The notes under the pieces: model-generated | The model's input: the letters and a program-made list of their open reading frames with translations, nothing else | What the model was told of the DNA's origin: nothing | Database searches by the model: none | Shown here: piece after piece, positions 1 through 64,000 of the stretch | How positions within the stretch are numbered: the first letter of the stretch is position 1 | Layout of the letters: the number at the start of each line of letters is the position of its first letter | NCBI GenBank assembly: GCA_014695255.1 | Contig: JACJNX010000061.1 | Location: 62,001-126,000, forward strand | Direction: 5' to 3' | DNA length: 64,000 nucleotides | From: Cyanobacteria bacterium FACHB-63 | Lineage (GTDB): Bacteria; Cyanobacteriota; Cyanobacteriia; Leptolyngbyales; Leptolyngbyaceae | Position numbers and translations under genes: made by a program

Positions 1-732
1 CAACAATCGATCAGTGCAGGCGCGTGGAAACTACTGTTCCAACAGGCAACACCCGATGATACTTACCGGATCAGAGTGTGGGCATGGACTGATCTCTGTA
101 TTTCCGTCAACCAAAAAACGCTCAGCGTCTCTGATCAAGAATTGAATTTTCTCATGACTGTGCAGGGTGGAGAGGGCATTACATTTCAGCGACTACAAGG
201 GCAGCCGCGCCTGATTCAGGAAACTACAAGCGCCAATGAAGCAGAGTCCGATCGCTCCATCGAAGTCACTGCGATCGCGCCACGGGAGGGACAGCGACAG
301 CCTGAATCAAGCCGCACAGTTGATGCAGCAGAATTGGGAACTGTGATTCGGGTGATGCCTTCTCAGACAGGAGCAATTGCCTTAGATGTGCCCCTGTGGG
401 TTGAGGGTACTGATCCGCAGGGTGCTCCGTTCACGCGATTGATTCGGCAGAGTTTGATTCAGCTTGAACCCCGATCGCAGTGGCGACAACGCCTTGTAGA
501 AGAAGCGGAACTTTTTTTCACGCCAGCCCAAATCCTGGGCGTAGAGCGAGAAGCGGGAGAAATTGTTCGCTTAAAGCTCCAACGCGGCGATCGCACTCGA
601 TGGGTTTCTATTGCCTCACCTTCTCTGAGAACTCAACTGGAGTGGATTTTGCAGCAATCTTGGTCTACTCAGGAATGCTTAGTTGGCATTACAGGAGATG
701 AAGTGTACGGACTCTATCGATCGCTGAAATAA
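1..732 (+). CDS. Hypothetical protein, 5' end outside window
   Basis: The frame is open from the first base (QQSISAGAWKLLF...) through to a TAA at 730-732, so the gene starts upstream. A GTG at 76 is in frame but sits in the middle of continuous coding sequence and is probably not the start. The visible 243 residues show no signal peptide, membrane segment or family motif I recognise; the middle is Glu/Ser/Arg-rich, possibly a linker between two folded parts. It lies 20 bases upstream of the next plus-strand gene, so the two are probably cotranscribed. I cannot assign a function. Confidence 0.75.
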   Translation, partial: QQSISAGAWKLLFQQATPDDTYRIRVWAWTDLCISVNQKTLSVSDQELNFLMTVQGGEGITFQRLQGQPRLIQETTSANEAESDRSIEVTAIAPREGQRQPESSRTVDAAELGTVIRVMPSQTGAIALDVPLWVEGTDPQGAPFTRLIRQSLIQLEPRSQWRQRLVEEAELFFTPAQILGVEREAGEIVRLKLQRGDRTRWVSIASPSLRTQLEWILQQSWSTQECLVGITGDEVYGLYRSLK

Positions 733-752
733 AACGTTCATGCTACTTTTGG

Positions 753-2654
753 ATGAAACCTATGTTAAAGAACGGCTCACTTACAGAATCAGACTGGATT
801 GCTTATCTTTCAGAAAATCTAAGTTCTTCGGATGCTGTTCCGACTGTCGAAGGCGATCGCCCGTCTTTGATTCGAGATCGAATTGCTGTCGATAGAATCT
901 CTCCGGTTCTAAGCAAACCGATTACTGAAGTTGTCACATCTCCCATTTCAGTCATACCTATCAAAGACCAGTTCCGTGAAGGAATGATCGATCGATCTGT
1001 GTTGACTGACTTAACGACAGCAAATCTAGCAAAGTCTAATTTAGCAATTCAAGCGAAGCCAGAGTGGACGGTGACGGCTCAGCAAGTCTATCGGCAGATT
1101 CCACCTGTTCCAATGCTTGGTGATCCGATCAAAGTCGGAAATTTCTGGCTCTGGGCTGATCCGCAAGCGGATACCATTGAGGTCAAATTACCGGAGCGAT
1201 TTGCTCAAATTGATCAACGCTATGTTAAGCCTTTACCAAAGCCAATCTTAATCGATCAGCGAATCAATCCCGTCGATCGCATCATTACCCGCCCAATACT
1301 TGCTGCTAATCTAACAACAAGAGTCGATCGAGTAACCGACGATCGAATAATCGACGATCGAGTCATTCTCAAGCGCCCTGATTTAATTGATGCACTTAGG
1401 GTTCAGCAAATTAGAGTTCCAGTTCGTCGTGCTTTTTTCACAACTGTTGCACCAGAAATCCAATCCTTTCGATTGATTGTGCAACAAGGTCAACCCGGAC
1501 AAGCCACTGTCGGCACAGCGTTATTAACTGTCAGTCTATACACTAAAGATTCAGCAGAACTCTTAGAAACACATCGATTAGAGTGGACAGATGCTTTGGC
1601 TCAGGCAGGATATGGTGCTCGGATCTGGAAGTTCTTGCCAGTTAATTTACAGCAACTACAGCCCTTTCTTGACATTGATGCTCAGCAGTTACGATCGCCC
1701 GTACAAGTTTCCACCAATGCAGGCGCAGGCACCGCAACCTTTTTGCTAGAACTTTCTGAGATTGGCACTCAGATTTGGAGACAAGCGCTAGAACGCCGTC
1801 AGCCTGAGCAAATCACCGGAATTGCAAGATTTACGGCTAAATTCTATGCTCGTACCGACGATCGTTTGCAAATTCGCGAACAAAACTTTTCTGCGACTTT
1901 AGCAACCCTACTGTCCAGTTGCGGTTCAGAACATATCGAAGTCCTCAATCCGACCTTAGCCCTAACGACTTCAATTCTTGCCCAGCGTCACGCCTTTGTA
2001 GACTCAACCACTGTGATTTGGGATGTCGATCCGGGTAAACACAGTTTTTCAGGCAGCGAAGATGGTGTTTTAACAGGTGTGATTTCAACAGACAATTTAG
2101 AAGGGGTACAGGTCAACTGGAAAGCACAAGTAAAGTATCGTTTCTCTAGCTGGTCAGTCGGAGTTCAGCAAGGAACACTGTCTTTGCGAAATTCGATCGC
2201 AATCATTAAACCCGGCTCAAATGAATGGATTCGAGAATACACGGTCTACACTGTGATGATGGCAAGCCCGACGCAAGTTGCAACAAATCTCATCGACTTT
2301 GAAGACCTCGAAGTAGAGGCAGTTCTAACCTTTAATGCTGACTATCTCACGCTGCCACTCGCTACAACGTTCAAACCCCGACATCTAGATGTCACAGAAA
2401 TTCCTTTCCCCCTCCAACCCGGACAGGAACCCAAACAAGTTGGAATTACAGTCGTAGTGCGCTCAAAATCTAGCGATCGCATCCTAGCCGCTCCGCCGCC
2501 CCGACTCTTGCCCCCTTCGTCCTCCTTGATCAATCTCAGGGTTTTCCGGGATGGAACGATCGAGGTAATCACAAACATCGATCCGATTTCAGAAAGCTCG
2601 ATCGATGGCGATCTATTCGACTTGGTTCGCAACTTCAAAGCATCCGCTACCTAA
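753..2654 (+). CDS. Hypothetical 633-aa protein with IDR-rich N-terminal third
   Basis: No family is recognised. The first ~215 residues are rich in Asp-Arg and Ile-Asp-Arg units because the DNA there is crowded with CGATCG; this part looks like a low-complexity linker. Residues ~220-620 look folded, with many alternating hydrophobic beta-type stretches and two similar parts (around 'FFTTVAPEIQSFRL' and 'TTVIWDVDPGKHSF'). No signal peptide or membrane segment is evident. It follows the partial gene by 20 bases and converges on the STAND ATPase pair, with a palindromic repeat between them. A structural or binding protein is possible, but this is a guess. Confidence 0.75.
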   Translation: MKPMLKNGSLTESDWIAYLSENLSSSDAVPTVEGDRPSLIRDRIAVDRISPVLSKPITEVVTSPISVIPIKDQFREGMIDRSVLTDLTTANLAKSNLAIQAKPEWTVTAQQVYRQIPPVPMLGDPIKVGNFWLWADPQADTIEVKLPERFAQIDQRYVKPLPKPILIDQRINPVDRIITRPILAANLTTRVDRVTDDRIIDDRVILKRPDLIDALRVQQIRVPVRRAFFTTVAPEIQSFRLIVQQGQPGQATVGTALLTVSLYTKDSAELLETHRLEWTDALAQAGYGARIWKFLPVNLQQLQPFLDIDAQQLRSPVQVSTNAGAGTATFLLELSEIGTQIWRQALERRQPEQITGIARFTAKFYARTDDRLQIREQNFSATLATLLSSCGSEHIEVLNPTLALTTSILAQRHAFVDSTTVIWDVDPGKHSFSGSEDGVLTGVISTDNLEGVQVNWKAQVKYRFSSWSVGVQQGTLSLRNSIAIIKPGSNEWIREYTVYTVMMASPTQVATNLIDFEDLEVEAVLTFNADYLTLPLATTFKPRHLDVTEIPFPLQPGQEPKQVGITVVVRSKSSDRILAAPPPRLLPPSSSLINLRVFRDGTIEVITNIDPISESSIDGDLFDLVRNFKASAT

Positions 2655-2711
2655 AAGGGCTTCGCTGCGATGCTGCATCCAGAGATCCTGCTACCTATCA
2701 GTCGCCCGTAA

Positions 2712-2754
2712 AGACGCGAACACCATAGGTGCAGCGAAGCACCGAATCGCGTCT
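2712..2754. repeat. Palindromic AGACGCGA...TCGCGTCT repeat between convergent genes
   Basis: AGACGCGA (2712-2719) pairs with TCGCGTCT (2747-2754), and an inner stem GGTGC/GCACC with an AGCGAA loop is nested inside. It lies between the 3' ends of two convergent genes, where such a hairpin could end transcription from both sides. The same outer arms recur at 40116-40135. Confidence 0.65.
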
Positions 2755-2766
2755 CGATTTCAAACC

Positions 2767-4710
2767 TTACCGCTTCTCGTCTTTATCCTGATGTGAAATC
2801 GTTGCACTCACCGAATCCACAAAATCAGTCACTGCCTGCACCAGTGGCTTGGGCAAGTGATTGCGGAACCATTGATACAGATACAGCAAGGTTAAACCAT
2901 TCACTTTCTTCTGAGTAAATAGCTCTTCTTGCAAATCATTCAAGTGTTCTAGAGCGCGATGTCTCACTTCTTTTGGAGCTTCTGCACTCACTTGAGCGCG
3001 GAGTTGCTTAAAGTTCTGCTGCAATGAAGAAAGATCCGATTGATCCGGAGAGAGTTCTGCCATTGAGGAGATATAGCTCCCATTCATGCTCGTAATCGGA
3101 AGCACTCTCAGACGTTCAACGAACTGTTCTTCCCGGCGAATCTGATCGAGCGATCGCTTCACTTGAGCATTGTCTGGCTCGATCGCATACGCTTCCTCAA
3201 GCTGCGCGATCGCTTCATTGTTGTCTCCTAAGTTGTGCAGTTCTTCAGCATAGTCATACAACGCTTCAACATAGTTATCTTGCACTCGCACCGCATCGAC
3301 TAGATAAGCTCTGCGATAATGCTTTAGAGCTTGGGGAAACTCCCGCAGTTCTATCAAGCTATCTGCAAGTTCAAACAATGCCTCAAAGTGATTTGGATTG
3401 TGTCTAAGGGCTTCATTCAACAAGCCAACAATCTTGGGCGTTGTGCCCCGACGACGCGCCACTTTTGCCGTTTCGTACAAGGTTTTTGCTTTGACATCTA
3501 GATCTTCCAGTTCGCGTAATTCACGGCGGATCGAATGACGTTGCAAGAGCCAACGGCGTACCAGTTCGATCGAGACTCGATAGGTTGCAACGCTAGGCGG
3601 CATCGAAGTGCGACGGACTCCCATACTAGAACGACTTCCAGTCGCCCGAAGGAATCGCCAATCAACTAAATTACTCACCCCATTGCGAATCGATTCAGTG
3701 AGTTCAACTCCGCACTCGCGTAAGAGTTCTAGCACCTCGACTTCGCTAAAATCTAAGCTTGAGATTTCAGGGTACTCTGCTTGACGAGCGCGAGGTACTT
3801 CCGCCGCCGCAGAAAATACCACTCGTTCCGGTAGGGGAATCCCTTCCCAAAACCAGCCCAAGCCGCCTTCTCCAAGCTCGATTGCTCGATCGATATTGGC
3901 TCTTACATCCGATCGCGTCACTCGCCAGCGATTTTCACTCCGAGCATGAGTGAACAGCGTAAAACAGATCACCTGAGTAAAGTAGGGATGCCCCGCAGAT
4001 AGCTCCAGAATGGCATCGATCGCGTCTAAGTCATACTCCAAAATCCCTTTTGCTGGAACTGTGACCAATTGTTCTGCACTTTGGCGATCGAGTAATCCCA
4101 CTTCCTGGTTTGGTGCTTCTCGGAACAAACTCAGCATTGCAGGTAAATCATCTAACTGCCGCCCAACCACCGGAATGAGATAGAGATGCGGATAGTTATA
4201 CACCCCGGCTTGCAGAAAGTGAAACAGGTTTCCCGCTGCTTGATCAACGGTTCGATTGTAAAGCGCGTCAAATTCGTCTAAGAGCAGCACGATATTCTCA
4301 ACGGCTAACTCTCGTCGCAAATCCGGGATAAACTGCCGCAAGAATAGACTTGGATCACGCTGAAACTCTTCGATCGTCGGGATTGCCATGTGTCCCTTCA
4401 GACAATCAAACTGCTGCACTGCATCCCGCGCTAACTCATAAACTACTTCACCGATCGATTTACGGCTATCTCCTTCAAGCGACAACGGCACAAACGCAAA
4501 CTGGGGCAGGTCAACCGATCGCGGAATTTGCGCCAAGACCGACGACTTGCCGATCCGTCGCTGTCCGTGCAGCAAGATCACCTGCGCTCCCTGGAGCAGA
4601 TTGTCTGTGATGAACTCAAATAAACGATCGCGCCCAAAAAAGCAGTTGGGTTCGGCGATCGGGCGGCCGATGATGTATGGATTTCTGCGTTGCTCGATCA
4701 AGTAGCTCAT
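2767..4710 (-). CDS. STAND/AAA-type ATPase with C-terminal TPR repeats
   Basis: A 647-residue P-loop ATPase. The N-terminus has NPYIIGRPI...FFGRD, a lead-in typical of signalling NTPases. Walker A is GQRRIGKS (residues 49-56) and Walker B is VLLLDEFDAL (141-150). A helical, winged-helix-like region follows, then TPR-like helices around residues 420-530 (for example NPNHFEALFELADSLIEL). Such proteins usually act as ATP-driven switches in signalling or defence; the partner here is unknown. It lies 31 bases downstream of a second, related ATPase on the same strand, so the two probably form an operon. No effector domain (TIR, nuclease, protease) is visible in this chain. Confidence 0.85.
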   Translation of the reverse strand: MSYLIEQRRNPYIIGRPIAEPNCFFGRDRLFEFITDNLLQGAQVILLHGQRRIGKSSVLAQIPRSVDLPQFAFVPLSLEGDSRKSIGEVVYELARDAVQQFDCLKGHMAIPTIEEFQRDPSLFLRQFIPDLRRELAVENIVLLLDEFDALYNRTVDQAAGNLFHFLQAGVYNYPHLYLIPVVGRQLDDLPAMLSLFREAPNQEVGLLDRQSAEQLVTVPAKGILEYDLDAIDAILELSAGHPYFTQVICFTLFTHARSENRWRVTRSDVRANIDRAIELGEGGLGWFWEGIPLPERVVFSAAAEVPRARQAEYPEISSLDFSEVEVLELLRECGVELTESIRNGVSNLVDWRFLRATGSRSSMGVRRTSMPPSVATYRVSIELVRRWLLQRHSIRRELRELEDLDVKAKTLYETAKVARRRGTTPKIVGLLNEALRHNPNHFEALFELADSLIELREFPQALKHYRRAYLVDAVRVQDNYVEALYDYAEELHNLGDNNEAIAQLEEAYAIEPDNAQVKRSLDQIRREEQFVERLRVLPITSMNGSYISSMAELSPDQSDLSSLQQNFKQLRAQVSAEAPKEVRHRALEHLNDLQEELFTQKKVNGLTLLYLYQWFRNHLPKPLVQAVTDFVDSVSATISHQDKDEKR

Positions 4711-4741
4711 ATCAGCAATTCGCTTAACCCGCTTTTGATTA

Positions 4742-6040
4742 TTACAAGATCAATCCCGTGGATAGGGCAGCGGTAATTTTTCCTAACCAGGTCAGAATGG
4801 TCGGCACCTCGTCTTTGTTTTCCCACAGCCAGCGAATCGCGTTTGTGACCGTTTCCGCTTGCCGACGGCTCATCAGATTGAGAAAGGTGCGCTGTCTCGC
4901 TTGCAGTGCTTCCTCGTCACTGTTTTCGATCTCTTTGATCACCCACCATTCCATCAGAGAAGACGCAAAGCGATAATGCTTTTTGCCTTCTTGCAATTGG
5001 CAGAGGACGATCCCACGTTCTTCGAGATCCCTTAATTCTCGCTCTTTTTGACTGAAGATTACATCCGTATCCCCCAAGTCATAGCGTTTCTTCAGTAACC
5101 GCCCTTTCAGTTGAGTCAGAGCGAGCAGCATCATTAAGCCTTGTTCGGTTTCACTGGAGAAGTTCCAGTTGTCCTCGAAGTAGTGTTCGGTAGCGCGACG
5201 AAATTCCGCGACAAAGACATTGGGATCGGGTAGGCGGTTGGCGCGAAATTCTCGAAATAAAAGGTAGCCTGCCACTTGCAGAAGAGTTGGACTGCCATCG
5301 GCAATGTCTCGAATGCCTTCTTTGATCGCAGGCGTGAGCGGCAATCCGCCTAAAAGTGCGGCTGCTTCTGTTTCACTAAACGGTTTGAGCGGCTGAAAGA
5401 GGTAATGGTTGTACCAGGGAGATTCATTCGGCTTGAGTCTAATCCCGGCTTCGTTCAGGCGACGCAGTGAGGTGACAATGCTGGCAAAATGCTGGCTTTC
5501 TTTTGAGTGGGAGGCAAGATTGCGACAATCATTGAGGAAGTCAGCCGTATCTTGTTCGCTGTAGTCCTCGGTCGGCTGAAGCGCAACATCATAATCATCA
5601 ATCAACAGCAGCAAAAATTTCTCTTTCTTGCCCAGCAGCCGCAGAATCGATCGCAGCGCATCTTTGCTTACTGTCTGTTGCGCCAGGTGGCGATCGACTT
5701 CGGTTTGAATCTCCGGCTCATCGGTCAGAGCATCTTTCAGAATTAGAAACACTTCCTGCCAGAAGTTTGCCGCCGTAAATGGCGTAACCCCCAAGCAACT
5801 GAGCAGCACAATCACCGCTTTTGTTGGGTCGTGCCCCCGAAATGCCCAAGTTTGCGGAGCCGCGATCATTTCGAGAAACGAGGTTTTGCCGATGCCAGAC
5901 CCGCCCCAAATTGCGAGATGCCCCCGACTGAAGATTTGATCGAATGCAGTTTCGATCTCATTTCCTCGCCCAATGAAGAACAACGGCGAGACGGGTTTAC
6001 CCGGCACATAAGGATTTCGCAGGAAAATAGATTCGGTCAT
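4742..6040 (-). CDS. STAND/AAA-type ATPase, companion of the TPR ATPase
   Basis: A 432-residue P-loop ATPase. The N-terminal NPYVPGKPV...FFIGRG matches the lead-in of its downstream neighbour. Walker A is GGSGIGKT (46-53) and Walker B is LLLLIDDYD (143-151). The C-terminal half is helical and contains a probable winged helix (residues ~300-360), but no TPR. It starts the minus-strand pair, and the neighbour begins 31 bases later. The two look like paralogues that could assemble together; this is inferred from their N-termini and spacing only. Confidence 0.85.
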   Translation of the reverse strand: MTESIFLRNPYVPGKPVSPLFFIGRGNEIETAFDQIFSRGHLAIWGGSGIGKTSFLEMIAAPQTWAFRGHDPTKAVIVLLSCLGVTPFTAANFWQEVFLILKDALTDEPEIQTEVDRHLAQQTVSKDALRSILRLLGKKEKFLLLLIDDYDVALQPTEDYSEQDTADFLNDCRNLASHSKESQHFASIVTSLRRLNEAGIRLKPNESPWYNHYLFQPLKPFSETEAAALLGGLPLTPAIKEGIRDIADGSPTLLQVAGYLLFREFRANRLPDPNVFVAEFRRATEHYFEDNWNFSSETEQGLMMLLALTQLKGRLLKKRYDLGDTDVIFSQKERELRDLEERGIVLCQLQEGKKHYRFASSLMEWWVIKEIENSDEEALQARQRTFLNLMSRRQAETVTNAIRWLWENKDEVPTILTWLGKITAALSTGLIL

Positions 6041-6099
6041 GGCAGCATCGTGAACAATCGTCTAGCTTGATCGTAGCGACGATCCCCAAAATCTGCGAC

Positions 6100-7056
6100 C
6101 TATACGTTAACCACTTCAACCAGGGGCTTCTCGATCGCTTTAATTCCTGCCAGATCGAGAATCTCTGGGATCAAGTCTTCGCGCTTAACTGCCATCATGT
6201 GAACGCCATCACATAGCTCTTTCGCTAGTTTCACCTGTTCAGCCGCGATCAGCATTCCTTCTCGGAGGGGATCAGCCGCTTTTTCTAAGCGATCGATAAT
6301 ATGCTCTGGAATATTCACACCCGGAACGGCGCGATTGATAAATCTGGCATTTTTCGCAGACTTCAATAAGAAGATTCCCGCCAGCACGGGCTTACCGCAA
6401 TTCGCGGCAATCTGGCTCATGAACTTTTCTAGGCGATCGAAATCAGTAATCAACTGACTTTGGAAAAACTGCGCACCGGCTTCGACTTTACGCTCAAACC
6501 GCTTCTGCAAGCCCGACCAACTGCCACACTGCGGATCAACTGCCGCACCAACGAATAAATCGGTTTCACCATCGGTTAGGGTGCGATCGTTCCAATCCAT
6601 TCCGCCATTCAGCTTGCCGATCATCTGCAACAATCGCACCGATTCAAGCTCAAACACCGCTTTTGCGTCCGGATGATCGCCTGCTTTGACCGGATCGCCT
6701 GTCAGCGCTAGCACATTCCGAATGCCCAACGCATGAGCACCGAGTAAATCCGCTTGTAACCCGATCGCGTTGCGATCGCGGCAAGCGACTTGATAAATCG
6801 GCTCAATGCCCTGCTGTAACAGAAGTGCTGCCGAAACCAGCGACGACATCCGCATCACTGCCCGACTGCCATCGGTAATATTCACGCTATGCACCCGCCC
6901 TCTCAGTACCTGCGCCATTTGCAGCATATGAGTCGGATCAGTGCCTTTCGGGGGCGCGACTTCTGCGGTGACGAGGAATTCGCCTTTGCGAGCGGCAGTG
7001 CGGAGAGCGGACAGGGGGGCGTGACCGAGGAAATTCGAGAATTGCGGATAGGGCAT
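6100..7056 (-). CDS. metF: Methylenetetrahydrofolate reductase
   Basis: Reduces 5,10-methylene- to 5-methyltetrahydrofolate, the methyl donor for methionine synthesis. The 318 residues match the family length. Visible family features are TAEVAPPKGTDP near the N-terminus (FAD-barrel strand with the catalytic Glu region), SVNITDGSR, and NVLALTGDP, the flavin-binding signature of this TIM-barrel family. The C-terminus includes GVHMMAV, also typical. The ATG at 7056 opens the frame. The gene stands alone between the ATPase pair and trpS on the same strand. Confidence 0.9.
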   Translation of the reverse strand: MPYPQFSNFLGHAPLSALRTAARKGEFLVTAEVAPPKGTDPTHMLQMAQVLRGRVHSVNITDGSRAVMRMSSLVSAALLLQQGIEPIYQVACRDRNAIGLQADLLGAHALGIRNVLALTGDPVKAGDHPDAKAVFELESVRLLQMIGKLNGGMDWNDRTLTDGETDLFVGAAVDPQCGSWSGLQKRFERKVEAGAQFFQSQLITDFDRLEKFMSQIAANCGKPVLAGIFLLKSAKNARFINRAVPGVNIPEHIIDRLEKAADPLREGMLIAAEQVKLAKELCDGVHMMAVKREDLIPEILDLAGIKAIEKPLVEVVNV

Positions 7057-7186
7057 GAGCGATCGTGGTGGGTGCGACTTCTTGATTTAGCGTATCGGGT
7101 AAGATTGAGGATTTTGAAGTCACTTGCCGAAACCTTTAGAAAAAGCAGCGAATTCAGAAGAGATTCGTAAAGTTACGGTTGATCTT

Positions 7187-8197
7187 CTAACCAGGTAGGG
7201 TGTACCCCATCGCTTTTTTCGCCTTGGTTAACGTTTGGTTCGCGACTTCGGAGGCTTTTTCTCGACCCGATCGCAGTACGGATTCAAGATAACCTTGGTC
7301 GGCTCGAATGGCGTGATATTTTTCCTGAATCGGCTTGAGGGCTGTGATCGTGGTTTCAGTCAGCAATGGCTTGAATTGACCCCAGCCCATATCTTGACAT
7401 TCGGCAGCAACTTCATCTTTTGTTTTACCCGACAACAGCAGATAAAGCGTCAGTAAATTGGTACATTCTGGACGCTGGGGATCACCAAAGGTTAAGCCAC
7501 GAACCGGATCAGTTTTACAGCGCTTGATTTTGTTTTGAATCACATCGGGCGGGTCGAGCAGATTAATCCGGCTCAGTTCCGATGGGTCAGATTTCGACAT
7601 CTTTTTTGTGCCGTCGGTCAAGCTCATGACTCGCGCACCATCAGCCCGAATGAGAGCATCAGGACGTTTGAGAACGGGAGCTTCGGGAGTCGTGAATTTA
7701 AAGTTGAAGCGATCGACCAAATCCCGCGTTAGTTCTAAATGCTGCTTTTGGTCTTCTCCGACGGGGACTTTATCGGGTTCGTACAGCAGAATATCCGATG
7801 CCATCAGAACCGGATAGGTGAGCAAGCCTGTGCCGACATCTTGACCCTGCTTGATCCGTTTTTCTTTGAATTGGATCATGTCTTCGAGCCAGTTGAGCGG
7901 CGTAATACAGCTCAATAACCAAGCAAACTCAGCATGAGCCGGGACGTGAGATTGGACAAAGATGGTGGTGTGTTCTAAGTTGAGTCCACAAGCGAGATAG
8001 AGTGCGGCAACTTCGTAGGTGTTTTCTGCCAGCGTCGCGCGATCGTGCGGTACGGTGATCGCGTGGAGGTCGGCAAGAAAGAAATAGTTGTCGTACTGGT
8101 CTTGTCCTTCGACCCAGTTGCGAATTGCGCCTAAATAGTTGCCGAGATGAAGATTTCCGGTGGTTTGAACGCCAGAAAGAACTCGCTGCTTAGTCAT
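7187..8197 (-). CDS. trpS: Tryptophanyl-tRNA synthetase
   Basis: Charges tRNA-Trp. A class I synthetase of 336 residues from the ATG at 8197; an in-frame TTG lies four codons upstream, but MTKQRVLSG is the usual N-terminus. The HIGH-equivalent is TGNLHLGNYLG near the N-terminus, and KMSKS appears in GTKKMSKSDPS around residue 200. LNWLEDMIQFKEK and the VPVGEDQKQHLELTRD tract are strongly characteristic of TrpRS. Confidence 0.96.
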   Translation of the reverse strand: MTKQRVLSGVQTTGNLHLGNYLGAIRNWVEGQDQYDNYFFLADLHAITVPHDRATLAENTYEVAALYLACGLNLEHTTIFVQSHVPAHAEFAWLLSCITPLNWLEDMIQFKEKRIKQGQDVGTGLLTYPVLMASDILLYEPDKVPVGEDQKQHLELTRDLVDRFNFKFTTPEAPVLKRPDALIRADGARVMSLTDGTKKMSKSDPSELSRINLLDPPDVIQNKIKRCKTDPVRGLTFGDPQRPECTNLLTLYLLLSGKTKDEVAAECQDMGWGQFKPLLTETTITALKPIQEKYHAIRADQGYLESVLRSGREKASEVANQTLTKAKKAMGYTLPG

Positions 8198-8253
8198 ACC
8201 GTTTGTCAAATCGCCTGTGATTTTCTCTTTTGCCCATCATAGATGAGAGGCGA

Positions 8254-8718
8254 CTATCTCGCTCTGCCGATTTGTCGAAAGAATTTTTGCACAGGAGCGC
8301 GAAATCCAGGGAGTAGAGGCGATGTGATCTCGTCTTGGGCTTTGTAATGCGACTTGCATAAGCGCAGCATTTTCGCGGCGATAGACCTCAATCTGCTGAA
8401 GTTCACGGCTGACGATCCAGTATTTCTCAACGCCCTGAGTAGAATAAAGTTTGAGTTTGGCTTCGCGATCGCGTCTTTCGTTGATTGCACCCGGAGACAG
8501 AACTTCGACGATGAGTTCAGGTGCAGCAAAATATTGCGGATAACAGATTGATGTCTAAGATGCGACGCTCTCGTCACAAATAATTCTCCATCAATGATTT
8601 CGTAGCGTTTCCATTCATCGTTGGAAAGCAGTTCAAGATCGGCAGTTGTCCAGCGAACGCGCTCAGGCAGAGATTCATGAGAATTCTCACAGCCTTTATT
8701 TTTCTTATTTTTGCGCAC
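8254..8718 (-). pseudogene. Decayed Uma2-family (DUF820) endonuclease-like gene
   Basis: The N-terminus (WTTADLELLSNDEWKRYEIIDGELFVT...RHQ) is a normal Uma2 start. After about residue 60 the Uma2 core continues in another frame: AAPELIVEVLSPGAINERRDRE and YWIVSRELQQIEVYR read in the alternative minus-strand frame between roughly 8530 and 8355. The original frame then resumes with YKAQDEITSPLLPGF near the C-terminus. A stretch of ~60 residues normally lying between RHQ and APELIVEV is also missing. So the gene has an internal deletion plus two frame changes that cancel out, leaving a 154-codon open frame with a scrambled middle. It is most likely inactive. Confidence 0.8.
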
Positions 8719-8842
8719 TTTTCGTTAACCTGAATTGGACGATCGTTAAGACGCTTTTAACAGGATTCATAGACATTAACAATTCTCCATTGTGCGAGTT
8801 GAGACGGTTTTGCAGGGACGCGCTAGTGTAAAAGAACAAGAT

Positions 8843-9178
8843 ATGGAGACAACGGTAAAAATGGCAACGAAACAGCAATTCAACACCTTTGAAGACCTAC
8901 TTTCTGGCTCGGAAATGCCAATTCTGGTAGACTTTTACGCGACTTGGTGCGGACCTTGCCAAATGATGTCTGGATTTCTTGATCTTGCGGCTGACAGCCT
9001 CAGAGATAAACTCAAAATTGTCAAAATCGACGTAGACAAATATCCCGAAATTGCTAGTCAATACGGAATCTCAGCCCTACCTACGATGGTTCTGTTCAAA
9101 GAAGCCAAACCTGTGGATACGATCGAGGGTGTCATCCGACCGCAGCAATTGATCGATCGCGTTCAGCCGTTTCTCTAA
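8843..9178 (+). CDS. Thioredoxin
   Basis: A small dithiol-disulfide oxidoreductase with the active site WCGPC in DFYATWCGPCQMM. Other thioredoxin-fold landmarks are VKIDVDKYPEIASQYGISALPTMVLF (with the cis-Pro before Thr) and the C-terminal helix. The frame is open further upstream to a GTG at 8792, but the ATG at 8843 or the one at 8861 gives the usual 105-111 residue length; I chose 8843. It lies alone on the plus strand, convergent with tamB, and the 3' ends overlap by 4 bases. Confidence 0.93.
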   Translation: METTVKMATKQQFNTFEDLLSGSEMPILVDFYATWCGPCQMMSGFLDLAADSLRDKLKIVKIDVDKYPEIASQYGISALPTMVLFKEAKPVDTIEGVIRPQQLIDRVQPFL

Positions 9179-12100
9179 AACCGGAATTCGTATTCAAATA
9201 CGCCTTGGGTGTCGCCGGAGAAATCTGTTGAACCTCGGAACAATAGACGGTCACTAAATCGGTAGCGCACTCCAAATTGAGTCGGTTGATCCGCCGTTAA
9301 CACTCGCAACACGGATGCAGAGAGGTTGCGAGTGATATCGACCCCAACTTCTGCGGCTAATCCCAGCGTTGAACCGCGCTGCTGACCTCGATCAAGCAAA
9401 GTCGGAAATAGGCGGAAATCACTCAGACCGAGCGCGTTACCAATAAATCCTTGAATGTTGGTGAGCAACGCCGACCCCGCTAGGTTAGCAATGCCTAGAG
9501 CACTATCGCCTCGACCTAGCGTGTTGACAAATCCACCGCCGATTAGGGAAACGATTTCACTCCGGCTGCGGCTCGGACTGCTGGTGAGTTCTAAGTTTTG
9601 CAGCAGTTGGCTTGCAGGACCCGTTGCTTTTGCCTGAATTCGCACGGTTCGGAGTGAGCCTAAGTTCGCGACCGAGGCAGCAGAAACCGGACTATCTGAC
9701 ACTTCTGCGGTTCCGGGAGTCGCAATCCGACTGCCTGTAACTTCTGGAACAGAAGCAATCAAGCGGACATCTAGCACTGGATCAAGTCCGCGATCGCGCA
9801 CAAAGGTTGCAGTTTGTGGATATCCTCTTTCCAATACAAACTGGGTTGTAAATAGGTTCACCTGCCCGCTTCTGAGGCGAATCGTTCCTTCGGGACGAAG
9901 CGCGTCAATTTTTCCATTCACAGTTAGAGTACCAGAAGCGACAAAGTTAATCAGCGGTGCGCGGACAATCTGAACCCGATTGCCTAAGACGAGTTTCAGA
10001 TCGTTCAAGCTGGCGCTGAGTTGAGAAGCCTGGGGATTGGTACTACCTGATGCAGCAGAAGGCGTTGTTTCACCTGTAGCTTCTGGATTGGGCAATTGAA
10101 TTTGTCCGTCTGCGAGTTCGACCTGTCCTCCGATTTCGGGTGCAAATGCCGTTCCTAATACTGTAATATTGCCTGTCACGCCTCCTTGATACAAGCCTTT
10201 GCGGTTAATTGCGAGACGATCGAGCGTAATTTGTAGGGGATTGTTTGGATCAGCGTCCGCCGCAACCAGAATTGGTAGCGTTCCTTTAGCGATCACCTGT
10301 CCGCGATTGAACTGTCCTTGAAGGCTCTCAACCGAGATGAGATCGCGGTTAAACAAGATGGTGCCTGTGATATTGGTCAGGGGTTCTTGTAAGGCAGTGG
10401 ATTCGATCGTCGCACCGGCAAGAACGATCGAGCCTGTGACTTCTGGGCGCAGTAGGGTGCCTGCGACGTTGAGCTTGACTGCACCTTGTCCGCTGCGCCA
10501 CGCGAGTTGAGGCACTAGCACGGTTAACACGGATAGTCCTTCGTTCTTCACGTCAAGATTCAGGCTAATTTGATTGCTCTCTGGGCGAACGCTGTCGGGT
10601 AGGAGTTGGTAGGGAATGCTGCCTTCGATCGTGATCGGTTCGTTGGTGGAGAGGGCGATGTTGCTGCCGAAGTTGAGCCGCGAATTGACGTAAGTGAAGT
10701 TACCTGTGGCGGAGTTGATTGCTTTACCATTCAAAAAGCCATCAATGACTCGGATTTGCCCTACGGCAGATGGATTCGTGCGTGTACCGCTAATCGTGAC
10801 GGTGGTGTTGAGTTTGCCATCGATGCCCAGGGGGAGGGGGTAAAAGCGCTCAATTTCGGCGATCGATAAGTTCTGCACTTCTAGCTGTCCAAATTGAGTT
10901 TCGCCGCCAAACTGTCCGGTGAGGTTAATCTGGGATTCACCGGATTGAATTCTGAGGGGTTCGAGGGAAACTACACCATTGTTGAGGCTACCAAGGGCAA
11001 TCACCTGCTGAGCGGTGAGGACACGATCGTTCACAGGTTGGAGTTTGCCGTCGCGCAATCGAATTTGGGATTGATAAGGACGATATTCCACATCTTGTGC
11101 GCGTAAATCAAAGTTCGCTTGAACGCCTTGAGCGGCGGAAGCAGTAAGCGTAATTTCACCGCCAAAGTTACCTCGAATATCAGCAGTTTGAGGAATGCGA
11201 TTGTTGGCGATCGCTTGATTATTCAGTCGCAGTAACGCATTGATTTCGGCAAAGCGACGGAGTTGATCAAACAGTGGAGTTTGAGGATTGCCGACTGCGA
11301 CTGGGTTCAGCGCGTCGGCACGGTTGTAGGTCGGTGGTTTTGATCCACGGGTGAAGTCTTGCAGATCAAAGAACTGTAATCCGCCTAAGACATCTTCGAT
11401 TCTGCCTTGAGCGATCGCGATTTTGCCGTTGAACTTTGGCTGCGATCGCAAATCGACATTGCCTGAAAGGGTGTATTTGCTTTGTCCCTTGGTCAGCACT
11501 GTATCGCCAAATTCAAAGACGTTATTGCGATTCACAAAGCTGGTCGAAGCAACATCGGTGCGGAATGCTCCGATGCGGAAGTTTTGCACCGTTGCGTTTC
11601 CATCAATCACTCGCAGTCGATCGAGATCAATGTCAATGTTGCCAGCCAGTGTGCCACCAATGCCACCGTAACGAGAGATATCGACACCGGGAAGAATAAA
11701 CCCATCGATCGGGAACTGTTGCACCGAAACCTGGAAAATATTGCCTCTGGTTTGTCCAATTAAGCTGGCTTCTCCGCGTTGAACATTCAGCGATCGGGGT
11801 CTGAAGTTGGGCGCGAGATCGAGCGCAATTCGATCCTGAATGCCTGCCACTTTCAGATCAAAGCCTTGCGGTAGTAGATTTAGGGTTCCATTTAGCACTG
11901 GATCGAAGGTGATGCCATTCAGCGAGAGTCCGCGCACCGAAACGGTACTAACGACTTTTGGACGATCGGGCGTTCCGGTAATGCGTCCGACGAGATCCAC
12001 GGCACCGGAAAGTTGAGTCACAGGGGGACGAGGAATCGGCAGATTCGAGAGCGCGTATCCGTTGGCTTGAATGGCTAAATTCAGTCCAGTGATTTGGGGT

Positions 12101-14184
12101 GTTCCGCTCAGGTTTGCCAAAATTGTGCCATTTGCCCGGAAGCCCGAAGAGGTTGCCTGCGGAATGTTGAGTTTCTGACCGTCCCAGTTAATCTGCGCGA
12201 CTAAGGGCGTAGTGATCAGCGAGATTCCCTGAGACAGTCTCACTTGTCCATTGGCTCGAACCGTTTCTGGACGTAACGCATTTAACGCCCCTGTCAATCT
12301 CACATTACCGCTCAAGTCTCCGCGTAGTTGTTGAGAGAACTGATTCAGTGCAATTCCAGCGATTTGTGTATCGGCTTGCCAACGTCCTGCGATCGCATTA
12401 AAGTTTGCGTTCACAAAACTGTTTCCGTTTGTGAGTCTGGCTTGTCCGCTTGCCTGTATATTTTCTAGTTGCGGTGAACTTAATGATCCGGCTACTTGAG
12501 CATTGCCGTTAATGAGTCCTTGTACTTGTGATGAGAATCGACTGGCTTGAACATTGGAAGCTTGAACCGTGCCACGGAATCGATCGCCGATCGTTTGTCC
12601 TTGTGCGGTAACAGTTCCGCCTGCGACCTGAAATACCGCATTTCTCAGCGCCACGTTTCGACCCGTCACTACAACTTCGCCTGTTCCTGGATAGGTGGCT
12701 TCGGGTGCTTGAAATTGGGCGATCGTTTGGACGCGATCGAGTCGTCCGATTACTTGTCCTGTTGCATTGACGCGCCCCACGGTGACGGGTAATGTTCCAT
12801 TGTTGTAGAGGGCTGCGATCGCATCTCCTGGAATGTTCCGGGCTTGATAGTTCACTGCGATCGATTGCGGCGCATTCAGATTGAGATTGCCACTGGCGAC
12901 GACGGTTCCACCGACTTCAGGAACGGCGCGAGCATTTGATAAGGCTAAGTTAAGCGTTTTTGTATCGAGGCGAAAATCGCTGCTGACTTGGGACAAATTG
13001 ATGCGATCGACTCGCGCCGTTTTGGTATTGCGAACGCTGCCACTGACGATCGGGCTTTGGGTTGCACCTGTGACCTTAATATTGGCTGTAGCTTCTCCGG
13101 TGACAGCAAACGGGAGATTGACTTTGAAGGTACTGAAGAAATCTTCGACTTTGACCGCTCGAACATTTGCCGTAAGGTTAAAGCCTTTCTCGGTGTCGAT
13201 CGTTCCGTTAGCCGTGAGTGGAATCTTTCCGAGTTGCGAAGTGGCTTTCTCTAATGTAATTAAAGTGTCATCAATTTGTAAATTTCCCGATGACTTTGCA
13301 AATGTCTGAGGGAATCGCGGAACTTCTACTGTGGCATCTCTAAAGCTTGCGGTTCCTCGGACAACTGCACGCTGATCTGGTCTAATCCGAACATTGACGT
13401 TTCCACTCGTGCGACCTTGCTTTAAATTAATCGGTAGCTTGACTAAACGATCGATTTCCGCGACTAAAAATTCTTGTCCTCGGATATTAAGGTTAGAATT
13501 CAAGCCGTTGTTAATAAGGGTTTCGCCTTGAAGGTCAAATTTGCCGCCTTTAGTGGATTCAGCATCGAGCGTGTAATCAATCCGACGATTGTTATCAAAA
13601 AAGTTTGCTTCACCTGTACCTTGTCGTAACGTCACTGGAATGCGTTTTTGGTTCGGTTTTGGAAACGCATCAAGTTCGATATTGGCATCTTTGAATCGAA
13701 TTCTCTGAAGCTCAGTTTTGATTAATCCTTCTTGTTCCTGCGCTTTGATCTGCGTTTTCACCCAAACGCCGTCTTTTTCCTGATCTAAATACACATCCGG
13801 CTGCAGCAGCGTCACATCTAGGTTTAATCGGCGCGTTAACAGCAATTGCAGCAAATTAAATCCGACTTCAACACCTCCCACTGAAGCCCGATCGCGATCG
13901 TTCGGGGTTGCGGGGATCGCACTCTTACCAAATCGCAATCCAGTTAGCGAGACATTTTCAACCTTGCCGAGTTCCACAGGTCGATCGAGCAGTTCGCTTA
14001 AGTTTCGCTCAATTAAGGGGGCAAGATCTTGCTGGACAAATTTTGATCCGTACCAAATTCCCCCTGCAATGCCCAAGGCACCCAGCACCGCGATCGGGAG
14101 TCCGACACGACCGAGCAGCATCAGCCACAAGCGCCGACGAGTCGGGGTTTCAGGGCGATTGTTGGGATCAGGAGATTGGGTCAT
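9175..14184 (-). CDS. tamB: TamB/DUF490-family translocation and assembly protein
   Basis: A 1669-residue envelope protein. One N-terminal membrane anchor (residues ~18-48, LWLMLLGRVGLPIAVLGALG) is followed by a very long series of amphipathic beta strands. The C-terminal DUF490 region ends in VDITRNLSASVLRV...FEYEFRF, as in TamB. TamB-like proteins bridge the inner and outer membranes, and homologues are implicated in outer-membrane protein assembly and lipid transport; chloroplast Tic236 is a relative. Its length is typical for cyanobacteria. It stands alone. Many antisense frames in this gene are by-products of its repetitive composition. Confidence 0.93.
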   Translation of the reverse strand: MTQSPDPNNRPETPTRRRLWLMLLGRVGLPIAVLGALGIAGGIWYGSKFVQQDLAPLIERNLSELLDRPVELGKVENVSLTGLRFGKSAIPATPNDRDRASVGGVEVGFNLLQLLLTRRLNLDVTLLQPDVYLDQEKDGVWVKTQIKAQEQEGLIKTELQRIRFKDANIELDAFPKPNQKRIPVTLRQGTGEANFFDNNRRIDYTLDAESTKGGKFDLQGETLINNGLNSNLNIRGQEFLVAEIDRLVKLPINLKQGRTSGNVNVRIRPDQRAVVRGTASFRDATVEVPRFPQTFAKSSGNLQIDDTLITLEKATSQLGKIPLTANGTIDTEKGFNLTANVRAVKVEDFFSTFKVNLPFAVTGEATANIKVTGATQSPIVSGSVRNTKTARVDRINLSQVSSDFRLDTKTLNLALSNARAVPEVGGTVVASGNLNLNAPQSIAVNYQARNIPGDAIAALYNNGTLPVTVGRVNATGQVIGRLDRVQTIAQFQAPEATYPGTGEVVVTGRNVALRNAVFQVAGGTVTAQGQTIGDRFRGTVQASNVQASRFSSQVQGLINGNAQVAGSLSSPQLENIQASGQARLTNGNSFVNANFNAIAGRWQADTQIAGIALNQFSQQLRGDLSGNVRLTGALNALRPETVRANGQVRLSQGISLITTPLVAQINWDGQKLNIPQATSSGFRANGTILANLSGTPQITGLNLAIQANGYALSNLPIPRPPVTQLSGAVDLVGRITGTPDRPKVVSTVSVRGLSLNGITFDPVLNGTLNLLPQGFDLKVAGIQDRIALDLAPNFRPRSLNVQRGEASLIGQTRGNIFQVSVQQFPIDGFILPGVDISRYGGIGGTLAGNIDIDLDRLRVIDGNATVQNFRIGAFRTDVASTSFVNRNNVFEFGDTVLTKGQSKYTLSGNVDLRSQPKFNGKIAIAQGRIEDVLGGLQFFDLQDFTRGSKPPTYNRADALNPVAVGNPQTPLFDQLRRFAEINALLRLNNQAIANNRIPQTADIRGNFGGEITLTASAAQGVQANFDLRAQDVEYRPYQSQIRLRDGKLQPVNDRVLTAQQVIALGSLNNGVVSLEPLRIQSGESQINLTGQFGGETQFGQLEVQNLSIAEIERFYPLPLGIDGKLNTTVTISGTRTNPSAVGQIRVIDGFLNGKAINSATGNFTYVNSRLNFGSNIALSTNEPITIEGSIPYQLLPDSVRPESNQISLNLDVKNEGLSVLTVLVPQLAWRSGQGAVKLNVAGTLLRPEVTGSIVLAGATIESTALQEPLTNITGTILFNRDLISVESLQGQFNRGQVIAKGTLPILVAADADPNNPLQITLDRLAINRKGLYQGGVTGNITVLGTAFAPEIGGQVELADGQIQLPNPEATGETTPSAASGSTNPQASQLSASLNDLKLVLGNRVQIVRAPLINFVASGTLTVNGKIDALRPEGTIRLRSGQVNLFTTQFVLERGYPQTATFVRDRGLDPVLDVRLIASVPEVTGSRIATPGTAEVSDSPVSAASVANLGSLRTVRIQAKATGPASQLLQNLELTSSPSRSRSEIVSLIGGGFVNTLGRGDSALGIANLAGSALLTNIQGFIGNALGLSDFRLFPTLLDRGQQRGSTLGLAAEVGVDITRNLSASVLRVLTADQPTQFGVRYRFSDRLLFRGSTDFSGDTQGVFEYEFRF

Positions 14185-14303
14185 CGGCGGGGGAACACAT
14201 ACAAAGACAATCTATAGTTACCACACCCACGAATCTCTAGTGCAAAGAATTTGACAGAATCTCTCAATCGATCGCCGTAATTCCATTGATGCTGCTAACA
14301 AAA

Positions 14304-14339
14304 AATCGCGATCGCTCAAATGAACGAGCGATCGCGATT
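14304..14339 (-). terminator. Intrinsic terminator built on HIP1 octamers
   Basis: A perfect 14-bp stem (14304-14317 with 14326-14339) encloses an 8-base loop. Each arm contains GCGATCGC. On the minus strand the hairpin is followed by TTTTTG, so it should terminate the surface-protein gene ending at 14359. Confidence 0.8.
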
Positions 14340-14358
14340 CAGAACTTCTCAAGCCAAT

Positions 14359-15081
14359 TTACGCTTCAGCGGTGCCTTTCGCTTGGCGCGATTTGCTTCT
14401 TGCCCGCTTCACTCCACCAATAATGCCCGAAACAATTAGTCCAGGAATCGGCGAGAACGCAAATGGGACAGGGGTGATCTCAGTAGCATCAATGGTAAAA
14501 GCATTCTTAACACTGTTACCAATTCCCCAGTCTGGCGAACCATTGCCAGTGAATTTGTAGTCTAAAAACGTCCAACCTGAACCATTGGAAGCAGTAGGGT
14601 TAGCGTCAATATTCTGCGTCCAACTGTAGCTCGTTCCAGTGGCGACTAGCCAATAGGTTGTGTTGGGAGCTAACGTAGTATTCCCGCCAGTAGGAGTGAA
14701 CGTAAAGTTTCCTGGTGCTCCAAATGTAGGCGTGGGATTAGAGTTACCTAGGATCGTGTGAGTAGCACCTGGTTGCCCTCCGTTAATGGGATTGTTAGAT
14801 CGAATCTCAAAAACCCCAAAAGGAATATCAGCGGTGTCATACGATAGTAACGACAACGTGACCGAATTAAGCGTCCATTCCTGATTATCAGTGGTAAAGC
14901 CTACGGCCTTTTGCTGAGGAGGGGAGTTCTGGTCGTTAATTACCGAAGCATTGGTAATATTGAAAGGATTCAGAGGAGTGCCAAATACAGTCAGTGCATA
15001 AGTTGGAGTAGCCCAACTCATAGACACCATCGTCGCTCCCACCGCACCGAGCGGCAGGAATCTTGTTGCATTCTTTATCAT
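14359..15081 (-). CDS. Exported surface protein with C-terminal sorting-like tag
   Basis: Signal peptide at the start (MIKNATRFLPLGAVGATMVS...TPTYA), then a Thr/Asn/Gly-rich beta domain of the type seen in cyanobacterial PEP-CTERM or 'choice-of-anchor' proteins (SWTQNIDANPTASNGSGW, NTTYWLVATG). The C-terminus is PFAFSPIPGLIVSGIIGG followed by a basic cluster (KRARSKSR), a tripartite tag resembling the cyanobacterial PF-FSP variant of exosortase signals. The frame opens 13 codons upstream, but the ATG at 15081 starts the signal peptide directly. A HIP1 hairpin terminator follows. The function is unknown. Confidence 0.75.
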   Translation of the reverse strand: MIKNATRFLPLGAVGATMVSMSWATPTYALTVFGTPLNPFNITNASVINDQNSPPQQKAVGFTTDNQEWTLNSVTLSLLSYDTADIPFGVFEIRSNNPINGGQPGATHTILGNSNPTPTFGAPGNFTFTPTGGNTTLAPNTTYWLVATGTSYSWTQNIDANPTASNGSGWTFLDYKFTGNGSPDWGIGNSVKNAFTIDATEITPVPFAFSPIPGLIVSGIIGGVKRARSKSRQAKGTAEA

Positions 15082-15277
15082 CGTCTTGATTTTCTCAGAG
15101 AGATTGCTTGCATCGTACAAGTAAAGTTTTCCCTGGTCGCTCGAAAAAATGCTTAATTCGATCGATAAATCTCCCTAGTTCTCAGTAGAAACACGAATAA
15201 GGCGCGATCGTTTTTGATAAAATCCTCATTTCTACGCAGAAGTCGAGCTAATGCCCTCTTCGTCACGCAGACACAGG

Positions 15278-17029
15278 TTATTGGTTAACTCGCAGTGCGC
15301 GAATTGCATCCTCAGCGGCTCGCTGTCCTTGTGGGTTGTTCTGTTGGCGATACAGTCGGACGGCGGCGCGATAGTCTCTAATTGCACCTGAACGATCGCC
15401 GCGCTTTGCCGCAAGATTTGCCCGATTGAAGTAGGCATCTGCTAAGGCTGGATCAAGTCGAATCGCTTCCGTGTAATCAGACATTGCTTGCTCAACATTG
15501 CCATTGTTCGCGTATTCGATGCCGCGATTGTAGTAGAGATTTGCCGCTCGATTCGCTGGAGTTGGGCTCAGATTTAGCCCTTGAGTGTAAGCCTCGATCG
15601 CCGCATTGCGATCGCCCGCCTGCGCTTTACGGATGCCTTCATTAAACCAACCCTCTGCATCGGCAATCTGAGGACGCGATCCGGGAAGCGGTTGGAACAA
15701 TGACCAGAGAATGGCACCAAGCAGCCCCAAAGCCAATAAACCTCCAAGTCCAAGCACCAACGGCAGGGGAATGTTGCGCTCTTGCAGATATTGTGTAATT
15801 CGATCGTTCGCAGGCTCAAACTCTGAATCCGGCGATCGCATCAATCGCCGATTTCTCAGAAACTGACTCAACCGATTGCCTGAAGTTTCAAGCTGAGTCT
15901 CCGTCTCGACTTGCGGCTCGACTGGAACGATTTCAACCGGAGGCATTGTCTCTGGTGCTGTATTTTGTGCCTCCTGCTCCATCACGGTTGCGGGTAGAGG
16001 GGCAGTCGCAAAGAGATTTTCTGGCAGTCCCAATACTTGCCGAAGCTGCAATAACTCTGCTCGCATATTATCGTCAATCGGCGACTGACTAACTTGTTCG
16101 AGAATGCGATCGTACTGTCGCTGTTTCTCCATCTGCTGACGATGCGGCAAGAGTGCATCTTCTCGAATTACGTTAGCGATGTCTTGAGAAATTCCCTGTC
16201 TGATGCGTTGTTCTTCCAGGATGTTGTGTCCGACTAGGGAAATCTCGCCCTGTTCCGCTAAGCTCCTGACTTGTCTACGAAAGTCTAGATACGGGGCATA
16301 CACGATCACAATTCGATAGCCGTCTGCTGTGCTGTAAAGGTTTGGAGTCAGTGCAGGCAATGTATCTTGCAGATGAGCAGTGACATAGGCATGAAGTTCA
16401 GTCACATCCACCGTGCCATCTAAAGGACGGTTGGCGCTTCCATCTGCCATTCCAGTTTCCAAAGCATCGAGTAAAAGCTGACTGTAGGTCGATCGCGTTT
16501 TAGCTTTGTGCTCGGTTGAATAGTCGATCGAGGCAGGGGAAGTCAGCAAGGCACGACGACTGCTGCTAAAGTCCTGAGCGATCGCATCAAAGTCCTGAGC
16601 GGCAATCATGCCCTGAGCAAAAGTGCCGCTAAAACAGCAATCGAGAATCACGACTTGTTTTTGCGATCGGCAAGCTTCGAGTTCGGCTTTGAGTTCGCTC
16701 AATGGGTAGGCAGTGCGTTCTAAGTGCGATCGCTGAGTGTCGCGGCAGGGAAAAAATAGCGCACCTCGGTCATCCACGAGCGCATGACCCGAAAGATAAA
16801 TCAGAGTCGTTTCATCCGGAGCGCGTAGAGTGCAAAAGGTTTCGATCGTTTCTCTCAGTTGCTTTAGCGTCGGATGCTGAAGCTGCATTACATCACTCGT
16901 CCGGCTTGCACCAATGTCGGGACGGCGCAGCAGTTCTTGGAGTGCTTCCGTATCTTGTGAAGGTGCTGTGAGTGAGGGAAAGCTGGGGTCATCGTACTGC
17001 CCCATTCCAATCAGTAATGCTTCTGTCAT
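15278..17029 (-). CDS. Caspase-like (peptidase C14) protein with membrane segment and TPRs
   Basis: A 583-residue orthocaspase-type protein. The p20-like domain (residues ~1-240) has the His in YLSGHA (H82) and the Cys in LDCCFSG (C132 likely), the usual dyad; HA replaces the more common HG. A charged, Pro/Glu-rich linker and a single hydrophobic segment (~425-447, LGLGGLLALGLLGAILWSLF) follow, then about three TPRs (~460-570: AIEAYTQGLNLSP, AMSDYTEAIRLDP, AIRDYRAAVRL). The protease domain probably lies on one side of the membrane and the TPRs on the other. Orthocaspases cleave after basic residues in stress or death pathways; the substrate is unknown. Confidence 0.88.
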   Translation of the reverse strand: MTEALLIGMGQYDDPSFPSLTAPSQDTEALQELLRRPDIGASRTSDVMQLQHPTLKQLRETIETFCTLRAPDETTLIYLSGHALVDDRGALFFPCRDTQRSHLERTAYPLSELKAELEACRSQKQVVILDCCFSGTFAQGMIAAQDFDAIAQDFSSSRRALLTSPASIDYSTEHKAKTRSTYSQLLLDALETGMADGSANRPLDGTVDVTELHAYVTAHLQDTLPALTPNLYSTADGYRIVIVYAPYLDFRRQVRSLAEQGEISLVGHNILEEQRIRQGISQDIANVIREDALLPHRQQMEKQRQYDRILEQVSQSPIDDNMRAELLQLRQVLGLPENLFATAPLPATVMEQEAQNTAPETMPPVEIVPVEPQVETETQLETSGNRLSQFLRNRRLMRSPDSEFEPANDRITQYLQERNIPLPLVLGLGGLLALGLLGAILWSLFQPLPGSRPQIADAEGWFNEGIRKAQAGDRNAAIEAYTQGLNLSPTPANRAANLYYNRGIEYANNGNVEQAMSDYTEAIRLDPALADAYFNRANLAAKRGDRSGAIRDYRAAVRLYRQQNNPQGQRAAEDAIRALRVNQ

Positions 17030-17145
17030 CTCCGCCTCTCCAACTCAGTGCAATCGTGCCTGCTTATTAATCAGCAATTATCCGTAAGCAAAGACAACTT
17101 TTCAAGCAATCTTACCCGTTTTTGGAGGTGGGGCTCATTCCAGCA

Positions 17146-19086
17146 CTAAGAAACAGCTTCAGAGTTAGTTGGCTCTGGAATGCTATCGATCGCATCCTCA
17201 TCGCCCGGATGAAAATAGCGATAAATCTGCTTTGCAATTTGCATTCCAATCCCGGAAACTGTCGCTAATTGCTCTGGGGTTGCTTCACGAATGTAATCGA
17301 TCGACCGAAATTCCGCTAAGAGTAGCTTTTGGCGATGCAACCCCAAACCAGGAATCTCATCTAAGCTGGATCGGCGCATCCGAGTGGTACGTTGTTGACG
17401 ATGGAACGTAACCGCAAATCGGTGTGCTTCATCACGTAAACGGCGCAGTAATTGAACTCCAGGCTGTTCGGCATCAGTTTCAAGCGGAAAAGACTCACCC
17501 GGTAAGAAAATCTCTTCACGCTGTTTTGCCAAGCTCACAACCTTAATCTCTTCGAGCAAGTTCATCTCGCGCAGCACATTCACCACTGCAGAAAGCTGAC
17601 CCTTACCCCCGTCGATCATCACCACATCAGGAAAATCTGAAGACTTTCCAGCAACTAACGGCTCTCCTTTCGCTTTCGCGGCGGCATACTTGCGGAATCG
17701 ACGCGAGATCACTTCTGCCATACTTGCAAAGTCATCCGATCGTCCCGATCGCACCTCTGGATTCTTGATCTTATAGTGCCGATAATGCTGCTTTGCAGGC
17801 AATCCATCAACAAACACAACCTGAGAAGCCACCGCATCCGAACCCTGAATATGCGAAATGTCATAGCCTTCAATCCGACGCGGCAACTCTGGTAAATCGA
17901 GAATCTCAGCCAGATCCTGCATCGCTGCCGCATTACGATCGGCAAACTTCTGCGTCCGCGCTAACTCAATCCCTGCATTGCGCTCGACCATCTCGATCAA
18001 TTCGGCTTTCGTCTGACGCTGGGGAGCGACGATCGACACCTTCCGCCCTTTCGCCTGACTGAGAAATTCCGCCAGCATTTCACCATCGGGTAACTCATGC
18101 TGTACTAAAATCTCTGCCGGAATCTCGACCGGATCAACCGTCTGATAATGCTCTTCTAAAACGCGCTGAAGAATCGCACCATACTCACCCGATTGAGCAT
18201 CCGCGATAAATCCCAAGCGTCCGACCAAGCGACCTGCGCGAATTTGGAACAACTGTACACAGGCATGATGTTCATCGGCAGCAAGCGCGATCGCATCCCG
18301 CGAAATCGTATCATCCGGCAATGCCACCTTTTGATCGGCGCTCAAGCTCTTAAGTCCAGCAATTTGATCACGCAACCGGGCAGCGTGTTCAAAGTTGAGG
18401 TCTTCAGCCGCTTTCTCCATCTGTGCCGCTAACGATTCCTCTAATTCTCGCGTCCGTCCCTGAAAAATCATTGCCACCTTTTGCACCGTCTTGCGATAGT
18501 CCTCTGGTGAAATCATCGCCTGACAAACCCCCGGACAGCGCCCAATATCGTAATTCAAACAAGGACGATCCTTAAATAATGGCTGTGGACGCTGACGCAA
18601 GGGAAAGATGCGCTTGACTAAATGCAGCGTTGTGCGAAGGGTACGGCTATCGACATACGGGCCGTAATAGCGATCGCGCTCCTTTGCCATCCGCCGCTTG
18701 CGAGTAATGAAAATCCGAGGATATGGCTCCGACCAAGTAATGCACAGATACGGATACTTCTTATCGTCTTTCAGCAACACATTAAAGTGCGGCTGATGCT
18801 GCCGGATCAGATTCGCTTCGAGCGCCAATGCCTCAGCTTCGGTATCGGTCACAATCACTTCAATTTCGACTACCTGACGCATCATCAGCGTGATTCGGGG
18901 TCGAGTATCATGTCCGTTGAAATACGATCGTAAGCGCGATCGCAAACGCTTCGACTTGCCAATGTAGAGGATTTGATCCGTACGATCGCGCATATAGTAC
19001 ACGCCTGGCTCTTGGGGAATTTCCTTAAGCCGAGCTTCTAAGCGCTCTGGATCATCAATTAGCGACAAAGTTTGAGGAGCAGTCAC
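17146..19086 (-). CDS. uvrC: Excinuclease ABC subunit C
   Basis: Makes both incisions in nucleotide excision repair with UvrA and UvrB. The 646 residues show the GIY-YIG domain at the N-terminus ([25 protein letters not shown]), the four-Cys-like segment [13 protein letters not shown], a UVR motif (residues ~215-245), the RNase H-like nuclease core ([28 protein letters not shown]) and C-terminal helix-hairpin-helix motifs ([28 protein letters not shown]). The start is a GTG at 19086. Confidence 0.97.
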
Positions 19087-19208
19087 TTAAAACTTTATGT
19101 AAAAGGCGGATATTTAAATCTTAAATCAATCTCCACAGACAGGGGTGACGATCACCGAACTGGAGTGACTATAGTGCTAAATATTCAGTACCAGACTTGT
19201 CTAAATCT

Positions 19209-19409
19209 ATGAATCTACAAGAGTTTGAGAGCCAAACTCGCACCAGTATCGAACGAGCGCTCAATCAACTTCAAACCGCAACCCTATTACTTTCCGCGCT
19301 CGAAATTCAGATTCAAGAGTCTGGTGATACCGTCAAGAGCCTGAGTCTGACGATCGAGCAATTCATCAATACACATCCAGACTATGACTCGATTAGATCT
19401 AGACGTTAA
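19209..19409 (+). CDS. Small hypothetical helical protein
   Basis: 66 residues from the ATG at 19209; a TTG four codons earlier is in frame but less likely. The sequence MNLQEFESQTRTSIERALNQ... is predicted to be mostly helical with a heptad-like Leu/Ile pattern (LQTATLLLSALEIQIQ), suggesting a short coiled coil. It lies divergent from uvrC and upstream of a repeat element. No function is recognised. Confidence 0.6.
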   Translation: MNLQEFESQTRTSIERALNQLQTATLLLSALEIQIQESGDTVKSLSLTIEQFINTHPDYDSIRSRR

Positions 19410-19449
19410 GGTCGGCAGGATTGAGGTTTAGCGAATCATAGTTTTCTTT

Positions 19450-19662
19450 GAAGGGTGTTTGAAAAGTCTTTGTCTGTGGCCACAGGTCGCCCTGAACTGG
19501 AAGTTCGGGCTAATCGGCGCAAGTCCATTGGAAATGGACTGAGAACTCGAAACTCGCTCCTAGTCTACGTTAGTAGACTTTCCCCTGTTAGCCCGAACTT
19601 CCAGTTCAAGACGGGAGCACAACGAGAGCTAAGAGACTTTCTATAGTGTTCAAACACCCTTC
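19450..19662. repeat. Nested inverted-repeat element (MITE-like)
   Basis: Outer 14-bp perfect inverted repeats GAAGGGTGTTTGAA (19450-19463) and its complement (19649-19662) enclose a second 21-bp perfect pair (19493-19513 with 19588-19608). Inside are two small hairpins, AGTCCATT/AATGGACT (19522-19540) and AGTCTAC/GTAGACT (19562-19579). The whole 213-bp unit can fold into one branched structure. The right end touches the stop codon of the adjacent response regulator. No transposase is present and no clear target duplication is seen. Similar structured repeats are common in cyanobacterial genomes. Confidence 0.75.
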
Positions 19663-20060
19663 TACTCGCTCAGTTCGGCTTGAATTGCCTGAAGCAACTC
19701 AGCGAGGCGAATCGGCTTTACCAAATAACGCCGCGCACCGAGGCTGAGCGCATTTTGTTGGTCAGTCATAAATGCGCGAGCCGACACCACAATCACAGGA
19801 ACCCTGCACCACTCCGGATGGCGTTGCATCTGCTCTAGAATCTCGCATCCGTCAATATCTGGCAACCTGAGATCGAGCAGTACGACTTGAGGTTGAAACG
19901 TTTCTAAGGCTTGATCGAACCCTATGCCCACTCCCAAAGCCAACACGTTGTAGCCTTGATAGATTAGATAATCTTCAAGCAGACTTCGGTTTGCCTCATT
20001 GTCTTCAATTAGTAGTATTCGGATCGGGGGCTCCGATCCTGTCTCTTGATCACTTGTCAT
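19662..20060 (-). CDS. Single-domain response regulator
   Basis: 132 residues, a CheY-like receiver only. The acidic pocket is E19/D20 (LLIEDNEANR), the phospho-acceptor D63 is in VVLLDLRLPDIDG, a Ser is in VIVVSARAF, and the conserved Lys is in YLVKPIRL. No output domain, so it probably passes phosphate or binds a partner. Its stop codon lies at the edge of the nested repeat element. Upstream, at 20172-20187, is a perfect CRP-type palindrome, and a GTTGAC/GTCAAC inverted repeat (20076-20099) sits just before the start; both could control it. Confidence 0.92.
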   Translation of the reverse strand: MTSDQETGSEPPIRILLIEDNEANRSLLEDYLIYQGYNVLALGVGIGFDQALETFQPQVVLLDLRLPDIDGCEILEQMQRHPEWCRVPVIVVSARAFMTDQQNALSLGARRYLVKPIRLAELLQAIQAELSE

Positions 20061-20171
20061 TACATCTGCACCCTTGTTGACTTCTATTTTCCGGTCAACG
20101 TGGAGAAATTGCGAGAGGAGTCTTACATCTAATCTCGCGGATGTCTCGGCTGGACTTTGAAGCCGCCTTTA

Positions 20172-20187
20172 TGTGACAAATTTCACA
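20172..20187. promoter_or_regulatory. CRP-type palindrome TGTGA-N6-TCACA
   Basis: TGTGA (20172-20176), CAAATT, TCACA (20183-20187) matches the cAMP receptor protein consensus exactly, which is also the consensus of cyanobacterial SyCRP1. It lies 112 bases upstream of the response-regulator ATG, in the spacer after the antiporter gene. Activation of the regulator gene is the simplest reading; binding is not shown. Confidence 0.55.
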
Positions 20188-20244
20188 CGGTTATCTGCGT
20201 AAAGCAAGTAAATCTCAAAAACTTTGCGTATGTTAAGTATTCGT

Positions 20245-22323
20245 TTACGAAGAGGACGACGATAAAACCGAACGATCAACCGATTGCGGTTCACCCAGCA
20301 GCACGATCGAGCATTGAATCTGCGGCAAAATCTGAGCCGTGCGACTATTCAGCGCCAGTCCTCCTGCACTAAGCAAGCGCTCCGGCGATCGTAAAACCAA
20401 TAAATCAGAGGATTTTGCTGCCATCGCGATCGTCCGAACCACATCTTCATCTGGGACGATTTGAATATCAGTCTTGAGGGGGGGCAACTTTGCAGCGAGG
20501 AGACCAATCTGGGATTTGATCCAAGCAATCTTACTGGGAGAAGTCGTTCGACTACAGACATGTAGGATTGTAACTTGTCCTCCTGTCGCAGTGGCAATGT
20601 TATGAGCGAGCTGTAAGGTTGAGATCGATCGCGGGGTGAGGTTTTCGATCGGGAGCAAAATCTGCTGGAATTCGCTTGGAGATTTCACTAATCGTGCAAC
20701 CGCAACCGGACAAGAAGCCGCATATAAAACGCTGTTGACGACATTTCTAAACAAACGCTCTCTAATCGCGCTTCTGCGTCCCCAACCCATCACAATCAGG
20801 TCAGCGCCATATTCTCGACTGGTGCGAGCGATTCCTTGAGCAACGTTGTCATCAATTCGCAGCAGGGGGGTCACTTTCACCCCAAATCCTTCGGTCAGTT
20901 CTGTTGCCCGCGCTAACCGAGATTCGCCCTCCTCGATGCGTTCTTGCATTTGCGGTGAGTTCAAATGGGCTTGAGACAGGGCGATCGCTAACGGAATTAA
21001 TTGACCGGCGTGAGATCGGGCAATGAGGGAGGCAAGCTCAAGGAGATTCGCTTCGGTGTTGGGATTGTAGATTGGAACAACGATCGTGGTCTGATGTGTC
21101 CAGGTGGAATCGGGGATCGTCGGTGCGATCGTGTCGGGAGTTTCAGGTCGAAGTTCATTCGCAAATCGCGCCGTTAAGATAGGCCCTAATGTCGAAGTCA
21201 CTAGCATCAGCACAATCACGCTATTGAGAACGCCTTCGGTGAGCAATCCTGCCCGATAGCCGACCAGAGTTGCCGCTAAAGTTGCAGCAACTTGAGGCAG
21301 GGAAAGCGATCCCATCACCATCATTTCTTGCCAACTATAGCGATAGGTCAGTTTTGCTAGCACAGCCGCCCCAAACTTACTAGCGATCAGACCGAGAACG
21401 ATCGCAGTGGTCAATCCCAATAATTTCGGATCGGTCAAACTCTGAATAAACGCCGGAACCCGAATTAGCAATCCCATATCCACAAAGAAGATGGGAATAA
21501 ACAAAACGCTGCCGATAAATACGACTTTCTCTTTAACAGGGCTATCTCCCATAACGCGATTTACTGCAAGCCCAGAGAGGAACGCACCCACGATCTTTTC
21601 AACCCCGATTAACTGCGCTCCAACCGAAGCCAGAAACACCGCTAATAGAACGAACAGAAATTGATTGCCTTCATCGTCTCCCGATCGTCGAAAAAATTCC
21701 CGCCCCGCTCTGTCAAACCCAAAGAGAACCACGATCGTATAAACAACCAGCGATCCCAGCAGCGTAATCAGTTTGACAAGCGTGAAATCCCCCGCATGAA
21801 TCCCAACACAAATCGCTAAGACTAGCAGTGCTCCAATATCAGTAAAGATTGTTGCGCCGATCGTCACTGTAACGGCTTCGTTTCCCACAACTCCTAAGCG
21901 ACTAACGATCGGATAGGCCAAGAGCGTGTGAGACGCGAATAGTGAACCGATCAAAATAGCGGGATTCCAATCAAACCCAAACATTCGCCCGACGATCGTT
22001 CCAGTAATTAATGGCACTAGAAACGTATAGGTTCCAAAGCCGATCGAGCGATTTCGTGTCCGAGTAAATTGGTCAATATCAATTTCCAAACCTGCCACAA
22101 ACATCAGATACACCAGTCCAATGTCCGAGAGCAAATTCATGGTTTCAGACTCATTCTGAATGATCCCCAGTCCATTCGAGCCAAGCGCGACTCCTGATGC
22201 TAGCAATCCTACCAATCCCGGTAGCTTTAACCGCTCGAATACGATCGGGACAATCAAGATGACCGCTAGCAGAATCACAAAAGAAACGATTGGTTCTTGA
22301 AACAAGCCAGCGGTTAACAACAT
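20245..22323 (-). CDS. CPA2-type cation/proton antiporter with USP domain
   Basis: 692 residues. The first ~400 form a Na+/H+ exchanger membrane domain with about 12 segments; the motif LVYLMFVAGLEID and the ASHTLLAYPIVSRLGV tract are characteristic of CPA2/KefB-like exchangers. Residues ~425-560 form a universal-stress-protein fold (DLIVMGWGRRSAIRERLFRN, a variant of the USP nucleotide-binding loop), and a second partial USP-like half follows. It exchanges monovalent cations for protons across a membrane; the USP part may sense nucleotides. The frame opens 10 codons earlier, but the ATG at 22323 begins the first hydrophobic segment. Confidence 0.9.
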   Translation of the reverse strand: MLLTAGLFQEPIVSFVILLAVILIVPIVFERLKLPGLVGLLASGVALGSNGLGIIQNESETMNLLSDIGLVYLMFVAGLEIDIDQFTRTRNRSIGFGTYTFLVPLITGTIVGRMFGFDWNPAILIGSLFASHTLLAYPIVSRLGVVGNEAVTVTIGATIFTDIGALLVLAICVGIHAGDFTLVKLITLLGSLVVYTIVVLFGFDRAGREFFRRSGDDEGNQFLFVLLAVFLASVGAQLIGVEKIVGAFLSGLAVNRVMGDSPVKEKVVFIGSVLFIPIFFVDMGLLIRVPAFIQSLTDPKLLGLTTAIVLGLIASKFGAAVLAKLTYRYSWQEMMVMGSLSLPQVAATLAATLVGYRAGLLTEGVLNSVIVLMLVTSTLGPILTARFANELRPETPDTIAPTIPDSTWTHQTTIVVPIYNPNTEANLLELASLIARSHAGQLIPLAIALSQAHLNSPQMQERIEEGESRLARATELTEGFGVKVTPLLRIDDNVAQGIARTSREYGADLIVMGWGRRSAIRERLFRNVVNSVLYAASCPVAVARLVKSPSEFQQILLPIENLTPRSISTLQLAHNIATATGGQVTILHVCSRTTSPSKIAWIKSQIGLLAAKLPPLKTDIQIVPDEDVVRTIAMAAKSSDLLVLRSPERLLSAGGLALNSRTAQILPQIQCSIVLLGEPQSVDRSVLSSSSS

Positions 22324-22383
22324 GAAGCAGCGCCACTCAATGCAACCTAACAATTACCAGGTCAAATTGAGCACGAAATCCAC

Positions 22384-23046
22384 CTAGAGATGAATTTGGC
22401 TCAGAATCACTCGTAGACGATCGTAGTCATCTTTCAGCAGCAAACTCAGCATGCGACCCGCCTGCACCAACCAAGCGCGATCAGCTTTCCTCAGTTGATA
22501 AATTTCCCGAATTGCAGCCGCTGTCAGTGCATCAACCGGAGCACTTCCCACTTGCAGTAAGGTTCTCAAAAAATCAAGCTGATCGCTAAACTGGACAATT
22601 TCTTCGGCATCACAAGCGTAAACGGCTTGGTGAATTTGGGGCGGACGGGGCGGTAAATGTTGATAAAGGGTGCCCCCTGTCGAGCCATTCTTTTTATTTC
22701 CGCCTGCACGATAGCCCACGATCGCCGATCGAAATTCTGTTCTCAGCATCGCGAAAATTTGCGGCTGCTGTTCGCGCAGTTCTAGCAGCGACATTCCTAA
22801 TGCTCTTGCCCGATGCACCGTATCGATCGGGCTAGTCGTCGCGTGGTAAACGACCGCATAGATTAAGTTTCCCGATTCTTCGTCGAGCGCTTTGACCCAG
22901 CTTCCAAACGGCGGCATCACCGGAAACGACAGATCGTCCGGCTCTAGACATTGTGAAAGAAATTCCGTCGTCGCTGTTTCGATCACCTCAGCAATATGAT
23001 TAGCAGGGCGATTTTGAGCAGAAAACTGAGGGAGTGGGAGGCGCAT
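22384..23046 (-). CDS. Conserved cyanobacterial protein, HAS-barrel-like N-terminus
   Basis: 220 residues from the ATG at 23046 (a TTG two codons earlier is in frame). The N-terminal ANHIAEVIETATTEFLSQCLEPDDLSFPVMPPFGSWVKA resembles the HAS-barrel found at the start of HerA-type and ATP-synthase-type ATPases, but no ATPase domain follows. The C-terminal ~70 residues are helical (TAAAIREIYQLRKADRAWLVQAGRMLSLLLKDDY). It lies between ndhS and the antiporter on the same strand. The biological role is unknown. Confidence 0.75.
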   Translation of the reverse strand: MRLPLPQFSAQNRPANHIAEVIETATTEFLSQCLEPDDLSFPVMPPFGSWVKALDEESGNLIYAVVYHATTSPIDTVHRARALGMSLLELREQQPQIFAMLRTEFRSAIVGYRAGGNKKNGSTGGTLYQHLPPRPPQIHQAVYACDAEEIVQFSDQLDFLRTLLQVGSAPVDALTAAAIREIYQLRKADRAWLVQAGRMLSLLLKDDYDRLRVILSQIHL

Positions 23047-23095
23047 AAGCAAACTCGTAGATCAACTCGACGATCGCACCGTTGCAATGTCGTAC

Positions 23096-23116
23096 AGACG
23101 TTCCGTGAAAACGTCT
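23096..23116. repeat. Short AGACGTT/AACGTCT inverted repeat
   Basis: AGACGTT (23096-23102) and AACGTCT (23110-23116) form a 7-bp stem with a 7-base loop between ndhS and the HAS-barrel-like gene. The AGACG/CGTCT arms resemble those of the palindromes at 2712 and 40116, so this may be a diverged member of the same repeat family. Confidence 0.45.
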
Positions 23117-23154
23117 CCACCCCACAATCTACCGCATTCAAACCTTGAACGTGC

Positions 23155-23349
23155 CTATTTTGCTGCCTTTTTCTTAGCGGTTTCGACAATTTCAAGCTCA
23201 GACATTCTGAATGTCACTAACTTATCCCAGTTGCCACCCTCAAATAGAACGGCAACTTTTCCATCAGTGATGCGCTGTACGAGTCCTTGGAACCCGTAGT
23301 AAGTATCATTCACATTCGTCACGCGGACGGCTGAACCTGGTAAAAACAT
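23155..23349 (-). CDS. ndhS: NDH-1 complex subunit S
   Basis: 64 residues with an SH3-like fold. [25 protein letters not shown]...[23 protein letters not shown] matches cyanobacterial NdhS closely. NdhS sits on the stromal/cytosolic arm of the photosynthetic NDH-1 complex and helps dock ferredoxin during cyclic electron flow and respiration. The length is as expected. It lies between rodA and the HAS-barrel-like gene; the neighbours have no obvious connection to NDH-1. Confidence 0.85.
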
Positions 23350-23445
23350 ATTTGCTGCAAGATAGCTTCCCTATCAGTTTACAGGCGGTGTTGAACACTC
23401 TGTTATTGATTCTGCTCGATAGCGCGATCGCACCTTTCCAATCGT

Positions 23446-24720
23446 TTAGAATTTCGGTCTCTGGCGGACATTTGCCACAGACTGAACCAAGCCGATCGCG
23501 ATAAAGTTCATCAACAGTGCCGCATTTCCATGACTCAGCCACGGCAAAGGAATTCCGGTCACAGGCGATAGATTAATCGTCATGCCGATATTAACTGCCA
23601 TCTGAAACAGAATCATCGAAAATACACCCACTGTGATCAGTGCGCCAAATTCATCCTTGGCGTTTTGGGCAATAATCAGCAATCGGTAGCAAATCAGCAG
23701 ATAAGCGGCAAGCACAAAGATTGCGCCGATAAATCCTAATTCTTCGCCGATCGCAGTAAAAATAAAGTCTGTATTCTGCTCAGGAATAAAGTCGAGCTGC
23801 GTCTGAGTGCCCCGAAATAATCCGCGTCCTGCGAGTTCTCCCGCCCCGATCGCAATTCGCGATTGAATCAGGTGATAACCCGCTCCGAGCGGATCTTGGT
23901 CAGGATCGATAAACATCAGAATTCGCGCCTTCTGATAATCGTGCAGCACAAATTGCCACAGCACTTGTCCCAATCCACCCGCAACTAAATTAATCACGAC
24001 TGGAACCAGCGCTCCATAAGTACGCCAAGGCAGTGTTCTCCAGGCAATTAGTCCGATCGTCACAATCCACAGGCCGAGCGCCGAAATGCCGAACGCTCCC
24101 TTGCTGATTAGCGTTGTAAATAAAATCGCGGAAAACACCGGAGACAAGAGCAGCAGCAGCCATCCTGGGTTCGCATTCCCCCAGTACAGCATCCCGATCG
24201 TAATTGCCCCAAACACCAGAGAAGTCCCTAAGTTCGGCTGTAAAAACACCAGCGCCCAAGGCAAGGCCGCAACTGCGAGAACCTTCATCATCATTGCGAT
24301 CGTTGATGCCGATCGCTGATGCAGCATTCCCGCTAGCACAACAATGATGCCAAGCTTGGCAAACTCTGATGGTTGAATTCCAAACCCGAAAAATCCTAGC
24401 CAGCGCTGTGCACCCTTTGCCTCTAGCCCCATGACCATCACGAGCAGCAGCGAGGCATTGGTCACCCCGTAAATCCACCACTTCCACCGCAGCAGGACAT
24501 CGTAGCGCATTCGTGCCAGCACCAGCATCAGAAACGTTCCTACCCCACCGATACAGAGGTGATAGATCCAGTCTTCGCGCTCAGTATGCGTCAGTTGAAC
24601 GCTGAACAGCATCACGGTGCCCAAGAGCGTCAGCGCGAGCACTGCCCCGAACAAGTACCAGTCCATCCCTTGCCAGGGTTGGAGCCACGGTCTGAGGGGA
24701 GGAGATTTTTTGCGAAACAT
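23446..24720 (-). CDS. rodA: Rod-shape-determining SEDS glycosyltransferase RodA
   Basis: A polytopic SEDS protein (about 10 membrane segments, ~424 residues) that polymerises peptidoglycan with a class B PBP in the elongasome. Family motifs visible are GFGIQPSEFAKLGIIVVLAGML, LQPNLGTSLVFGAITIGMLY, FIPEQNTDFIFTAIGEELGFIG and VTGIPLPWLSHGNAALLMNF. The frame opens up to 24771, but that would overlap mrp; the ATG at 24720 (MFRKKSPP) leaves a 16-base gap and is preferred. It probably forms an operon with mrp. Confidence 0.93.
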   Translation of the reverse strand: MFRKKSPPLRPWLQPWQGMDWYLFGAVLALTLLGTVMLFSVQLTHTEREDWIYHLCIGGVGTFLMLVLARMRYDVLLRWKWWIYGVTNASLLLVMVMGLEAKGAQRWLGFFGFGIQPSEFAKLGIIVVLAGMLHQRSASTIAMMMKVLAVAALPWALVFLQPNLGTSLVFGAITIGMLYWGNANPGWLLLLLSPVFSAILFTTLISKGAFGISALGLWIVTIGLIAWRTLPWRTYGALVPVVINLVAGGLGQVLWQFVLHDYQKARILMFIDPDQDPLGAGYHLIQSRIAIGAGELAGRGLFRGTQTQLDFIPEQNTDFIFTAIGEELGFIGAIFVLAAYLLICYRLLIIAQNAKDEFGALITVGVFSMILFQMAVNIGMTINLSPVTGIPLPWLSHGNAALLMNFIAIGLVQSVANVRQRPKF

Positions 24721-24736
24721 AGATTTGAGAAAGGCG

Positions 24737-25807
24737 TTAAGCGAGAGCTGCCACGGATACTTTAGCAGCAATTTGCTGAGCGATCCGAGTTAGAGCTTTT
24801 GCCGAAGCGGAATCGGGTTCACCCACAACGATCGGTACTCCCCGATCGCCCCCCTCACGCAACGGAATTTCTAACGGCACACAGCCCAAGAGCGGCACGT
24901 TTAACTCTGCTGCGGTTTTTTCGCCGCCTGCTGATCCGAAAATATCGTACTGACGATCGGGCATATCCGGGGGAATAAAGTAGCTCATGTTCTCGACAAT
25001 GCCTAACACCGGAACATTTAGCTGCTGGAACATTTTTAAGCCGCGTCGAGAATCAAGCAATGCGACCGATTGAGGTGTGGTGACGATGACGGCTCCTGCC
25101 ATCGGAACGGCTTGTGCCAGCGTCAATTGAGCATCTCCGGTTCCGGGCGGCATATCAACGAGGAGATAATCTAAATCACCCCATTGCACCTGATAGAGAA
25201 ATTGGCGAATTACACCGTTCAGCATCGGGCCTCGCCAGATTACAGGCTGATCTTTGTCGATTAAAAATCCCATCGAGACAAGCTTGACCCCGTGATTGAA
25301 GGCAGGTTCTAGGATCTCGCCTTGAGCCGTTTGGCGCACCGCAACGCCTGAACCTTCCAGACCCAACATCATAGGAGCATTAGGTCCGTAGATGTCAGCA
25401 TCGATCAAACCCACTTTTGCGCCTGCTTGTGCGAGTGCCACCGCCACATTTACTGCAACCGAGCTTTTGCCAACTCCCCCTTTACCGCTCGAAATCGCAA
25501 TAATATTTTTCACGCCATCGATTCCGGTGCGATCGGGCAATCCTTTCTGCTGCGGTGTTTCTGCCGTAACTTCAACCTCTACCAATTCCACGCCAGGGAG
25601 GGTCTTGACAGCGCGTTCACAGTCTTCGACGATAAACTGGCGCAATGGGCAAGCAGGAGTCGTTAAAACCAGAGTGAAGCGCACCTTGCCGCCGGAGATC
25701 GACACATTCCGAATCATGTTCAATGCCACCAAACTTTTCTGCAGTTCGGGGTCTTGAACAGGCTTAAGGACTTCTAAAACAGATTCTGCACTGAGGGTTT
25801 CTAACAT
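24737..25807 (-). CDS. mrp: Mrp/NBP35-type iron-sulfur carrier ATPase
   Basis: 356 residues. An N-terminal DUF59/MIP18 domain (~10-80) is followed by a deviant P-loop SGKGGVGKSS (107-116) of the MinD/ParA fold. VDMPPGTGDAQLT is the Walker B-like signature and GIVENMSYFIPPD is characteristic of the family. The proteins bind and transfer Fe-S clusters; the usual CxxC is not evident in the C-terminal part here. It lies 16 bases upstream of rodA on the same strand. Confidence 0.93.
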   Translation of the reverse strand: MLETLSAESVLEVLKPVQDPELQKSLVALNMIRNVSISGGKVRFTLVLTTPACPLRQFIVEDCERAVKTLPGVELVEVEVTAETPQQKGLPDRTGIDGVKNIIAISSGKGGVGKSSVAVNVAVALAQAGAKVGLIDADIYGPNAPMMLGLEGSGVAVRQTAQGEILEPAFNHGVKLVSMGFLIDKDQPVIWRGPMLNGVIRQFLYQVQWGDLDYLLVDMPPGTGDAQLTLAQAVPMAGAVIVTTPQSVALLDSRRGLKMFQQLNVPVLGIVENMSYFIPPDMPDRQYDIFGSAGGEKTAAELNVPLLGCVPLEIPLREGGDRGVPIVVGEPDSASAKALTRIAQQIAAKVSVAALA

Positions 25808-25870
25808 GAGGGTTCTAGAACGATCGCTTGGGTTATCCGTTTGATCTTACCGCTCCGAGCCGATCGCTTG

Positions 25871-26377
25871 TTAGAAATCGAAACAGCTAGCTTGAGTAGA
25901 TTTCGGGTCGATCGGCTGTTCGGCTGCATGAGCCAAATCTTCTGCCACTCGCGCCGCATATGGTTTGATGATCGACCAGATTAACGGCGATAACCAGCCT
26001 TGCAGCGTCACCGAATAAGCAATACTGGTTCCCGAAACCATCGATTTCACTTCATATCGAATTCGTTCTTCGATACCTGGAATCGCCATGATTCTGACGC
26101 TGAGCAACTCTCTCGGCTCGACCCGCTCGACAAAAATCCGAATCGGAAAGGGGCCGAGTCGCGTCACTGCTTCGTAAATTAATCCTGGTTTTGCCACCTG
26201 TCCACGCGGCACATTCGTTTTAGAAATGAGCGGATGCCACGATACATCTGCTAAATCAATCACTTTTTTCCACAAGTCGTCCACAGAGGCTGAACTAATC
26301 GCTTGATAGGTTCGAGCTAGGGTGGATTGCACCCGTCGCCGCCTGCGATTGACAAATCTCCAAGGGAAGTTCAGCAT
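25871..26377 (-). CDS. SRPBCC-family (START-like) protein
   Basis: 168 residues from the ATG at 26377, which has an AGGAG 8 bases upstream; the open frame runs further to 26500 but without such a site. The fold is suggested by the pattern SSASVDDLWKKVIDLADVSWHPLISKTN ... GLIYEAVTRLGPFPIRIFVERVEPRELLSVRI ... VTLQGWLSPLIWSIIKPYAARVAEDLAHAAE, typical of polyketide-cyclase-like or START-like proteins that bind hydrophobic ligands. The ligand is unknown. Confidence 0.75.
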   Translation of the reverse strand: MLNFPWRFVNRRRRRVQSTLARTYQAISSASVDDLWKKVIDLADVSWHPLISKTNVPRGQVAKPGLIYEAVTRLGPFPIRIFVERVEPRELLSVRIMAIPGIEERIRYEVKSMVSGTSIAYSVTLQGWLSPLIWSIIKPYAARVAEDLAHAAEQPIDPKSTQASCFDF

Positions 26378-26715
26378 CAGTACGTCTCCTAATAAGGGAA
26401 TCGGTTTGACCCGCACCCTGAATCCGGGGTGTTCGATCTTAGCCAGATTTGTGCCGCAATTGTCATCTTTCTTGAGACGGCTAACCAGATTGCACCCCAA
26501 TCGTTACAGCACGTTATAAACATTTACGATCGCGCTTTTCCGCTCAGGATGCCCCATCCTGGACTTGACAACCGAGCAAGTCATCTTACTAGCTGCCGTT
26601 TCGCGATAGTCTAAATGAACCGTCTAGTTTCAGCAATTCTAATGCCTGAAGCTAGACGGAAACTTTAAACTCCTCCACCGCGTAGTAAGACGACTCGTTC
26701 CAGGAATCGACGTTT

Positions 26716-27771
26716 ATGACTGCTTTCTTTACCTCTAACTCCACCGAAACGACACAACCGCTTCCTCCCAGTGATTCTCGTGAGCGGGTCAGCCAATGGT
26801 TAAAATCTTTTCAAGATCAAGTTTGTGAAGGACTAGAAGCCGCAGACGGAGCATCGCAGTTTCGCGAAGATAGCTGGACACGAGAAGAAGGCGGCGGCGG
26901 TCGATCGCGGGTGGTTCGCGAAGGTCGAGTGTTCGAGCAAGGCGGCGTGAATTTCTCAGAAGTTTGGGGCAAGGATTTGCCGCCTTCGATTTTGGTACAG
27001 CGTCCTGAAGCCGCAGGTCATAGCTTCTATGCCACTGGAACTTCGATGGTGCTGCATCCTCGCAATCCCTTCATTCCAACGGTGCATTTAAACTATCGCT
27101 ATTTTGAAGCAGGTCCCGTGTGGTGGTTTGGTGGTGGAATTGATTTAACGCCGTATTACCCATTTGAAGAAGATGTAATCCACTTTCATCAAACTTTGAA
27201 GGAAGCGTGCGATCGTCATCACCCCGAATACTATCCCACGTTCAAACTCTGGTGCGATGAGTATTTCTATCTGAAGCACCGTAAAGAAACTCGTGGAGTC
27301 GGCGGTATCTTCTTTGATTATCAAGATACCCGCGGTGATTTGTATCCGATTTCCTATCCTGGATCTCAGAGTGACACTCCGGCAGCACTGCGGAGCAAAG
27401 AAGTTGGAACCGTACAAAACCGCAATTGGGAAGAGCTATTCGCGTTTGTGCAATCTTGTGGAGATGCGTTCTTACCTGCTTATCTGCCGATCGTAGAGCG
27501 TCGTCAGAATACTGAGTATGGCGATCATCAGCGGCAGTTCCAGCTTTATCGGCGGGGGCGCTATGTGGAATTTAACTTGGTGTACGATCGTGGCACGATC
27601 TTCGGGTTGCAAACGAATGGGCGAACTGAATCGATTCTAATGTCGTTGCCGCCGCTGGTGCGCTGGGAGTATGGCTATGAGCCAGAAGCAGGAAGTCCAG
27701 AGGCGCGATTGTACGAAATTTTCTTAAAACCACAAGATTGGATCAATTGGTCAAAAAACGGGGCACACTAA
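26716..27771 (+). CDS. hemF: Oxygen-dependent coproporphyrinogen III oxidase
   Basis: Aerobic oxidative decarboxylation of coproporphyrinogen III to protoporphyrinogen IX, in heme and chlorophyll synthesis. 351 residues, usual length. Strong family motifs are [76 protein letters not shown] and [20 protein letters not shown] rho-independent terminator follows at 27823. Confidence 0.98.
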
Positions 27772-27822
27772 GCCCAATGGTGATGAACCATTGACATCCA
27801 TTTGTTAAGCCTTGCACTTCGG

Positions 27823-27852
27823 GGGAAGCGTTATTGAATGCTTCCCTTTTTT
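27823..27852 (+). terminator. Intrinsic terminator of hemF
   Basis: GGGAAGC (27823-27829) pairs with GCTTCCC (27840-27846), loop of 10 bases, followed by six T residues (27847-27852). It lies 51 bases after the hemF stop. Confidence 0.9.
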
Positions 27853-27941
27853 GATCTTTAATTCTTAAGAAATCGTTATCTCCCTCTATCTTTGGGCATA
27901 ATTTAGAAAGGTGATCACCAAAAGACTGCATGAGGCAAGTC

Positions 27942-28334
27942 ATGGTTTACATGGAGCAAAGGACTTTCAACACCCTAGACGGCACGACGATCGTCGTGTT
28001 CAGTCCAAGTGGGCGGCTAGATATTACGACAGCATGGCAATTTCGCACCAAATTACAGGACTGCATCGCTAAACAGGGTAATCATGTTGTTGTGAATTTA
28101 GGACAGGTGAATTTCATTGATAGCTCTGGCTTAACTTCATTAGTTGCGGGGATGCGGGATGCAGATAAGGCAAAAGGTAGCTTCAAGTTGTGTAATGTTC
28201 ATCCGGAGGCGAAGCTGGTCTTTGAAGTAACGATGATGGATTCTGTTTTTGAAATTTTTGAGAGTGAGGAAGCAGCTTTATTAAGCAGTAAAGCGACTTT
28301 GCAAAATTCTGTCCCCCAAAGTTTAGCGAGTTAG
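27942..28334 (+). CDS. STAS-domain anti-sigma-factor antagonist
   Basis: About 130 residues, a single STAS domain. The phosphorylatable Ser lies in VNFIDSSGLTSLVAG, as in SpoIIAA/RsbV. Such proteins bind an anti-sigma kinase or act in a partner-switching module; no partner is encoded nearby. Three ATGs lie close together (27930, 27942, 27951); 27942 has a GAGG 6 bases upstream and is preferred. Confidence 0.9.
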   Translation: MVYMEQRTFNTLDGTTIVVFSPSGRLDITTAWQFRTKLQDCIAKQGNHVVVNLGQVNFIDSSGLTSLVAGMRDADKAKGSFKLCNVHPEAKLVFEVTMMDSVFEIFESEEAALLSSKATLQNSVPQSLAS

Positions 28335-28369
28335 CTTGAGAGAAGGACAATTGAAGAGTTTGTGCCAGC

Positions 28370-28400
28370 AGCGATCGGAGCCAGGTTTCGATCGCTTTTT
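28370..28400 (+). terminator. Intrinsic terminator with a HIP1-derived stem
   Basis: AGCGATCG (28370-28377) pairs with CGATCGCT (28389-28396), with an 11-base loop and a T run to 28400. It lies 36 bases downstream of the STAS gene. Confidence 0.75.
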
Positions 28401-28495
28401 AATTGTTTAAGACTGCCGTAACAAAATCTATCCCAGGATGCTTTGGGAGGGATGAAGCAAAGGCTTAAGGTATCCAAGGACGATCGAGGTGACTT

Positions 28496-29830
28496 ATGGT
28501 AGATGCAATTTTGGCGCGATCGAAAGAGCTAAAGCAGGCGCTAACAGATTTTGTATACGATGCGGAAGGGGAATTAGCAACGGCTTTTGAGAAGTTTGTC
28601 GCAGAGAAGTTAGCGCAATCGCAGTCAAAAGAGAGTAAGCATCGAGATACGATCGTTGATATATTTCTGACTCATGGACAAGTTGGAACGAAAACGCCGT
28701 TAGAGTTATTCATTGAAAGCAAACCAGAATTGTCAGAGGACGATCGACAATTAATTCTGAACTGGAAGCGTAGTTTTTCAGGATTGTTTGCCATTCAGGA
28801 AATCTTACCCGACGGTTTCAAACTGATCAATTGGCTGACCACGAAACTGTACATTGTGAAGCCGAATGATTCAGAAACACTAGAGGCAATGTCGCGATTA
28901 AAGCTTGGGGAAATGCTCGTCACGCGAATTGCACCTGTTGAGGATTACTGGACAGTCTTTAGCCCGTATGTGCAGTTAGGTAATTTAGGTAAGCCAAAGT
29001 TAGCAGTTGCGATCGGAAATTTTAGACAGAACTATAAATCTGATTTGTACGGCGATGCTCCAGAATTACTCGAAGAAGCCTGGAAATCGGTTGAGCGCTA
29101 TCACCAAGATTTTCTCGACTTTTTTGGCACCGATCAGATGACCTTATCTGGTTATCATCTGGGCAAAAAGATTGCAGAATTTCAGGACTTTCTCACTCAG
29201 CGTCGAATGGATGAAGTAGGACTTGATCCGAATAAATCCCTTGCAGAAATGGCGCAAGAAGCAGGCGTGAGCGATGAAGAACTCACTGAAATGGCGGAAG
29301 CAATGGGACTCGACGAAGAATCGGCAGCAAAAATGATGCAAAACAAAGCAGCCGCAAAAATGGTGACACCCCAAATCGAGTTACCACCCGATTTGAAAAA
29401 AGCAGAAGAGGTAACAATTCTGGCGCATCCACGCTGGGGGCAAATGTTACTGACAACCTACACTCAGTTTGAAGCACTGCTGAAAGCAGAAGATTTGCAG
29501 TCGGTCAAAGGTGCGGATAAATTAGTGCGGAAGTACCTGACCGATGCTGAGGTGAATCCATTTGTGTGGCATCGACTTACAGAACAGTATCCCACTCAGT
29601 TAGAGACTGTGTTGCGATCGTTCCTTCAACGTCCAGATTTTGATCTGAAAACAGACCTCGATCCACTGTTGCAAGAGCATCATAAACCGCTAGAGCCAGA
29701 ACTACCAGACATCGCCAGTGTGCCACTCCATTTGCACAATCTATTTCAGGAAGCCTTGGCAGAAGTGAGCAAAACGAAAGCAAAAGAAAAAGCGGATAAG
29801 AAGCCAACGAAAGGATTCAAACGGAGCTAG
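28496..29830 (+). CDS. Conserved hypothetical protein
   Basis: 444 residues, no signal peptide or membrane segment. The N-terminal half is a globular helical/beta region (for example LNWKRSFSGLFAIQEILPDGFKLINWLTTKLY and DYWTVFSPYVQLGNLGKPKLAVAIGNF). The middle contains short helical repeats (SLAEMAQEAGVSDEELTEMAEAMGLDEESAAKMM), the C-terminal part is helical, and it ends in a Lys-rich tail. The ribosome site GAGGTGA lies just before the ATG. The MFS gene starts 4 bases after its stop, so the two are almost certainly cotranscribed. I do not recognise the family. Confidence 0.8.
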   Translation: MVDAILARSKELKQALTDFVYDAEGELATAFEKFVAEKLAQSQSKESKHRDTIVDIFLTHGQVGTKTPLELFIESKPELSEDDRQLILNWKRSFSGLFAIQEILPDGFKLINWLTTKLYIVKPNDSETLEAMSRLKLGEMLVTRIAPVEDYWTVFSPYVQLGNLGKPKLAVAIGNFRQNYKSDLYGDAPELLEEAWKSVERYHQDFLDFFGTDQMTLSGYHLGKKIAEFQDFLTQRRMDEVGLDPNKSLAEMAQEAGVSDEELTEMAEAMGLDEESAAKMMQNKAAAKMVTPQIELPPDLKKAEEVTILAHPRWGQMLLTTYTQFEALLKAEDLQSVKGADKLVRKYLTDAEVNPFVWHRLTEQYPTQLETVLRSFLQRPDFDLKTDLDPLLQEHHKPLEPELPDIASVPLHLHNLFQEALAEVSKTKAKEKADKKPTKGFKRS

Positions 29831-29833
29831 ATT

Positions 29834-31021
29834 GTGCGATCGAAGCCGCGTTCTCGATTGAACGATCGATTGTGGATTGGTGTCGCTCTAATCTTTTATT
29901 CGTTTGTTGCGATTGGAATTGCAGAAGGCGGATTGGGTGTGATTCTGCCGTCGATTCTCGAAACTTACAGTCTCACGCCTGCAACAGTAACATTTTTGTT
30001 TATTAGTCAGGTGTCAGGGTATGCGATCGCAGCCACAACTAGCAGTTTTCTAACTCATCGATTCGGCTTAGCAAAAACAATTCTGCTCGGCTTAATCTTA
30101 CTGACCAGTGCATTAAGCCTTTATGCTTCCACAACGCACTGGATTGTAATGATTGCGACAGGATCACTGTTAGGATTTGGGATTGGATTGGTTGATGCAG
30201 GCGGTAATACGTTTATTGCACATGAGCAACAGAATCCCAACTTAATGGGATTGCTTCACGCGTTTTATGGAATTGGGGCGCTCTCAGGACCCGCGATCGC
30301 AACCGCATTTCTCACGTTTGGAGTGCATTGGCGGCAGATTTATACTGTGATTGCAGGGATTGTGAGCGTGTCAATTGTAGGAATGCTTTGGGCAGTTCTA
30401 CACCGATATTCCCCCTTACAGCAACGCTTTACAGGTGAGGCGACTGCACGATCGAACTTTGCCGCAGCAATCAAAAATCCGATCGTGCTTGTTTCTGCCT
30501 TGTTGTTACTAATCTATGTGGGAACTGAGGTGTCGATCGGGAACTGGGCATACACTGTTCAACACGTCGGTCGAGGCATTTCAACACAGATTGCAGGATA
30601 CAGCGTGTCGGGCTATTGGGTAGGACTGACGATCGGGCGATTGAGCTTTGGTCAATTGATGAATCGCCTGGGCGCAAATCGCACGATTGTTTATTCGCTT
30701 CTATTGCTGATTGTGGGTTTGCTGATTTGGTGGCAGATACCGAGTGCATGGTTTATCCTGCCCGTTCTAGGGTTTGGGCTGGCAATCATCTTTCCTGCAA
30801 TGATTTGGTTGACACCGCAGCGAGTCGATCGAGCAATGGTTCCTACCGCGATCGGTTTACTTGCCAGTATGGGCAGTGTTGGAGCGGCAACGATTCCTAC
30901 AGGAGTCGGTTGGATTGCAAATCGAGCGGGAATTGGAATCATTCCTGCATTGATGTTGCCGTTAGCGATCGTCATGTTGGGTTTGCACAGTTGGCTGATG
31001 TCCCGTTTGGCTCGACGCTAA
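29834..31021 (+). CDS. Major facilitator superfamily transporter
   Basis: 395 residues with about 12 hydrophobic segments and a cytoplasmic loop in the middle (HRYSPLQQRFTGEATARSN). LLGFGIGLVDAGGNTFIAHEQ and FYGIGALSGPAIATAF resemble sugar/proton or fucose-permease-like MFS proteins. The start is a GTG at 29834, directly after the stop of the upstream unknown gene, suggesting translational coupling. The substrate is not evident. Confidence 0.88.
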   Translation: MRSKPRSRLNDRLWIGVALIFYSFVAIGIAEGGLGVILPSILETYSLTPATVTFLFISQVSGYAIAATTSSFLTHRFGLAKTILLGLILLTSALSLYASTTHWIVMIATGSLLGFGIGLVDAGGNTFIAHEQQNPNLMGLLHAFYGIGALSGPAIATAFLTFGVHWRQIYTVIAGIVSVSIVGMLWAVLHRYSPLQQRFTGEATARSNFAAAIKNPIVLVSALLLLIYVGTEVSIGNWAYTVQHVGRGISTQIAGYSVSGYWVGLTIGRLSFGQLMNRLGANRTIVYSLLLLIVGLLIWWQIPSAWFILPVLGFGLAIIFPAMIWLTPQRVDRAMVPTAIGLLASMGSVGAATIPTGVGWIANRAGIGIIPALMLPLAIVMLGLHSWLMSRLARR

Positions 31022-31038
31022 CACTTTCCTAAAATCGC

Positions 31039-31626
31039 CTACGAGTTCATGTGAAACGGCATTTCCTGATTCAGCCGTTGCACCGACTGATCGATTTGGC
31101 GTTTCTCCTCACAGGCTTGAGCGATCGCCGCAATCACCCGTGCTGTCACCTGCTCTGGAGTTTCATCGGGCATAACCTGAATGTGAATATCCGCTTGGGC
31201 ATAGCGCGATCGGCGTTCATCCGCAAGCTGCGTTAATCGAGCTATGAGATCCTGATTTTGCAGCAAAGGTCGTGTTGTATCTTGGCTGAGTCGTTCCCGC
31301 AACTGTTCTACCGGAACATCGAGCCAGATAATCACCCCATGCTTCAGATAGCTCCAATTTTCCTGCGCCAGCACAATTCCGCCGCCTGTTGCCACGACTC
31401 GCCGCAACCGTGCCGAAACTTCCGCCAAGGTTGCTGTTTCAAGTTGACGAAAAATTGCTTCTCCTGATTCAGCAAAAATCGCACTCACTGTCTGTCCGGT
31501 TGCTTGCTCGATAAACTGATCGACATCGAGAAACTCATAACCGAGCTGTTTTGCCAGCAGTTGTCCGATCGTGGTTTTGCCAACCCCCATCATGCCGACC
31601 AGAAACACACTCACCCCATTTAGCAT
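31039..31626 (-). CDS. aroK: Shikimate kinase
   Basis: Phosphorylates shikimate in the aromatic amino acid pathway. 195 residues, P-loop GMMGVGKT (11-18), shikimate-binding DVDQFIEQATGQTVSAIFAESGE and RVVATGGGIVL, lid region RPLLQ. It begins 2 bases after the stop of the upstream membrane protein and is probably translated from the same mRNA. AroQ of the same pathway is encoded at 52.9 kb. Confidence 0.95.
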   Translation of the reverse strand: MLNGVSVFLVGMMGVGKTTIGQLLAKQLGYEFLDVDQFIEQATGQTVSAIFAESGEAIFRQLETATLAEVSARLRRVVATGGGIVLAQENWSYLKHGVIIWLDVPVEQLRERLSQDTTRPLLQNQDLIARLTQLADERRSRYAQADIHIQVMPDETPEQVTARVIAAIAQACEEKRQIDQSVQRLNQEMPFHMNS

Positions 31627-31628
31627 TA

Positions 31629-32156
31629 CTATTCATCCTCATCTAACTTTCGTACCGGAGGGCGAATCACACGGTAGTCTGCGTCCACAACATCCGGCTT
31701 TTTCGGTTCTGGTGCTTCGCGATAGGTGTAGGAATACGTCGAACCCGATCGCGTGGTTGAGGTGGGTTCCTGTCTGGTTTCAAAGTCTCGATCCGATCGA
31801 TTTTTGGGTTCAGTTGCCCAATCGTCGCCATCGTCGCTAAACCAATCGTCCGCATCAGTAGTGCGGGGTGCCGTGTTACGCGGCGCTTCCGTGTAGGCAA
31901 AGCCGGTTGATTGAGGTCGGACACTTTTACGTTCAGAGCGCCGCGCCGTAAATCCAGTGAGTCCAAACAGTGTCGTAATAATCAGTGTTGTCGCAGCCCC
32001 TAGCACGATCGCACCGACGATCCAGACGGGCAACGGCAAACTAGGCGACGAAACACCGAGGAATACAAGCGACATCGACACGCCCCAATTCGAGAGCGCG
32101 AAGATTACACCAAACCCAACGATCGCAATAATCAGAACAAGACGCAGAAGAGCCAT
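31629..32156 (-). CDS. LapA-like two-TM membrane protein
   Basis: 175 residues. Two N-terminal hydrophobic segments (residues ~5-27 and ~42-68, LLRLVLIIAIVGFGVIFALSNW and WIVGAIVLGAATTLIITTLFGL) resemble the LapA/DUF1049 hairpin, followed by a hydrophilic, Ser/Thr/Arg/Asp-rich cytoplasmic tail ending in DYRVIRPPVRKLDEDE. The role is unknown; it leads the operon with aroK. Confidence 0.75.
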   Translation of the reverse strand: MALLRLVLIIAIVGFGVIFALSNWGVSMSLVFLGVSSPSLPLPVWIVGAIVLGAATTLIITTLFGLTGFTARRSERKSVRPQSTGFAYTEAPRNTAPRTTDADDWFSDDGDDWATEPKNRSDRDFETRQEPTSTTRSGSTYSYTYREAPEPKKPDVVDADYRVIRPPVRKLDEDE

Positions 32157-32460
32157 GATAAATCACCCGATCGGGTACGTTCCTTCAGCTTAGCGTATTG
32201 CTCAACCGCATAGACAAGCAACGTTACTTCCATACCGCCTGATCGTTGCAATTTATTAACCCTTGGATTTCTCAGCCTTCAGACAGTCGAGAGCTAAGAA
32301 CATCGCCCAGTAGTGTATCTCTAGCTAGGGATTTAAACGACTCATAACTCCCGCTTCTCAGGACTTGAGCTTCAGCTTTAGTGATTTTTGAGCTTCAGTG
32401 TTTTGGCTTCGTAGCGATGCGAGGTCTGCATCTATAAATATTGATAGTGAGGAATGACGA
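32157..32460. other. Intergenic region upstream of the SLH porin
   Basis: A 304-base spacer between divergent genes. I see no coding frame of note. AT-rich sequence near 32430 (TATAAATATTG) could hold a -10 element for the porin, and GAGGAATGACGA immediately precedes its ATG. Nothing else stands out. Confidence 0.4.
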
Positions 32461-34074
32461 ATGAAATTCGCTTCATTTACCTGTTTGGCGACGATCGCGG
32501 CAAGCTCTGTACTGCTTGCACCTTTGAGCGCTCGTGCGGTTGAACCTGAAATTGTTCCTGCAAATCCACAAATTCAAAATAGTTTAGATCAAGTCACTTC
32601 TGTCTCACAGCTTTCGGATGTGCGCCCGACCGATTGGGCATTTCAGGCACTTCAATCTTTAGTAGAACGATATGGATGTATTGCTGGGTATCCCGATCGT
32701 ACCTATCGCGGCAATCGGGCATTAACCCGCTTTGAGTTTGCAGCCGGATTGAATGCTTGTCTCAATCGAGTCAATGAACTGATTGCCGCTTCTACGGCTG
32801 ATTTAGTTAAAAAAGAAGACCTTGCCACACTGCAAAAATTACAAGAACAATTTGCGGTAGAGCTTGCAACCATTCGGGGACGTGTGGATGCTTTGGAGGC
32901 TCGCACAACGACTTTAGAACGGCAGCAATTCTCAGTCACAACGAAGCTGCAAGGTGAAGCGATCGTCGCTGCAATCAGTGTCTTGGCAGGCGATAATGCG
33001 ATTACGAGTACCAGAGCTGAACGCAATCCCACGCTATCTTATCGGGTGCGATTAAACCTTAATACCAGCTTTACGGGTCGAGATTTGCTCACAACTCGAC
33101 TTCAAGCGAACAATGTGATCCCGCTTGGTCAAACCGCCCAAGACCCAACTAGCCCGACAGGAATTCGCGGTTTAGGCGTGTTAGGCACGAATATGGGACG
33201 GGTTGAGTTTGATGGAGATAGCGGCGGACAGGTTGGACTTGCACTGCTGCGCTATCGATTTCCTTTGGGCGACAATACCGATGCGTTTCTTGCAGGGACA
33301 GGAAACGGATTTGTTGATTTAGATGCGTCGTCTCAGCTTAATCCTTATTTTGACGGGGGTGCTGTTTCTCTGTTTGGGCTGCGGAATCCTATTTATAACT
33401 ATTCGTTTGGTGCAGGGTTTGGGATTCGGCATCGGATTGGAACGGCGGCTGAGGTGAATTTAGGTTATCTCGTGCCAAATGCTGCCAATCCAGCAAATAA
33501 GAGTGGTTTATTCAATGGTCAATATGGAGCTTTAGCGCAAGTTATCTTGAACCTGAGTCCGAGTTCTCGCATTGGTTTTACTTACATTAATGCGTATGCT
33601 CCGTTTGGGGCAGATCTTCAACCGGATGATCCGTTTAACCTCAGTGCGACGGGTAGTAATTTAGCCAATAGTAACTTCGGCGGCCCCGTTAGCATTAATG
33701 CATATGGGATTTCTGGAACCTTCCAGGTTTCTCCGAAGTTTGCGCTGGGCGGTTGGGTTGGCTATGCGAATCATAACTACATCGGGCAAGGTAGAGGGGA
33801 TGTCTGGAACTGGGCGGTGACGCTGGCGTTTCCTGATTTGTTTAAGAAGGGTAATTTGGGCGGATTGTTTGTGGGACAAGAGCCGAAATTAACGCGCAGT
33901 GATCTAGGGTTTCGCGATCGCAATAACTCCTTGCACTTAGAAGCGTTTTATCGCCATCGCATCAATGACAACATTTCAATTACACCGGGAGTCATTTGGA
34001 TTACGAATCCTGACTTCAATACCAACAACGAAGACGTTGTGGTGGGTGTGATTCGGACGGTGTTCTCGTTCTAG
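32461..34074 (+). CDS. SLH-domain outer-membrane porin (iron-uptake/OprB type)
   Basis: 537 residues. Signal peptide (MKFASFTCLATIAASSVLLAPLSARA), one SLH domain (~55-105, VSQLSDVRPTDWAFQALQSLVERYGCIAGYPDRTYRG...LTRFEFAAGLNACL), a short coiled coil (~125-155), and a C-terminal beta-barrel of the OprB/Som type ending in a Phe (VVVGVIRTVFSF). Cyanobacterial Som porins tether the outer membrane to the peptidoglycan through the SLH domain and pass inorganic ions. A good ribosome site lies before the ATG. Confidence 0.93.
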   Translation: MKFASFTCLATIAASSVLLAPLSARAVEPEIVPANPQIQNSLDQVTSVSQLSDVRPTDWAFQALQSLVERYGCIAGYPDRTYRGNRALTRFEFAAGLNACLNRVNELIAASTADLVKKEDLATLQKLQEQFAVELATIRGRVDALEARTTTLERQQFSVTTKLQGEAIVAAISVLAGDNAITSTRAERNPTLSYRVRLNLNTSFTGRDLLTTRLQANNVIPLGQTAQDPTSPTGIRGLGVLGTNMGRVEFDGDSGGQVGLALLRYRFPLGDNTDAFLAGTGNGFVDLDASSQLNPYFDGGAVSLFGLRNPIYNYSFGAGFGIRHRIGTAAEVNLGYLVPNAANPANKSGLFNGQYGALAQVILNLSPSSRIGFTYINAYAPFGADLQPDDPFNLSATGSNLANSNFGGPVSINAYGISGTFQVSPKFALGGWVGYANHNYIGQGRGDVWNWAVTLAFPDLFKKGNLGGLFVGQEPKLTRSDLGFRDRNNSLHLEAFYRHRINDNISITPGVIWITNPDFNTNNEDVVVGVIRTVFSF

Positions 34075-34151
34075 CAGGCTGAAGGCTCTGAGCAGTTGAG
34101 AAACGTCAGCAAGGTCGCTAAGGTGAATGGAATCAGTATGAACTTTTTCTT

Positions 34152-36227
34152 ATGCCAAATCGTTTAATTCAAGCTCAGAGTCTTTATTTGCGGAAGCACG
34201 CTCATAATCCGATCGAGTGGTGGGCGTGGGGCGATGACGCGATCGAGCAAGCCCGCCGCGACAATAAGATTATCTTTTTATCAATCGGTTACTCCTCTTG
34301 TCACTGGTGTACGGTGATGGAAGGAGAAGCATTTTCTGATCTGACGATCGCGCAGTATCTCAATCAGAACTATCTGCCGATTAAAGTCGATCGTGAGGAA
34401 CGTCCGGATATTGATAGCATTTATATGCAGGCGCTTCAGATGATGACGGGGCAAGGGGGCTGGCCTTTAAACATCTTTTTGACACCGGATGATCTTGCGC
34501 CGTTTTATGGTGGAACTTACTTTCCAATTGATGCAAAGTACGGCAAGCCTGGATTTCTTCATGTATTGCAGACTTTGCGGCGATTGTATGATGACGATCG
34601 TGCTCGGTTGGATGCGGTGAAAGCTGAGATTTTAACGAACTTACAAAACTCGGTGCTGCTTCCGACTCAAACACTCAGCGACGCATTGTTAAAAGAGGGG
34701 TTGGAATACAGTACCGGAATTCTGACAGCCCAGATGCCAGGAACGCGATTTCCGATGATTCCCTACGCAGATGCGGCGCTTCATGCAGTGCGGTTTGGGT
34801 TTGAGCGATACAATGCCCGTGAAGCAACCACACAGCGTGGTTTGGATCTTGCCTTGGGTGGCATCTTTGATCAGGTTGCAGGGGGCTTTCATCGCTATAC
34901 GGTTGATCCGACTTGGACAGTGCCGCACTTTGAAAAGATGCTGTATGACAATGGGCAAATTGTCGAGTATCTAGCAAATCTCTGGGCATCGGGAGTACAA
35001 GAGCCAGCGTTTGAAAGAGTGATCGTTAAAACCGTTCAATGGCTCAAACGCGAGATGACTGCACCTGAAGGCTATTTTTATGCAGCACAGGATGCAGATA
35101 GCTTTGTCACGCCTGAAGATGCAGAACCCGAAGAAGGGGCGTTTTATGTTTGGAGCTATGACGAATTGCAGCGATCGCTCTCTTCTGAAGAATTAACCGT
35201 ACTTTCAGAACAATTCACGATCGAGCCTAGAGGCAATTTTGAAGGAAAAATCGTACTTCAGCGTAAGCATTCCGGTAGACTTTCGGAGACTGTAGAGACT
35301 GCATTAGATAAGTTATTTGAACTCCGATATGGTGCTTGTATCGGTGAAACTTTTCCGCCTGCGCGAGATGCTGAAGAAGCTAAATTGATTGCTTGGTCAG
35401 GTCGAATTCCAGCCGTTACCGATACGAAAATGATTGCTGCTTGGAATAGCTTGATGATTTCGGGATTGGCTCGATCGTATGCAGTCTTTCGAGATTTAGA
35501 AGCTCTAGAATTAGCCAGTCAAGCTGCAACATTTATTCTGCAAAATCAATGGATCAATCAGCGCTTTCATCGTATTAACTACAACGGAGCAGTTGAAGTT
35601 CTCGCGCAGTCCGAAGATTTTGCATTGTTCATCAAAGCATTGTTAGATTTGCATCAAGTCACCCGCAGCATTCAATCTGATGCCCCAGAGAGTCAAATTG
35701 ATTGGTTATCTGAAGCTGTCCGGATTCAAGCTGAGTTTGATCAGTATCTTTGGAGTGATGGATTAAGTGGCTATTACAACACCGCTAAAGATGCAAGTCG
35801 GGACTTATTGATTCGAGAAAGAAGCTATGTAGATAGTGCAACACCCTCCGCAAATGGAATTGCGATCGCAAACTTAGTTCGTCTATCTTTGCTAACTGAG
35901 AATTTAGACTACTTCGATCGTGCCGAGCAAACCTTACAAGCTTTTGCCAGTGTGATGGAACAATCGCCCTCTGCTTGTCCAACCTTGTTTACTGCACTCG
36001 ACTGGTTCCGCAATCAAACCTTAATTCGGAGTACAGTCGATCGAATTGCAGCCTTAGAGACTCAGTATCTACCCACAACTACATTTAGGGTGATGGACAC
36101 CTTACCGGAGGATGCGATCGCACTTGTGTGTCAGGGTTTAAGCTGCAAAGAACCTGCTCGGACTCAGGAACAGTTCATTCAGCAAATCCAGCAAAGCCAA
36201 ACTAGATCCTCTACCGCAGTGGGATAA
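34152..36227 (+). CDS. DUF255/YyaL-type thioredoxin-fold protein
   Basis: 691 residues. The N-terminal thioredoxin-like domain has YSSCHWCTVMEGEAFSD with a CxxC (C50/C53), followed by REERPDIDSIYMQALQMMTGQGGWPLNIFLTPD; the rest is an (alpha/alpha) six-hairpin-like region (FDQVAGGFHRYTVDPTWTVPHFEKMLYDNGQ). This is the SPATA20/YyaL family, whose substrate is unknown. Its 3' end overlaps the convergent small exported gene by 17 bases. Confidence 0.93.
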   Translation: MPNRLIQAQSLYLRKHAHNPIEWWAWGDDAIEQARRDNKIIFLSIGYSSCHWCTVMEGEAFSDLTIAQYLNQNYLPIKVDREERPDIDSIYMQALQMMTGQGGWPLNIFLTPDDLAPFYGGTYFPIDAKYGKPGFLHVLQTLRRLYDDDRARLDAVKAEILTNLQNSVLLPTQTLSDALLKEGLEYSTGILTAQMPGTRFPMIPYADAALHAVRFGFERYNAREATTQRGLDLALGGIFDQVAGGFHRYTVDPTWTVPHFEKMLYDNGQIVEYLANLWASGVQEPAFERVIVKTVQWLKREMTAPEGYFYAAQDADSFVTPEDAEPEEGAFYVWSYDELQRSLSSEELTVLSEQFTIEPRGNFEGKIVLQRKHSGRLSETVETALDKLFELRYGACIGETFPPARDAEEAKLIAWSGRIPAVTDTKMIAAWNSLMISGLARSYAVFRDLEALELASQAATFILQNQWINQRFHRINYNGAVEVLAQSEDFALFIKALLDLHQVTRSIQSDAPESQIDWLSEAVRIQAEFDQYLWSDGLSGYYNTAKDASRDLLIRERSYVDSATPSANGIAIANLVRLSLLTENLDYFDRAEQTLQAFASVMEQSPSACPTLFTALDWFRNQTLIRSTVDRIAALETQYLPTTTFRVMDTLPEDAIALVCQGLSCKEPARTQEQFIQQIQQSQTRSSTAVG

Positions 36228-36516
36228 ACGGAAAGACAGTTTTGATGAATCTCCGCAGGCGCAGAAGTCCGATCGTTCTTCTCACTTGCGGCGAAACCTG
36301 ATCGCGTGGATTCACAGGCTGACCTTCTTGCAGTTGAGCTTGCAGCGTGGCATATTCCGCTGCATTTAAGGGCTTGTTATCAATCGGCGATCGTGCTTCT
36401 GTGATAATTTCTGTCCGTGCTACTTCTTCGGGCTGGTCTTCCGGGGGTGGAAGCGCGATTGCAGGTACAGCAACAGTCAGAGCGAGAAAGGCAATAAACG
36501 GAGATTTCCAGGTCAT
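36211..36516 (-). CDS. Small exported hypothetical protein
   Basis: 101 residues with a signal peptide (MTWKSPFIAFLALTVAVPAIA). The mature part is acidic then basic, with DNKPLNAAEYATLQAQLQEG and a conserved-looking C-terminus LLRLRRFIKTVFPFIPLR. Its ATG overlaps the stop of rsmD (ATGA), so it is translationally coupled to rsmD and hisH. No function is recognised. Confidence 0.75.
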   Translation of the reverse strand: MTWKSPFIAFLALTVAVPAIALPPPEDQPEEVARTEIITEARSPIDNKPLNAAEYATLQAQLQEGQPVNPRDQVSPQVRRTIGLLRLRRFIKTVFPFIPLR

Positions 36517-37046
36517 GGTGTTTGATAGAACGTGAGTGCAGTGTTACCGTATCGCTTTTGGCGAACAATCGTTAACGGAATGTCAAAGGTAGCACCCGGA
36601 CGATGTTCAGCGGCAAGTTCACCGTCTGGAGCAAGTAAATCGAGTGTTGCGATCGCACTTAGTACCGGAACATACAATTGACTATCGTAGGGCGGATCGA
36701 AATAGATGAGATCGAACTGTTGCCCGGATAAATTAGCTAACCGTTTGACCACATCTCCACGCAACACTTGATAAGACTGATCCGATTGAGCGACTTGTTT
36801 CCAGTTTTGCTCAATGATCCGACAAGCGGGTGCAGATTGTTCAATGCCAATGACCCGTGACGCTCCTCGACATAAAGCTTCGGCTGCCATTGATCCGCTT
36901 CCTGTGCAAAGGTCTAGCCAGCGACACTGTTCGATCGACCCTTGCCAGATGTTAAACACGGCTTCGCGCACTCGTGCTAAAGTCGGGCGCGTCTCTTGAC
37001 CTGGAAGCGTTTTCAGGGGTCGATTGCCGTAGATTCGTAGGCTCAT
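36513..37046 (-). CDS. rsmD: 16S rRNA (guanine-N2)-methyltransferase RsmD
   Basis: 177 residues. Methylates G966 of 16S rRNA. The SAM-binding motif is WLDLCTGSGSMAAEAL (~43-58), the catalytic motif DPPY is at 117-120, and RIYGNRPLKTLPGQETRPTLARVREAVFNI is the typical N-terminus. It is joined by ATGA overlaps to hisH upstream and the small exported gene downstream. Confidence 0.94.
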   Translation of the reverse strand: MSLRIYGNRPLKTLPGQETRPTLARVREAVFNIWQGSIEQCRWLDLCTGSGSMAAEALCRGASRVIGIEQSAPACRIIEQNWKQVAQSDQSYQVLRGDVVKRLANLSGQQFDLIYFDPPYDSQLYVPVLSAIATLDLLAPDGELAAEHRPGATFDIPLTIVRQKRYGNTALTFYQTP

Positions 37047-37684
37047 AACTTTAGTAGCTGACGTTGATTTACCAACTGCACAAAGTTCGATAAAAGCTGC
37101 AATCCAGCCGTGGAGGATTTTTCTGGGTGGAATTGAACAGCCATTAAATTCTCACGAGCGATCGCGGCTGTAACGGTCTGTGTTCCGTGTGTGATGGTTG
37201 CTGCACGAACGCTAGGATTGCTCGGTTCAACATAGTAAGAATGCACAAAATACACCCAAGGATCTGCGCCTAAGTTCTGCCACAGCGAACAATCCGGCTG
37301 TGTGAATTGAAGCTGATTCCAGCCCATGTGCGGAATGGTTAATCCAGGTTCAGGCTTGAAGCGTTTAACAGTTCCAGGAACAATGCCTAATCCAGGTTCT
37401 TTGCCTTCTTCGCTCGATTCAAACAGAATTTGCAATCCTAAACAAATGCCTAGAAAGGGTTTGCCGCTGTCGATCGCATCTTTGATCGGTTGTACGAGAT
37501 CTCGCGATCGCAGATGCTGAACTGCTGGATCAAAAGAACCGACACCGGGAAGCACCACCGCATCGGCTTGCTCAATTTCTTTTGCAGAATCCGTAATCAG
37601 CGTGGTTGCGCCTGCGTTGTCTAATCCTTTGCAAGCAGAGTGCAAATTCCCCATGTCATAATCGACAACAGCGATCGTCGGCAT
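37043..37684 (-). CDS. hisH: Imidazole glycerol phosphate synthase glutaminase subunit
   Basis: 213 residues. A class I glutaminase that supplies ammonia to HisF in histidine synthesis. The nucleophile C81 is in GICLGLQILFESSEEG, the His-Glu pair in VQFHPEKS, and the N-terminal AVVDYDMGNLHSACKGL is characteristic. Its stop overlaps the rsmD start (ATGA). No other his gene is adjacent. Confidence 0.97.
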   Translation of the reverse strand: MPTIAVVDYDMGNLHSACKGLDNAGATTLITDSAKEIEQADAVVLPGVGSFDPAVQHLRSRDLVQPIKDAIDSGKPFLGICLGLQILFESSEEGKEPGLGIVPGTVKRFKPEPGLTIPHMGWNQLQFTQPDCSLWQNLGADPWVYFVHSYYVEPSNPSVRAATITHGTQTVTAAIARENLMAVQFHPEKSSTAGLQLLSNFVQLVNQRQLLKL

Positions 37685-37718
37685 CTCTCAATCCTCTAGT
37701 CTGGTTTCTAAATTCTAG

Positions 37719-38219
37719 ATGAAAATTCTACTGACTTCGTTTACAACCTGGATGGAACATCAGCGATCGAATGCGTCTGATGATCTAATTCAAGCAATTC
37801 TCGATCGCGATAGCTTTCCCCTGAATTGTCATTTTCTTAGACAGCTTCCAGTTGATTTTGAACTTGCACCGCAGCAAACGATCGCGAAAATCAATGAGAT
37901 TCAACCGGACATCACGATCTGCTGTGGAATGGCAGAATCTCGACACCATTTATCGCTGGAATCAAATGGTAAGTTTCAAAGCGAAATTCTACGATCGCGA
38001 TTTGATTTAAACAACTTAATAAAGCCGACGATCGCCACCGAAATCAGTCACGATGCTGGAAACTTTGTGTGTAATTATCTGTATTACTGTGTTCTTAAAC
38101 ATTTAGAGAGCCTAAATCAACACTGCATCTTCGTTCATGTTCCAGTTTTGACCCCTGAGAATACAGAAATCCTTGTTCAGGATTTTTTGAACATTCTCGA
38201 TCGAATTTACATCCAATAA
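37719..38219 (+). CDS. Short pyroglutamyl-peptidase-like (C15) protein
   Basis: 166 residues, clearly shorter than the ~215 of bacterial Pcp. The Glu of the triad is in TICCGMAESR, the Cys in SHDAGNFVCNYLYY, and the His in IFVHVP, in the family order. The usual segment between the N-terminal strand and the Glu motif is reduced. It may remove N-terminal pyroglutamate. It is divergent from hisH with a 34-base spacer. Confidence 0.85.
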   Translation: MKILLTSFTTWMEHQRSNASDDLIQAILDRDSFPLNCHFLRQLPVDFELAPQQTIAKINEIQPDITICCGMAESRHHLSLESNGKFQSEILRSRFDLNNLIKPTIATEISHDAGNFVCNYLYYCVLKHLESLNQHCIFVHVPVLTPENTEILVQDFLNILDRIYIQ

Positions 38220-38298
38220 TCCATAACAAAATGCGAAAAAACTGCCCAATCGCGCTGCACAAATGCGATGGTATTTGACGGGCATTACGAGGTGAGTT

Positions 38299-40071
38299 AT
38301 GCGACGCGCTTGGATTCTTGGATTGTTGATTGTTGTGTTAACGATCGCACCTTCAGCTTTCTCTCAGACAAAATTAACCGACATTCAAAATCATTGGGCG
38401 CGATCGTGCATCGAATCTCTAACGCAAAAATCAATTATTCGTGGATTTCCGAACAATCAGTTCCGACCAAATGATCCAGTCACTCGATCGCAGTTTGCTG
38501 CAATGGTCGTGAATGCTTTTCCCGATCAGATGAGTTCTCCCACTCGCGCACCGCTTCAATTTCGAGATGTGCCCACCAATTTCTGGGCGCAAGATGCAAT
38601 TCAAAAAGCTTATCGATCGAACTTTTTCTCTGGCTTTGAAGATGGAACCTTTCGACCGAATTTAGAGATTCCGAGAGTACAAGCCTTAACCGCATTAGCC
38701 AACGGACTAAAGCTTAAACCCACCAACGAAATCGAGCTGACAAACAAGACGTTTGCAGATCTTCGAGACATTCCAAACTATGCCAAAAGCGCGATCGCAG
38801 CCACAACCGAGCGCAAGATCGTAGTTAATTTTCCTACTGTTCAACGCCTAAACCCAAATCGAGCTGCAACTCGTGGCGAAATCGCGGCGTTTCTTTGCCA
38901 AGCACGACCCGACACCAAAGGCTTGATTAGCGATCGCTACCTTCCCAACCCTGAGTTACAAGCGAGAGAAATTCGCGGCGTTTGGTTAACCAACATCGAT
39001 AGTGATGTGCTGTTTGAGAAGGATAAACTGAGCAATGCAGTGAACGAACTTGCACGATTGAACTTCAATACCCTGTATCCAACAGTCTGGAACTGGGGCT
39101 ACACCCTTTATCCCAGCCAAGTCATGAAACAGGATGTTGGACTTGCGATCGATCCGCGCCCAATCGCAGCAGGGCTGCAAAACCGAGACATGCTGAAGGA
39201 AATGATCACCGAAGCACACCAAAAAGGAATGGCTGTAATTCCCTGGTTTGAGTTCGGATTCATGGCTCCCAAAGCTTCGGAACTGGCGCAAAAACATCGC
39301 GACTGGTGGACACAAAAGCGTGATGGCTCAACCGATTATGAATCCGCAGCGCTCGATCGGGTTCAAATTCCCGTCTGGTTTAATCCCTTTAAACCAGACG
39401 TTCAACAATTTATTCTCAATCTCGTCTCCGAAGTTGTTGATAATTACGATGTCGATGGTATTCAGTTTGATGATCACTTTGGTTTACCTGTTGCATTCGG
39501 TTACGACGATTACACGGTGAATCTTTACAAGCAAGAACACAACGGAAAAGCACCACCCGACAATGCTCAAGACCCAGAATGGTCGAGATGGCGATCGGAC
39601 AAACTCCAATCTTTCCTAGCGAAACTGTTTCAAACCGTGAAAGCCCGGAAAAACAACGTTCTGATCTCACTTTCACCGCTCGATTTGCCTTACGCCTACG
39701 AAAACTTTTTAGTCGATTGGGATAAGTGGCGAGAAGCAGGACTGATCGAAGAAGTGATTCCACAAATCTATTTTCAGGGACAGAAATTCGACGATCGCAT
39801 CAATCCCAACACCTGGCAGACTTTACGCGCCGCCCGCGACCACATTCCAACCGCGATTGGTATCTTAAGCGGATTGTCCAGTACTCCACGCCCGATCGAC
39901 GAACTGCAACGACAAGTCAAAGCCGTTCGAGATCAAGGCTATGCGGGAATGTCGTTCTTCTTCTACGAAACGCTCTGGAACAAATCGCCTGAACCGATCG
40001 ACCAGCGAAAATCAGGCTGGCAGAGCATCTTCAAACAGAAAGTGCAGCGAGTGAGTCTCGTTAATCCCTAG
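38299..40071 (+). CDS. SLH-domain protein with GHL10 glycosidase-like domain
   Basis: 590 residues. A signal peptide (MRRAWILGLLIVVLTIAPSAFS) precedes about three SLH repeats (~28-210: SLTQKSIIRGFPNNQFRPNDPVTRSQFAAMV and two more), then a TIM-barrel of the DUF187/GHL10 type (~225-580: EIRGVWLTNIDSDVLF, GIQFDDHFGLP region with an acidic pair, VLISLSPLDLPYAYE). It probably acts on a polysaccharide at the cell envelope, anchored through the SLH domain. GAGGTGAG precedes the ATG. Confidence 0.92.
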   Translation: MRRAWILGLLIVVLTIAPSAFSQTKLTDIQNHWARSCIESLTQKSIIRGFPNNQFRPNDPVTRSQFAAMVVNAFPDQMSSPTRAPLQFRDVPTNFWAQDAIQKAYRSNFFSGFEDGTFRPNLEIPRVQALTALANGLKLKPTNEIELTNKTFADLRDIPNYAKSAIAATTERKIVVNFPTVQRLNPNRAATRGEIAAFLCQARPDTKGLISDRYLPNPELQAREIRGVWLTNIDSDVLFEKDKLSNAVNELARLNFNTLYPTVWNWGYTLYPSQVMKQDVGLAIDPRPIAAGLQNRDMLKEMITEAHQKGMAVIPWFEFGFMAPKASELAQKHRDWWTQKRDGSTDYESAALDRVQIPVWFNPFKPDVQQFILNLVSEVVDNYDVDGIQFDDHFGLPVAFGYDDYTVNLYKQEHNGKAPPDNAQDPEWSRWRSDKLQSFLAKLFQTVKARKNNVLISLSPLDLPYAYENFLVDWDKWREAGLIEEVIPQIYFQGQKFDDRINPNTWQTLRAARDHIPTAIGILSGLSSTPRPIDELQRQVKAVRDQGYAGMSFFFYETLWNKSPEPIDQRKSGWQSIFKQKVQRVSLVNP

Positions 40072-40115
40072 TACCAGTCCTCAAAACTCCTGCTCCATAT
40101 CAGCATCCGTCGTAA

Positions 40116-40135
40116 AGACGCGATTAATCGCGTCT
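40116..40135. repeat. 20-bp perfect palindrome, AGACGCGATT and its complement
   Basis: The palindrome lies between the convergent SLH-glycosidase gene and the exported protein gene. The outer arms are the same as in the nested repeat at 2712-2754, and both copies sit between convergent 3' ends. Confidence 0.75.
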
Positions 40136-40171
40136 CCGCCAGATCTGGCGCGAGTATTGAGAGATTTGATA

Positions 40172-40993
40172 TCACTTCTCGTATTCCGTTTTCTTAAGAA
40201 ACACCCGCAGATCGTTGAAAAACTTCTCTCGATCGCTCTCCTGATACGCCGCTCTCAAACGCTTCCAGCCATCCTCCTGCTGCCCAAGCAGATATTTATC
40301 CGCCAAATACGCCGCCAGAATCCCTTTGACCTCCGCTTCTTGATAGAGTCTCACTCTTTGATAACCCTGCCACAGTTTGTAAGCATCACTGTAAATCAGC
40401 TTCGGATATTGCCGCGTCACATCAACCATTTCTCCCTTATCAAACCGCCAAATCTGAATCGGAAACGCCGAAGCCGCATAGCTCGTAAACGCATAAGCAA
40501 ACCGATCGTCTGCGCTATAAAACTCCGTTTTGCCATCCTGATCGAGATCCCGCAGTTCGTAGCCCAAATTGCCCCAATACGCCTGCGATTCCACATACTG
40601 CTTCTGATCGGCATCGTACTGGTAAATCAGCGAATACTCACAGCAATGCGCTCCACCTGTATACATATCTGCAATCACTTCAGGGTCTTTATCACCGTTC
40701 AAATCCCGAACGACAAACCCGCGATCGTCATCATTCCTCCCAAACGAAACAATCGGACGATCGTATTCAGAAATCTTCGGCGCTTGATCAAACACCGTTT
40801 GTCCCGATCTCTGAATCCTCAATCGCACATTTTTTGTTTGCGGCAATCCACTCGTTGAAACCTGTTCATACGACAATTCAGCTTTCACATTTCCTTGCTG
40901 CGCTGTCTTTGTCAACACTTCCGCTCGAACTGGCAACGCCACAAATCCCAACACTCCCAACCCCATCAAAGCAATCGTCCGAACGCTCATCAT
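40172..40993 (-). CDS. Exported hypothetical protein with EF/VCBS-like calcium motifs
   Basis: 273 residues with a signal peptide (MMSVRTIALMGLGVLGFVALPVRA). Two Asp-rich loops, DLNGDKDPEVIAD and DLDQDGKTEFYSAD, resemble FG-GAP/VCBS calcium-binding loops. TGGAHCCEYS is a conserved-looking Cys pair. The C-terminus is helical. It is probably periplasmic. An overlapping plus-strand frame of 233 codons lies opposite and is not considered real. Confidence 0.78.
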   Translation of the reverse strand: MMSVRTIALMGLGVLGFVALPVRAEVLTKTAQQGNVKAELSYEQVSTSGLPQTKNVRLRIQRSGQTVFDQAPKISEYDRPIVSFGRNDDDRGFVVRDLNGDKDPEVIADMYTGGAHCCEYSLIYQYDADQKQYVESQAYWGNLGYELRDLDQDGKTEFYSADDRFAYAFTSYAASAFPIQIWRFDKGEMVDVTRQYPKLIYSDAYKLWQGYQRVRLYQEAEVKGILAAYLADKYLLGQQEDGWKRLRAAYQESDREKFFNDLRVFLKKTEYEK

Positions 40994-41025
40994 CGCAGTA
41001 TTCCATCACTGCATCTAACTACGCT

Positions 41026-41739
41026 TCAGGAGTGCGGAATTACGAAGTCTTGTCGCTCCCGCTTCGGACGAAATTTCCAGTAGTTCGACAATGCGAGATG
41101 AACGGGTTTTAGCAACGCATAAAGCACCGTGAAAATGATAAGCGTGAGCGCGATCGTCAATAACGGCTCTTTCGCCAGCACCGCCTCAAAAACGCTATTC
41201 GTCACATCAGTCCAGTGTGTTAACAAATTCCAGCTATTAAACCGTAGAAATCGTCCTAAATAAACCCCGATCGCGCTCAGCAGATGAATCGAGAGTTCAA
41301 CCGGAAAAATATATCGTCTCAGTCCTCGCTGCTTCAGGTAGTACCCCACATTCAGCAGCGACATCACATACGCCTCGAACCCCGCAAAAAGAAACAAAAA
41401 GAAGAGCGGTACATAAACCAATGCCACCGTCCAAATCGACGCACCCTCCTGCACCCATCTGACAAAATGAATAATATCTGTGAGAATATAAGGCGCATTC
41501 GGCAGAAAGGCAATGAACACTGCAACCCCCAACCACCACAGGGGAGAACGATGCCGACGCTCGATCGCGCCACCCAGCAAAGCCAGGGTCGAATTACCAA
41601 GCTGCACCTGCCGAAATAACAACACACTTAGCACTAGCGGAATGACGGCGAGAAACAAATTCCAGCCCATCCAATCGACATTGTGATAGAGCGTGTGCAG
41701 CGCTTGCGCGACAAGAGACTTAAGCGGCAAGTCCAACAT
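41026..41739 (-). CDS. DUF1361 membrane protein
   Basis: 237 residues with about six hydrophobic segments (NLFLAVIPLVLSVLLF, WWLGVAVFIAFLPNAPYILTDIIHFV, VALVYVPLFFLFLFAGFEAYVMSLL). The NAPYILTDIIH motif is typical of DUF1361. The ATG at 41739 has a GAGGAG 8 bases upstream; a GTG three codons earlier is less likely. The function is unknown. Confidence 0.85.
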   Translation of the reverse strand: MLDLPLKSLVAQALHTLYHNVDWMGWNLFLAVIPLVLSVLLFRQVQLGNSTLALLGGAIERRHRSPLWWLGVAVFIAFLPNAPYILTDIIHFVRWVQEGASIWTVALVYVPLFFLFLFAGFEAYVMSLLNVGYYLKQRGLRRYIFPVELSIHLLSAIGVYLGRFLRFNSWNLLTHWTDVTNSVFEAVLAKEPLLTIALTLIIFTVLYALLKPVHLALSNYWKFRPKRERQDFVIPHS

Positions 41740-41813
41740 TTTAGACACTCCTCTAAAAAATACTTTCCTGCAATCTACTCAGCCCGTTTGTCGATCGTAT
41801 GACAATGCCGTCT

Positions 41814-41850
41814 AAAAAAATTGCCCCAGAAAATACTTTCCAGGGCAATT
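41814..41850 (-). terminator. Intrinsic terminator of petG
   Basis: AATTGCCC (41819-41826) pairs with GGGCAATT (41843-41850). The A run at 41814-41820 is a T run in the minus-strand transcript. It lies just after the petG stop codon. Confidence 0.85.
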
Positions 41851-41870
41851 CACCATCAAAATCAGCAAAA

Positions 41871-41984
41871 TTAGAGGTTTAGCTGATTGCCGCGACGATA
41901 TTGCGTGTAAGCAGCAACAAACAGACCTGCTAAGGTAACGGGCACAAGTCCCAACACAATACCCAGCAAAATTGGTTCAACCAT
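41871..41984 (-). CDS. petG: Cytochrome b6f complex subunit 5 (PetG)
   Basis: 37 codons, [20 protein letters not shown]..., ending in [12 protein letters not shown]. This is PetG almost exactly: a single membrane helix needed for b6f assembly or stability. GAGGAGATT precedes the ATG, and a strong terminator follows the stop. It is divergent from the cytochrome cM-like gene. Confidence 0.95.
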
Positions 41985-42218
41985 GTTTGAATCTCCTCGG
42001 TTCGTAAGATTTTGAAACTTAAATCATGAAGGTCTCGTTATCTATTATCTTAGCTGTTCTTGTCCGCTCCACGTAGAGCAACCCTTGTACATCAACCGAA
42101 TCACAAGAATTTTTTGGCAAGATTACAGAATTTGCTGCGGCAAGAGGAGCTGAAATTTGTTAAAGTCTGTTTAGTATATGAGTGAACAAATTTTACAGTC
42201 CTTTTATAGAATCCTCTT

Positions 42219-42593
42219 TTGAACCAGCAGCTTGTCAAATCTGAAGGGTCGCCCCAAAAACTACTCACGATCGCGCTCGTCGTGTGTTTTGCGATCGTGC
42301 TGTCGCTTCTGGGTGCAAGCCAACTTCATCGGACTGATCCGTACGTGCAGGAAGTCCTCTCGATTCCAGGGGATGCTATCCAGGGTCATGCCATCTTTCA
42401 AATTAACTGTGCAGGCTGCCACGGAATCATGGCAGATGGCAAAGTGGGACCGAGTTTGAAAAATGTCTCTAGCCGCAAGTCGCGGAATCGCTTGATCGAG
42501 CAGGTGATCAGCGGACAAACACCTCCAATGCCCAAATTCCAGCCCAGCCCCCAAGAGATGGCAGACCTGCTGGAATATCTAGAAAGTTTATGA
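42219..42593 (+). CDS. cytM: Cytochrome cM-like c-type cytochrome
   Basis: 124 residues from a TTG start; I see no upstream ATG in frame after the nearest stop. An N-terminal hydrophobic segment (~14-35, LTIALVVCFAIVLSLLG) may be an uncleaved anchor. The heme site is CAGCH (64-68) and the Met ligand is in PPMPKFQP (M104). RLIEQVISGQTPPMPKF resembles cytochrome cM. The protein probably carries electrons in the thylakoid or cytoplasmic membrane. The 3' end overlaps the convergent peptidoglycan-binding gene by 6 bases. Confidence 0.8.
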   Translation: MNQQLVKSEGSPQKLLTIALVVCFAIVLSLLGASQLHRTDPYVQEVLSIPGDAIQGHAIFQINCAGCHGIMADGKVGPSLKNVSSRKSRNRLIEQVISGQTPPMPKFQPSPQEMADLLEYLESL

Positions 42594-43487
42594 CCCGATC
42601 CGGAGTCTGCGCGCCTCGGCATCGATTCGACTGCGGACAGCTAAGCTAGCAATTCCGTTTACTCTCAAACCGTAACGAGACTGAAATTGTTCAACTGCGG
42701 CACGAGTCGCAGCATCATAATATTGAGCGATCGCAAAGTTACTTCTCAGAATTAGCTTCAGATTGTTGCGTAGATTTCGCATGACTCTAGACAACTGCTC
42801 TTCAGTGTCGCGATTAATTGCACCCGTTTCAGAAAGCCCATACAGTCTCTGAAGATCTCGGATTGCACGCACCGTTGCGGGATCACTGAGCAGTGCTTGT
42901 GGATTAATGTCATATCCAAACCCAGCCAAAATTGCTTTGATTTGCGGCTCGGTGTAGATGCTCAATTGAGATTGTTCAGTAGGAATCGTAGGAGTCGTAG
43001 GTCTTGAGGGAGTGGTCGGAGGGGTGAGAGGGTCTTCGTCGTTGAGAATGGCATTTAATCGCCGCCGTGTTTCTAGCGTTGCAGTTCCCGTGATCGGTAA
43101 GCGATTTTGCTGCTGAAATTGTTTGACTGCTGCTTCAGTTTGCCTGCCGTAGAACTGACTTGCCGGAAGTTGAGGAGAGGGTTTTACAGTACGATTTAAG
43201 CCAGATTGCAGCGATCGCACAATCTCCGCTGCTTTGTCTTGCGTGGGATTGTTTAACGTTCCATCCACAGGTAAATCGTATTGAACCTGAAAATCTCGAA
43301 TCGCCTGCTGAACCCGTGGATCAGTGATCGGAGCATCTAACGGCACCGCATAGCCCAATCCATTCAGCACAGAGATGAACTGTGCCGGAGAATAATCTTG
43401 CGATCGCGCTGCATTCGCGGCTTGAGCATAGGTGACGATCGCGACACTTCCACACACCACACTAGAAATTAACCTTGCGTTCCACAT
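42588..43487 (-). CDS. Exported protein with peptidoglycan-binding-like repeats
   Basis: 299 residues from the ATG at 43487. A signal peptide (MWNARLISSVVCGSVAIVTYAQAANA) is followed by about three PGB1-type repeats: SPAQFISVLNGLGYAVPLDAPITDPRVQQAIRDFQVQ, AAVKQFQQQNRLPITGTATLETRRRL and AIRDLQRLYGLSETG...FQSRYGLRVNGIASLAVRSRI. A Pro/Thr-rich linker separates them. It probably binds the cell wall. Confidence 0.88.
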   Translation of the reverse strand: MWNARLISSVVCGSVAIVTYAQAANAARSQDYSPAQFISVLNGLGYAVPLDAPITDPRVQQAIRDFQVQYDLPVDGTLNNPTQDKAAEIVRSLQSGLNRTVKPSPQLPASQFYGRQTEAAVKQFQQQNRLPITGTATLETRRRLNAILNDEDPLTPPTTPSRPTTPTIPTEQSQLSIYTEPQIKAILAGFGYDINPQALLSDPATVRAIRDLQRLYGLSETGAINRDTEEQLSRVMRNLRNNLKLILRSNFAIAQYYDAATRAAVEQFQSRYGLRVNGIASLAVRSRIDAEARRLRIGS

Positions 43488-43592
43488 ATCCAATTTGTGA
43501 TTTTATCTGAGCAAATTATCGCGTGTTCTGCGATGTTGCGCTGCATTTGCTAGAAGGGATTAATTGAGAAAGGAACAATTTTTTCTCGTTGT

Positions 43593-44318
43593 ATGACTTA
43601 CTCGCTCCGCATTGCTGATCTTCCAGAGAGTGAACGTCCCCGCGAACGCCTGATCGCCCAAGGTGCAAGAATCCTCTCAACGGCAGAGCTTTTAGCTATC
43701 TTGCTCAGCACGGGTTCAGGAAAGCTTTCAGCCGTTGGATTGGGGCAGTACATCCTCAAGGATCTGAGTCAGCATGAGCGCGATCCCCTGAGTGCGTTGC
43801 GCGAGGTGAACATTGCAGAACTGACCAAAGTTCCAGGAGTGGGAACGGCAAAGGCGACGACGATTTTAGCGGCGATCGAGCTTGGCAAGCGAGTGTATCA
43901 ATCCCGCCCACCGGAAAAAACTGTGATTGATGATCCGAATGTTGCTGCTGCTGCTCTGAGTCACGAATTGATGTGGCAAACTACGGAGCGATTTGCAGTT
44001 TTGATTCTAGACGTAAAAAATCGGCTGATTGCAACGCAGGTAATTACGATCGGGACTGCAACCGAGACATTAGCTCATCCGCGTGAGATTTTTCGAGAAA
44101 TTATTCGGCAAGGCGGAACAAGAGCAATCCTTGCTCATAACCATCCATCGGGAAATGTTGAACCGAGTGCAGAAGATATCAATCTAACTCGCCAATTACT
44201 CGAAGGTGCTCGATTGTTAGGGATTCCATTGCTCGACCATCTAATTCTTGGCAACGGAAATCATCTAAGTCTCAGACAAACCACAGCGCTTTGGGACGAT
44301 GCACCGCAAGCGATTTAA
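43593..44318 (+). CDS. radC: RadC/MPN-domain protein
   Basis: 241 residues. UPF0758 family: an N-terminal HhH region ([22 protein letters not shown]) followed by a JAMM/MPN domain with [20 protein letters not shown], the HxH...S..D metal-binding motif. The molecular role is uncertain, although it was named for DNA repair; related genes are often linked to mobile or genome-integrity loci. A decayed copy of its 3' end lies at 50425-50588, on the far side of the big kinase gene. Confidence 0.93.
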
Positions 44319-44333
44319 TCGTTCTCAACTTAC

Positions 44334-44357
44334 CGTACAAAGGTTATCGTACAAAGG
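44334..44357 (+). repeat. Short direct repeat CGTACAAAGG
   Basis: CGTACAAAGG at 44334-44343 is repeated at 44348-44357, just before the left flank of the MITE. It is probably unimportant, but it marks a disturbed spacer. Confidence 0.5.
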
Positions 44358-44362
44358 AAAAT

Positions 44363-44505
44363 TGGTGTTGCTGAATGCAAGTATGGTTGTCCCTCATCCC
44401 CAACTCTTCTTCCTGGGGAGAAGAGAGACCTCTTGTTTCCTCTCTTTAGGAGAAGGGTTAGGGTGAGGGCAAATCCAAGGTTCATACTGAGATTTAGCAA
44501 CGCCA
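44363..44505. mobile_element. MITE-like element with TIRs and a GAAAAT target duplication
   Basis: Terminal inverted repeats TGGTGTTGCTGAAT (from 44363) and the complement of TGGCGTTGCTAAAT (ending at 44505) differ at 2 of 14 positions. Inside, CCCTCATCCCCAAC... and ...GGTTAGGGTGAGGG form a second inverted pair. GAAAAT flanks the unit directly on both sides (44357-44362 and 44506-44511), consistent with a 6-bp target duplication. It is 143 bp and carries no transposase. It lies between radC and the kinase, in the 360-base spacer. Confidence 0.75.
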
Positions 44506-44679
44506 GAAAATTTCTCAACACTCCTTTTAGGATGTATCTTCAATTCAAACTTATTAGCCGCAGTACTTTTTAAGTGAATTTAAACTAAGGCGAAAATCCT
44601 CACTCTTGGGAGAGATATATAGAAAAGAGTAATTCGGATTTAATAAGATGTCTCGTTTACGCATACGGTTAACTCTTTT

Positions 44680-47600
44680 ATGAAGCGCGATGCCACAGGT
44701 AAGTTTGTTCAAAATTGGAATTCAGAAGCCAAACAACGCGTTAGCATCTCGCTTACCTACACAGCCTGGCGATCGCTCGACAAAGAGGCACAAAAACGGG
44801 GAATTTCTCGCTCTGAAGTGATTGAACACTTTGCTCGCAATCTTGAGGCGGAGCGTTCTAACGAATCCAGTGGCGCAGATGCTCCAGTTGCATTGATTCA
44901 AAACCAAATTCTTGAGCAACAGCAGGAAATTGCAGCCCTACAAGGTCAAAAACAGGAGCTAGAGGCACGGTTAGAACAGGCGCTAAATACGATCGCCCAA
45001 ACGGCTGAGCGCAAAGTAACAACCATTCTAGAAAGTATCACCGATGCTTTTGTTGCCTTTGATCGAAACTGGCACTACACCTATGTCAATCAGGCTGCTG
45101 CTCAAATTTTGCACAAAACTCCCGAAGAATTGCTGAGTAAACACGTTTGGAACGACGTTTTTCCTGAACTAGTAGGTGGAGTCGCCTATCAAGCGATGCA
45201 TCAAGCCGTGGCAGAACAAGTTCCGGTGACCTGGGAAGAATTTGGGCAACCCGTTCAATGTTGGCTGGAAGCCAACGCTTATCCTTCTGCCGAAGGGATC
45301 GCCGTTTATTTTCGCAATGTGACAGAACGCAAGCAAGCAGAGGCGGAACGGGAACAATTACTCCAAGCGTTGGAAACGGAAAGGGCAAAATTTGAAGCAG
45401 TTCTGCATCAGATGCCCGCAGGAGTTTTCATCGCAGATGTTTCTGGCAAGTTGCTGCTTGCAAACGAACAAGCCAGACAAATTGTCAAATATGGCTTTGA
45501 AGATTCCCGCGAGCTAGAGGAGTATGCACCCGTTACCCCGTTTGAAGCCTTTCGCTCGAATGGAGAGATTTACGCATCGGATGAGTATCCCTTGGCACGA
45601 TCGCTCAGAAGCGGGGAAATCATTATCCGAGAGGAAATGGAGCTACGTCAGGAAGATGGCAGTTATACCGTTATTTCAGTCAATTCAAGCCCAATCCTAG
45701 ATAAGCAGGAGCGAATTCTGGCAGCCGTCGCGGTGTTTCAAGATATTACGGAGCGCAAGCAAACTGAGACGCTACTGAGGCAGCAGACGGAAGCATTGGA
45801 AAATCAGCAGAAATGGTTGGAAGCAGTGCTGGATTTAATGCCAACGCCAACCGTATTTATCGAACCCGAAACCGCACGAGTTACTTTTTCCAACCGAATT
45901 GCGAATGAATTAGCAGGGGGTGACTTACCAAAAGACAAATCCCTGGATGAGTATAGCGACGCTTATTACTGTACCGACGCGACTGGCAATCGCATTCCGG
46001 CCGAAAGAATGCCCGCCGTTCTAATTGCTCGGGGAAAACGGTTAGAAAACTATGAGATGAACTGGTACACACCCGGTGGCATTCGCTCAACTCTATGCTG
46101 GGGAGAAACCCTGCCAGCCATGCATGGGCATCCCACGATCGGCATTGGGATGTTTCAGGATGTAACTCGCCTCAAACAGACTGAAGAACACCTGCGACAG
46201 ACTGAAGAACGCTTACAGCTTGCCCTTGCATCTGCCGAAATGATTGCTTGGGACATCGATTTCAAAACCAATCAAGTGGTCTGTTCTCCAAACGCGCTAG
46301 AGATTTTCGGCATGGACGTGGGCACCGCAGACGCGTTTCGTGCGATGATCCATCCCGACGATCGACCACCCGTTAGGCAGGCGCTGGAACAAGCGATTGC
46401 GAGTGACCACTCCTTTTCTCAGGAATACCGAGTGATGAGATCCGATGACACGATACTGTGGCTGAAAAGTCAGGGGCGCGTCTATCTCGATGAGGCTGGA
46501 CACGCTACGCGAATGCTGGGTGTTTCGGTCAATATCACGGAGCGCAAGCAAATCGAAGCTGAACGCGATCGTCTGCTAGAGCAGGAACAGGCGAGCCGCC
46601 GATTGGCTGAAAAAGAACGTCAGCGGCTGCGAGACATTCTGATACAAGTGCCTGCTATGTTTGCCGTGCTGTCGGGTCCTGATCACGTCTTTGAACTCGC
46701 GAACTCCAAGTTTCTTACCATATCTGGACGTACTGAAGACATTCTTGGTAAGACAGCGCGTGAAGTATTTCCCGAAATGGAAGGTCAGGGATATTTTGAA
46801 ATTCACGATCGAGTCTATCAGACTGGGGAAATTATTCGAGAAGATGAATGCTTATCTCGTTGGGAGCCGGATAGGAATGGCAATCTCGTTGAAGGCTTTT
46901 TCAATCTTGTGTTTCTGCCGCTCAGAGACATTGATGGTTGCATCGACAGCATCTTGATTCATGGCATTGAGGTCACTGCCCAAGTTCAAGCTCGTGAGCA
47001 AGCGGAAGTCTTACTCCAAGAACTTCAGCACAAAGAAAGACAACAACAGTTCTTGATCGAATTGAATGATGCCATTCGTGCCCTTCAACACTCCGAAGAA
47101 ATTATGTGGCAAGTGGTGAGTTCCACAGGACAACATTTCAATGTCACGCGCTGTACCTACGGTGAAATTGATCCAACCCAGGAATACGTCATTGTTGATC
47201 GCGACTACTGCAATGGTGTGATTAGCGTTGTGGGGAGTCACCCCATGAATTCCTTCGGTTCAGACATCATCGCAGCATTGAAGCAGGGCAAAACCGTTGT
47301 GGTTGAGGATGTCGATCACGATCCTCGCACAATTGGCTCAGGGGCAGCGGCTTTTGATGCAATTCAGACTAAATCGCTGCTGTGTGTTCCCCTCGTCAAA
47401 GCAGGACGATTTGAGGCATTGTTAGTCTTACACCATGTTGCTCCTCGTCAGTGGACAGCAGAAGAGGTGGCATTGCTAGAGCGCATTGCTGAAAAAACTT
47501 GGCTTGCGGTGGAGCGATCGCGAGCAGAAGCGGAATTACGAGAAAGTGAAGCCCACCTGCAACTTGCGCTTAAAGTGGGACGAATGGGCACCTGGGACTG

Positions 47601-50424
47601 GGATATGCAAACAGGGACGCTCCTCTGGTCAGCAGGACAGTTCACCATTTTGGGACTACAGCCTGATGAGGATAAGCCTAGCTACGAACTTTGGGCAAGC
47701 CGGGTTTATCCAGATGACTTGGCAGAAGCGGAGACAAAGTGGCAACAAGCGATCGAGGAGCGAACAGAGTACCATCACGAATATCGCTTGCGCTTGCCAG
47801 ATGGCTCGGTTCACTGGGTCGAAGCGAGAGGGCAGTTCTCTTATGATGCTCAAGGACAGCCTAAGCACTCGATTGGCGTTGTGATTGACATTACAGAGCG
47901 CAAGCAAGCAGAAGAAACCTTGCATCAAACTCTACAAAAGCTCAATTTCCATGTCGAAAACACTCCCATGGCAGTCGTGGAATGGGACTATAACTTTCGA
48001 GTCATTCGGTGGTCTGCTGGTGCAGAACGCATTTTGGGTTGGAAAGCTGAAGAAATACTGGGTAAATCTTTAACTGAGATTCCGTTTGTCTTTGAAGAAG
48101 ACCTAGAACCAGTTGCCGATGTGTGTCAACGGTTGGTTTATGGTGAGGAACCACATATTTTCTCGTATAACCGCAATTACACAAAAGATCGCAACGTGGT
48201 GCATTGCGAGTGGTATAACTCCAGCCTGAGAGACAAATCGGGACGGATGCTTTCGGTATTGTCGCTGGTGTTGGATGTTACGCAGCGGAAGCAAGCCGAG
48301 CAGGAACGGGAGCAATTGTTAGAGCGCGAACGCCTTGCTCGCTCCCAATCCGAAGCGGCACAACAGCAATTGGCGGTGATCTTTGAAACATCTCCGGTTG
48401 GCTTAGCCTTATTAGATGCCGAGCAACGATTTAGTGCGATTAATGAAGCCTTAGCTGAAATTAATGGACTAACCCGTGAACAGCATTTAGGCTATTCAGT
48501 CCCAGATCTGTTTGGTCAGTCCGATGCCAGATTAGTCGAAGTCTTTCACCAAATCTACTCAACCGGAGATCCCTTCATTTCACCGAACTTTGCAGTGAAT
48601 GTTCCTGGACGGAACGATCGTCGTCCCGGTTACTACAACGTTTACTATTTGCCAACCGTCAACGCGAATCACCAGGTGGAAAGTGTTCTCATCTATGTGG
48701 TCGATGTGACGGAACGCGTTAGGTTAGAACGTGCCCAACAGTTTCTCTCCGAAGCCAGTGCAGTACTCGCCTCTTCTCTAGACTATCAAACAACCCTAGA
48801 GCGCGTTGCTCAGTTGACTGTCCCAGAACTTGCCGATTGGTGTACCGTTCACATCGTTGAGGAAGATGGCACCATAGACCAGATTGCCGTTGCCCACATC
48901 GACCCTGCCAAACTGGAGTGGGCGCATCAGCTGCAAGAGAAGTATCCACTAGACCCGAACGCTGCTCGTGGTGCAGCCTTAACTCTGAGAACGGGACTAC
49001 CGGATTTCGTGGCGGAGATTCCGGATGAACTGCTCGTTCAAGCCGCCCGCGATCCTGAGCATTTAGAGATCCTACGACAGGTCGGCTTCAGTTCCGTCAT
49101 GGCTGTACCCTTGCGAACTCAGGCACGAATTATTGGAGTCATTTCCTTTATCTCGGCTGAATCTGGACGACGGTACACTGCGGTAGATCTGCAATTTGCT
49201 GAGGAATTGGCGCATCGTGCCTCGTTAGCGATCGACAATGCCCAGCTCTATGAAGCCGCTCAACGCGATCGTGCCAAAGCCGAAGCTGCTAACCGAATCA
49301 AAGACGAGTTTCTGGCAGTCCTGTCCCATGAATTGCGAACACCGCTCAATCCCATTCTGGGTTGGACAAGGATGTTACGCACGAAGCACCTGAACGCGAC
49401 CAAAACTGACCAAGCGTTGGACACGATCGAACGCAATGCGAAATTGCAAGCGCAATTGATCGAAGACTTGCTCGATGTTTCCCGCATCCTCCAAGGAAAA
49501 ATGTCCTTAAACATTGCGCCCGTGAATCTAGCAACCACTATTGAAGCGGCTCTAGAAACCGTCCGCCTAGCGGCTGAAGCGAAACAGCTTCAGATTCAAA
49601 CTACCCTGTCCCCTTCAGGCAGCATCTTAGGCGACACAAACCGGCTTCAACAGGTTGTTTGGAATCTCCTGTCTAATGCCGTGAAGTTCACGTCCTCTGG
49701 CGGGAGGGTCGAGGTGTGCTTAGAGCAAGTTGGTACTTATGCTCAAATTCAAGTGAAAGATACGGGAAAAGGCATTCATCCAGAGTTTCTCCCCCACGTA
49801 TTTGACTACTTCCGCCAGGAAGACGGCGGCACCACCCGACAATTTGGGGGTTTGGGTTTGGGGCTGGCGATCGTGCGTCAGTTGGTGGAGCTGCATGGAG
49901 GAAGCGTTTGGGCAGAGAGCCTAGGACCTGATCTAGGCGCAACTTTTGTCGTCCGTCTGCCCTTAAACCGGATGGAGCAGGCACCCGCTTCGGAGATTGA
50001 GAATCCAGAAGCTGCGGTAGATTTGACCGGAATTCGCGTATTGGTGGTAGATGATGAAGCGGACATGCGCGAGTTGGCATCATTCATCTTGACCGAAGCA
50101 GGTGCACAAGTGACAACAGCAAGTTCGGCAACAGAGACACTGTTTCTCTTGAATCAATCAGTTCCCGACCTCCTGTTATGTGATATTGGTATGCCAGAGA
50201 TGAATGGCTATTCTCTAATTCAGCAAATTAGAAAGGGGTCACCGGAGCAAGGAGGCACCCTCAAAGCGATCGCTCTAACTGCTTACGCTGGAGAGGTCAA
50301 TCAGCAACAAGCCTTAGCCGCAGGGTTTCAAATGCACCTCTCGAAGCCCGTTGAACCGGAGGAATTGGTAAAAGCAGTCTCATCACTCATTGCGACAAAT
50401 TCGTCGCGCATAATATCCCTCTAG
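44680..50424 (+). CDS. Multi-PAS/GAF hybrid histidine kinase with RHH-like N-terminus
   Basis: 1914 residues, no membrane segment. The N-terminus (KQRVSISLTYTAWRSLDKEAQKRGISRSEVIEHFARNLE) resembles a ribbon-helix-helix/CopG DNA-binding unit. A coiled coil follows, then PAS domains at roughly 115, 240, 380, 510, 650, 960, 1088 and 1230, with GAF domains at ~795-940 and ~1360-1520. The kinase core has the phospho-His in LSHELRTPLNPIL (~1550), then HATPase N/G boxes (NLLSNAVKF, DTGKGI, GLGLGLAIVRQL), and a receiver (~1786-1905) with DD in LVVDDEADM, Asp in LLLCDIGMPEMNG and Lys in LSKPVE. It signals by autophosphorylation and probable transfer to its own receiver. The stimuli are unknown. Confidence 0.93.
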   Translation: MKRDATGKFVQNWNSEAKQRVSISLTYTAWRSLDKEAQKRGISRSEVIEHFARNLEAERSNESSGADAPVALIQNQILEQQQEIAALQGQKQELEARLEQALNTIAQTAERKVTTILESITDAFVAFDRNWHYTYVNQAAAQILHKTPEELLSKHVWNDVFPELVGGVAYQAMHQAVAEQVPVTWEEFGQPVQCWLEANAYPSAEGIAVYFRNVTERKQAEAEREQLLQALETERAKFEAVLHQMPAGVFIADVSGKLLLANEQARQIVKYGFEDSRELEEYAPVTPFEAFRSNGEIYASDEYPLARSLRSGEIIIREEMELRQEDGSYTVISVNSSPILDKQERILAAVAVFQDITERKQTETLLRQQTEALENQQKWLEAVLDLMPTPTVFIEPETARVTFSNRIANELAGGDLPKDKSLDEYSDAYYCTDATGNRIPAERMPAVLIARGKRLENYEMNWYTPGGIRSTLCWGETLPAMHGHPTIGIGMFQDVTRLKQTEEHLRQTEERLQLALASAEMIAWDIDFKTNQVVCSPNALEIFGMDVGTADAFRAMIHPDDRPPVRQALEQAIASDHSFSQEYRVMRSDDTILWLKSQGRVYLDEAGHATRMLGVSVNITERKQIEAERDRLLEQEQASRRLAEKERQRLRDILIQVPAMFAVLSGPDHVFELANSKFLTISGRTEDILGKTAREVFPEMEGQGYFEIHDRVYQTGEIIREDECLSRWEPDRNGNLVEGFFNLVFLPLRDIDGCIDSILIHGIEVTAQVQAREQAEVLLQELQHKERQQQFLIELNDAIRALQHSEEIMWQVVSSTGQHFNVTRCTYGEIDPTQEYVIVDRDYCNGVISVVGSHPMNSFGSDIIAALKQGKTVVVEDVDHDPRTIGSGAAAFDAIQTKSLLCVPLVKAGRFEALLVLHHVAPRQWTAEEVALLERIAEKTWLAVERSRAEAELRESEAHLQLALKVGRMGTWDWDMQTGTLLWSAGQFTILGLQPDEDKPSYELWASRVYPDDLAEAETKWQQAIEERTEYHHEYRLRLPDGSVHWVEARGQFSYDAQGQPKHSIGVVIDITERKQAEETLHQTLQKLNFHVENTPMAVVEWDYNFRVIRWSAGAERILGWKAEEILGKSLTEIPFVFEEDLEPVADVCQRLVYGEEPHIFSYNRNYTKDRNVVHCEWYNSSLRDKSGRMLSVLSLVLDVTQRKQAEQEREQLLERERLARSQSEAAQQQLAVIFETSPVGLALLDAEQRFSAINEALAEINGLTREQHLGYSVPDLFGQSDARLVEVFHQIYSTGDPFISPNFAVNVPGRNDRRPGYYNVYYLPTVNANHQVESVLIYVVDVTERVRLERAQQFLSEASAVLASSLDYQTTLERVAQLTVPELADWCTVHIVEEDGTIDQIAVAHIDPAKLEWAHQLQEKYPLDPNAARGAALTLRTGLPDFVAEIPDELLVQAARDPEHLEILRQVGFSSVMAVPLRTQARIIGVISFISAESGRRYTAVDLQFAEELAHRASLAIDNAQLYEAAQRDRAKAEAANRIKDEFLAVLSHELRTPLNPILGWTRMLRTKHLNATKTDQALDTIERNAKLQAQLIEDLLDVSRILQGKMSLNIAPVNLATTIEAALETVRLAAEAKQLQIQTTLSPSGSILGDTNRLQQVVWNLLSNAVKFTSSGGRVEVCLEQVGTYAQIQVKDTGKGIHPEFLPHVFDYFRQEDGGTTRQFGGLGLGLAIVRQLVELHGGSVWAESLGPDLGATFVVRLPLNRMEQAPASEIENPEAAVDLTGIRVLVVDDEADMRELASFILTEAGAQVTTASSATETLFLLNQSVPDLLLCDIGMPEMNGYSLIQQIRKGSPEQGGTLKAIALTAYAGEVNQQQALAAGFQMHLSKPVEPEELVKAVSSLIATNSSRIISL

Positions 50425-50588
50425 AAACACTGAACCGAGTGCCGAAGACATTGCCTGATCCGTCAATTACTCGAAGACGCTCGATTTCTTAGCATCTCGA
50501 TTTTAGATCGCCTAATTTTGGCAATGGTACACACTTAAGTTTGAGGCAAGCCACTGCACTCTGGAATGATGTGCAGCAAACCAGATGA
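50425..50588 (+). pseudogene. Decayed 3' remnant of a second radC
   Basis: Directly after the kinase stop codon, the DNA matches the 3' end of radC (44150-44318): NTEPSAEDI, then IRQLLEDARFLSISILDRLIL and GNGTHLSLRQATALWNDVQQTR, spread over different frames because of an in-frame stop and frameshifts. In the intact gene the same run reads [54 protein letters not shown]. The remnant ends at a TGA at 50586-50588. It is not functional. Confidence 0.9.
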
Positions 50589-50620
50589 ACCGTGTATACA
50601 CAGCTTTTGCATACACGGTT
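50588..50620. terminator. Hairpin downstream of psaK
   Basis: AACCGTGTAT (50588-50597) pairs with ATACACGGTT (50611-50620). It lies 9 bases beyond the psaK stop. There is no T run on the psaK strand, so intrinsic termination is uncertain. Confidence 0.45.
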
Positions 50621-50629
50621 CCCCTCTAC

Positions 50630-50896
50630 CTACAAAACGCCAGCGTTACTAAGTCCAAGAATTACACCTGCGCCAATCACATGTCCCAAGCTCATTGTTC
50701 CAAGCAGTTCGGGAAATCCAAAGCCTTCAAACAAGGCGGGCGACTCTAACGGTAATTTCGGACCCACGCCGCGATTTTTGATCGCAAAACGTCCGATCGC
50801 AACCGAAAACAAACAGCACAGCGTCATGACCAAGCCAACCATCGGTGTCCATTCAACGGTTCGGGGCATTACGGCAAGTAGTGTTGAGTAAAGCAA
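50630..50896 (-). CDS. psaK: Photosystem I reaction-centre subunit PsaK
   Basis: 88 residues, two membrane segments. TVEWTPMVGLVMTLCCLFSVAIGRFAI...GPKLPLESPALFEGFGFPELLGTMSLGHVIGAGVILGLSNAGVL is PsaK. The start is set at the TTG at 50896, with AGGAG at 50904-50908 (7 bases away); an ATG at 50866 would remove part of the N-terminal leader. The longer open frame to 50974 lacks such a site. PsaK sits at the edge of PSI and helps attach light-harvesting partners. It lies 92 bases downstream of the amidase operon. Confidence 0.92.
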   Translation of the reverse strand: MLYSTLLAVMPRTVEWTPMVGLVMTLCCLFSVAIGRFAIKNRGVGPKLPLESPALFEGFGFPELLGTMSLGHVIGAGVILGLSNAGVL

Positions 50897-50988
50897 CGTT
50901 TTTCTCCTGAATCTTGCTAAGTCGAAACAATTCACAAGATCCATAGATACCCGTTCGCTGAATTCTCTGATCAAGATTGTTGAAAGAG

Positions 50989-52371
50989 TTAACGATCGAC
51001 CACCGGAGCCTCAACGATTCCCTTCGCCTCTAACTCTGCCGCAACCCGCAACACTCGCGCTTCTTGATAGGGAGCCGCGATGATCTGTACGCCGATCGGG
51101 AGTCCCGATCGCTTGACCGGAACCGAAACGATCGGCAATCCGATAAACGACAGCGGTTGAGTAAACATTCCTAAATTCGGACGCACTAACATTTCTTGCC
51201 CGTCTAAGGTCATGGTTTGCTGTCCGATGCGGGGTGCAACACAGGGAGTCGCCGGAGCCAAAATAATATCGACTTCTTGAAAAATTTCTCGCACTTGCTC
51301 GCGAAACCACTGCCGGAATCGCTGCGCTTGTACGTACCAGTGTCCCGGCACTAATGCCCCTGCAAGCAGTCGATCGCGCACGGCAAAGTCAAAATCCTGC
51401 GGTCGGGTGCGTAGCTCCTCAAAATGCAAGTTTGCGCCTTCCGTTGCCGTAATCACGAAGGCTGCGGCTCGTGCTTGCCCGGGTGCGGATAAGGTGACAC
51501 GACGAGTCACACCTAACGCTTGTGCAACTTGTTCGACAGCAGCAAACACCTCTGGCTCGGCACCTTTAGCAAAATAGTCATCCGCGATCGCAATTCTCAA
51601 TCCGTCGCTACCTTTATTAAGTTCCGGCAAGCAAAATTCTGGCGATCGCACTGTACAAACCGGATCGCTCGGATCAGGCCCTTGCATCACGTCAAAGAGT
51701 AGGGCAATATCTCGCACTGATCGGGCAAACGGCCCGACATGATCCAAACTGCTCACAAATGGATAGGCTCCCGCTCTCGATAGCCGTCCATACGTTGGCT
51801 TCAGCCCAAAGATGCCACAAAACGATGCAGGAACCCGGATCGAACCGTTCGTATCCGACCCCAAGCTAAAGGGAACTAATCCGGCAGCGATCGCGGCGGC
51901 TGATCCGCCGGATGATCCGCCTGCGCTGCGATCGAGATCGTGCGGATTGCGAGTTGCGCCATAATGCGCGTTCTCAGTGGTGAAACCGTAAGCAAATTCA
52001 TCCATGTTGAGCGCCCCAACCAAGACGGCCCCCGCTTCCTTCAGGCGTTTAATCAAGGTGGCATCTTGAGTGGCTGGAGGCTTCTCTGCATTAATTTTGG
52101 AGCCTGCAAAGGTTGGAATCCCTGCAACATCGAACAGATCTTTCACTGCAAAAGGAACCCCTGCCAGTGCACCGGGATCTTCTCCTGCGGCAATTTTCTG
52201 ATCGATGCGATCGGCAGCTTCCAACGCCGATTCGGATAAAACCGTCGTAAAGCAGTTGTAGGTTTGGTTGTGTTCTGCAATTTGAGCGAGGGCTGCTGCT
52301 GTCACCGATTTAGCGGTGACTTCTCGATTGCGGACGACGATCGCGGTTTGAGTCGCGTCAGGAATGTTCAT
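50989..52371 (-). CDS. AtzE-like amidase
   Basis: 460 residues of the amidase-signature family. Ser-cisSer-Lys triad: K77 in [11 protein letters not shown]153 in [13 protein letters not shown] and the nucleophile S177 in [12 protein letters not shown]. The sequence fits AtzE-type amidohydrolases. Its ATG overlaps the stop of the 58-residue AtzG-like gene (ATGA), so the two are translationally coupled. Known AtzE/AtzG pairs hydrolyse 1-carboxybiuret. The substrate in this organism is unproven; a GatA role is unlikely because no gatB/gatC is adjacent. Confidence 0.9.
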
Positions 52372-52544
52372 GGTTCAAATACCGGAGCGGCTTCGATTTC
52401 TTCGGGTAACGAAAACTCTAGCACCAACTGCGCGACCGTGTGAATGCGTTCCATATTTGCGATCACATTTTCGCGGTACTCCGATGGAATCGGCAGACCA
52501 ACTGCTTCAGCCATGATTTCGACAAATTCGCTTGCATTGTTCAT
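52368..52544 (-). CDS. AtzG-like small subunit (DUF4089 type)
   Basis: 58 residues: MNNASEFVEIMAEAVGLPIP, then SEYRENVIANMERIHTVAQL and [18 protein letters not shown]. The length, the helical VGLPIPSEYRENV motif and the position fit AtzG, the partner that stabilises AtzE. It follows the upstream gene without a gap (stop 52545, start 52544) and overlaps the amidase start. Confidence 0.85.
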   Translation of the reverse strand: MNNASEFVEIMAEAVGLPIPSEYRENVIANMERIHTVAQLVLEFSLPEEIEAAPVFEP

Positions 52545-52928
52545 TTACTTGCTCTCGATATAAGCTCTCCAACCACCGTACTGGGTGATTTCGACCTGAC
52601 CTTCGCACAAAAACGGCTCGCCCAGTACCCCTAGAACTTCTGTACCGTCTGCGAGCCGAACTTTTCCAATACACAATCCGGGTGGCTCTTGCGCCAATAA
52701 AGTCGCCAATCCACTTGCCGGAACCGCCCACACTTCAACCGAGATCGCGACTCCGCCTTCTTTCACTTTCAGCATCGCCGGATGACGATCGTGAATTGAC
52801 CAAATCCGATAGCTCGGTTCCGTCTGATCCTCACGCAAAAACTGAGCGTTCAGCACCAATAAATTTGGATTCAGTTCTAAGCCGCGCATCAATGTTCCAT
52901 TGACTGCCAACTGTACCGCGCCTTCCAT
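52545..52928 (-). CDS. Stand-alone allophanate-hydrolase C-terminal-like (GGCT-fold) protein
   Basis: 127 residues. VNGTLMRGLELNPNL...YRIWSIHDRHPAMLKV...VEVWAVPASGLATLLAQEPPGLCIGKVRLADG...GVLGEPFLCEGQVEITQYGGWRAYI matches the C-terminal domain of allophanate hydrolase (AtzF), here encoded alone. It is the first gene of a three-gene operon with the AtzG-like and amidase genes. Together they could act on small urea-type compounds such as allophanate or carboxybiuret; this is inference. Confidence 0.85.
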   Translation of the reverse strand: MEGAVQLAVNGTLMRGLELNPNLLVLNAQFLREDQTEPSYRIWSIHDRHPAMLKVKEGGVAISVEVWAVPASGLATLLAQEPPGLCIGKVRLADGTEVLGVLGEPFLCEGQVEITQYGGWRAYIESK

Positions 52929-52937
52929 AGAGTCATA

Positions 52938-53378
52938 CTAAGCTTGTCTCAAATAGTGTACAAGCGCGTGTAACCCCAAACGGTAGCTATCGGCTCCAAA
53001 TCCGCTAATCTGTCCGATCGCAACGGGTGCAATGTAGGAATGTTGCCGAAATTCTTCTCGTTTATGAATATTGCTTAGGTGGATCTCAACCGTCGGGAGA
53101 TTGACCGCCGCGATCGCATCCCGAATTGCCACGCTAGTATGAGTATACGCGCCTGGATTGATTAAAATTCCTTGGTGTTCCCCAAGCGCTGCTTGAATCG
53201 CGTCCACTAGAACACCTTCATGATTAGATTGCAGGACCGCAAGTTCAACCTGTAGTGATCGAGCTTCTTGCTTCAGGCGCTGATTAATTTCTTCCAACGT
53301 AACCACACCGTAAACTCCAGGCTCTCTTTTACCTAGAAGATTAAGGTTTGGTCCGTGGAGAACCAAAATACTGCTCAA
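52938..53378 (-). CDS. aroQ: Type II 3-dehydroquinate dehydratase
   Basis: 146 residues. Third step of the shikimate pathway. N-terminal [20 protein letters not shown] (active-site Arg18 and Tyr23), [16 protein letters not shown], and [21 protein letters not shown] with the catalytic His. It ends 9 bases upstream of the allophanate-hydrolase-C-like gene, so it may lead the same transcript. Confidence 0.97.
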
Positions 53379-53405
53379 ACTGTTTGCCCCGACGTGGATG
53401 TAGGA

Positions 53406-53543
53406 CTAACGGTGACGATCGCGGACTGGAACTGGAATTGGAATGAGTTCCGCTTCTGGCTCTTCATCAGGACCCATCAGAGTTTCGATCACACGTCGCG
53501 CCCATTCTTTGAGCTTTTCCAATACCTTTTCAATATAATCCAT
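53406..53543 (-). CDS. 45-residue conserved-looking small protein
   Basis: MDYIEKVLEKLKEWARRVIE, TLMGPDEEPEAE, LIPIPVPVRDRHR. An amphipathic basic helix (~1-23) is followed by an acidic linker and a Pro-Ile-Pro-Val-Pro tail. A possible ribosome site lies upstream. It is 27 bases upstream of aroQ on the same strand and could be an undescribed small gene. Function unknown. Confidence 0.65.
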   Translation of the reverse strand: MDYIEKVLEKLKEWARRVIETLMGPDEEPEAELIPIPVPVRDRHR

Positions 53544-53807
53544 CGGTCAGACGGCTCCTTTGATTGGGTTTAAGGGTACTAAAGTCAGAAGTACCTAAGC
53601 ACTCTCTAATTTTAGCAAGGAGTTTTTCCAAACCATGACTCCCAAGTTAGGAAGTCAGTATTCATTCATCATACCGAAAGATAGATTAAAATCAAGCGAC
53701 AAAACTTAGGCTCGTGTAAAGAAGGGTTGGAACGGGCATTGCGCCACGCTTCGCAAGGCGGGCAATCCGATCTACTGCGATTCTAGAAGTGATTTAATCT
53801 ACGACAC

Positions 53808-55055
53808 TTAAGCACGGTTTAACAGTTTGCGTCGAAGCTGATCGAGCGCACTGCAAGCACTCACTTGACGCACCCAATCGCGCCCACGATCGCCAAACAG
53901 ATAGCGCTGACTGGTTGCACCTTCTGAGTTTGCCAAGCCAATATAAACAAGCCCTACAGGTTTTTCGTCGCTGCCACCTCCAGGTCCGGCAACGCCTGTA
54001 ATGCTAACGCCCCAGGTTGTGCCAAGGCACGATCGCACTCCGGCTGCCATTTGTTCTGCCACGATCGCGCTCACGGCTCCTTCAGTGGCGATCGCCTTTG
54101 AATCAACGCCTAAAATCCGTTCTTTAACGGAGTTATCGTAAGAAATCACACCGCCCCAGAAGTACGCTGAACTCCCAGAAACGCGGGTCAGCATTTGCCC
54201 TAAACCGCCTCCGGTACAGGATTCTGCAACGCCCAAAGTGGCTTGACGCTCTTTCAGAAGTTCACCCACCACCGATGCCAGCGAATCTTCATCGGCTCCA
54301 TAACAATCAATGCCTGCGATCGCCCGCAATTGCTGTTCAACAGGTGCAATTAAATCTTGAGCGGCTTGCTCTGAGGCTGCTTTGGCTGAAATTCGGAGTT
54401 TGACTTCACCGTAGTTCGCGTAAGGTGCAACGGTCGGATTCTGTAAATCGAAGAATGTACCGACTTTCTCAGCCAGAGCCGATTCCGAAATTCCCCAAAA
54501 GCGCAAAGTGCGGCTGACAATCGTCTCTTTTCCCCAGCCTTGCTGTCTGAGATACGGAACCGCAATTTCATGCCACATCCGCTTCATTTCAGTGGGTACG
54601 CCCGGAAAGGTAAGGATTGTCAGGTTCGGGCGTGGCTGCCAAATCATGCCGGGAGCGCTGCCGATCGGGTTATACAAAATCTCCGCGCCTTCGGGAATGA
54701 GCGCTTGCTTGCGGTTGTTGTCGGTCATCATGCGACCGCGTTGAGCGAATTTTGCGGCAATGTCTTCAACAATCTCGGCTTTTTCAATCAGCGGCACTGA
54801 GAAAAAGTCTGCGATCGTTTCGGTCGTCAAATCGTCCGGGGTGGGACCTAATCCGCCTGTAAACACCAGCAAATTGGCGCGATCGCTGGCAATTTGAATC
54901 GCTTGCTTTAAGCGCTCCGGGTTATCCCCAACCACGGTTTGAAAATAGTGAGGAATTCCGAGTTCAGCAAACTGTTGAGCGAGAAACTGAGCATTCGAGT
55001 TGAGAATATTCCCTAACAGTAGTTCAGTTCCAACGCTGATAATTTCCGCATTCAT
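53808..55055 (-). CDS. cinA: CinA-family protein
   Basis: 415 residues from the ATG at 55055 (MNAEIISVGTELLLGN). It combines a MoCF-like N-terminal domain (VFTGGLGPTPDDLTTETIADFF) with a C-terminal nicotinamide-nucleotide amidase domain (LGVAESCTGGGLGQMLT, GVAGPGGGSDEKPVGLVYIG). The protein recycles NMN to NaMN and also hydrolyses ADP-ribose. The frame is open up to 55169, but that would cover the upstream gene; the chosen start overlaps its stop by ATGA. Confidence 0.95.
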   Translation of the reverse strand: MNAEIISVGTELLLGNILNSNAQFLAQQFAELGIPHYFQTVVGDNPERLKQAIQIASDRANLLVFTGGLGPTPDDLTTETIADFFSVPLIEKAEIVEDIAAKFAQRGRMMTDNNRKQALIPEGAEILYNPIGSAPGMIWQPRPNLTILTFPGVPTEMKRMWHEIAVPYLRQQGWGKETIVSRTLRFWGISESALAEKVGTFFDLQNPTVAPYANYGEVKLRISAKAASEQAAQDLIAPVEQQLRAIAGIDCYGADEDSLASVVGELLKERQATLGVAESCTGGGLGQMLTRVSGSSAYFWGGVISYDNSVKERILGVDSKAIATEGAVSAIVAEQMAAGVRSCLGTTWGVSITGVAGPGGGSDEKPVGLVYIGLANSEGATSQRYLFGDRGRDWVRQVSACSALDQLRRKLLNRA

Positions 55056-56083
55056 CTTGCTGTCCGCCATACTTGCCAACTGGTTACGCTCAAGATGACA
55101 GTCGCGGCGATCGCATATCCCACTCCGCTCGGCATCCCGGAGACTGCCATCGCTAAACTTCCCGCCCACAAAGTCAGCGAATAGATAAACAGCACCGCTA
55201 AACGCTGTGACAACCCAGCTTTCAGCAATCGGTGATGCAGGTGACGCTTATCGGCAACAAACGGGGATTTGCCGCGACGAATACGATCAAAGATCACGGC
55301 TGACATATCCAAAATGGGCACTGCCAAAATCACATACGGAAGCAGGACGGCAACGGTAGTCACGCTCTTCACTAAACCAATCACGCCCACGCCCGCTAGC
55401 ATAAAGCCGATAAAATACGCACCTCCATCACCCATAAAAATCTGAGCCGGGTTGAAGTTGTAGCGCAAAAATCCGAAGGTCGCTCCTGCAAGTGCCGCCG
55501 CAAATAGCGCTGCTTGGGGCTGCTGCATAAATAAGCAAGTCCAGAACATGACAAAGGCAGCGATTCCTGAAACGCCTGCTGCGAGTCCATCGAGTCCATC
55601 AATCCAGTTAATCGCGTTTGCCATGCCGACGAGCCAGATGACGGTAATTGGCAAACTTGCCCATTCTGGAAGTGAAACCAGTCCAGCGATCGGATTGGTT
55701 AAGAAATCAATCTGCACTCCCGACTCCCAAGCTAAGCCCGCAACCACTACCTGCAAAACTAATCGAGTTTTGGGAGACAGATTGAACAAATCATCCGCCA
55801 GTCCAATCAAAAAGAAGGCAATCCCGCCGATCGCCAAGCCCCAAACTTCTGATTCTTTCGTTGGTTTGAGCAGTCCAAATCCACCTGCCCACCAAACGAT
55901 TAATAGAGCAATCACCACTCCCAGAAACATCGCCACGCCGCCGAGTCGAACCATCGGTCGTTGATGAACTTTGCGGTGATTTGGCTGATCCACCAATCCT
56001 ACGCGCTTACCAAAACGGTTAATGATTGGGGTTGCAACGAGAACAACCAGGAATGAAATCAGAAATGCGGCAAAAAACGGCAT
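55052..56083 (-). CDS. WecA/MraY-like polyprenyl-phosphate glycosyl-1-phosphate transferase
   Basis: 343 residues with about 10 membrane segments. LADDLFNLSPKTRLVLQ, NAINWIDGLDGLAAGVS, MGDGGAYFIGFML and KRHLHHRLLKAGLSQR are the family's cytoplasmic loops (Asp-rich Mg2+ site and HHR-type motif). It transfers a sugar-1-phosphate, probably GlcNAc-1-P, to undecaprenyl phosphate to start a surface polysaccharide. Translational coupling with cinA through ATGA. Confidence 0.9.
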   Translation of the reverse strand: MPFFAAFLISFLVVLVATPIINRFGKRVGLVDQPNHRKVHQRPMVRLGGVAMFLGVVIALLIVWWAGGFGLLKPTKESEVWGLAIGGIAFFLIGLADDLFNLSPKTRLVLQVVVAGLAWESGVQIDFLTNPIAGLVSLPEWASLPITVIWLVGMANAINWIDGLDGLAAGVSGIAAFVMFWTCLFMQQPQAALFAAALAGATFGFLRYNFNPAQIFMGDGGAYFIGFMLAGVGVIGLVKSVTTVAVLLPYVILAVPILDMSAVIFDRIRRGKSPFVADKRHLHHRLLKAGLSQRLAVLFIYSLTLWAGSLAMAVSGMPSGVGYAIAATVILSVTSWQVWRTAR

Positions 56084-56236
56084 TAGAAATCGCAGGTAGG
56101 AAGGACAAAAGCTTCAGGCAGAGTTTACTACAGATTCGAGAATCCTCAGCAAAGAATTATGAACCATATTTTCTGTTTCATTCAGAAATTTATTGTCAAA
56201 ATCCTCATCTGTCTGAGGTTAGCTCTATGTCATTTC

Positions 56237-56266
56237 CAAAAATAAAGGCATCCATCAGTGGATGCC
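56237..56266 (-). terminator. Intrinsic terminator of glyA
   Basis: GGCATCCA (56247-56254) pairs with TGGATGCC (56259-56266), loop TCAG. On the minus strand it is followed by TTTATTTTTGG. It lies ~53 bases after the glyA stop. Confidence 0.85.
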
Positions 56267-56318
56267 CTTATATCAATAGTTTGCGCCTTGAAAACGAATC
56301 AAGGAAATTACTGAGGCT

Positions 56319-57596
56319 TTACACTAGCGCCGGAACTTGAGCGCTGAGATGGGGGTAAAGCGGGAAACGATCGCACAATGCAGCAACACGACGACGGCAA
56401 TCTTGAGCAACGCTCTCGTCTTCGGGATTGAGTAAGCGATCGGCGATGATATTCGCAATCTCCGCGAATTCTGCTGTACCCATGCCGCGTGTGGTCATCG
56501 CGGGCGAACCCAGTCTCAGACCGCTCGTGACAAATGGAGAAGCGGGATCAAACGGAACCGTGTTCTTGTTCGCGGTAATATTCACACCGCTTACGAGCTG
56601 ATCTGCCACTTTTCCGGTCATGTTGATCGATCGCAAGTCCACCAGCATCAAATGGTTATCAGTGCCATCAGAAACTAGCTTAAAGCCGCGGTTTTGAAGC
56701 TGAGCTGCCATTGCTCTTGCGTTCTCAATCACTTGACCTGAGTAGGTCTTAAATTCAGGCTTTAGGGCTTCTCCGAAGGCGGCTGCTTTGCCCGCAATCA
56801 CGTGCTCTAAGGGACCGCCTTGGCTACCGGGGAAGACCGCTTTATCCAACTGCTTACCGAGTTCGGCATCGCGGGTGAGAATCAATCCACCTCTAGGCCC
56901 GCGTAGGGTTTTGTGCGTGGTAGTTGTGACGACATCGCAATAGGGGATTGGATTCGGATGATGTCCCGTTGCGACTAATCCGGCAATATGAGCGATGTCG
57001 GCTAACAAATAAGCTCCGACTTCATCGGCGATCGCTCTAAATTTCTCGAACTCAATCATACGCGGATAGGCCGAGTAGCCGCAAATCAGCAGTTTCGGGC
57101 GGTGTTCCAGCGCTAGCTCCCGAATTTGGTCATAGTCTAAGCGCTCGGTGGTTTGACTCACGCCGTAATGTTTGACGTTAAACCACTTACCAGAGACGTT
57201 CACAGGCGATCCGTGGGTCAAGTGTCCGCCGTGGGACAGATCCATGCCCATGATCGTGTCTCCGGGCTGGAGTAGCGTCAGAAACACAGCAAAGTTTGCT
57301 TGTGCGCCAGAGTGGGGTTGCACGTTTGCGTGTGCGGCTCCGAATAGTTCTTTTGCCCGATCGATCGCGAGTTGTTCAACGCGATCGACAAATTCACAGC
57401 CGCCGTAATAGCGTTTTGAAGGTAAACCTTCGGCGTACTTATTGGTCAAGACTGATCCTTGAGCTTCCATCACCGCAGCAGAGGTGAAGTTTTCGCTGGC
57501 AATCAGTTCTAGGTGATCTCGCTGGCGTTGCAGTTCTTGTTGCAGCATTTCAGCAAGAGCGGGATCGGACTGAGCAAGAAAATTTGAATGCGTCAC
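56319..57596 (-). CDS. glyA: Serine hydroxymethyltransferase
   Basis: Converts serine and tetrahydrofolate to glycine and methylene-THF. 425 residues from a GTG. The PLP Lys is in [46 protein letters not shown] and [33 protein letters not shown] are signature sequences. It is divergent from glmU. Together with metF it belongs to the one-carbon cycle. Confidence 0.98.
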
Positions 57597-57937
57597 AGTG
57601 CTTGTTCCTTTAATTCGTCGATCGGAGTTTCGTAATTTTCAGTCGGGGATTGAGCTAAAGACGGAACCGCATAGCTAGGGTAAGGCAATCTGAGACGACT
57701 CAATCACGAATTACGAATGGGCTATCCGGGATTTTCGATCATAACGCTGTTCGATCGAGACTTTGATTGAATCTCTGGATTTTCGGAGAAACTTTGAATC
57801 CCGATGCAGAACCGAGGACAAAAATCTAACGCAATTATATGTATTCAATAAAGTGCTTCAGCGGAATTCGATCGAGGGGTGAACGATGAAACCGACTCAA
57901 GGTATACTCCCTCTCGTATTGAGAGATTGAAAAACCT
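57597..57937. other. Divergent spacer between glyA and glmU
   Basis: 341 bases with no convincing coding frame or RNA. A -10-like TATACT at 57903-57908 lies ~29 bases before the glmU ATG. No strong operator is seen. HIP1 cores (CGATCG) are common here too. Confidence 0.4.
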
Positions 57938-59302
57938 ATGGTAGCGGTTGCAATTCTGGCGGCAGGTCGTGGAACGCGGATGAAATCGGATTTACCCAAG
58001 GTGTTGCACCGCTTGGGAAGTCGATCACTCCTTGAGCGAGTTTTAGGCAGCACAAGCGCGATCGTGCCATCACGTCGATTGGTGATTGTGGGCTACCAAT
58101 CAGAGTTAGTCCGGCAGTCATTGGCAGAGTATCCGGAGTCGATCGAGTTTGTTGAACAAGCTGAGCAATTGGGAACAGGACACGCCATTCAGCAGTTGAT
58201 CCCGTTTCTTGAGGGATTCGATGACGATTTGATTGTGATAAACGGCGATTTGCCGCTATTGCGTTCTGAAACGCTGACTTTGCTGCTCGAAACTCATCGA
58301 TCAAAAGGCAATGCTGCAACGCTGCTCGCCGCTCACATTCCTGATCCAACTGGATATGGGCGCGTGTTTTGTGATGAGAATCAAATTCTGTCTGAAATTA
58401 TTGAGGATCGCGACTGCACGATCGAGCAGAAACAAAATCGCCGGATTAATGCGGGGGCTTACTGTTTCCGCTGGAAAGATCTCGCTCAAGTGCTACCCAA
58501 ACTGACCTCGAACAATCAGCAGAAGGAGTATTACATCACTGATGCAGTGAACCATTTCGATAAAGTTACAGTAGTCGATATCGCGAATTATCAAGAAGTT
58601 TTGGGCATCAACGATCGCGTTCAACTGGCTCAGGCTTACTCGATTTTGCAAACGCGGATTCGTGATCGCTGGATGAAGGAAGGCGTGACGATCATCGACC
58701 CAGCTAGCGTCACGATCGATGATACGGTCGAGCTTGAAGCGAATGTCACGATCGAGCCGCAAACTCACTTACGTGGAAACACTGTGATACGAGCAGGGAG
58801 TCAGATTGGCCCAGGCAGCTTAATCGAAGACAGCCAGATCGGGGAAAACGTCACCGTGTTGTTCTCTGTTATCAGAGGCAGTGTGATCCACTCGAACGCC
58901 CAAATCGGCCCCTACTCGCATCTACGATCGCCCGTTGAAATCGGTGAAGGCTGCCGAGTCGGAAATTTTGTCGAAGTAAAAAACTCGAAGCTGGGTGAAC
59001 GAACGAATGCAGCGCATTTGTCATATTTGGGCAATGCCACGATCGGCAACCGCGTCAATATCGGAGCAGGCACAATCACCGTCAACTACGATGGCGTGAA
59101 AAAATATCCGACGACGATCGGCGATCGCACAAAAATTGGCTCCAACAATTGTTTGGTTGCTCCGATTACGATCGGTGAAGATGTCACCACTGCCGCAGGT
59201 TCAACGATTACCGAAGATTTACCAAATGATTGTCTGGCGATCGCTCGTGCTCGCCAAGTTGTCAAACCGGGATGGCGCAGAAAGGAAACTCCAGAGCAGT
59301 AA
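57938..59302 (+). CDS. glmU: Bifunctional UDP-GlcNAc pyrophosphorylase / GlcN-1-P acetyltransferase
   Basis: 454 residues. Makes UDP-GlcNAc for peptidoglycan and LPS. The uridylyltransferase domain shows [33 protein letters not shown] and INGDLPLL. The C-terminal left-handed beta-helix of hexapeptide repeats ([39 protein letters not shown]) carries the acetyltransferase. A strong hairpin follows at 59332. Confidence 0.98.
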
Positions 59303-59331
59303 TGTCATCTAGAGAGAATTTAGCTAAGCAA

Positions 59332-59371
59332 AAGCGCTACGGTAGCAGGTGTTTCTGCTGCTGTAGCGCTT
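59332..59371. terminator. Bidirectional hairpin between glmU and a response regulator
   Basis: AAGCGCTAC (59332-59340) pairs with GTAGCGCTT (59363-59371), with an inner AGCAG/CTGCT pair (59344-59348 and 59355-59359). It sits between two convergent genes. A clear T run is absent, so termination is likely but not certain. Confidence 0.65.
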
Positions 59372-59445
59372 CAAATCGCTTGCTTGATCGGAAACTGTCT
59401 CAATACCAGATCCCAAATCTGTAGCAAGTATTTAAAGCTTTGGGA

Positions 59446-59991
59446 TTACTTCAACTTCTGCTTCACAAAGGTCAAGAGCTGACCCATCTGCTTCTTCAAG
59501 CCATCAATCTCAGCCTGCATTTTTGCAACTTTCTGAGTCAGCGCTTCAATTTGGGCCGCCTCTGAAGCGGTCGCAACCGGAGCCGCTTGTGCCGAAGGCA
59601 ACGGCGCTGGACGACGTTTCGCCTTTGCCATTGCAGCTTTGATTGCCTCAATTAGACCCTTCTGGTCAAACGGCTTCTGCACAAACTCAAAATACTCAAA
59701 CGGCTCTTGTAGCTTCTCTGCTAGTTCTTCTTTGCGCCCGGACATCATTACCAAAGGAATCGTTTGCAGTTCAGCAGTATCCTGGATTTGCTGATAAACT
59801 TCCCAGCCGCTCATTCGAGGAAGCAAGAAATCCAGCATGATCAGCGTCGGACGCTCCTGCCGGATTAAGTTAATTCCTTGCAAACCATCCTTGGCTTCCA
59901 ATACTTCAAAGTTACCTTTCGGCAACATATCTCGCACCATGTTCCGAATCACGGCGCTATCATCAATGACTATGACTTTGTGACTTGCCAC
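59446..59991 (-). CDS. Response regulator with C-terminal coiled coil
   Basis: 181 residues. The receiver has D10/D11 in VIVIDDSAVIRN, phospho-acceptor D54 in LIMLDFLLPRMSG and the Lys in FVQKPFD. An Ala/Pro-rich linker precedes a helical C-terminus (AAQIEALTQKVAKMQAEIDGLKKQMGQLLTFVKQ) with coiled-coil heptads. It probably works in chemotaxis or motility-type signalling, or as a dimeric adaptor. It is divergent from lipA. Confidence 0.88.
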   Translation of the reverse strand: MASHKVIVIDDSAVIRNMVRDMLPKGNFEVLEAKDGLQGINLIRQERPTLIMLDFLLPRMSGWEVYQQIQDTAELQTIPLVMMSGRKEELAEKLQEPFEYFEFVQKPFDQKGLIEAIKAAMAKAKRRPAPLPSAQAAPVATASEAAQIEALTQKVAKMQAEIDGLKKQMGQLLTFVKQKLK

Positions 59992-60199
59992 AACTGAACT
60001 CCTCTAGGGTGATCTAGAAAATCGCAATTGAATCGGGGAGGATTCGCCGGAAGACGATGCAATAGAAACCTCACTGCACTCCTAATCAAATCCTTAGGGA
60101 AAGAAGCAGGGTCGCAATCTTGCGAATTCCGTGCTAAATGTTACTCGATTTAGTGAAATACGGACGGCTTTAGTACCCGACTCCGCTGAATTGCTCCCT

Positions 60200-60205
60200 T
60201 ATAAT
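60200..60205 (+). promoter_or_regulatory. Possible -10 element of lipA
   Basis: TATAAT, a perfect -10 hexamer, lies 85 bases before the lipA ATG (60290). The -35 region (around 60177) is weak. The spacer contains no gene. Confidence 0.35.
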
Positions 60206-60289
60206 GGCGATAGGTCAAAAAACTTCATATTTTTTGTGGGTGGCTTGCACCAACCTTAAATCGAACTGACCCTTAGCATTCCCTTGTTT

Positions 60290-61216
60290 ATGTCATCCCA
60301 AACGAATCGACCTGCAATTTCTGAGCGTCGCGCGATCGTCTCTGCCCTACCTGATTGGCTACGCCGTTCGATCGGGAATGCCAGTGAAATTTCGACGGTG
60401 CAGCAAATTATTAAACAGCGGCAGATTCACACGATTTGTGAGGAAGGGCGCTGCCCCAATCGGGGAGAATGCTACGCCCAAAAGACCGCCACGTTTTTAC
60501 TGATGGGGCCTACCTGTACGCGATCGTGCGCGTTTTGCCAGGTCGATAAAGGACACGCACCGATGCCACTCGACACTGAGGAACCCCGGAAAGTTGCAGA
60601 ATCGGTACAGCTTTTGGGATTGCGATATGTCGTGCTGACCTCAGTAGCGCGAGATGATTTAGCCGATCAAGGCGCGGGGTGGTTTGCTGAAACAATGCGG
60701 CAGATTCGCATGATCAATCCCGGAACTCAGATCGAGGTCTTGACTCCGGATTTCTGGGGTGGACGGCAGGACGACACTCCACCCGAAACGCTACAACAGC
60801 AGAGAATTGCGACGATCGTGGCTGAAAAGCCTGCTTGCTACAATCACAACATCGAAACGGTCAAGCGGCTACAGGCTCCAGTACGGCGCGGTGCCAAGTA
60901 CGATCGCACCCTCCGAGTCTTGCAAGCAGTGAAAGAACTCGATTCTACGATCCCGACAAAATCTGGCTTGATGCTGGGACATGGAGAAACGGAAGCAGAA
61001 GTGATTGAAACGCTGCAAGATTTAAGAACGGTCGGCTGCGATCGCGTCACGATAGGGCAATATATGCGCCCATCGCTGGAGCATCTTCCGGTGCAGAAAT
61101 ATTGGCATCCTGACGAGTTTGAGCGCTTAGGCAAGATTGCACAAGACATGGGATTTTCTCATGTGCGATCGGCTCCGTTAGTTCGCAGTTCCTATCATGC
61201 AGGCGAGGAAGCTTAA
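60290..61216 (+). CDS. lipA: Lipoyl synthase
   Basis: 308 residues from the ATG at 60290; a TTG two codons earlier is in frame. A radical-SAM enzyme that inserts sulfur into octanoyl groups. The auxiliary cluster Cys set is in [12 protein letters not shown], the radical-SAM motif in CTRSCAFC (CxxxCxxC), and the C-terminal RSSYHA is conserved. Cyanobacteria often have two LipA paralogues; I cannot tell which one this is. Confidence 0.96.
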
Positions 61217-61753
61217 CCTGCTGTTTAACCCCGGTAGATACCTATCCTTCGACAGAGGTTAAGAGGGATGTATCAGTTCTAACTTAGGAGACTATCGGGA
61301 CTCCAGTAAGCGCGGAAAATGCAGGGTGCAAAGATTAGCCGCGTGAGGAGTAACCAAACACAGGATTGCTGATTAGCCGCATATTTTCGACCAACATTTA
61401 CAGCAGTGGTAAAGCTGATCTAATCAGATCGAGCACCGCTTGCAGAGTTGGAGTGCTGCACAAAAGCGATCCGCTTCAACTAAAACAAATTGCATGGGTC
61501 AAACGACCTATTCTTTTGACGTGCCCAGTTCTATTTAGCTACTCAGATTGACTTGGATGTTTCTAGCGACATAATTTCCGCCAAAACTTCGCTCCTTCGC
61601 AGGGGTGATGTTGTTATTACACAAACGTTTTTACACTGAGCGGAAGTTAAAGTCGCGCTCCTCATGACTCCTTGGCAGATTTAGCTTGCAGTGAGAATTG
61701 CAGTGAGCGCTCCCAGGGCGTTGATTATAGTCCTTTCATAGAGTCAGCTTTAG
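61217..61753. other. 537-base spacer without a clear gene
   Basis: Between lipA and the PEP-CTERM protein gene. The only frame of note (61366-61551, 61 codons) has no family features. A possible promoter lies at 61548-61575 (TTGACT, 16-base spacing, CATAAT). GCAGTGAG is repeated near 61690-61710. A small RNA or a leader could lie here; I see no recognised riboswitch. Confidence 0.4.
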
Positions 61754-62818
61754 ATGGTGTCAGAACAAAGTCCTACTTCAAGGCAGTGTGTGAGGAGGCA
61801 GCCTTTATCCCGCTGTACTCCACCTGAAAATCCGGATCAGCGTAGAAATCGTCTCGCCACGATCGCATTTACGCTCTCACTGGGGTGGTTGACCAGCAGT
61901 TTAGTGCTGCCTGCAAGGGCTGCGGATCTGTCGATCGGCAACCAGGGCATTCGCGTCAATCGAAATGCAACTTTAGAAACCGATTTTGTCGAGTCTCACG
62001 GCGCATATCAATCCACGTTTGGCGTGATCAACTTGACCACGAATGAGAAAACGCCCTTACTGACAGAAACCAAACCCTCGGATAACTCAGAAACGATTTT
62101 CCGACCGTCTACCAAAATTGATGATGTCGGCACTCCGCAAGACTTCGTCGGAACTCCTGGAAATGCTGTCCCCCAACCAAAAGGGAAGTACACATTCCAG
62201 CCAAATAACGATTACGTTTTCTACCTAGAGTCTTCATTTAACGGCAGACCTACAGGTATTCTTTATTCCACCGATCGCTTAAATCCCAACGCCGAACAGC
62301 ACGTTCGGTTCACAGGAAATATCACGGAGTTATGCCAAACCGGAGGAATGCAGATTGGATGGGATGATACGGGGTCAAGAATTGTGCGAAATCGTCCAGC
62401 CCAAGACCGCGACTATGATGACTTTATCGTAAGGCTACGAGATACTGCCTGTCCCGTTGGAGGGGGTGAACCCCCGCCTGTGGTATCAGGTGCTGAGACA
62501 CCTCCCGTAGCTCAAATTCCTACCGTTGCGCCCATCGCTGGCGGCGGTGGCGGCGGTTTCCTGTTGCCGCTCTTGGCGGCAGGGGGGATTGCGGGATTAG
62601 CCCTTGGGCTGAGCGGCGATAGCGACAGCGGTGATTCCTCGATTGGCGGTGGCGAAATTGGCGGCGGTGGTGGTACCGGCGGCGGTGGCGGCGGCGGTGG
62701 CGGCGGTGGCGGCGGCGAACCAATTCCGGAGCCGATGACGATTCTTGGATCAGGGGCAGCGATCGGATTTGCAACCCTAATGCAGCGTCGCCGCGCTAAG
62801 AAAAAGAAAAAAGACTAA
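61754..62818 (+). CDS. Exported PEP-CTERM protein with polyglycine tract
   Basis: 354 residues. A long N-terminal region and hydrophobic signal (NRLATIAFTLSLGWLTSSLVLPARAADL), then a beta-rich domain (residues ~60-230: FVESHGAYQSTFGVINLTTNEK, YVFYLESSFNGRPTGILYST) as in DUF4114-like surface proteins. A hydrophobic patch (GGGGGFLLPLLAAGGIAGLALGLSG) and a Gly-rich run follow, and the C-terminus IPEPMTILGSGAAIGFATLMQRRRAKKKKKD is a classical PEP-CTERM exosortase tag. It is probably exported and processed at the C-terminus. A terminator follows. Confidence 0.85.
   Translation: MVSEQSPTSRQCVRRQPLSRCTPPENPDQRRNRLATIAFTLSLGWLTSSLVLPARAADLSIGNQGIRVNRNATLETDFVESHGAYQSTFGVINLTTNEKTPLLTETKPSDNSETIFRPSTKIDDVGTPQDFVGTPGNAVPQPKGKYTFQPNNDYVFYLESSFNGRPTGILYSTDRLNPNAEQHVRFTGNITELCQTGGMQIGWDDTGSRIVRNRPAQDRDYDDFIVRLRDTACPVGGGEPPPVVSGAETPPVAQIPTVAPIAGGGGGGFLLPLLAAGGIAGLALGLSGDSDSGDSSIGGGEIGGGGGTGGGGGGGGGGGGGEPIPEPMTILGSGAAIGFATLMQRRRAKKKKKD
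62643..62716 (+). repeat. In-frame GGT/GGC triplet repeat
   Basis: A run of mostly GGCGGT-type triplets codes for polyglycine in the PEP-CTERM protein. Such arrays can change length by slippage while keeping the frame. Confidence 0.7.
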
Positions 62819-62836
62819 CAATCAATTCAATGGTAG

Positions 62837-62864
62837 ATGTCCCTTCAATTAGGGACATTTTTTT
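62837..62864 (+). terminator. Intrinsic terminator of the PEP-CTERM gene
   Basis: ATGTCCCT (62837-62844) pairs with AGGGACAT (62851-62858), loop TCAATT, followed by a T run to 62864. Confidence 0.9.
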
Positions 62865-62987
62865 GCTTAAATTCAGCCATCGAGAAAACGGCGTATTTCC
62901 GTGAATATTCCCATGCACATTTGAAGCTTTCATCAAGAAAGTGGAATCCTACTCGATCGCACGAGCGCACTGTGCTAGAAATTAGCC

Positions 62988-63752
62988 ATGTCCTCAGCTA
63001 GGGAAGGTGCAATGTTTGGCTTAACAAGATTGTGCGCGATCGTTGGTGGAGTGTCCGGAGTTGTTCTAAGTAGTGTCCTGTTTCCGATCGTCACTCAAGC
63101 AAAAGAAGATTGGCTAATCGCTCAAGCACCGCTTCCGGCACCGGAACCCCTTGCTGCACCTAACCCGGTGATTGTGGCTCCGGCGGTTCCTCCTGTCCCG
63201 CTTCCAAGAAGACCTGTCACTCGAACTCCAAGAACTCCGGTTCGCCCAAGTCAGGTTATGCCTGTTGCACCACCTGACGGGACGTTTAGAATTCCTGCTC
63301 GCCCGACTCGACGGATTCCGATTGAGCCATTTCCTATGCCGGGAGATTATCGCCGTCCGCTTCCTGATCTACCTGCGCCGCCCGATATTCGCACCATGCC
63401 GCAATCAAGCGCCACTCTGCTGAGTGGAATTTCTGGCAGAGTTTCTTTCACGCCGATTTGCTCAGTGACAGCTCCCGCAAGCACTTGTGCGACTCGTCCC
63501 TATACAGGAGCATTAAAGATTTCCACAACTTCTCGCGATCGATCCTTCCGCGTCACGCCTGATGCACAAGGCACCTTCCGCGTTCGTCTCGCACCTGGTC
63601 TGTATGTAATTGAACCGGACGCACCGAATTTTCCGATCGGCACCGGACAAACCTTTAATGTGGTTAGCAGTATGGTGCGGCAAATGGAATTCGATTTCCA
63701 GGGTACATTACCCCCGCTAAGGGTTGACAGCTTCAACCAACCAGCCCCCTGA
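62988..63752 (+). CDS. Exported proline-rich hypothetical protein
   Basis: 254 residues. The ATG at 63012 (MFGLTRL) has an AGGGAAGG just upstream and may be the true start; from there a signal peptide runs to about VTQA. The mature N-terminal half is Pro/Arg/Val-rich (VPPVPLPRRPVTRTPRTPVRP) and probably extended. The C-terminal part (~145-250: LLSGISGRVSFTPICSVTAPASTC...VRLAPGLYVIEPDAPNFPIGTGQTFNVVSSMVRQMEFDF) looks like a carboxypeptidase-regulatory-like beta domain. Its 3' end overlaps the convergent gene by 36 bases. Confidence 0.78.
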   Translation: MSSAREGAMFGLTRLCAIVGGVSGVVLSSVLFPIVTQAKEDWLIAQAPLPAPEPLAAPNPVIVAPAVPPVPLPRRPVTRTPRTPVRPSQVMPVAPPDGTFRIPARPTRRIPIEPFPMPGDYRRPLPDLPAPPDIRTMPQSSATLLSGISGRVSFTPICSVTAPASTCATRPYTGALKISTTSRDRSFRVTPDAQGTFRVRLAPGLYVIEPDAPNFPIGTGQTFNVVSSMVRQMEFDFQGTLPPLRVDSFNQPAP

Positions 63753-64000
63753 CTTTAAGTGATACTGACAACGATTCTGGGGGTCGCCGCGCAACTCTAG
63801 ATGATCCACATCGGTCGGATCAAGCAAAAGTAGACAAAACTGCTGGAGTGGATCAGTTTGGCTTGGTGCTGGAGGTGAAAACGTTTCATCTCCAGCACGG
63901 GGTTGTCCTGGATGCGCCCAAGCGAACTGAGTTCTAGCGCTATCAGAGAGTTCTTGCCATATCTGTTGCCGTGCTGCTTGTAGTTGCTGATCCGGATTTG
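63717..64000 (-). CDS. Pyridoxamine 5'-phosphate oxidase family protein, 3' end only
   Basis: An open minus-strand frame enters from the right edge and ends with TAG at 63717-63719: NPDQQLQAARQQIWQELSDS, ARTQFAWAHPGQPRAGD, QQFCLLLLDPTDVDHLELRG, DPQNRCQYHLKSGGWLVEAVNP. LDPTDVDHLELRG and the end GGWLVEAVNP are characteristic of the cyanobacterial Alr4036-type PNPOx-like, FMN-binding proteins. The N-terminal part lies outside the window. Confidence 0.85.
   Translation of the reverse strand, partial: NPDQQLQAARQQIWQELSDSARTQFAWAHPGQPRAGDETFSPPAPSQTDPLQQFCLLLLDPTDVDHLELRGDPQNRCQYHLKSGGWLVEAVNP

Follow-up and report, generated by a model that had tools for sequence, protein, structure and literature searches.

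The radC gene of the cyanobacterial genome analysed here (G000) is, to judge from its sequence, a chimera that joins a native 5' part to a 3' part from another lineage, and it is followed by the gene of a large hybrid histidine kinase and by a further radC 3' end, which on the identities given below is the native tail, decaying by substitutions and single-base deletions. We think it probable, on balance, that a relative's radC 3' part and the kinase gene were imported into radC by homology-facilitated illegitimate recombination, with displacement of the native tail. The locus lies in a stretch of 64,000 nucleotides (the window; G000:C138:62001-126000), where radC, a MITE-like repeat, the kinase gene, the radC remnant and a minus-strand gene behind the kinase, for which we keep the name psaK given by the first-pass annotation, follow one another in that order. 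The features that enter into the argument are these:

43593 to 44066, plus strand: native 5' part of radC (codons 1-158), differing from the radC of the congener G004 at 23 of 476 positions before the change point and grouped with it in the tree (100/99).
44054 to 44078, no strand assigned: putative left crossover zone inside radC, given by the maximum-likelihood change point and containing a run identical between G001 and G004.
44070 to 44318, plus strand: presumed imported 3' part of radC, differing from G004 at 67 of 247 positions; nearest G001, 79%.
44362 to 44515, no strand assigned: MITE-like repeat between radC and the kinase gene, with 12 matches in its own genome.
44680 to 50424, plus strand: presumed imported multi-PAS/GAF hybrid histidine kinase, 1914 aa, recognized by its Pfam domains and its identity to congener copies.
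50400 to 50401, no strand assigned: right, non-homologous junction of the kinase with native radC codon 179, placed where the kinase homology ends and the remnant homology starts.
50401 to 50587, plus strand: displaced native radC 3' end, differing from G004 at 23 of 187 positions and grouped with it (99/95).
50587 to 50621, no strand assigned: the radC-psaK hairpin, which now follows the kinase gene, recognized by fold energy and by identity to G004 over 50588-50620.

That a radC remnant stands behind the kinase, as the first-pass annotation had proposed, is borne out by its local alignment to the 3' part of the intact gene, which scores 84, whereas 292 random 200-base stretches of the window reached 38 at most; the two copies are identical in 127 of 172 aligned columns, with seven single-base gaps. 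The remnant had been delimited as 50425-50588; it runs instead from about 50401 to 50587, aligning with the radC 3' end from 44128 on, that is, with its last ~60 codons. Its start ranges from 50394 to 50406, depending on the scoring scheme, when the intact copy alone is used, and falls at 50401 against G004. A protein search of the same genome matched part of the remnant weakly (E 0.005, outside a listing cut-off of 0.001), and a plasmid collection searched with the remnant gave no match. The homology, described at first as beginning directly after the kinase stop, begins about 24 nt upstream of that stop, inside the kinase gene, so that the C-terminus of the protein reads ...ATN-SSRIISL*, its SSRIISL and stop being an out-of-frame reading of radC. 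The codons concerned, TCG TCG CGC ATA ATA TCC CTC and the stop TAG, are radC sequence in another frame, and the last seven codons and stop of the kinase thus come from radC; elsewhere, copies of this kinase close with ATNAVRS, ATNAV or ATPAA.

The two radC 3' ends have different nearest relatives. The remnant is 86.6% identical to the G004 radC 3' end (the 23 differences among 187 positions being accompanied by single-base deletions) and 68.4% identical to the intact copy of its own genome. Within the intact gene, the ~158 native codons are 95% identical to G004 and the next ~80 codons 73%, with G001 nearest; when the gene is divided at the core sequence described below, the 5' part is 93.6% and the 3' part 71.0% identical to G004, and the 3' part is 79.3% identical to G001, again the nearest. 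A two-rate change-point model places the switch at 44069 (2-lnL interval 44054-44078), with 23/476 differences before and 67/247 after, a change as strong as which occurred in 0 of 1000 permutations. Fourfold sites differing from G004 number 15/89 in codons 1-158 versus 20/30 in codons 161-241, the corresponding counts in three neighbouring genes being 19/148, 50/248 and 66/219. Because the divergence of the remnant is comparable with the fourfold divergence between G000 and G004, the import was probably not recent.

Phylogenetic trees were built from 32 genomes, drawn from the 41 with a radC match in a search of 42 genomes of the family (G012-G017, G018, G025 and G041 were left out). The 5' part of G000 joins G004 (100/99), and in the tree of the 3' end the remnant joins G004 (99/95); the intact 3' part of G000 falls outside the clade of G006 and the radC-psaK genomes (98/84), nearest G001. 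Forcing the 5' part together with G001 is rejected by the AU test (p 5e-6). Forcing the intact 3' part together with G004 and the remnant lowers lnL by 21 with p 0.088, so that this tree is not formally rejected by the AU test alone. The hybrid gene (43593-44318; Pfam RadC) encodes an open RadC frame of 241 aa that has the HNHPSG motif. Elsewhere in the data, the radC of G025:C9 seems internally deleted, matching only codons 1-65 and 203-239, and G001 carries two more, distant radC homologues on a 521-kb contig (G001:C2:130065-130769, 54%, and 111563-112012, 35%).

These results bear on the earlier suggestion of a second radC, arisen by duplication or insertion. A tandem duplication of radC in this lineage, with one copy decaying and the kinase landing between the two, would explain why two radC 3' ends are oriented alike, but it would leave copies closest to each other and of equal ancestry; here their mutual identity is 68.4%, the remnant is closer to G004 (86.6%), and the intact 3' part has its nearest relative in G001 (79.3%, versus 71.0% to G004). 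On the different ancestry of the two 3' ends, in identities and trees alike, we reject duplication within the lineage, a scenario that we find hardly credible. The insertion half of the suggestion stands; in place of a second radC there would be a native remnant and, in front of the kinase, an imported 3' end. The two 3' ends have in common an exact run of at most 13 nt, which makes loss of the kinase by recombination between the copies seem unlikely.

The insertion itself is visible in a comparison of eight genomes of the genus, G000 and seven congeners. In G004, radC adjoins psaK at a distance of ~45 bp; its match to the window is 91% as far as 44318 and 93% from 50401 onward, and the insert is wholly absent between these flanks, so that G004 represents an empty site. 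An empty radC-psaK site is what the first-pass annotation had predicted, and its finding upholds the view that an insertion placed the kinase at radC. The kinase insert parts the two genes in G000, an element lies within radC in G007 instead, and radC and psaK occupy separate loci in G001 and G006. In G002, G003 and G005, ~0.8, 0.5 and 0.9 kb of other sequence, respectively, lie between radC and psaK. This gap varies in content across the genus: by eye, G002 has a gene resembling a methyltransferase there and G003 one resembling an acetyltransferase, and G005 has other sequence. No relative combined the order of the window with a non-homologous tail in place of the remnant: the order radC then kinase was found in G001 only, at another locus and without a remnant, the kinase sitting there between radC and a methyltransferase gene. 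At the same locus in G006, radC adjoins the methyltransferase gene and the kinase is missing.

The chimeric radC, the native remnant and the radC-kinase order of G001 together indicate that the segment comprising the radC 3' part, the MITE-like repeat and the kinase gene was imported. At its left end, 44055-44074 is the only run of at least 15 nt that is identical between the radC genes of G001 and G004, and it lies inside the change-point interval, where a homologous crossover with a donor resembling G001 would be expected; if G006 or G026 stands in for the donor, identical runs of at least 15 nt lie elsewhere in radC. At its right end, the kinase (..ACA AAT) is fused to native radC codon 179, the two homologies abutting at 50400/50401, and at most 1-2 bases at this joint are common to the G004 and G027 kinase ends and to G004 radC. 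Between the left switch and 50401 (the equivalent of radC 44128), native radC has lost about 50-74 bp, against an insert of 6.3 kb.

Homology-facilitated illegitimate recombination is defined, in the available portion of PMC3240628, by one homologous and one non-homologous end. Both kinds of end seem to be present here: a switch within radC at 44054-44078, with G001 as the stand-in donor, and a joint without homology at codon 179. The same portion of that source gives microhomology of 3-10 bp at the joint as usual in transformation, with none in three of four E. coli conjugation clones, and a loss of ~1 kb of recipient DNA as usual, which is far more than the loss in G000. Such microhomology, usual though not required, is lacking at codon 179, where 1-2 bases are found with the G004 and G027 kinase ends as stand-ins.

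Under the reading that we favor, an ancestor with radC directly before psaK, as in G004 today, would have taken up DNA from a relative that carried radC followed by the kinase. The incoming DNA would have been a linear piece, acting in a single step of homology-facilitated illegitimate recombination, and the segment retained from it would comprise the radC 3' part, the MITE-like repeat and the kinase gene. On the left, a homologous crossover would have taken place inside radC at 44054-44078; on the right, the kinase would have been joined without homology to native codon 179. radC would have stayed an open frame since the donor 3' end completes it, and the native 3' end, stranded behind the kinase, would have provided the last seven codons and the stop of the kinase and then decayed. 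The stem and loop of the hairpin that follows (50588-50620) are identical in G004, and the sequence from 50575 to 50640 folds at -17.3 kcal/mol (z -4.6); this old radC-psaK hairpin probably now terminates the kinase transcript.

The main rival to this account is a circular or larger molecule, bearing a donor radC 3' part and the kinase, of which a single homologous crossover would duplicate the radC 3' end and a later deletion fuse the kinase to codon 179. A single crossover does predict that a hybrid radC should precede the kinase and a native 3' end follow it, and a deletion at the right junction is plausible given that the original last codons of the kinase are gone and that the remnant is in decay. 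According to the part of PMC3240628 at hand, moreover, most of 60 E. coli recombinants had a duplicated gene end, which is attributed there to a trimmed circular molecule that recombined by a single crossover. The scheme nevertheless requires a second event; the 50-74 bp following the switch, which should persist after a single crossover, are absent from the remnant; and no sequence resembling a plasmid backbone lies between 44319 and 50400. We regard it as unlikely, though with an appreciable chance of being right.

The kinase (44680-50424, 1914 aa) has Pfam PAS, GAF, HisKA, HATPase_c and Response_reg domains. It is 89.9% identical to a copy in G004 (G004:C36), 89.8% to one in G027 (G027:C61) and 84.1% to the G001 copies, its homology ending at 50400 against the G004 and G027 copies and at 50396 against G001. 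In the fetched sequence, radC is not adjacent to the G004 and G027 copies. Searched with residues 1-110 of the kinase, the 42 family genomes gave eight with a match at E 1e-10; in four of these eight, G000 included, the match spans all 110 residues at no less than 78%. No donor was found among the genomes examined; the order is that of G001, yet the kinase copies of G004 and G027 are closer, so that the donor was presumably an unsampled lineage with the radC-kinase order. The matches of the MITE-like repeat in its own genome include itself, and 10 of the 12 are partial; none was found in the kinase loci fetched from G001, G004 and G027. The plasmid collection, queried with the kinase cassette, returned 20 records; the one from Kovacikia minuta (1.2 Mb) covers 89% of the cassette at 75.4%, and the other plasmid matches, among those listed, are partial only. 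Concerning the G004 copy, which lies on G004:C36:1-10754 between a ParA-like region and an apparent 16S rRNA start at the contig end (both by eye), we considered and set aside its designation as a plasmid kinase: although a ParA-like gene was noted by eye on the 10.7-kb contig, the contig ends in an apparent 16S rRNA gene start, also noted by eye, and so may be chromosomal. The identification of a frame beside this copy as a primase was likewise rejected, the frame having no Pfam family match.

From the interrupted genes of related genomes, the import spot in G000 radC is one where other mobile DNA also inserts. The radC of G007 is split by ~35 kb, with codons 1-186 at C10:28553-29116 and codons 176-241 at 64232-64429; both junctions carry the exact 12-bp repeat GCGATCGTGGCT, and the first gene inside encodes a large serine recombinase. 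The radC core that we propose as the attachment site, GCGATCGT, lies just upstream of HNHPSG. In the search of 42 family genomes, radC proved to be split at the same codons in G027 and G034, whose recombinases are 59% and 47% identical, respectively, to that of G007. G027 carries an element of ~31 kb at the radC site (G027:C124:45500-81000), with a recombinase present and an imperfect repeat; G034 has the 8-bp sequence GTGATCGT at both radC halves, which lie on two unjoined contigs (C34 and C33), and a recombinase beside the 3' half. A search for the recombinase in 290 genomes of the taxonomic class gave matches at E 1e-40 in 10 genomes and at 12 places. The closest three are those of G007, G027 and G034, each with radC beside it; none of the other nine, at 35% identity or less, has radC in the fetched flanks.

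A VapE-like helicase and an actin-like partition protein are encoded in the G007 element (G007:C10:27500-47000 and onward), and a primase-like protein and an actin-like partition protein in that of G027; both elements are reminiscent of integrative plasmids or of phage satellites. Inspection by eye further pointed, in the G007 element, to a tyrosine-integrase-like gene and to genes for a DNA methylase and a small histidine kinase. Four neighbouring proteins on contig C34 of G034 had no PHROG family match, and viral contigs searched with the recombinase alignment yielded two loci, at 33% only.

One may then ask whether the 6.3-kb insert of G000 is itself a site-specific integrative element that used the codon-179 site and regenerated the radC 3' end. 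Its right junction (the equivalent of 44128) falls inside the 12-bp repeat (the equivalent of 44124-44135) that flanks the serine-recombinase element of G007, and G027 and G034 have their radC split there too. Against this, the insert has no recombinase gene, 44070-50400 holding only the radC 3' part, the MITE-like repeat and the kinase gene, and G000 has no close relative of the G007 recombinase, the nearest being only 23-29% identical; the ends are not at the same core, the left switch lying 46-70 bp upstream of it and the right end inside it; and the order radC-kinase is an ordinary donor type. With a left switch upstream of the core and no recombinase, simple attachment-site insertion is disfavored, and we consider it very improbable.

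The probability that the right junction would fall by chance inside the 12-bp core is 12/726 bp, or ~2%, as judged after the fact, and the position suggests that a break at the core site may have started the import in G000. A fuller conjecture, to which we would give a small chance, is that a group of large serine recombinases not yet described uses codon 179 of radC in cyanobacteria as its attachment site, and that one such enzyme cut radC there in the ancestor of G000, the break then being repaired from the radC-kinase locus of a donor. Were this true, the target site of a mobile element would have seeded both the kinase import and the completion of radC in one event. The link between the radC recombinase group and the G000 junction is only suggestive.

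On the favored reading, import by homology-facilitated illegitimate recombination, the locus is a readable natural case of import with one homologous and one non-homologous end, in which the empty site, the donor-type order, the crossover zone, the junction and the displaced tail are all identifiable, and in which a housekeeping gene can remain complete even as its tail is exchanged and a gene for signalling is newly added. It is like the cases of Streptococcus, Acinetobacter and Pseudomonas treated in the accessible part of PMC3240628, in that one end is joined in a common gene and the other without homology, foreign DNA being gained and some recipient DNA lost. Unlike the cases in that part of the source, it combines a very small recipient loss, at most 1-2 bases at the joint and a 6-kb insert, and it is a natural event rather than a selected one, with a hybrid target gene that stays open. 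The deletion in homology-facilitated illegitimate recombination is usually about as long as the insert; here, ~50-74 bp stand against 6.3 kb.

The same process has been proposed for displaced 3' ends of T6SS effectors and for orphan Rhs 3' regions (PMC5361080, in the part available). The G000 locus resembles the Vibrio T6SS effector arrays and Rhs orphan 3' regions of that part in its constant upstream anchor, its new 3' part and gene, and the displacement of the old 3' part or gene downstream; it differs from them in having radC as anchor and a sensor kinase as cargo, and in carrying neither a toxin gene nor an immunity gene. Insertion into radC is known in Firmicutes from the Tn554-like transposons Tn554, Tn558, Tn559, Tn5406 and Tn6188, which lie just downstream of a conserved motif, according to the part of PMC3788773 at hand. 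As in that family, radC is repeatedly targeted beside its conserved motif; unlike what the same part describes of the family, which has its own transposases, the G000 insert has no transposase or recombinase genes, and its right junction lies upstream of HNHPSG.

The radC genes of G007, G027 and G034, each split and with a serine recombinase gene beside a radC fragment, are like cyanobacterial interruption elements such as fdxN/XisF, as far as these are covered in the available text of PMC4874684, a survey of such elements in which radC has no occurrence. G007 shows a split gene, a recombinase near one end and direct repeats at both; the G000 insert is not such an element. Among the matches listed in a limited literature search, we found no report of cyanobacterial radC as a site of serine recombinase action, integration or interruption. 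Tn554-like transposases are of the tyrosine type, and since all three of the closest serine recombinases stand at radC in cyanobacteria, recombinases of unrelated classes may target radC in phyla far apart. The G000 locus is a fresh instance of an already known type of event, for insertions into radC are known in Firmicutes and homology-facilitated illegitimate recombination is known as well; the radC serine recombinase group of cyanobacteria, a side finding, may be new.
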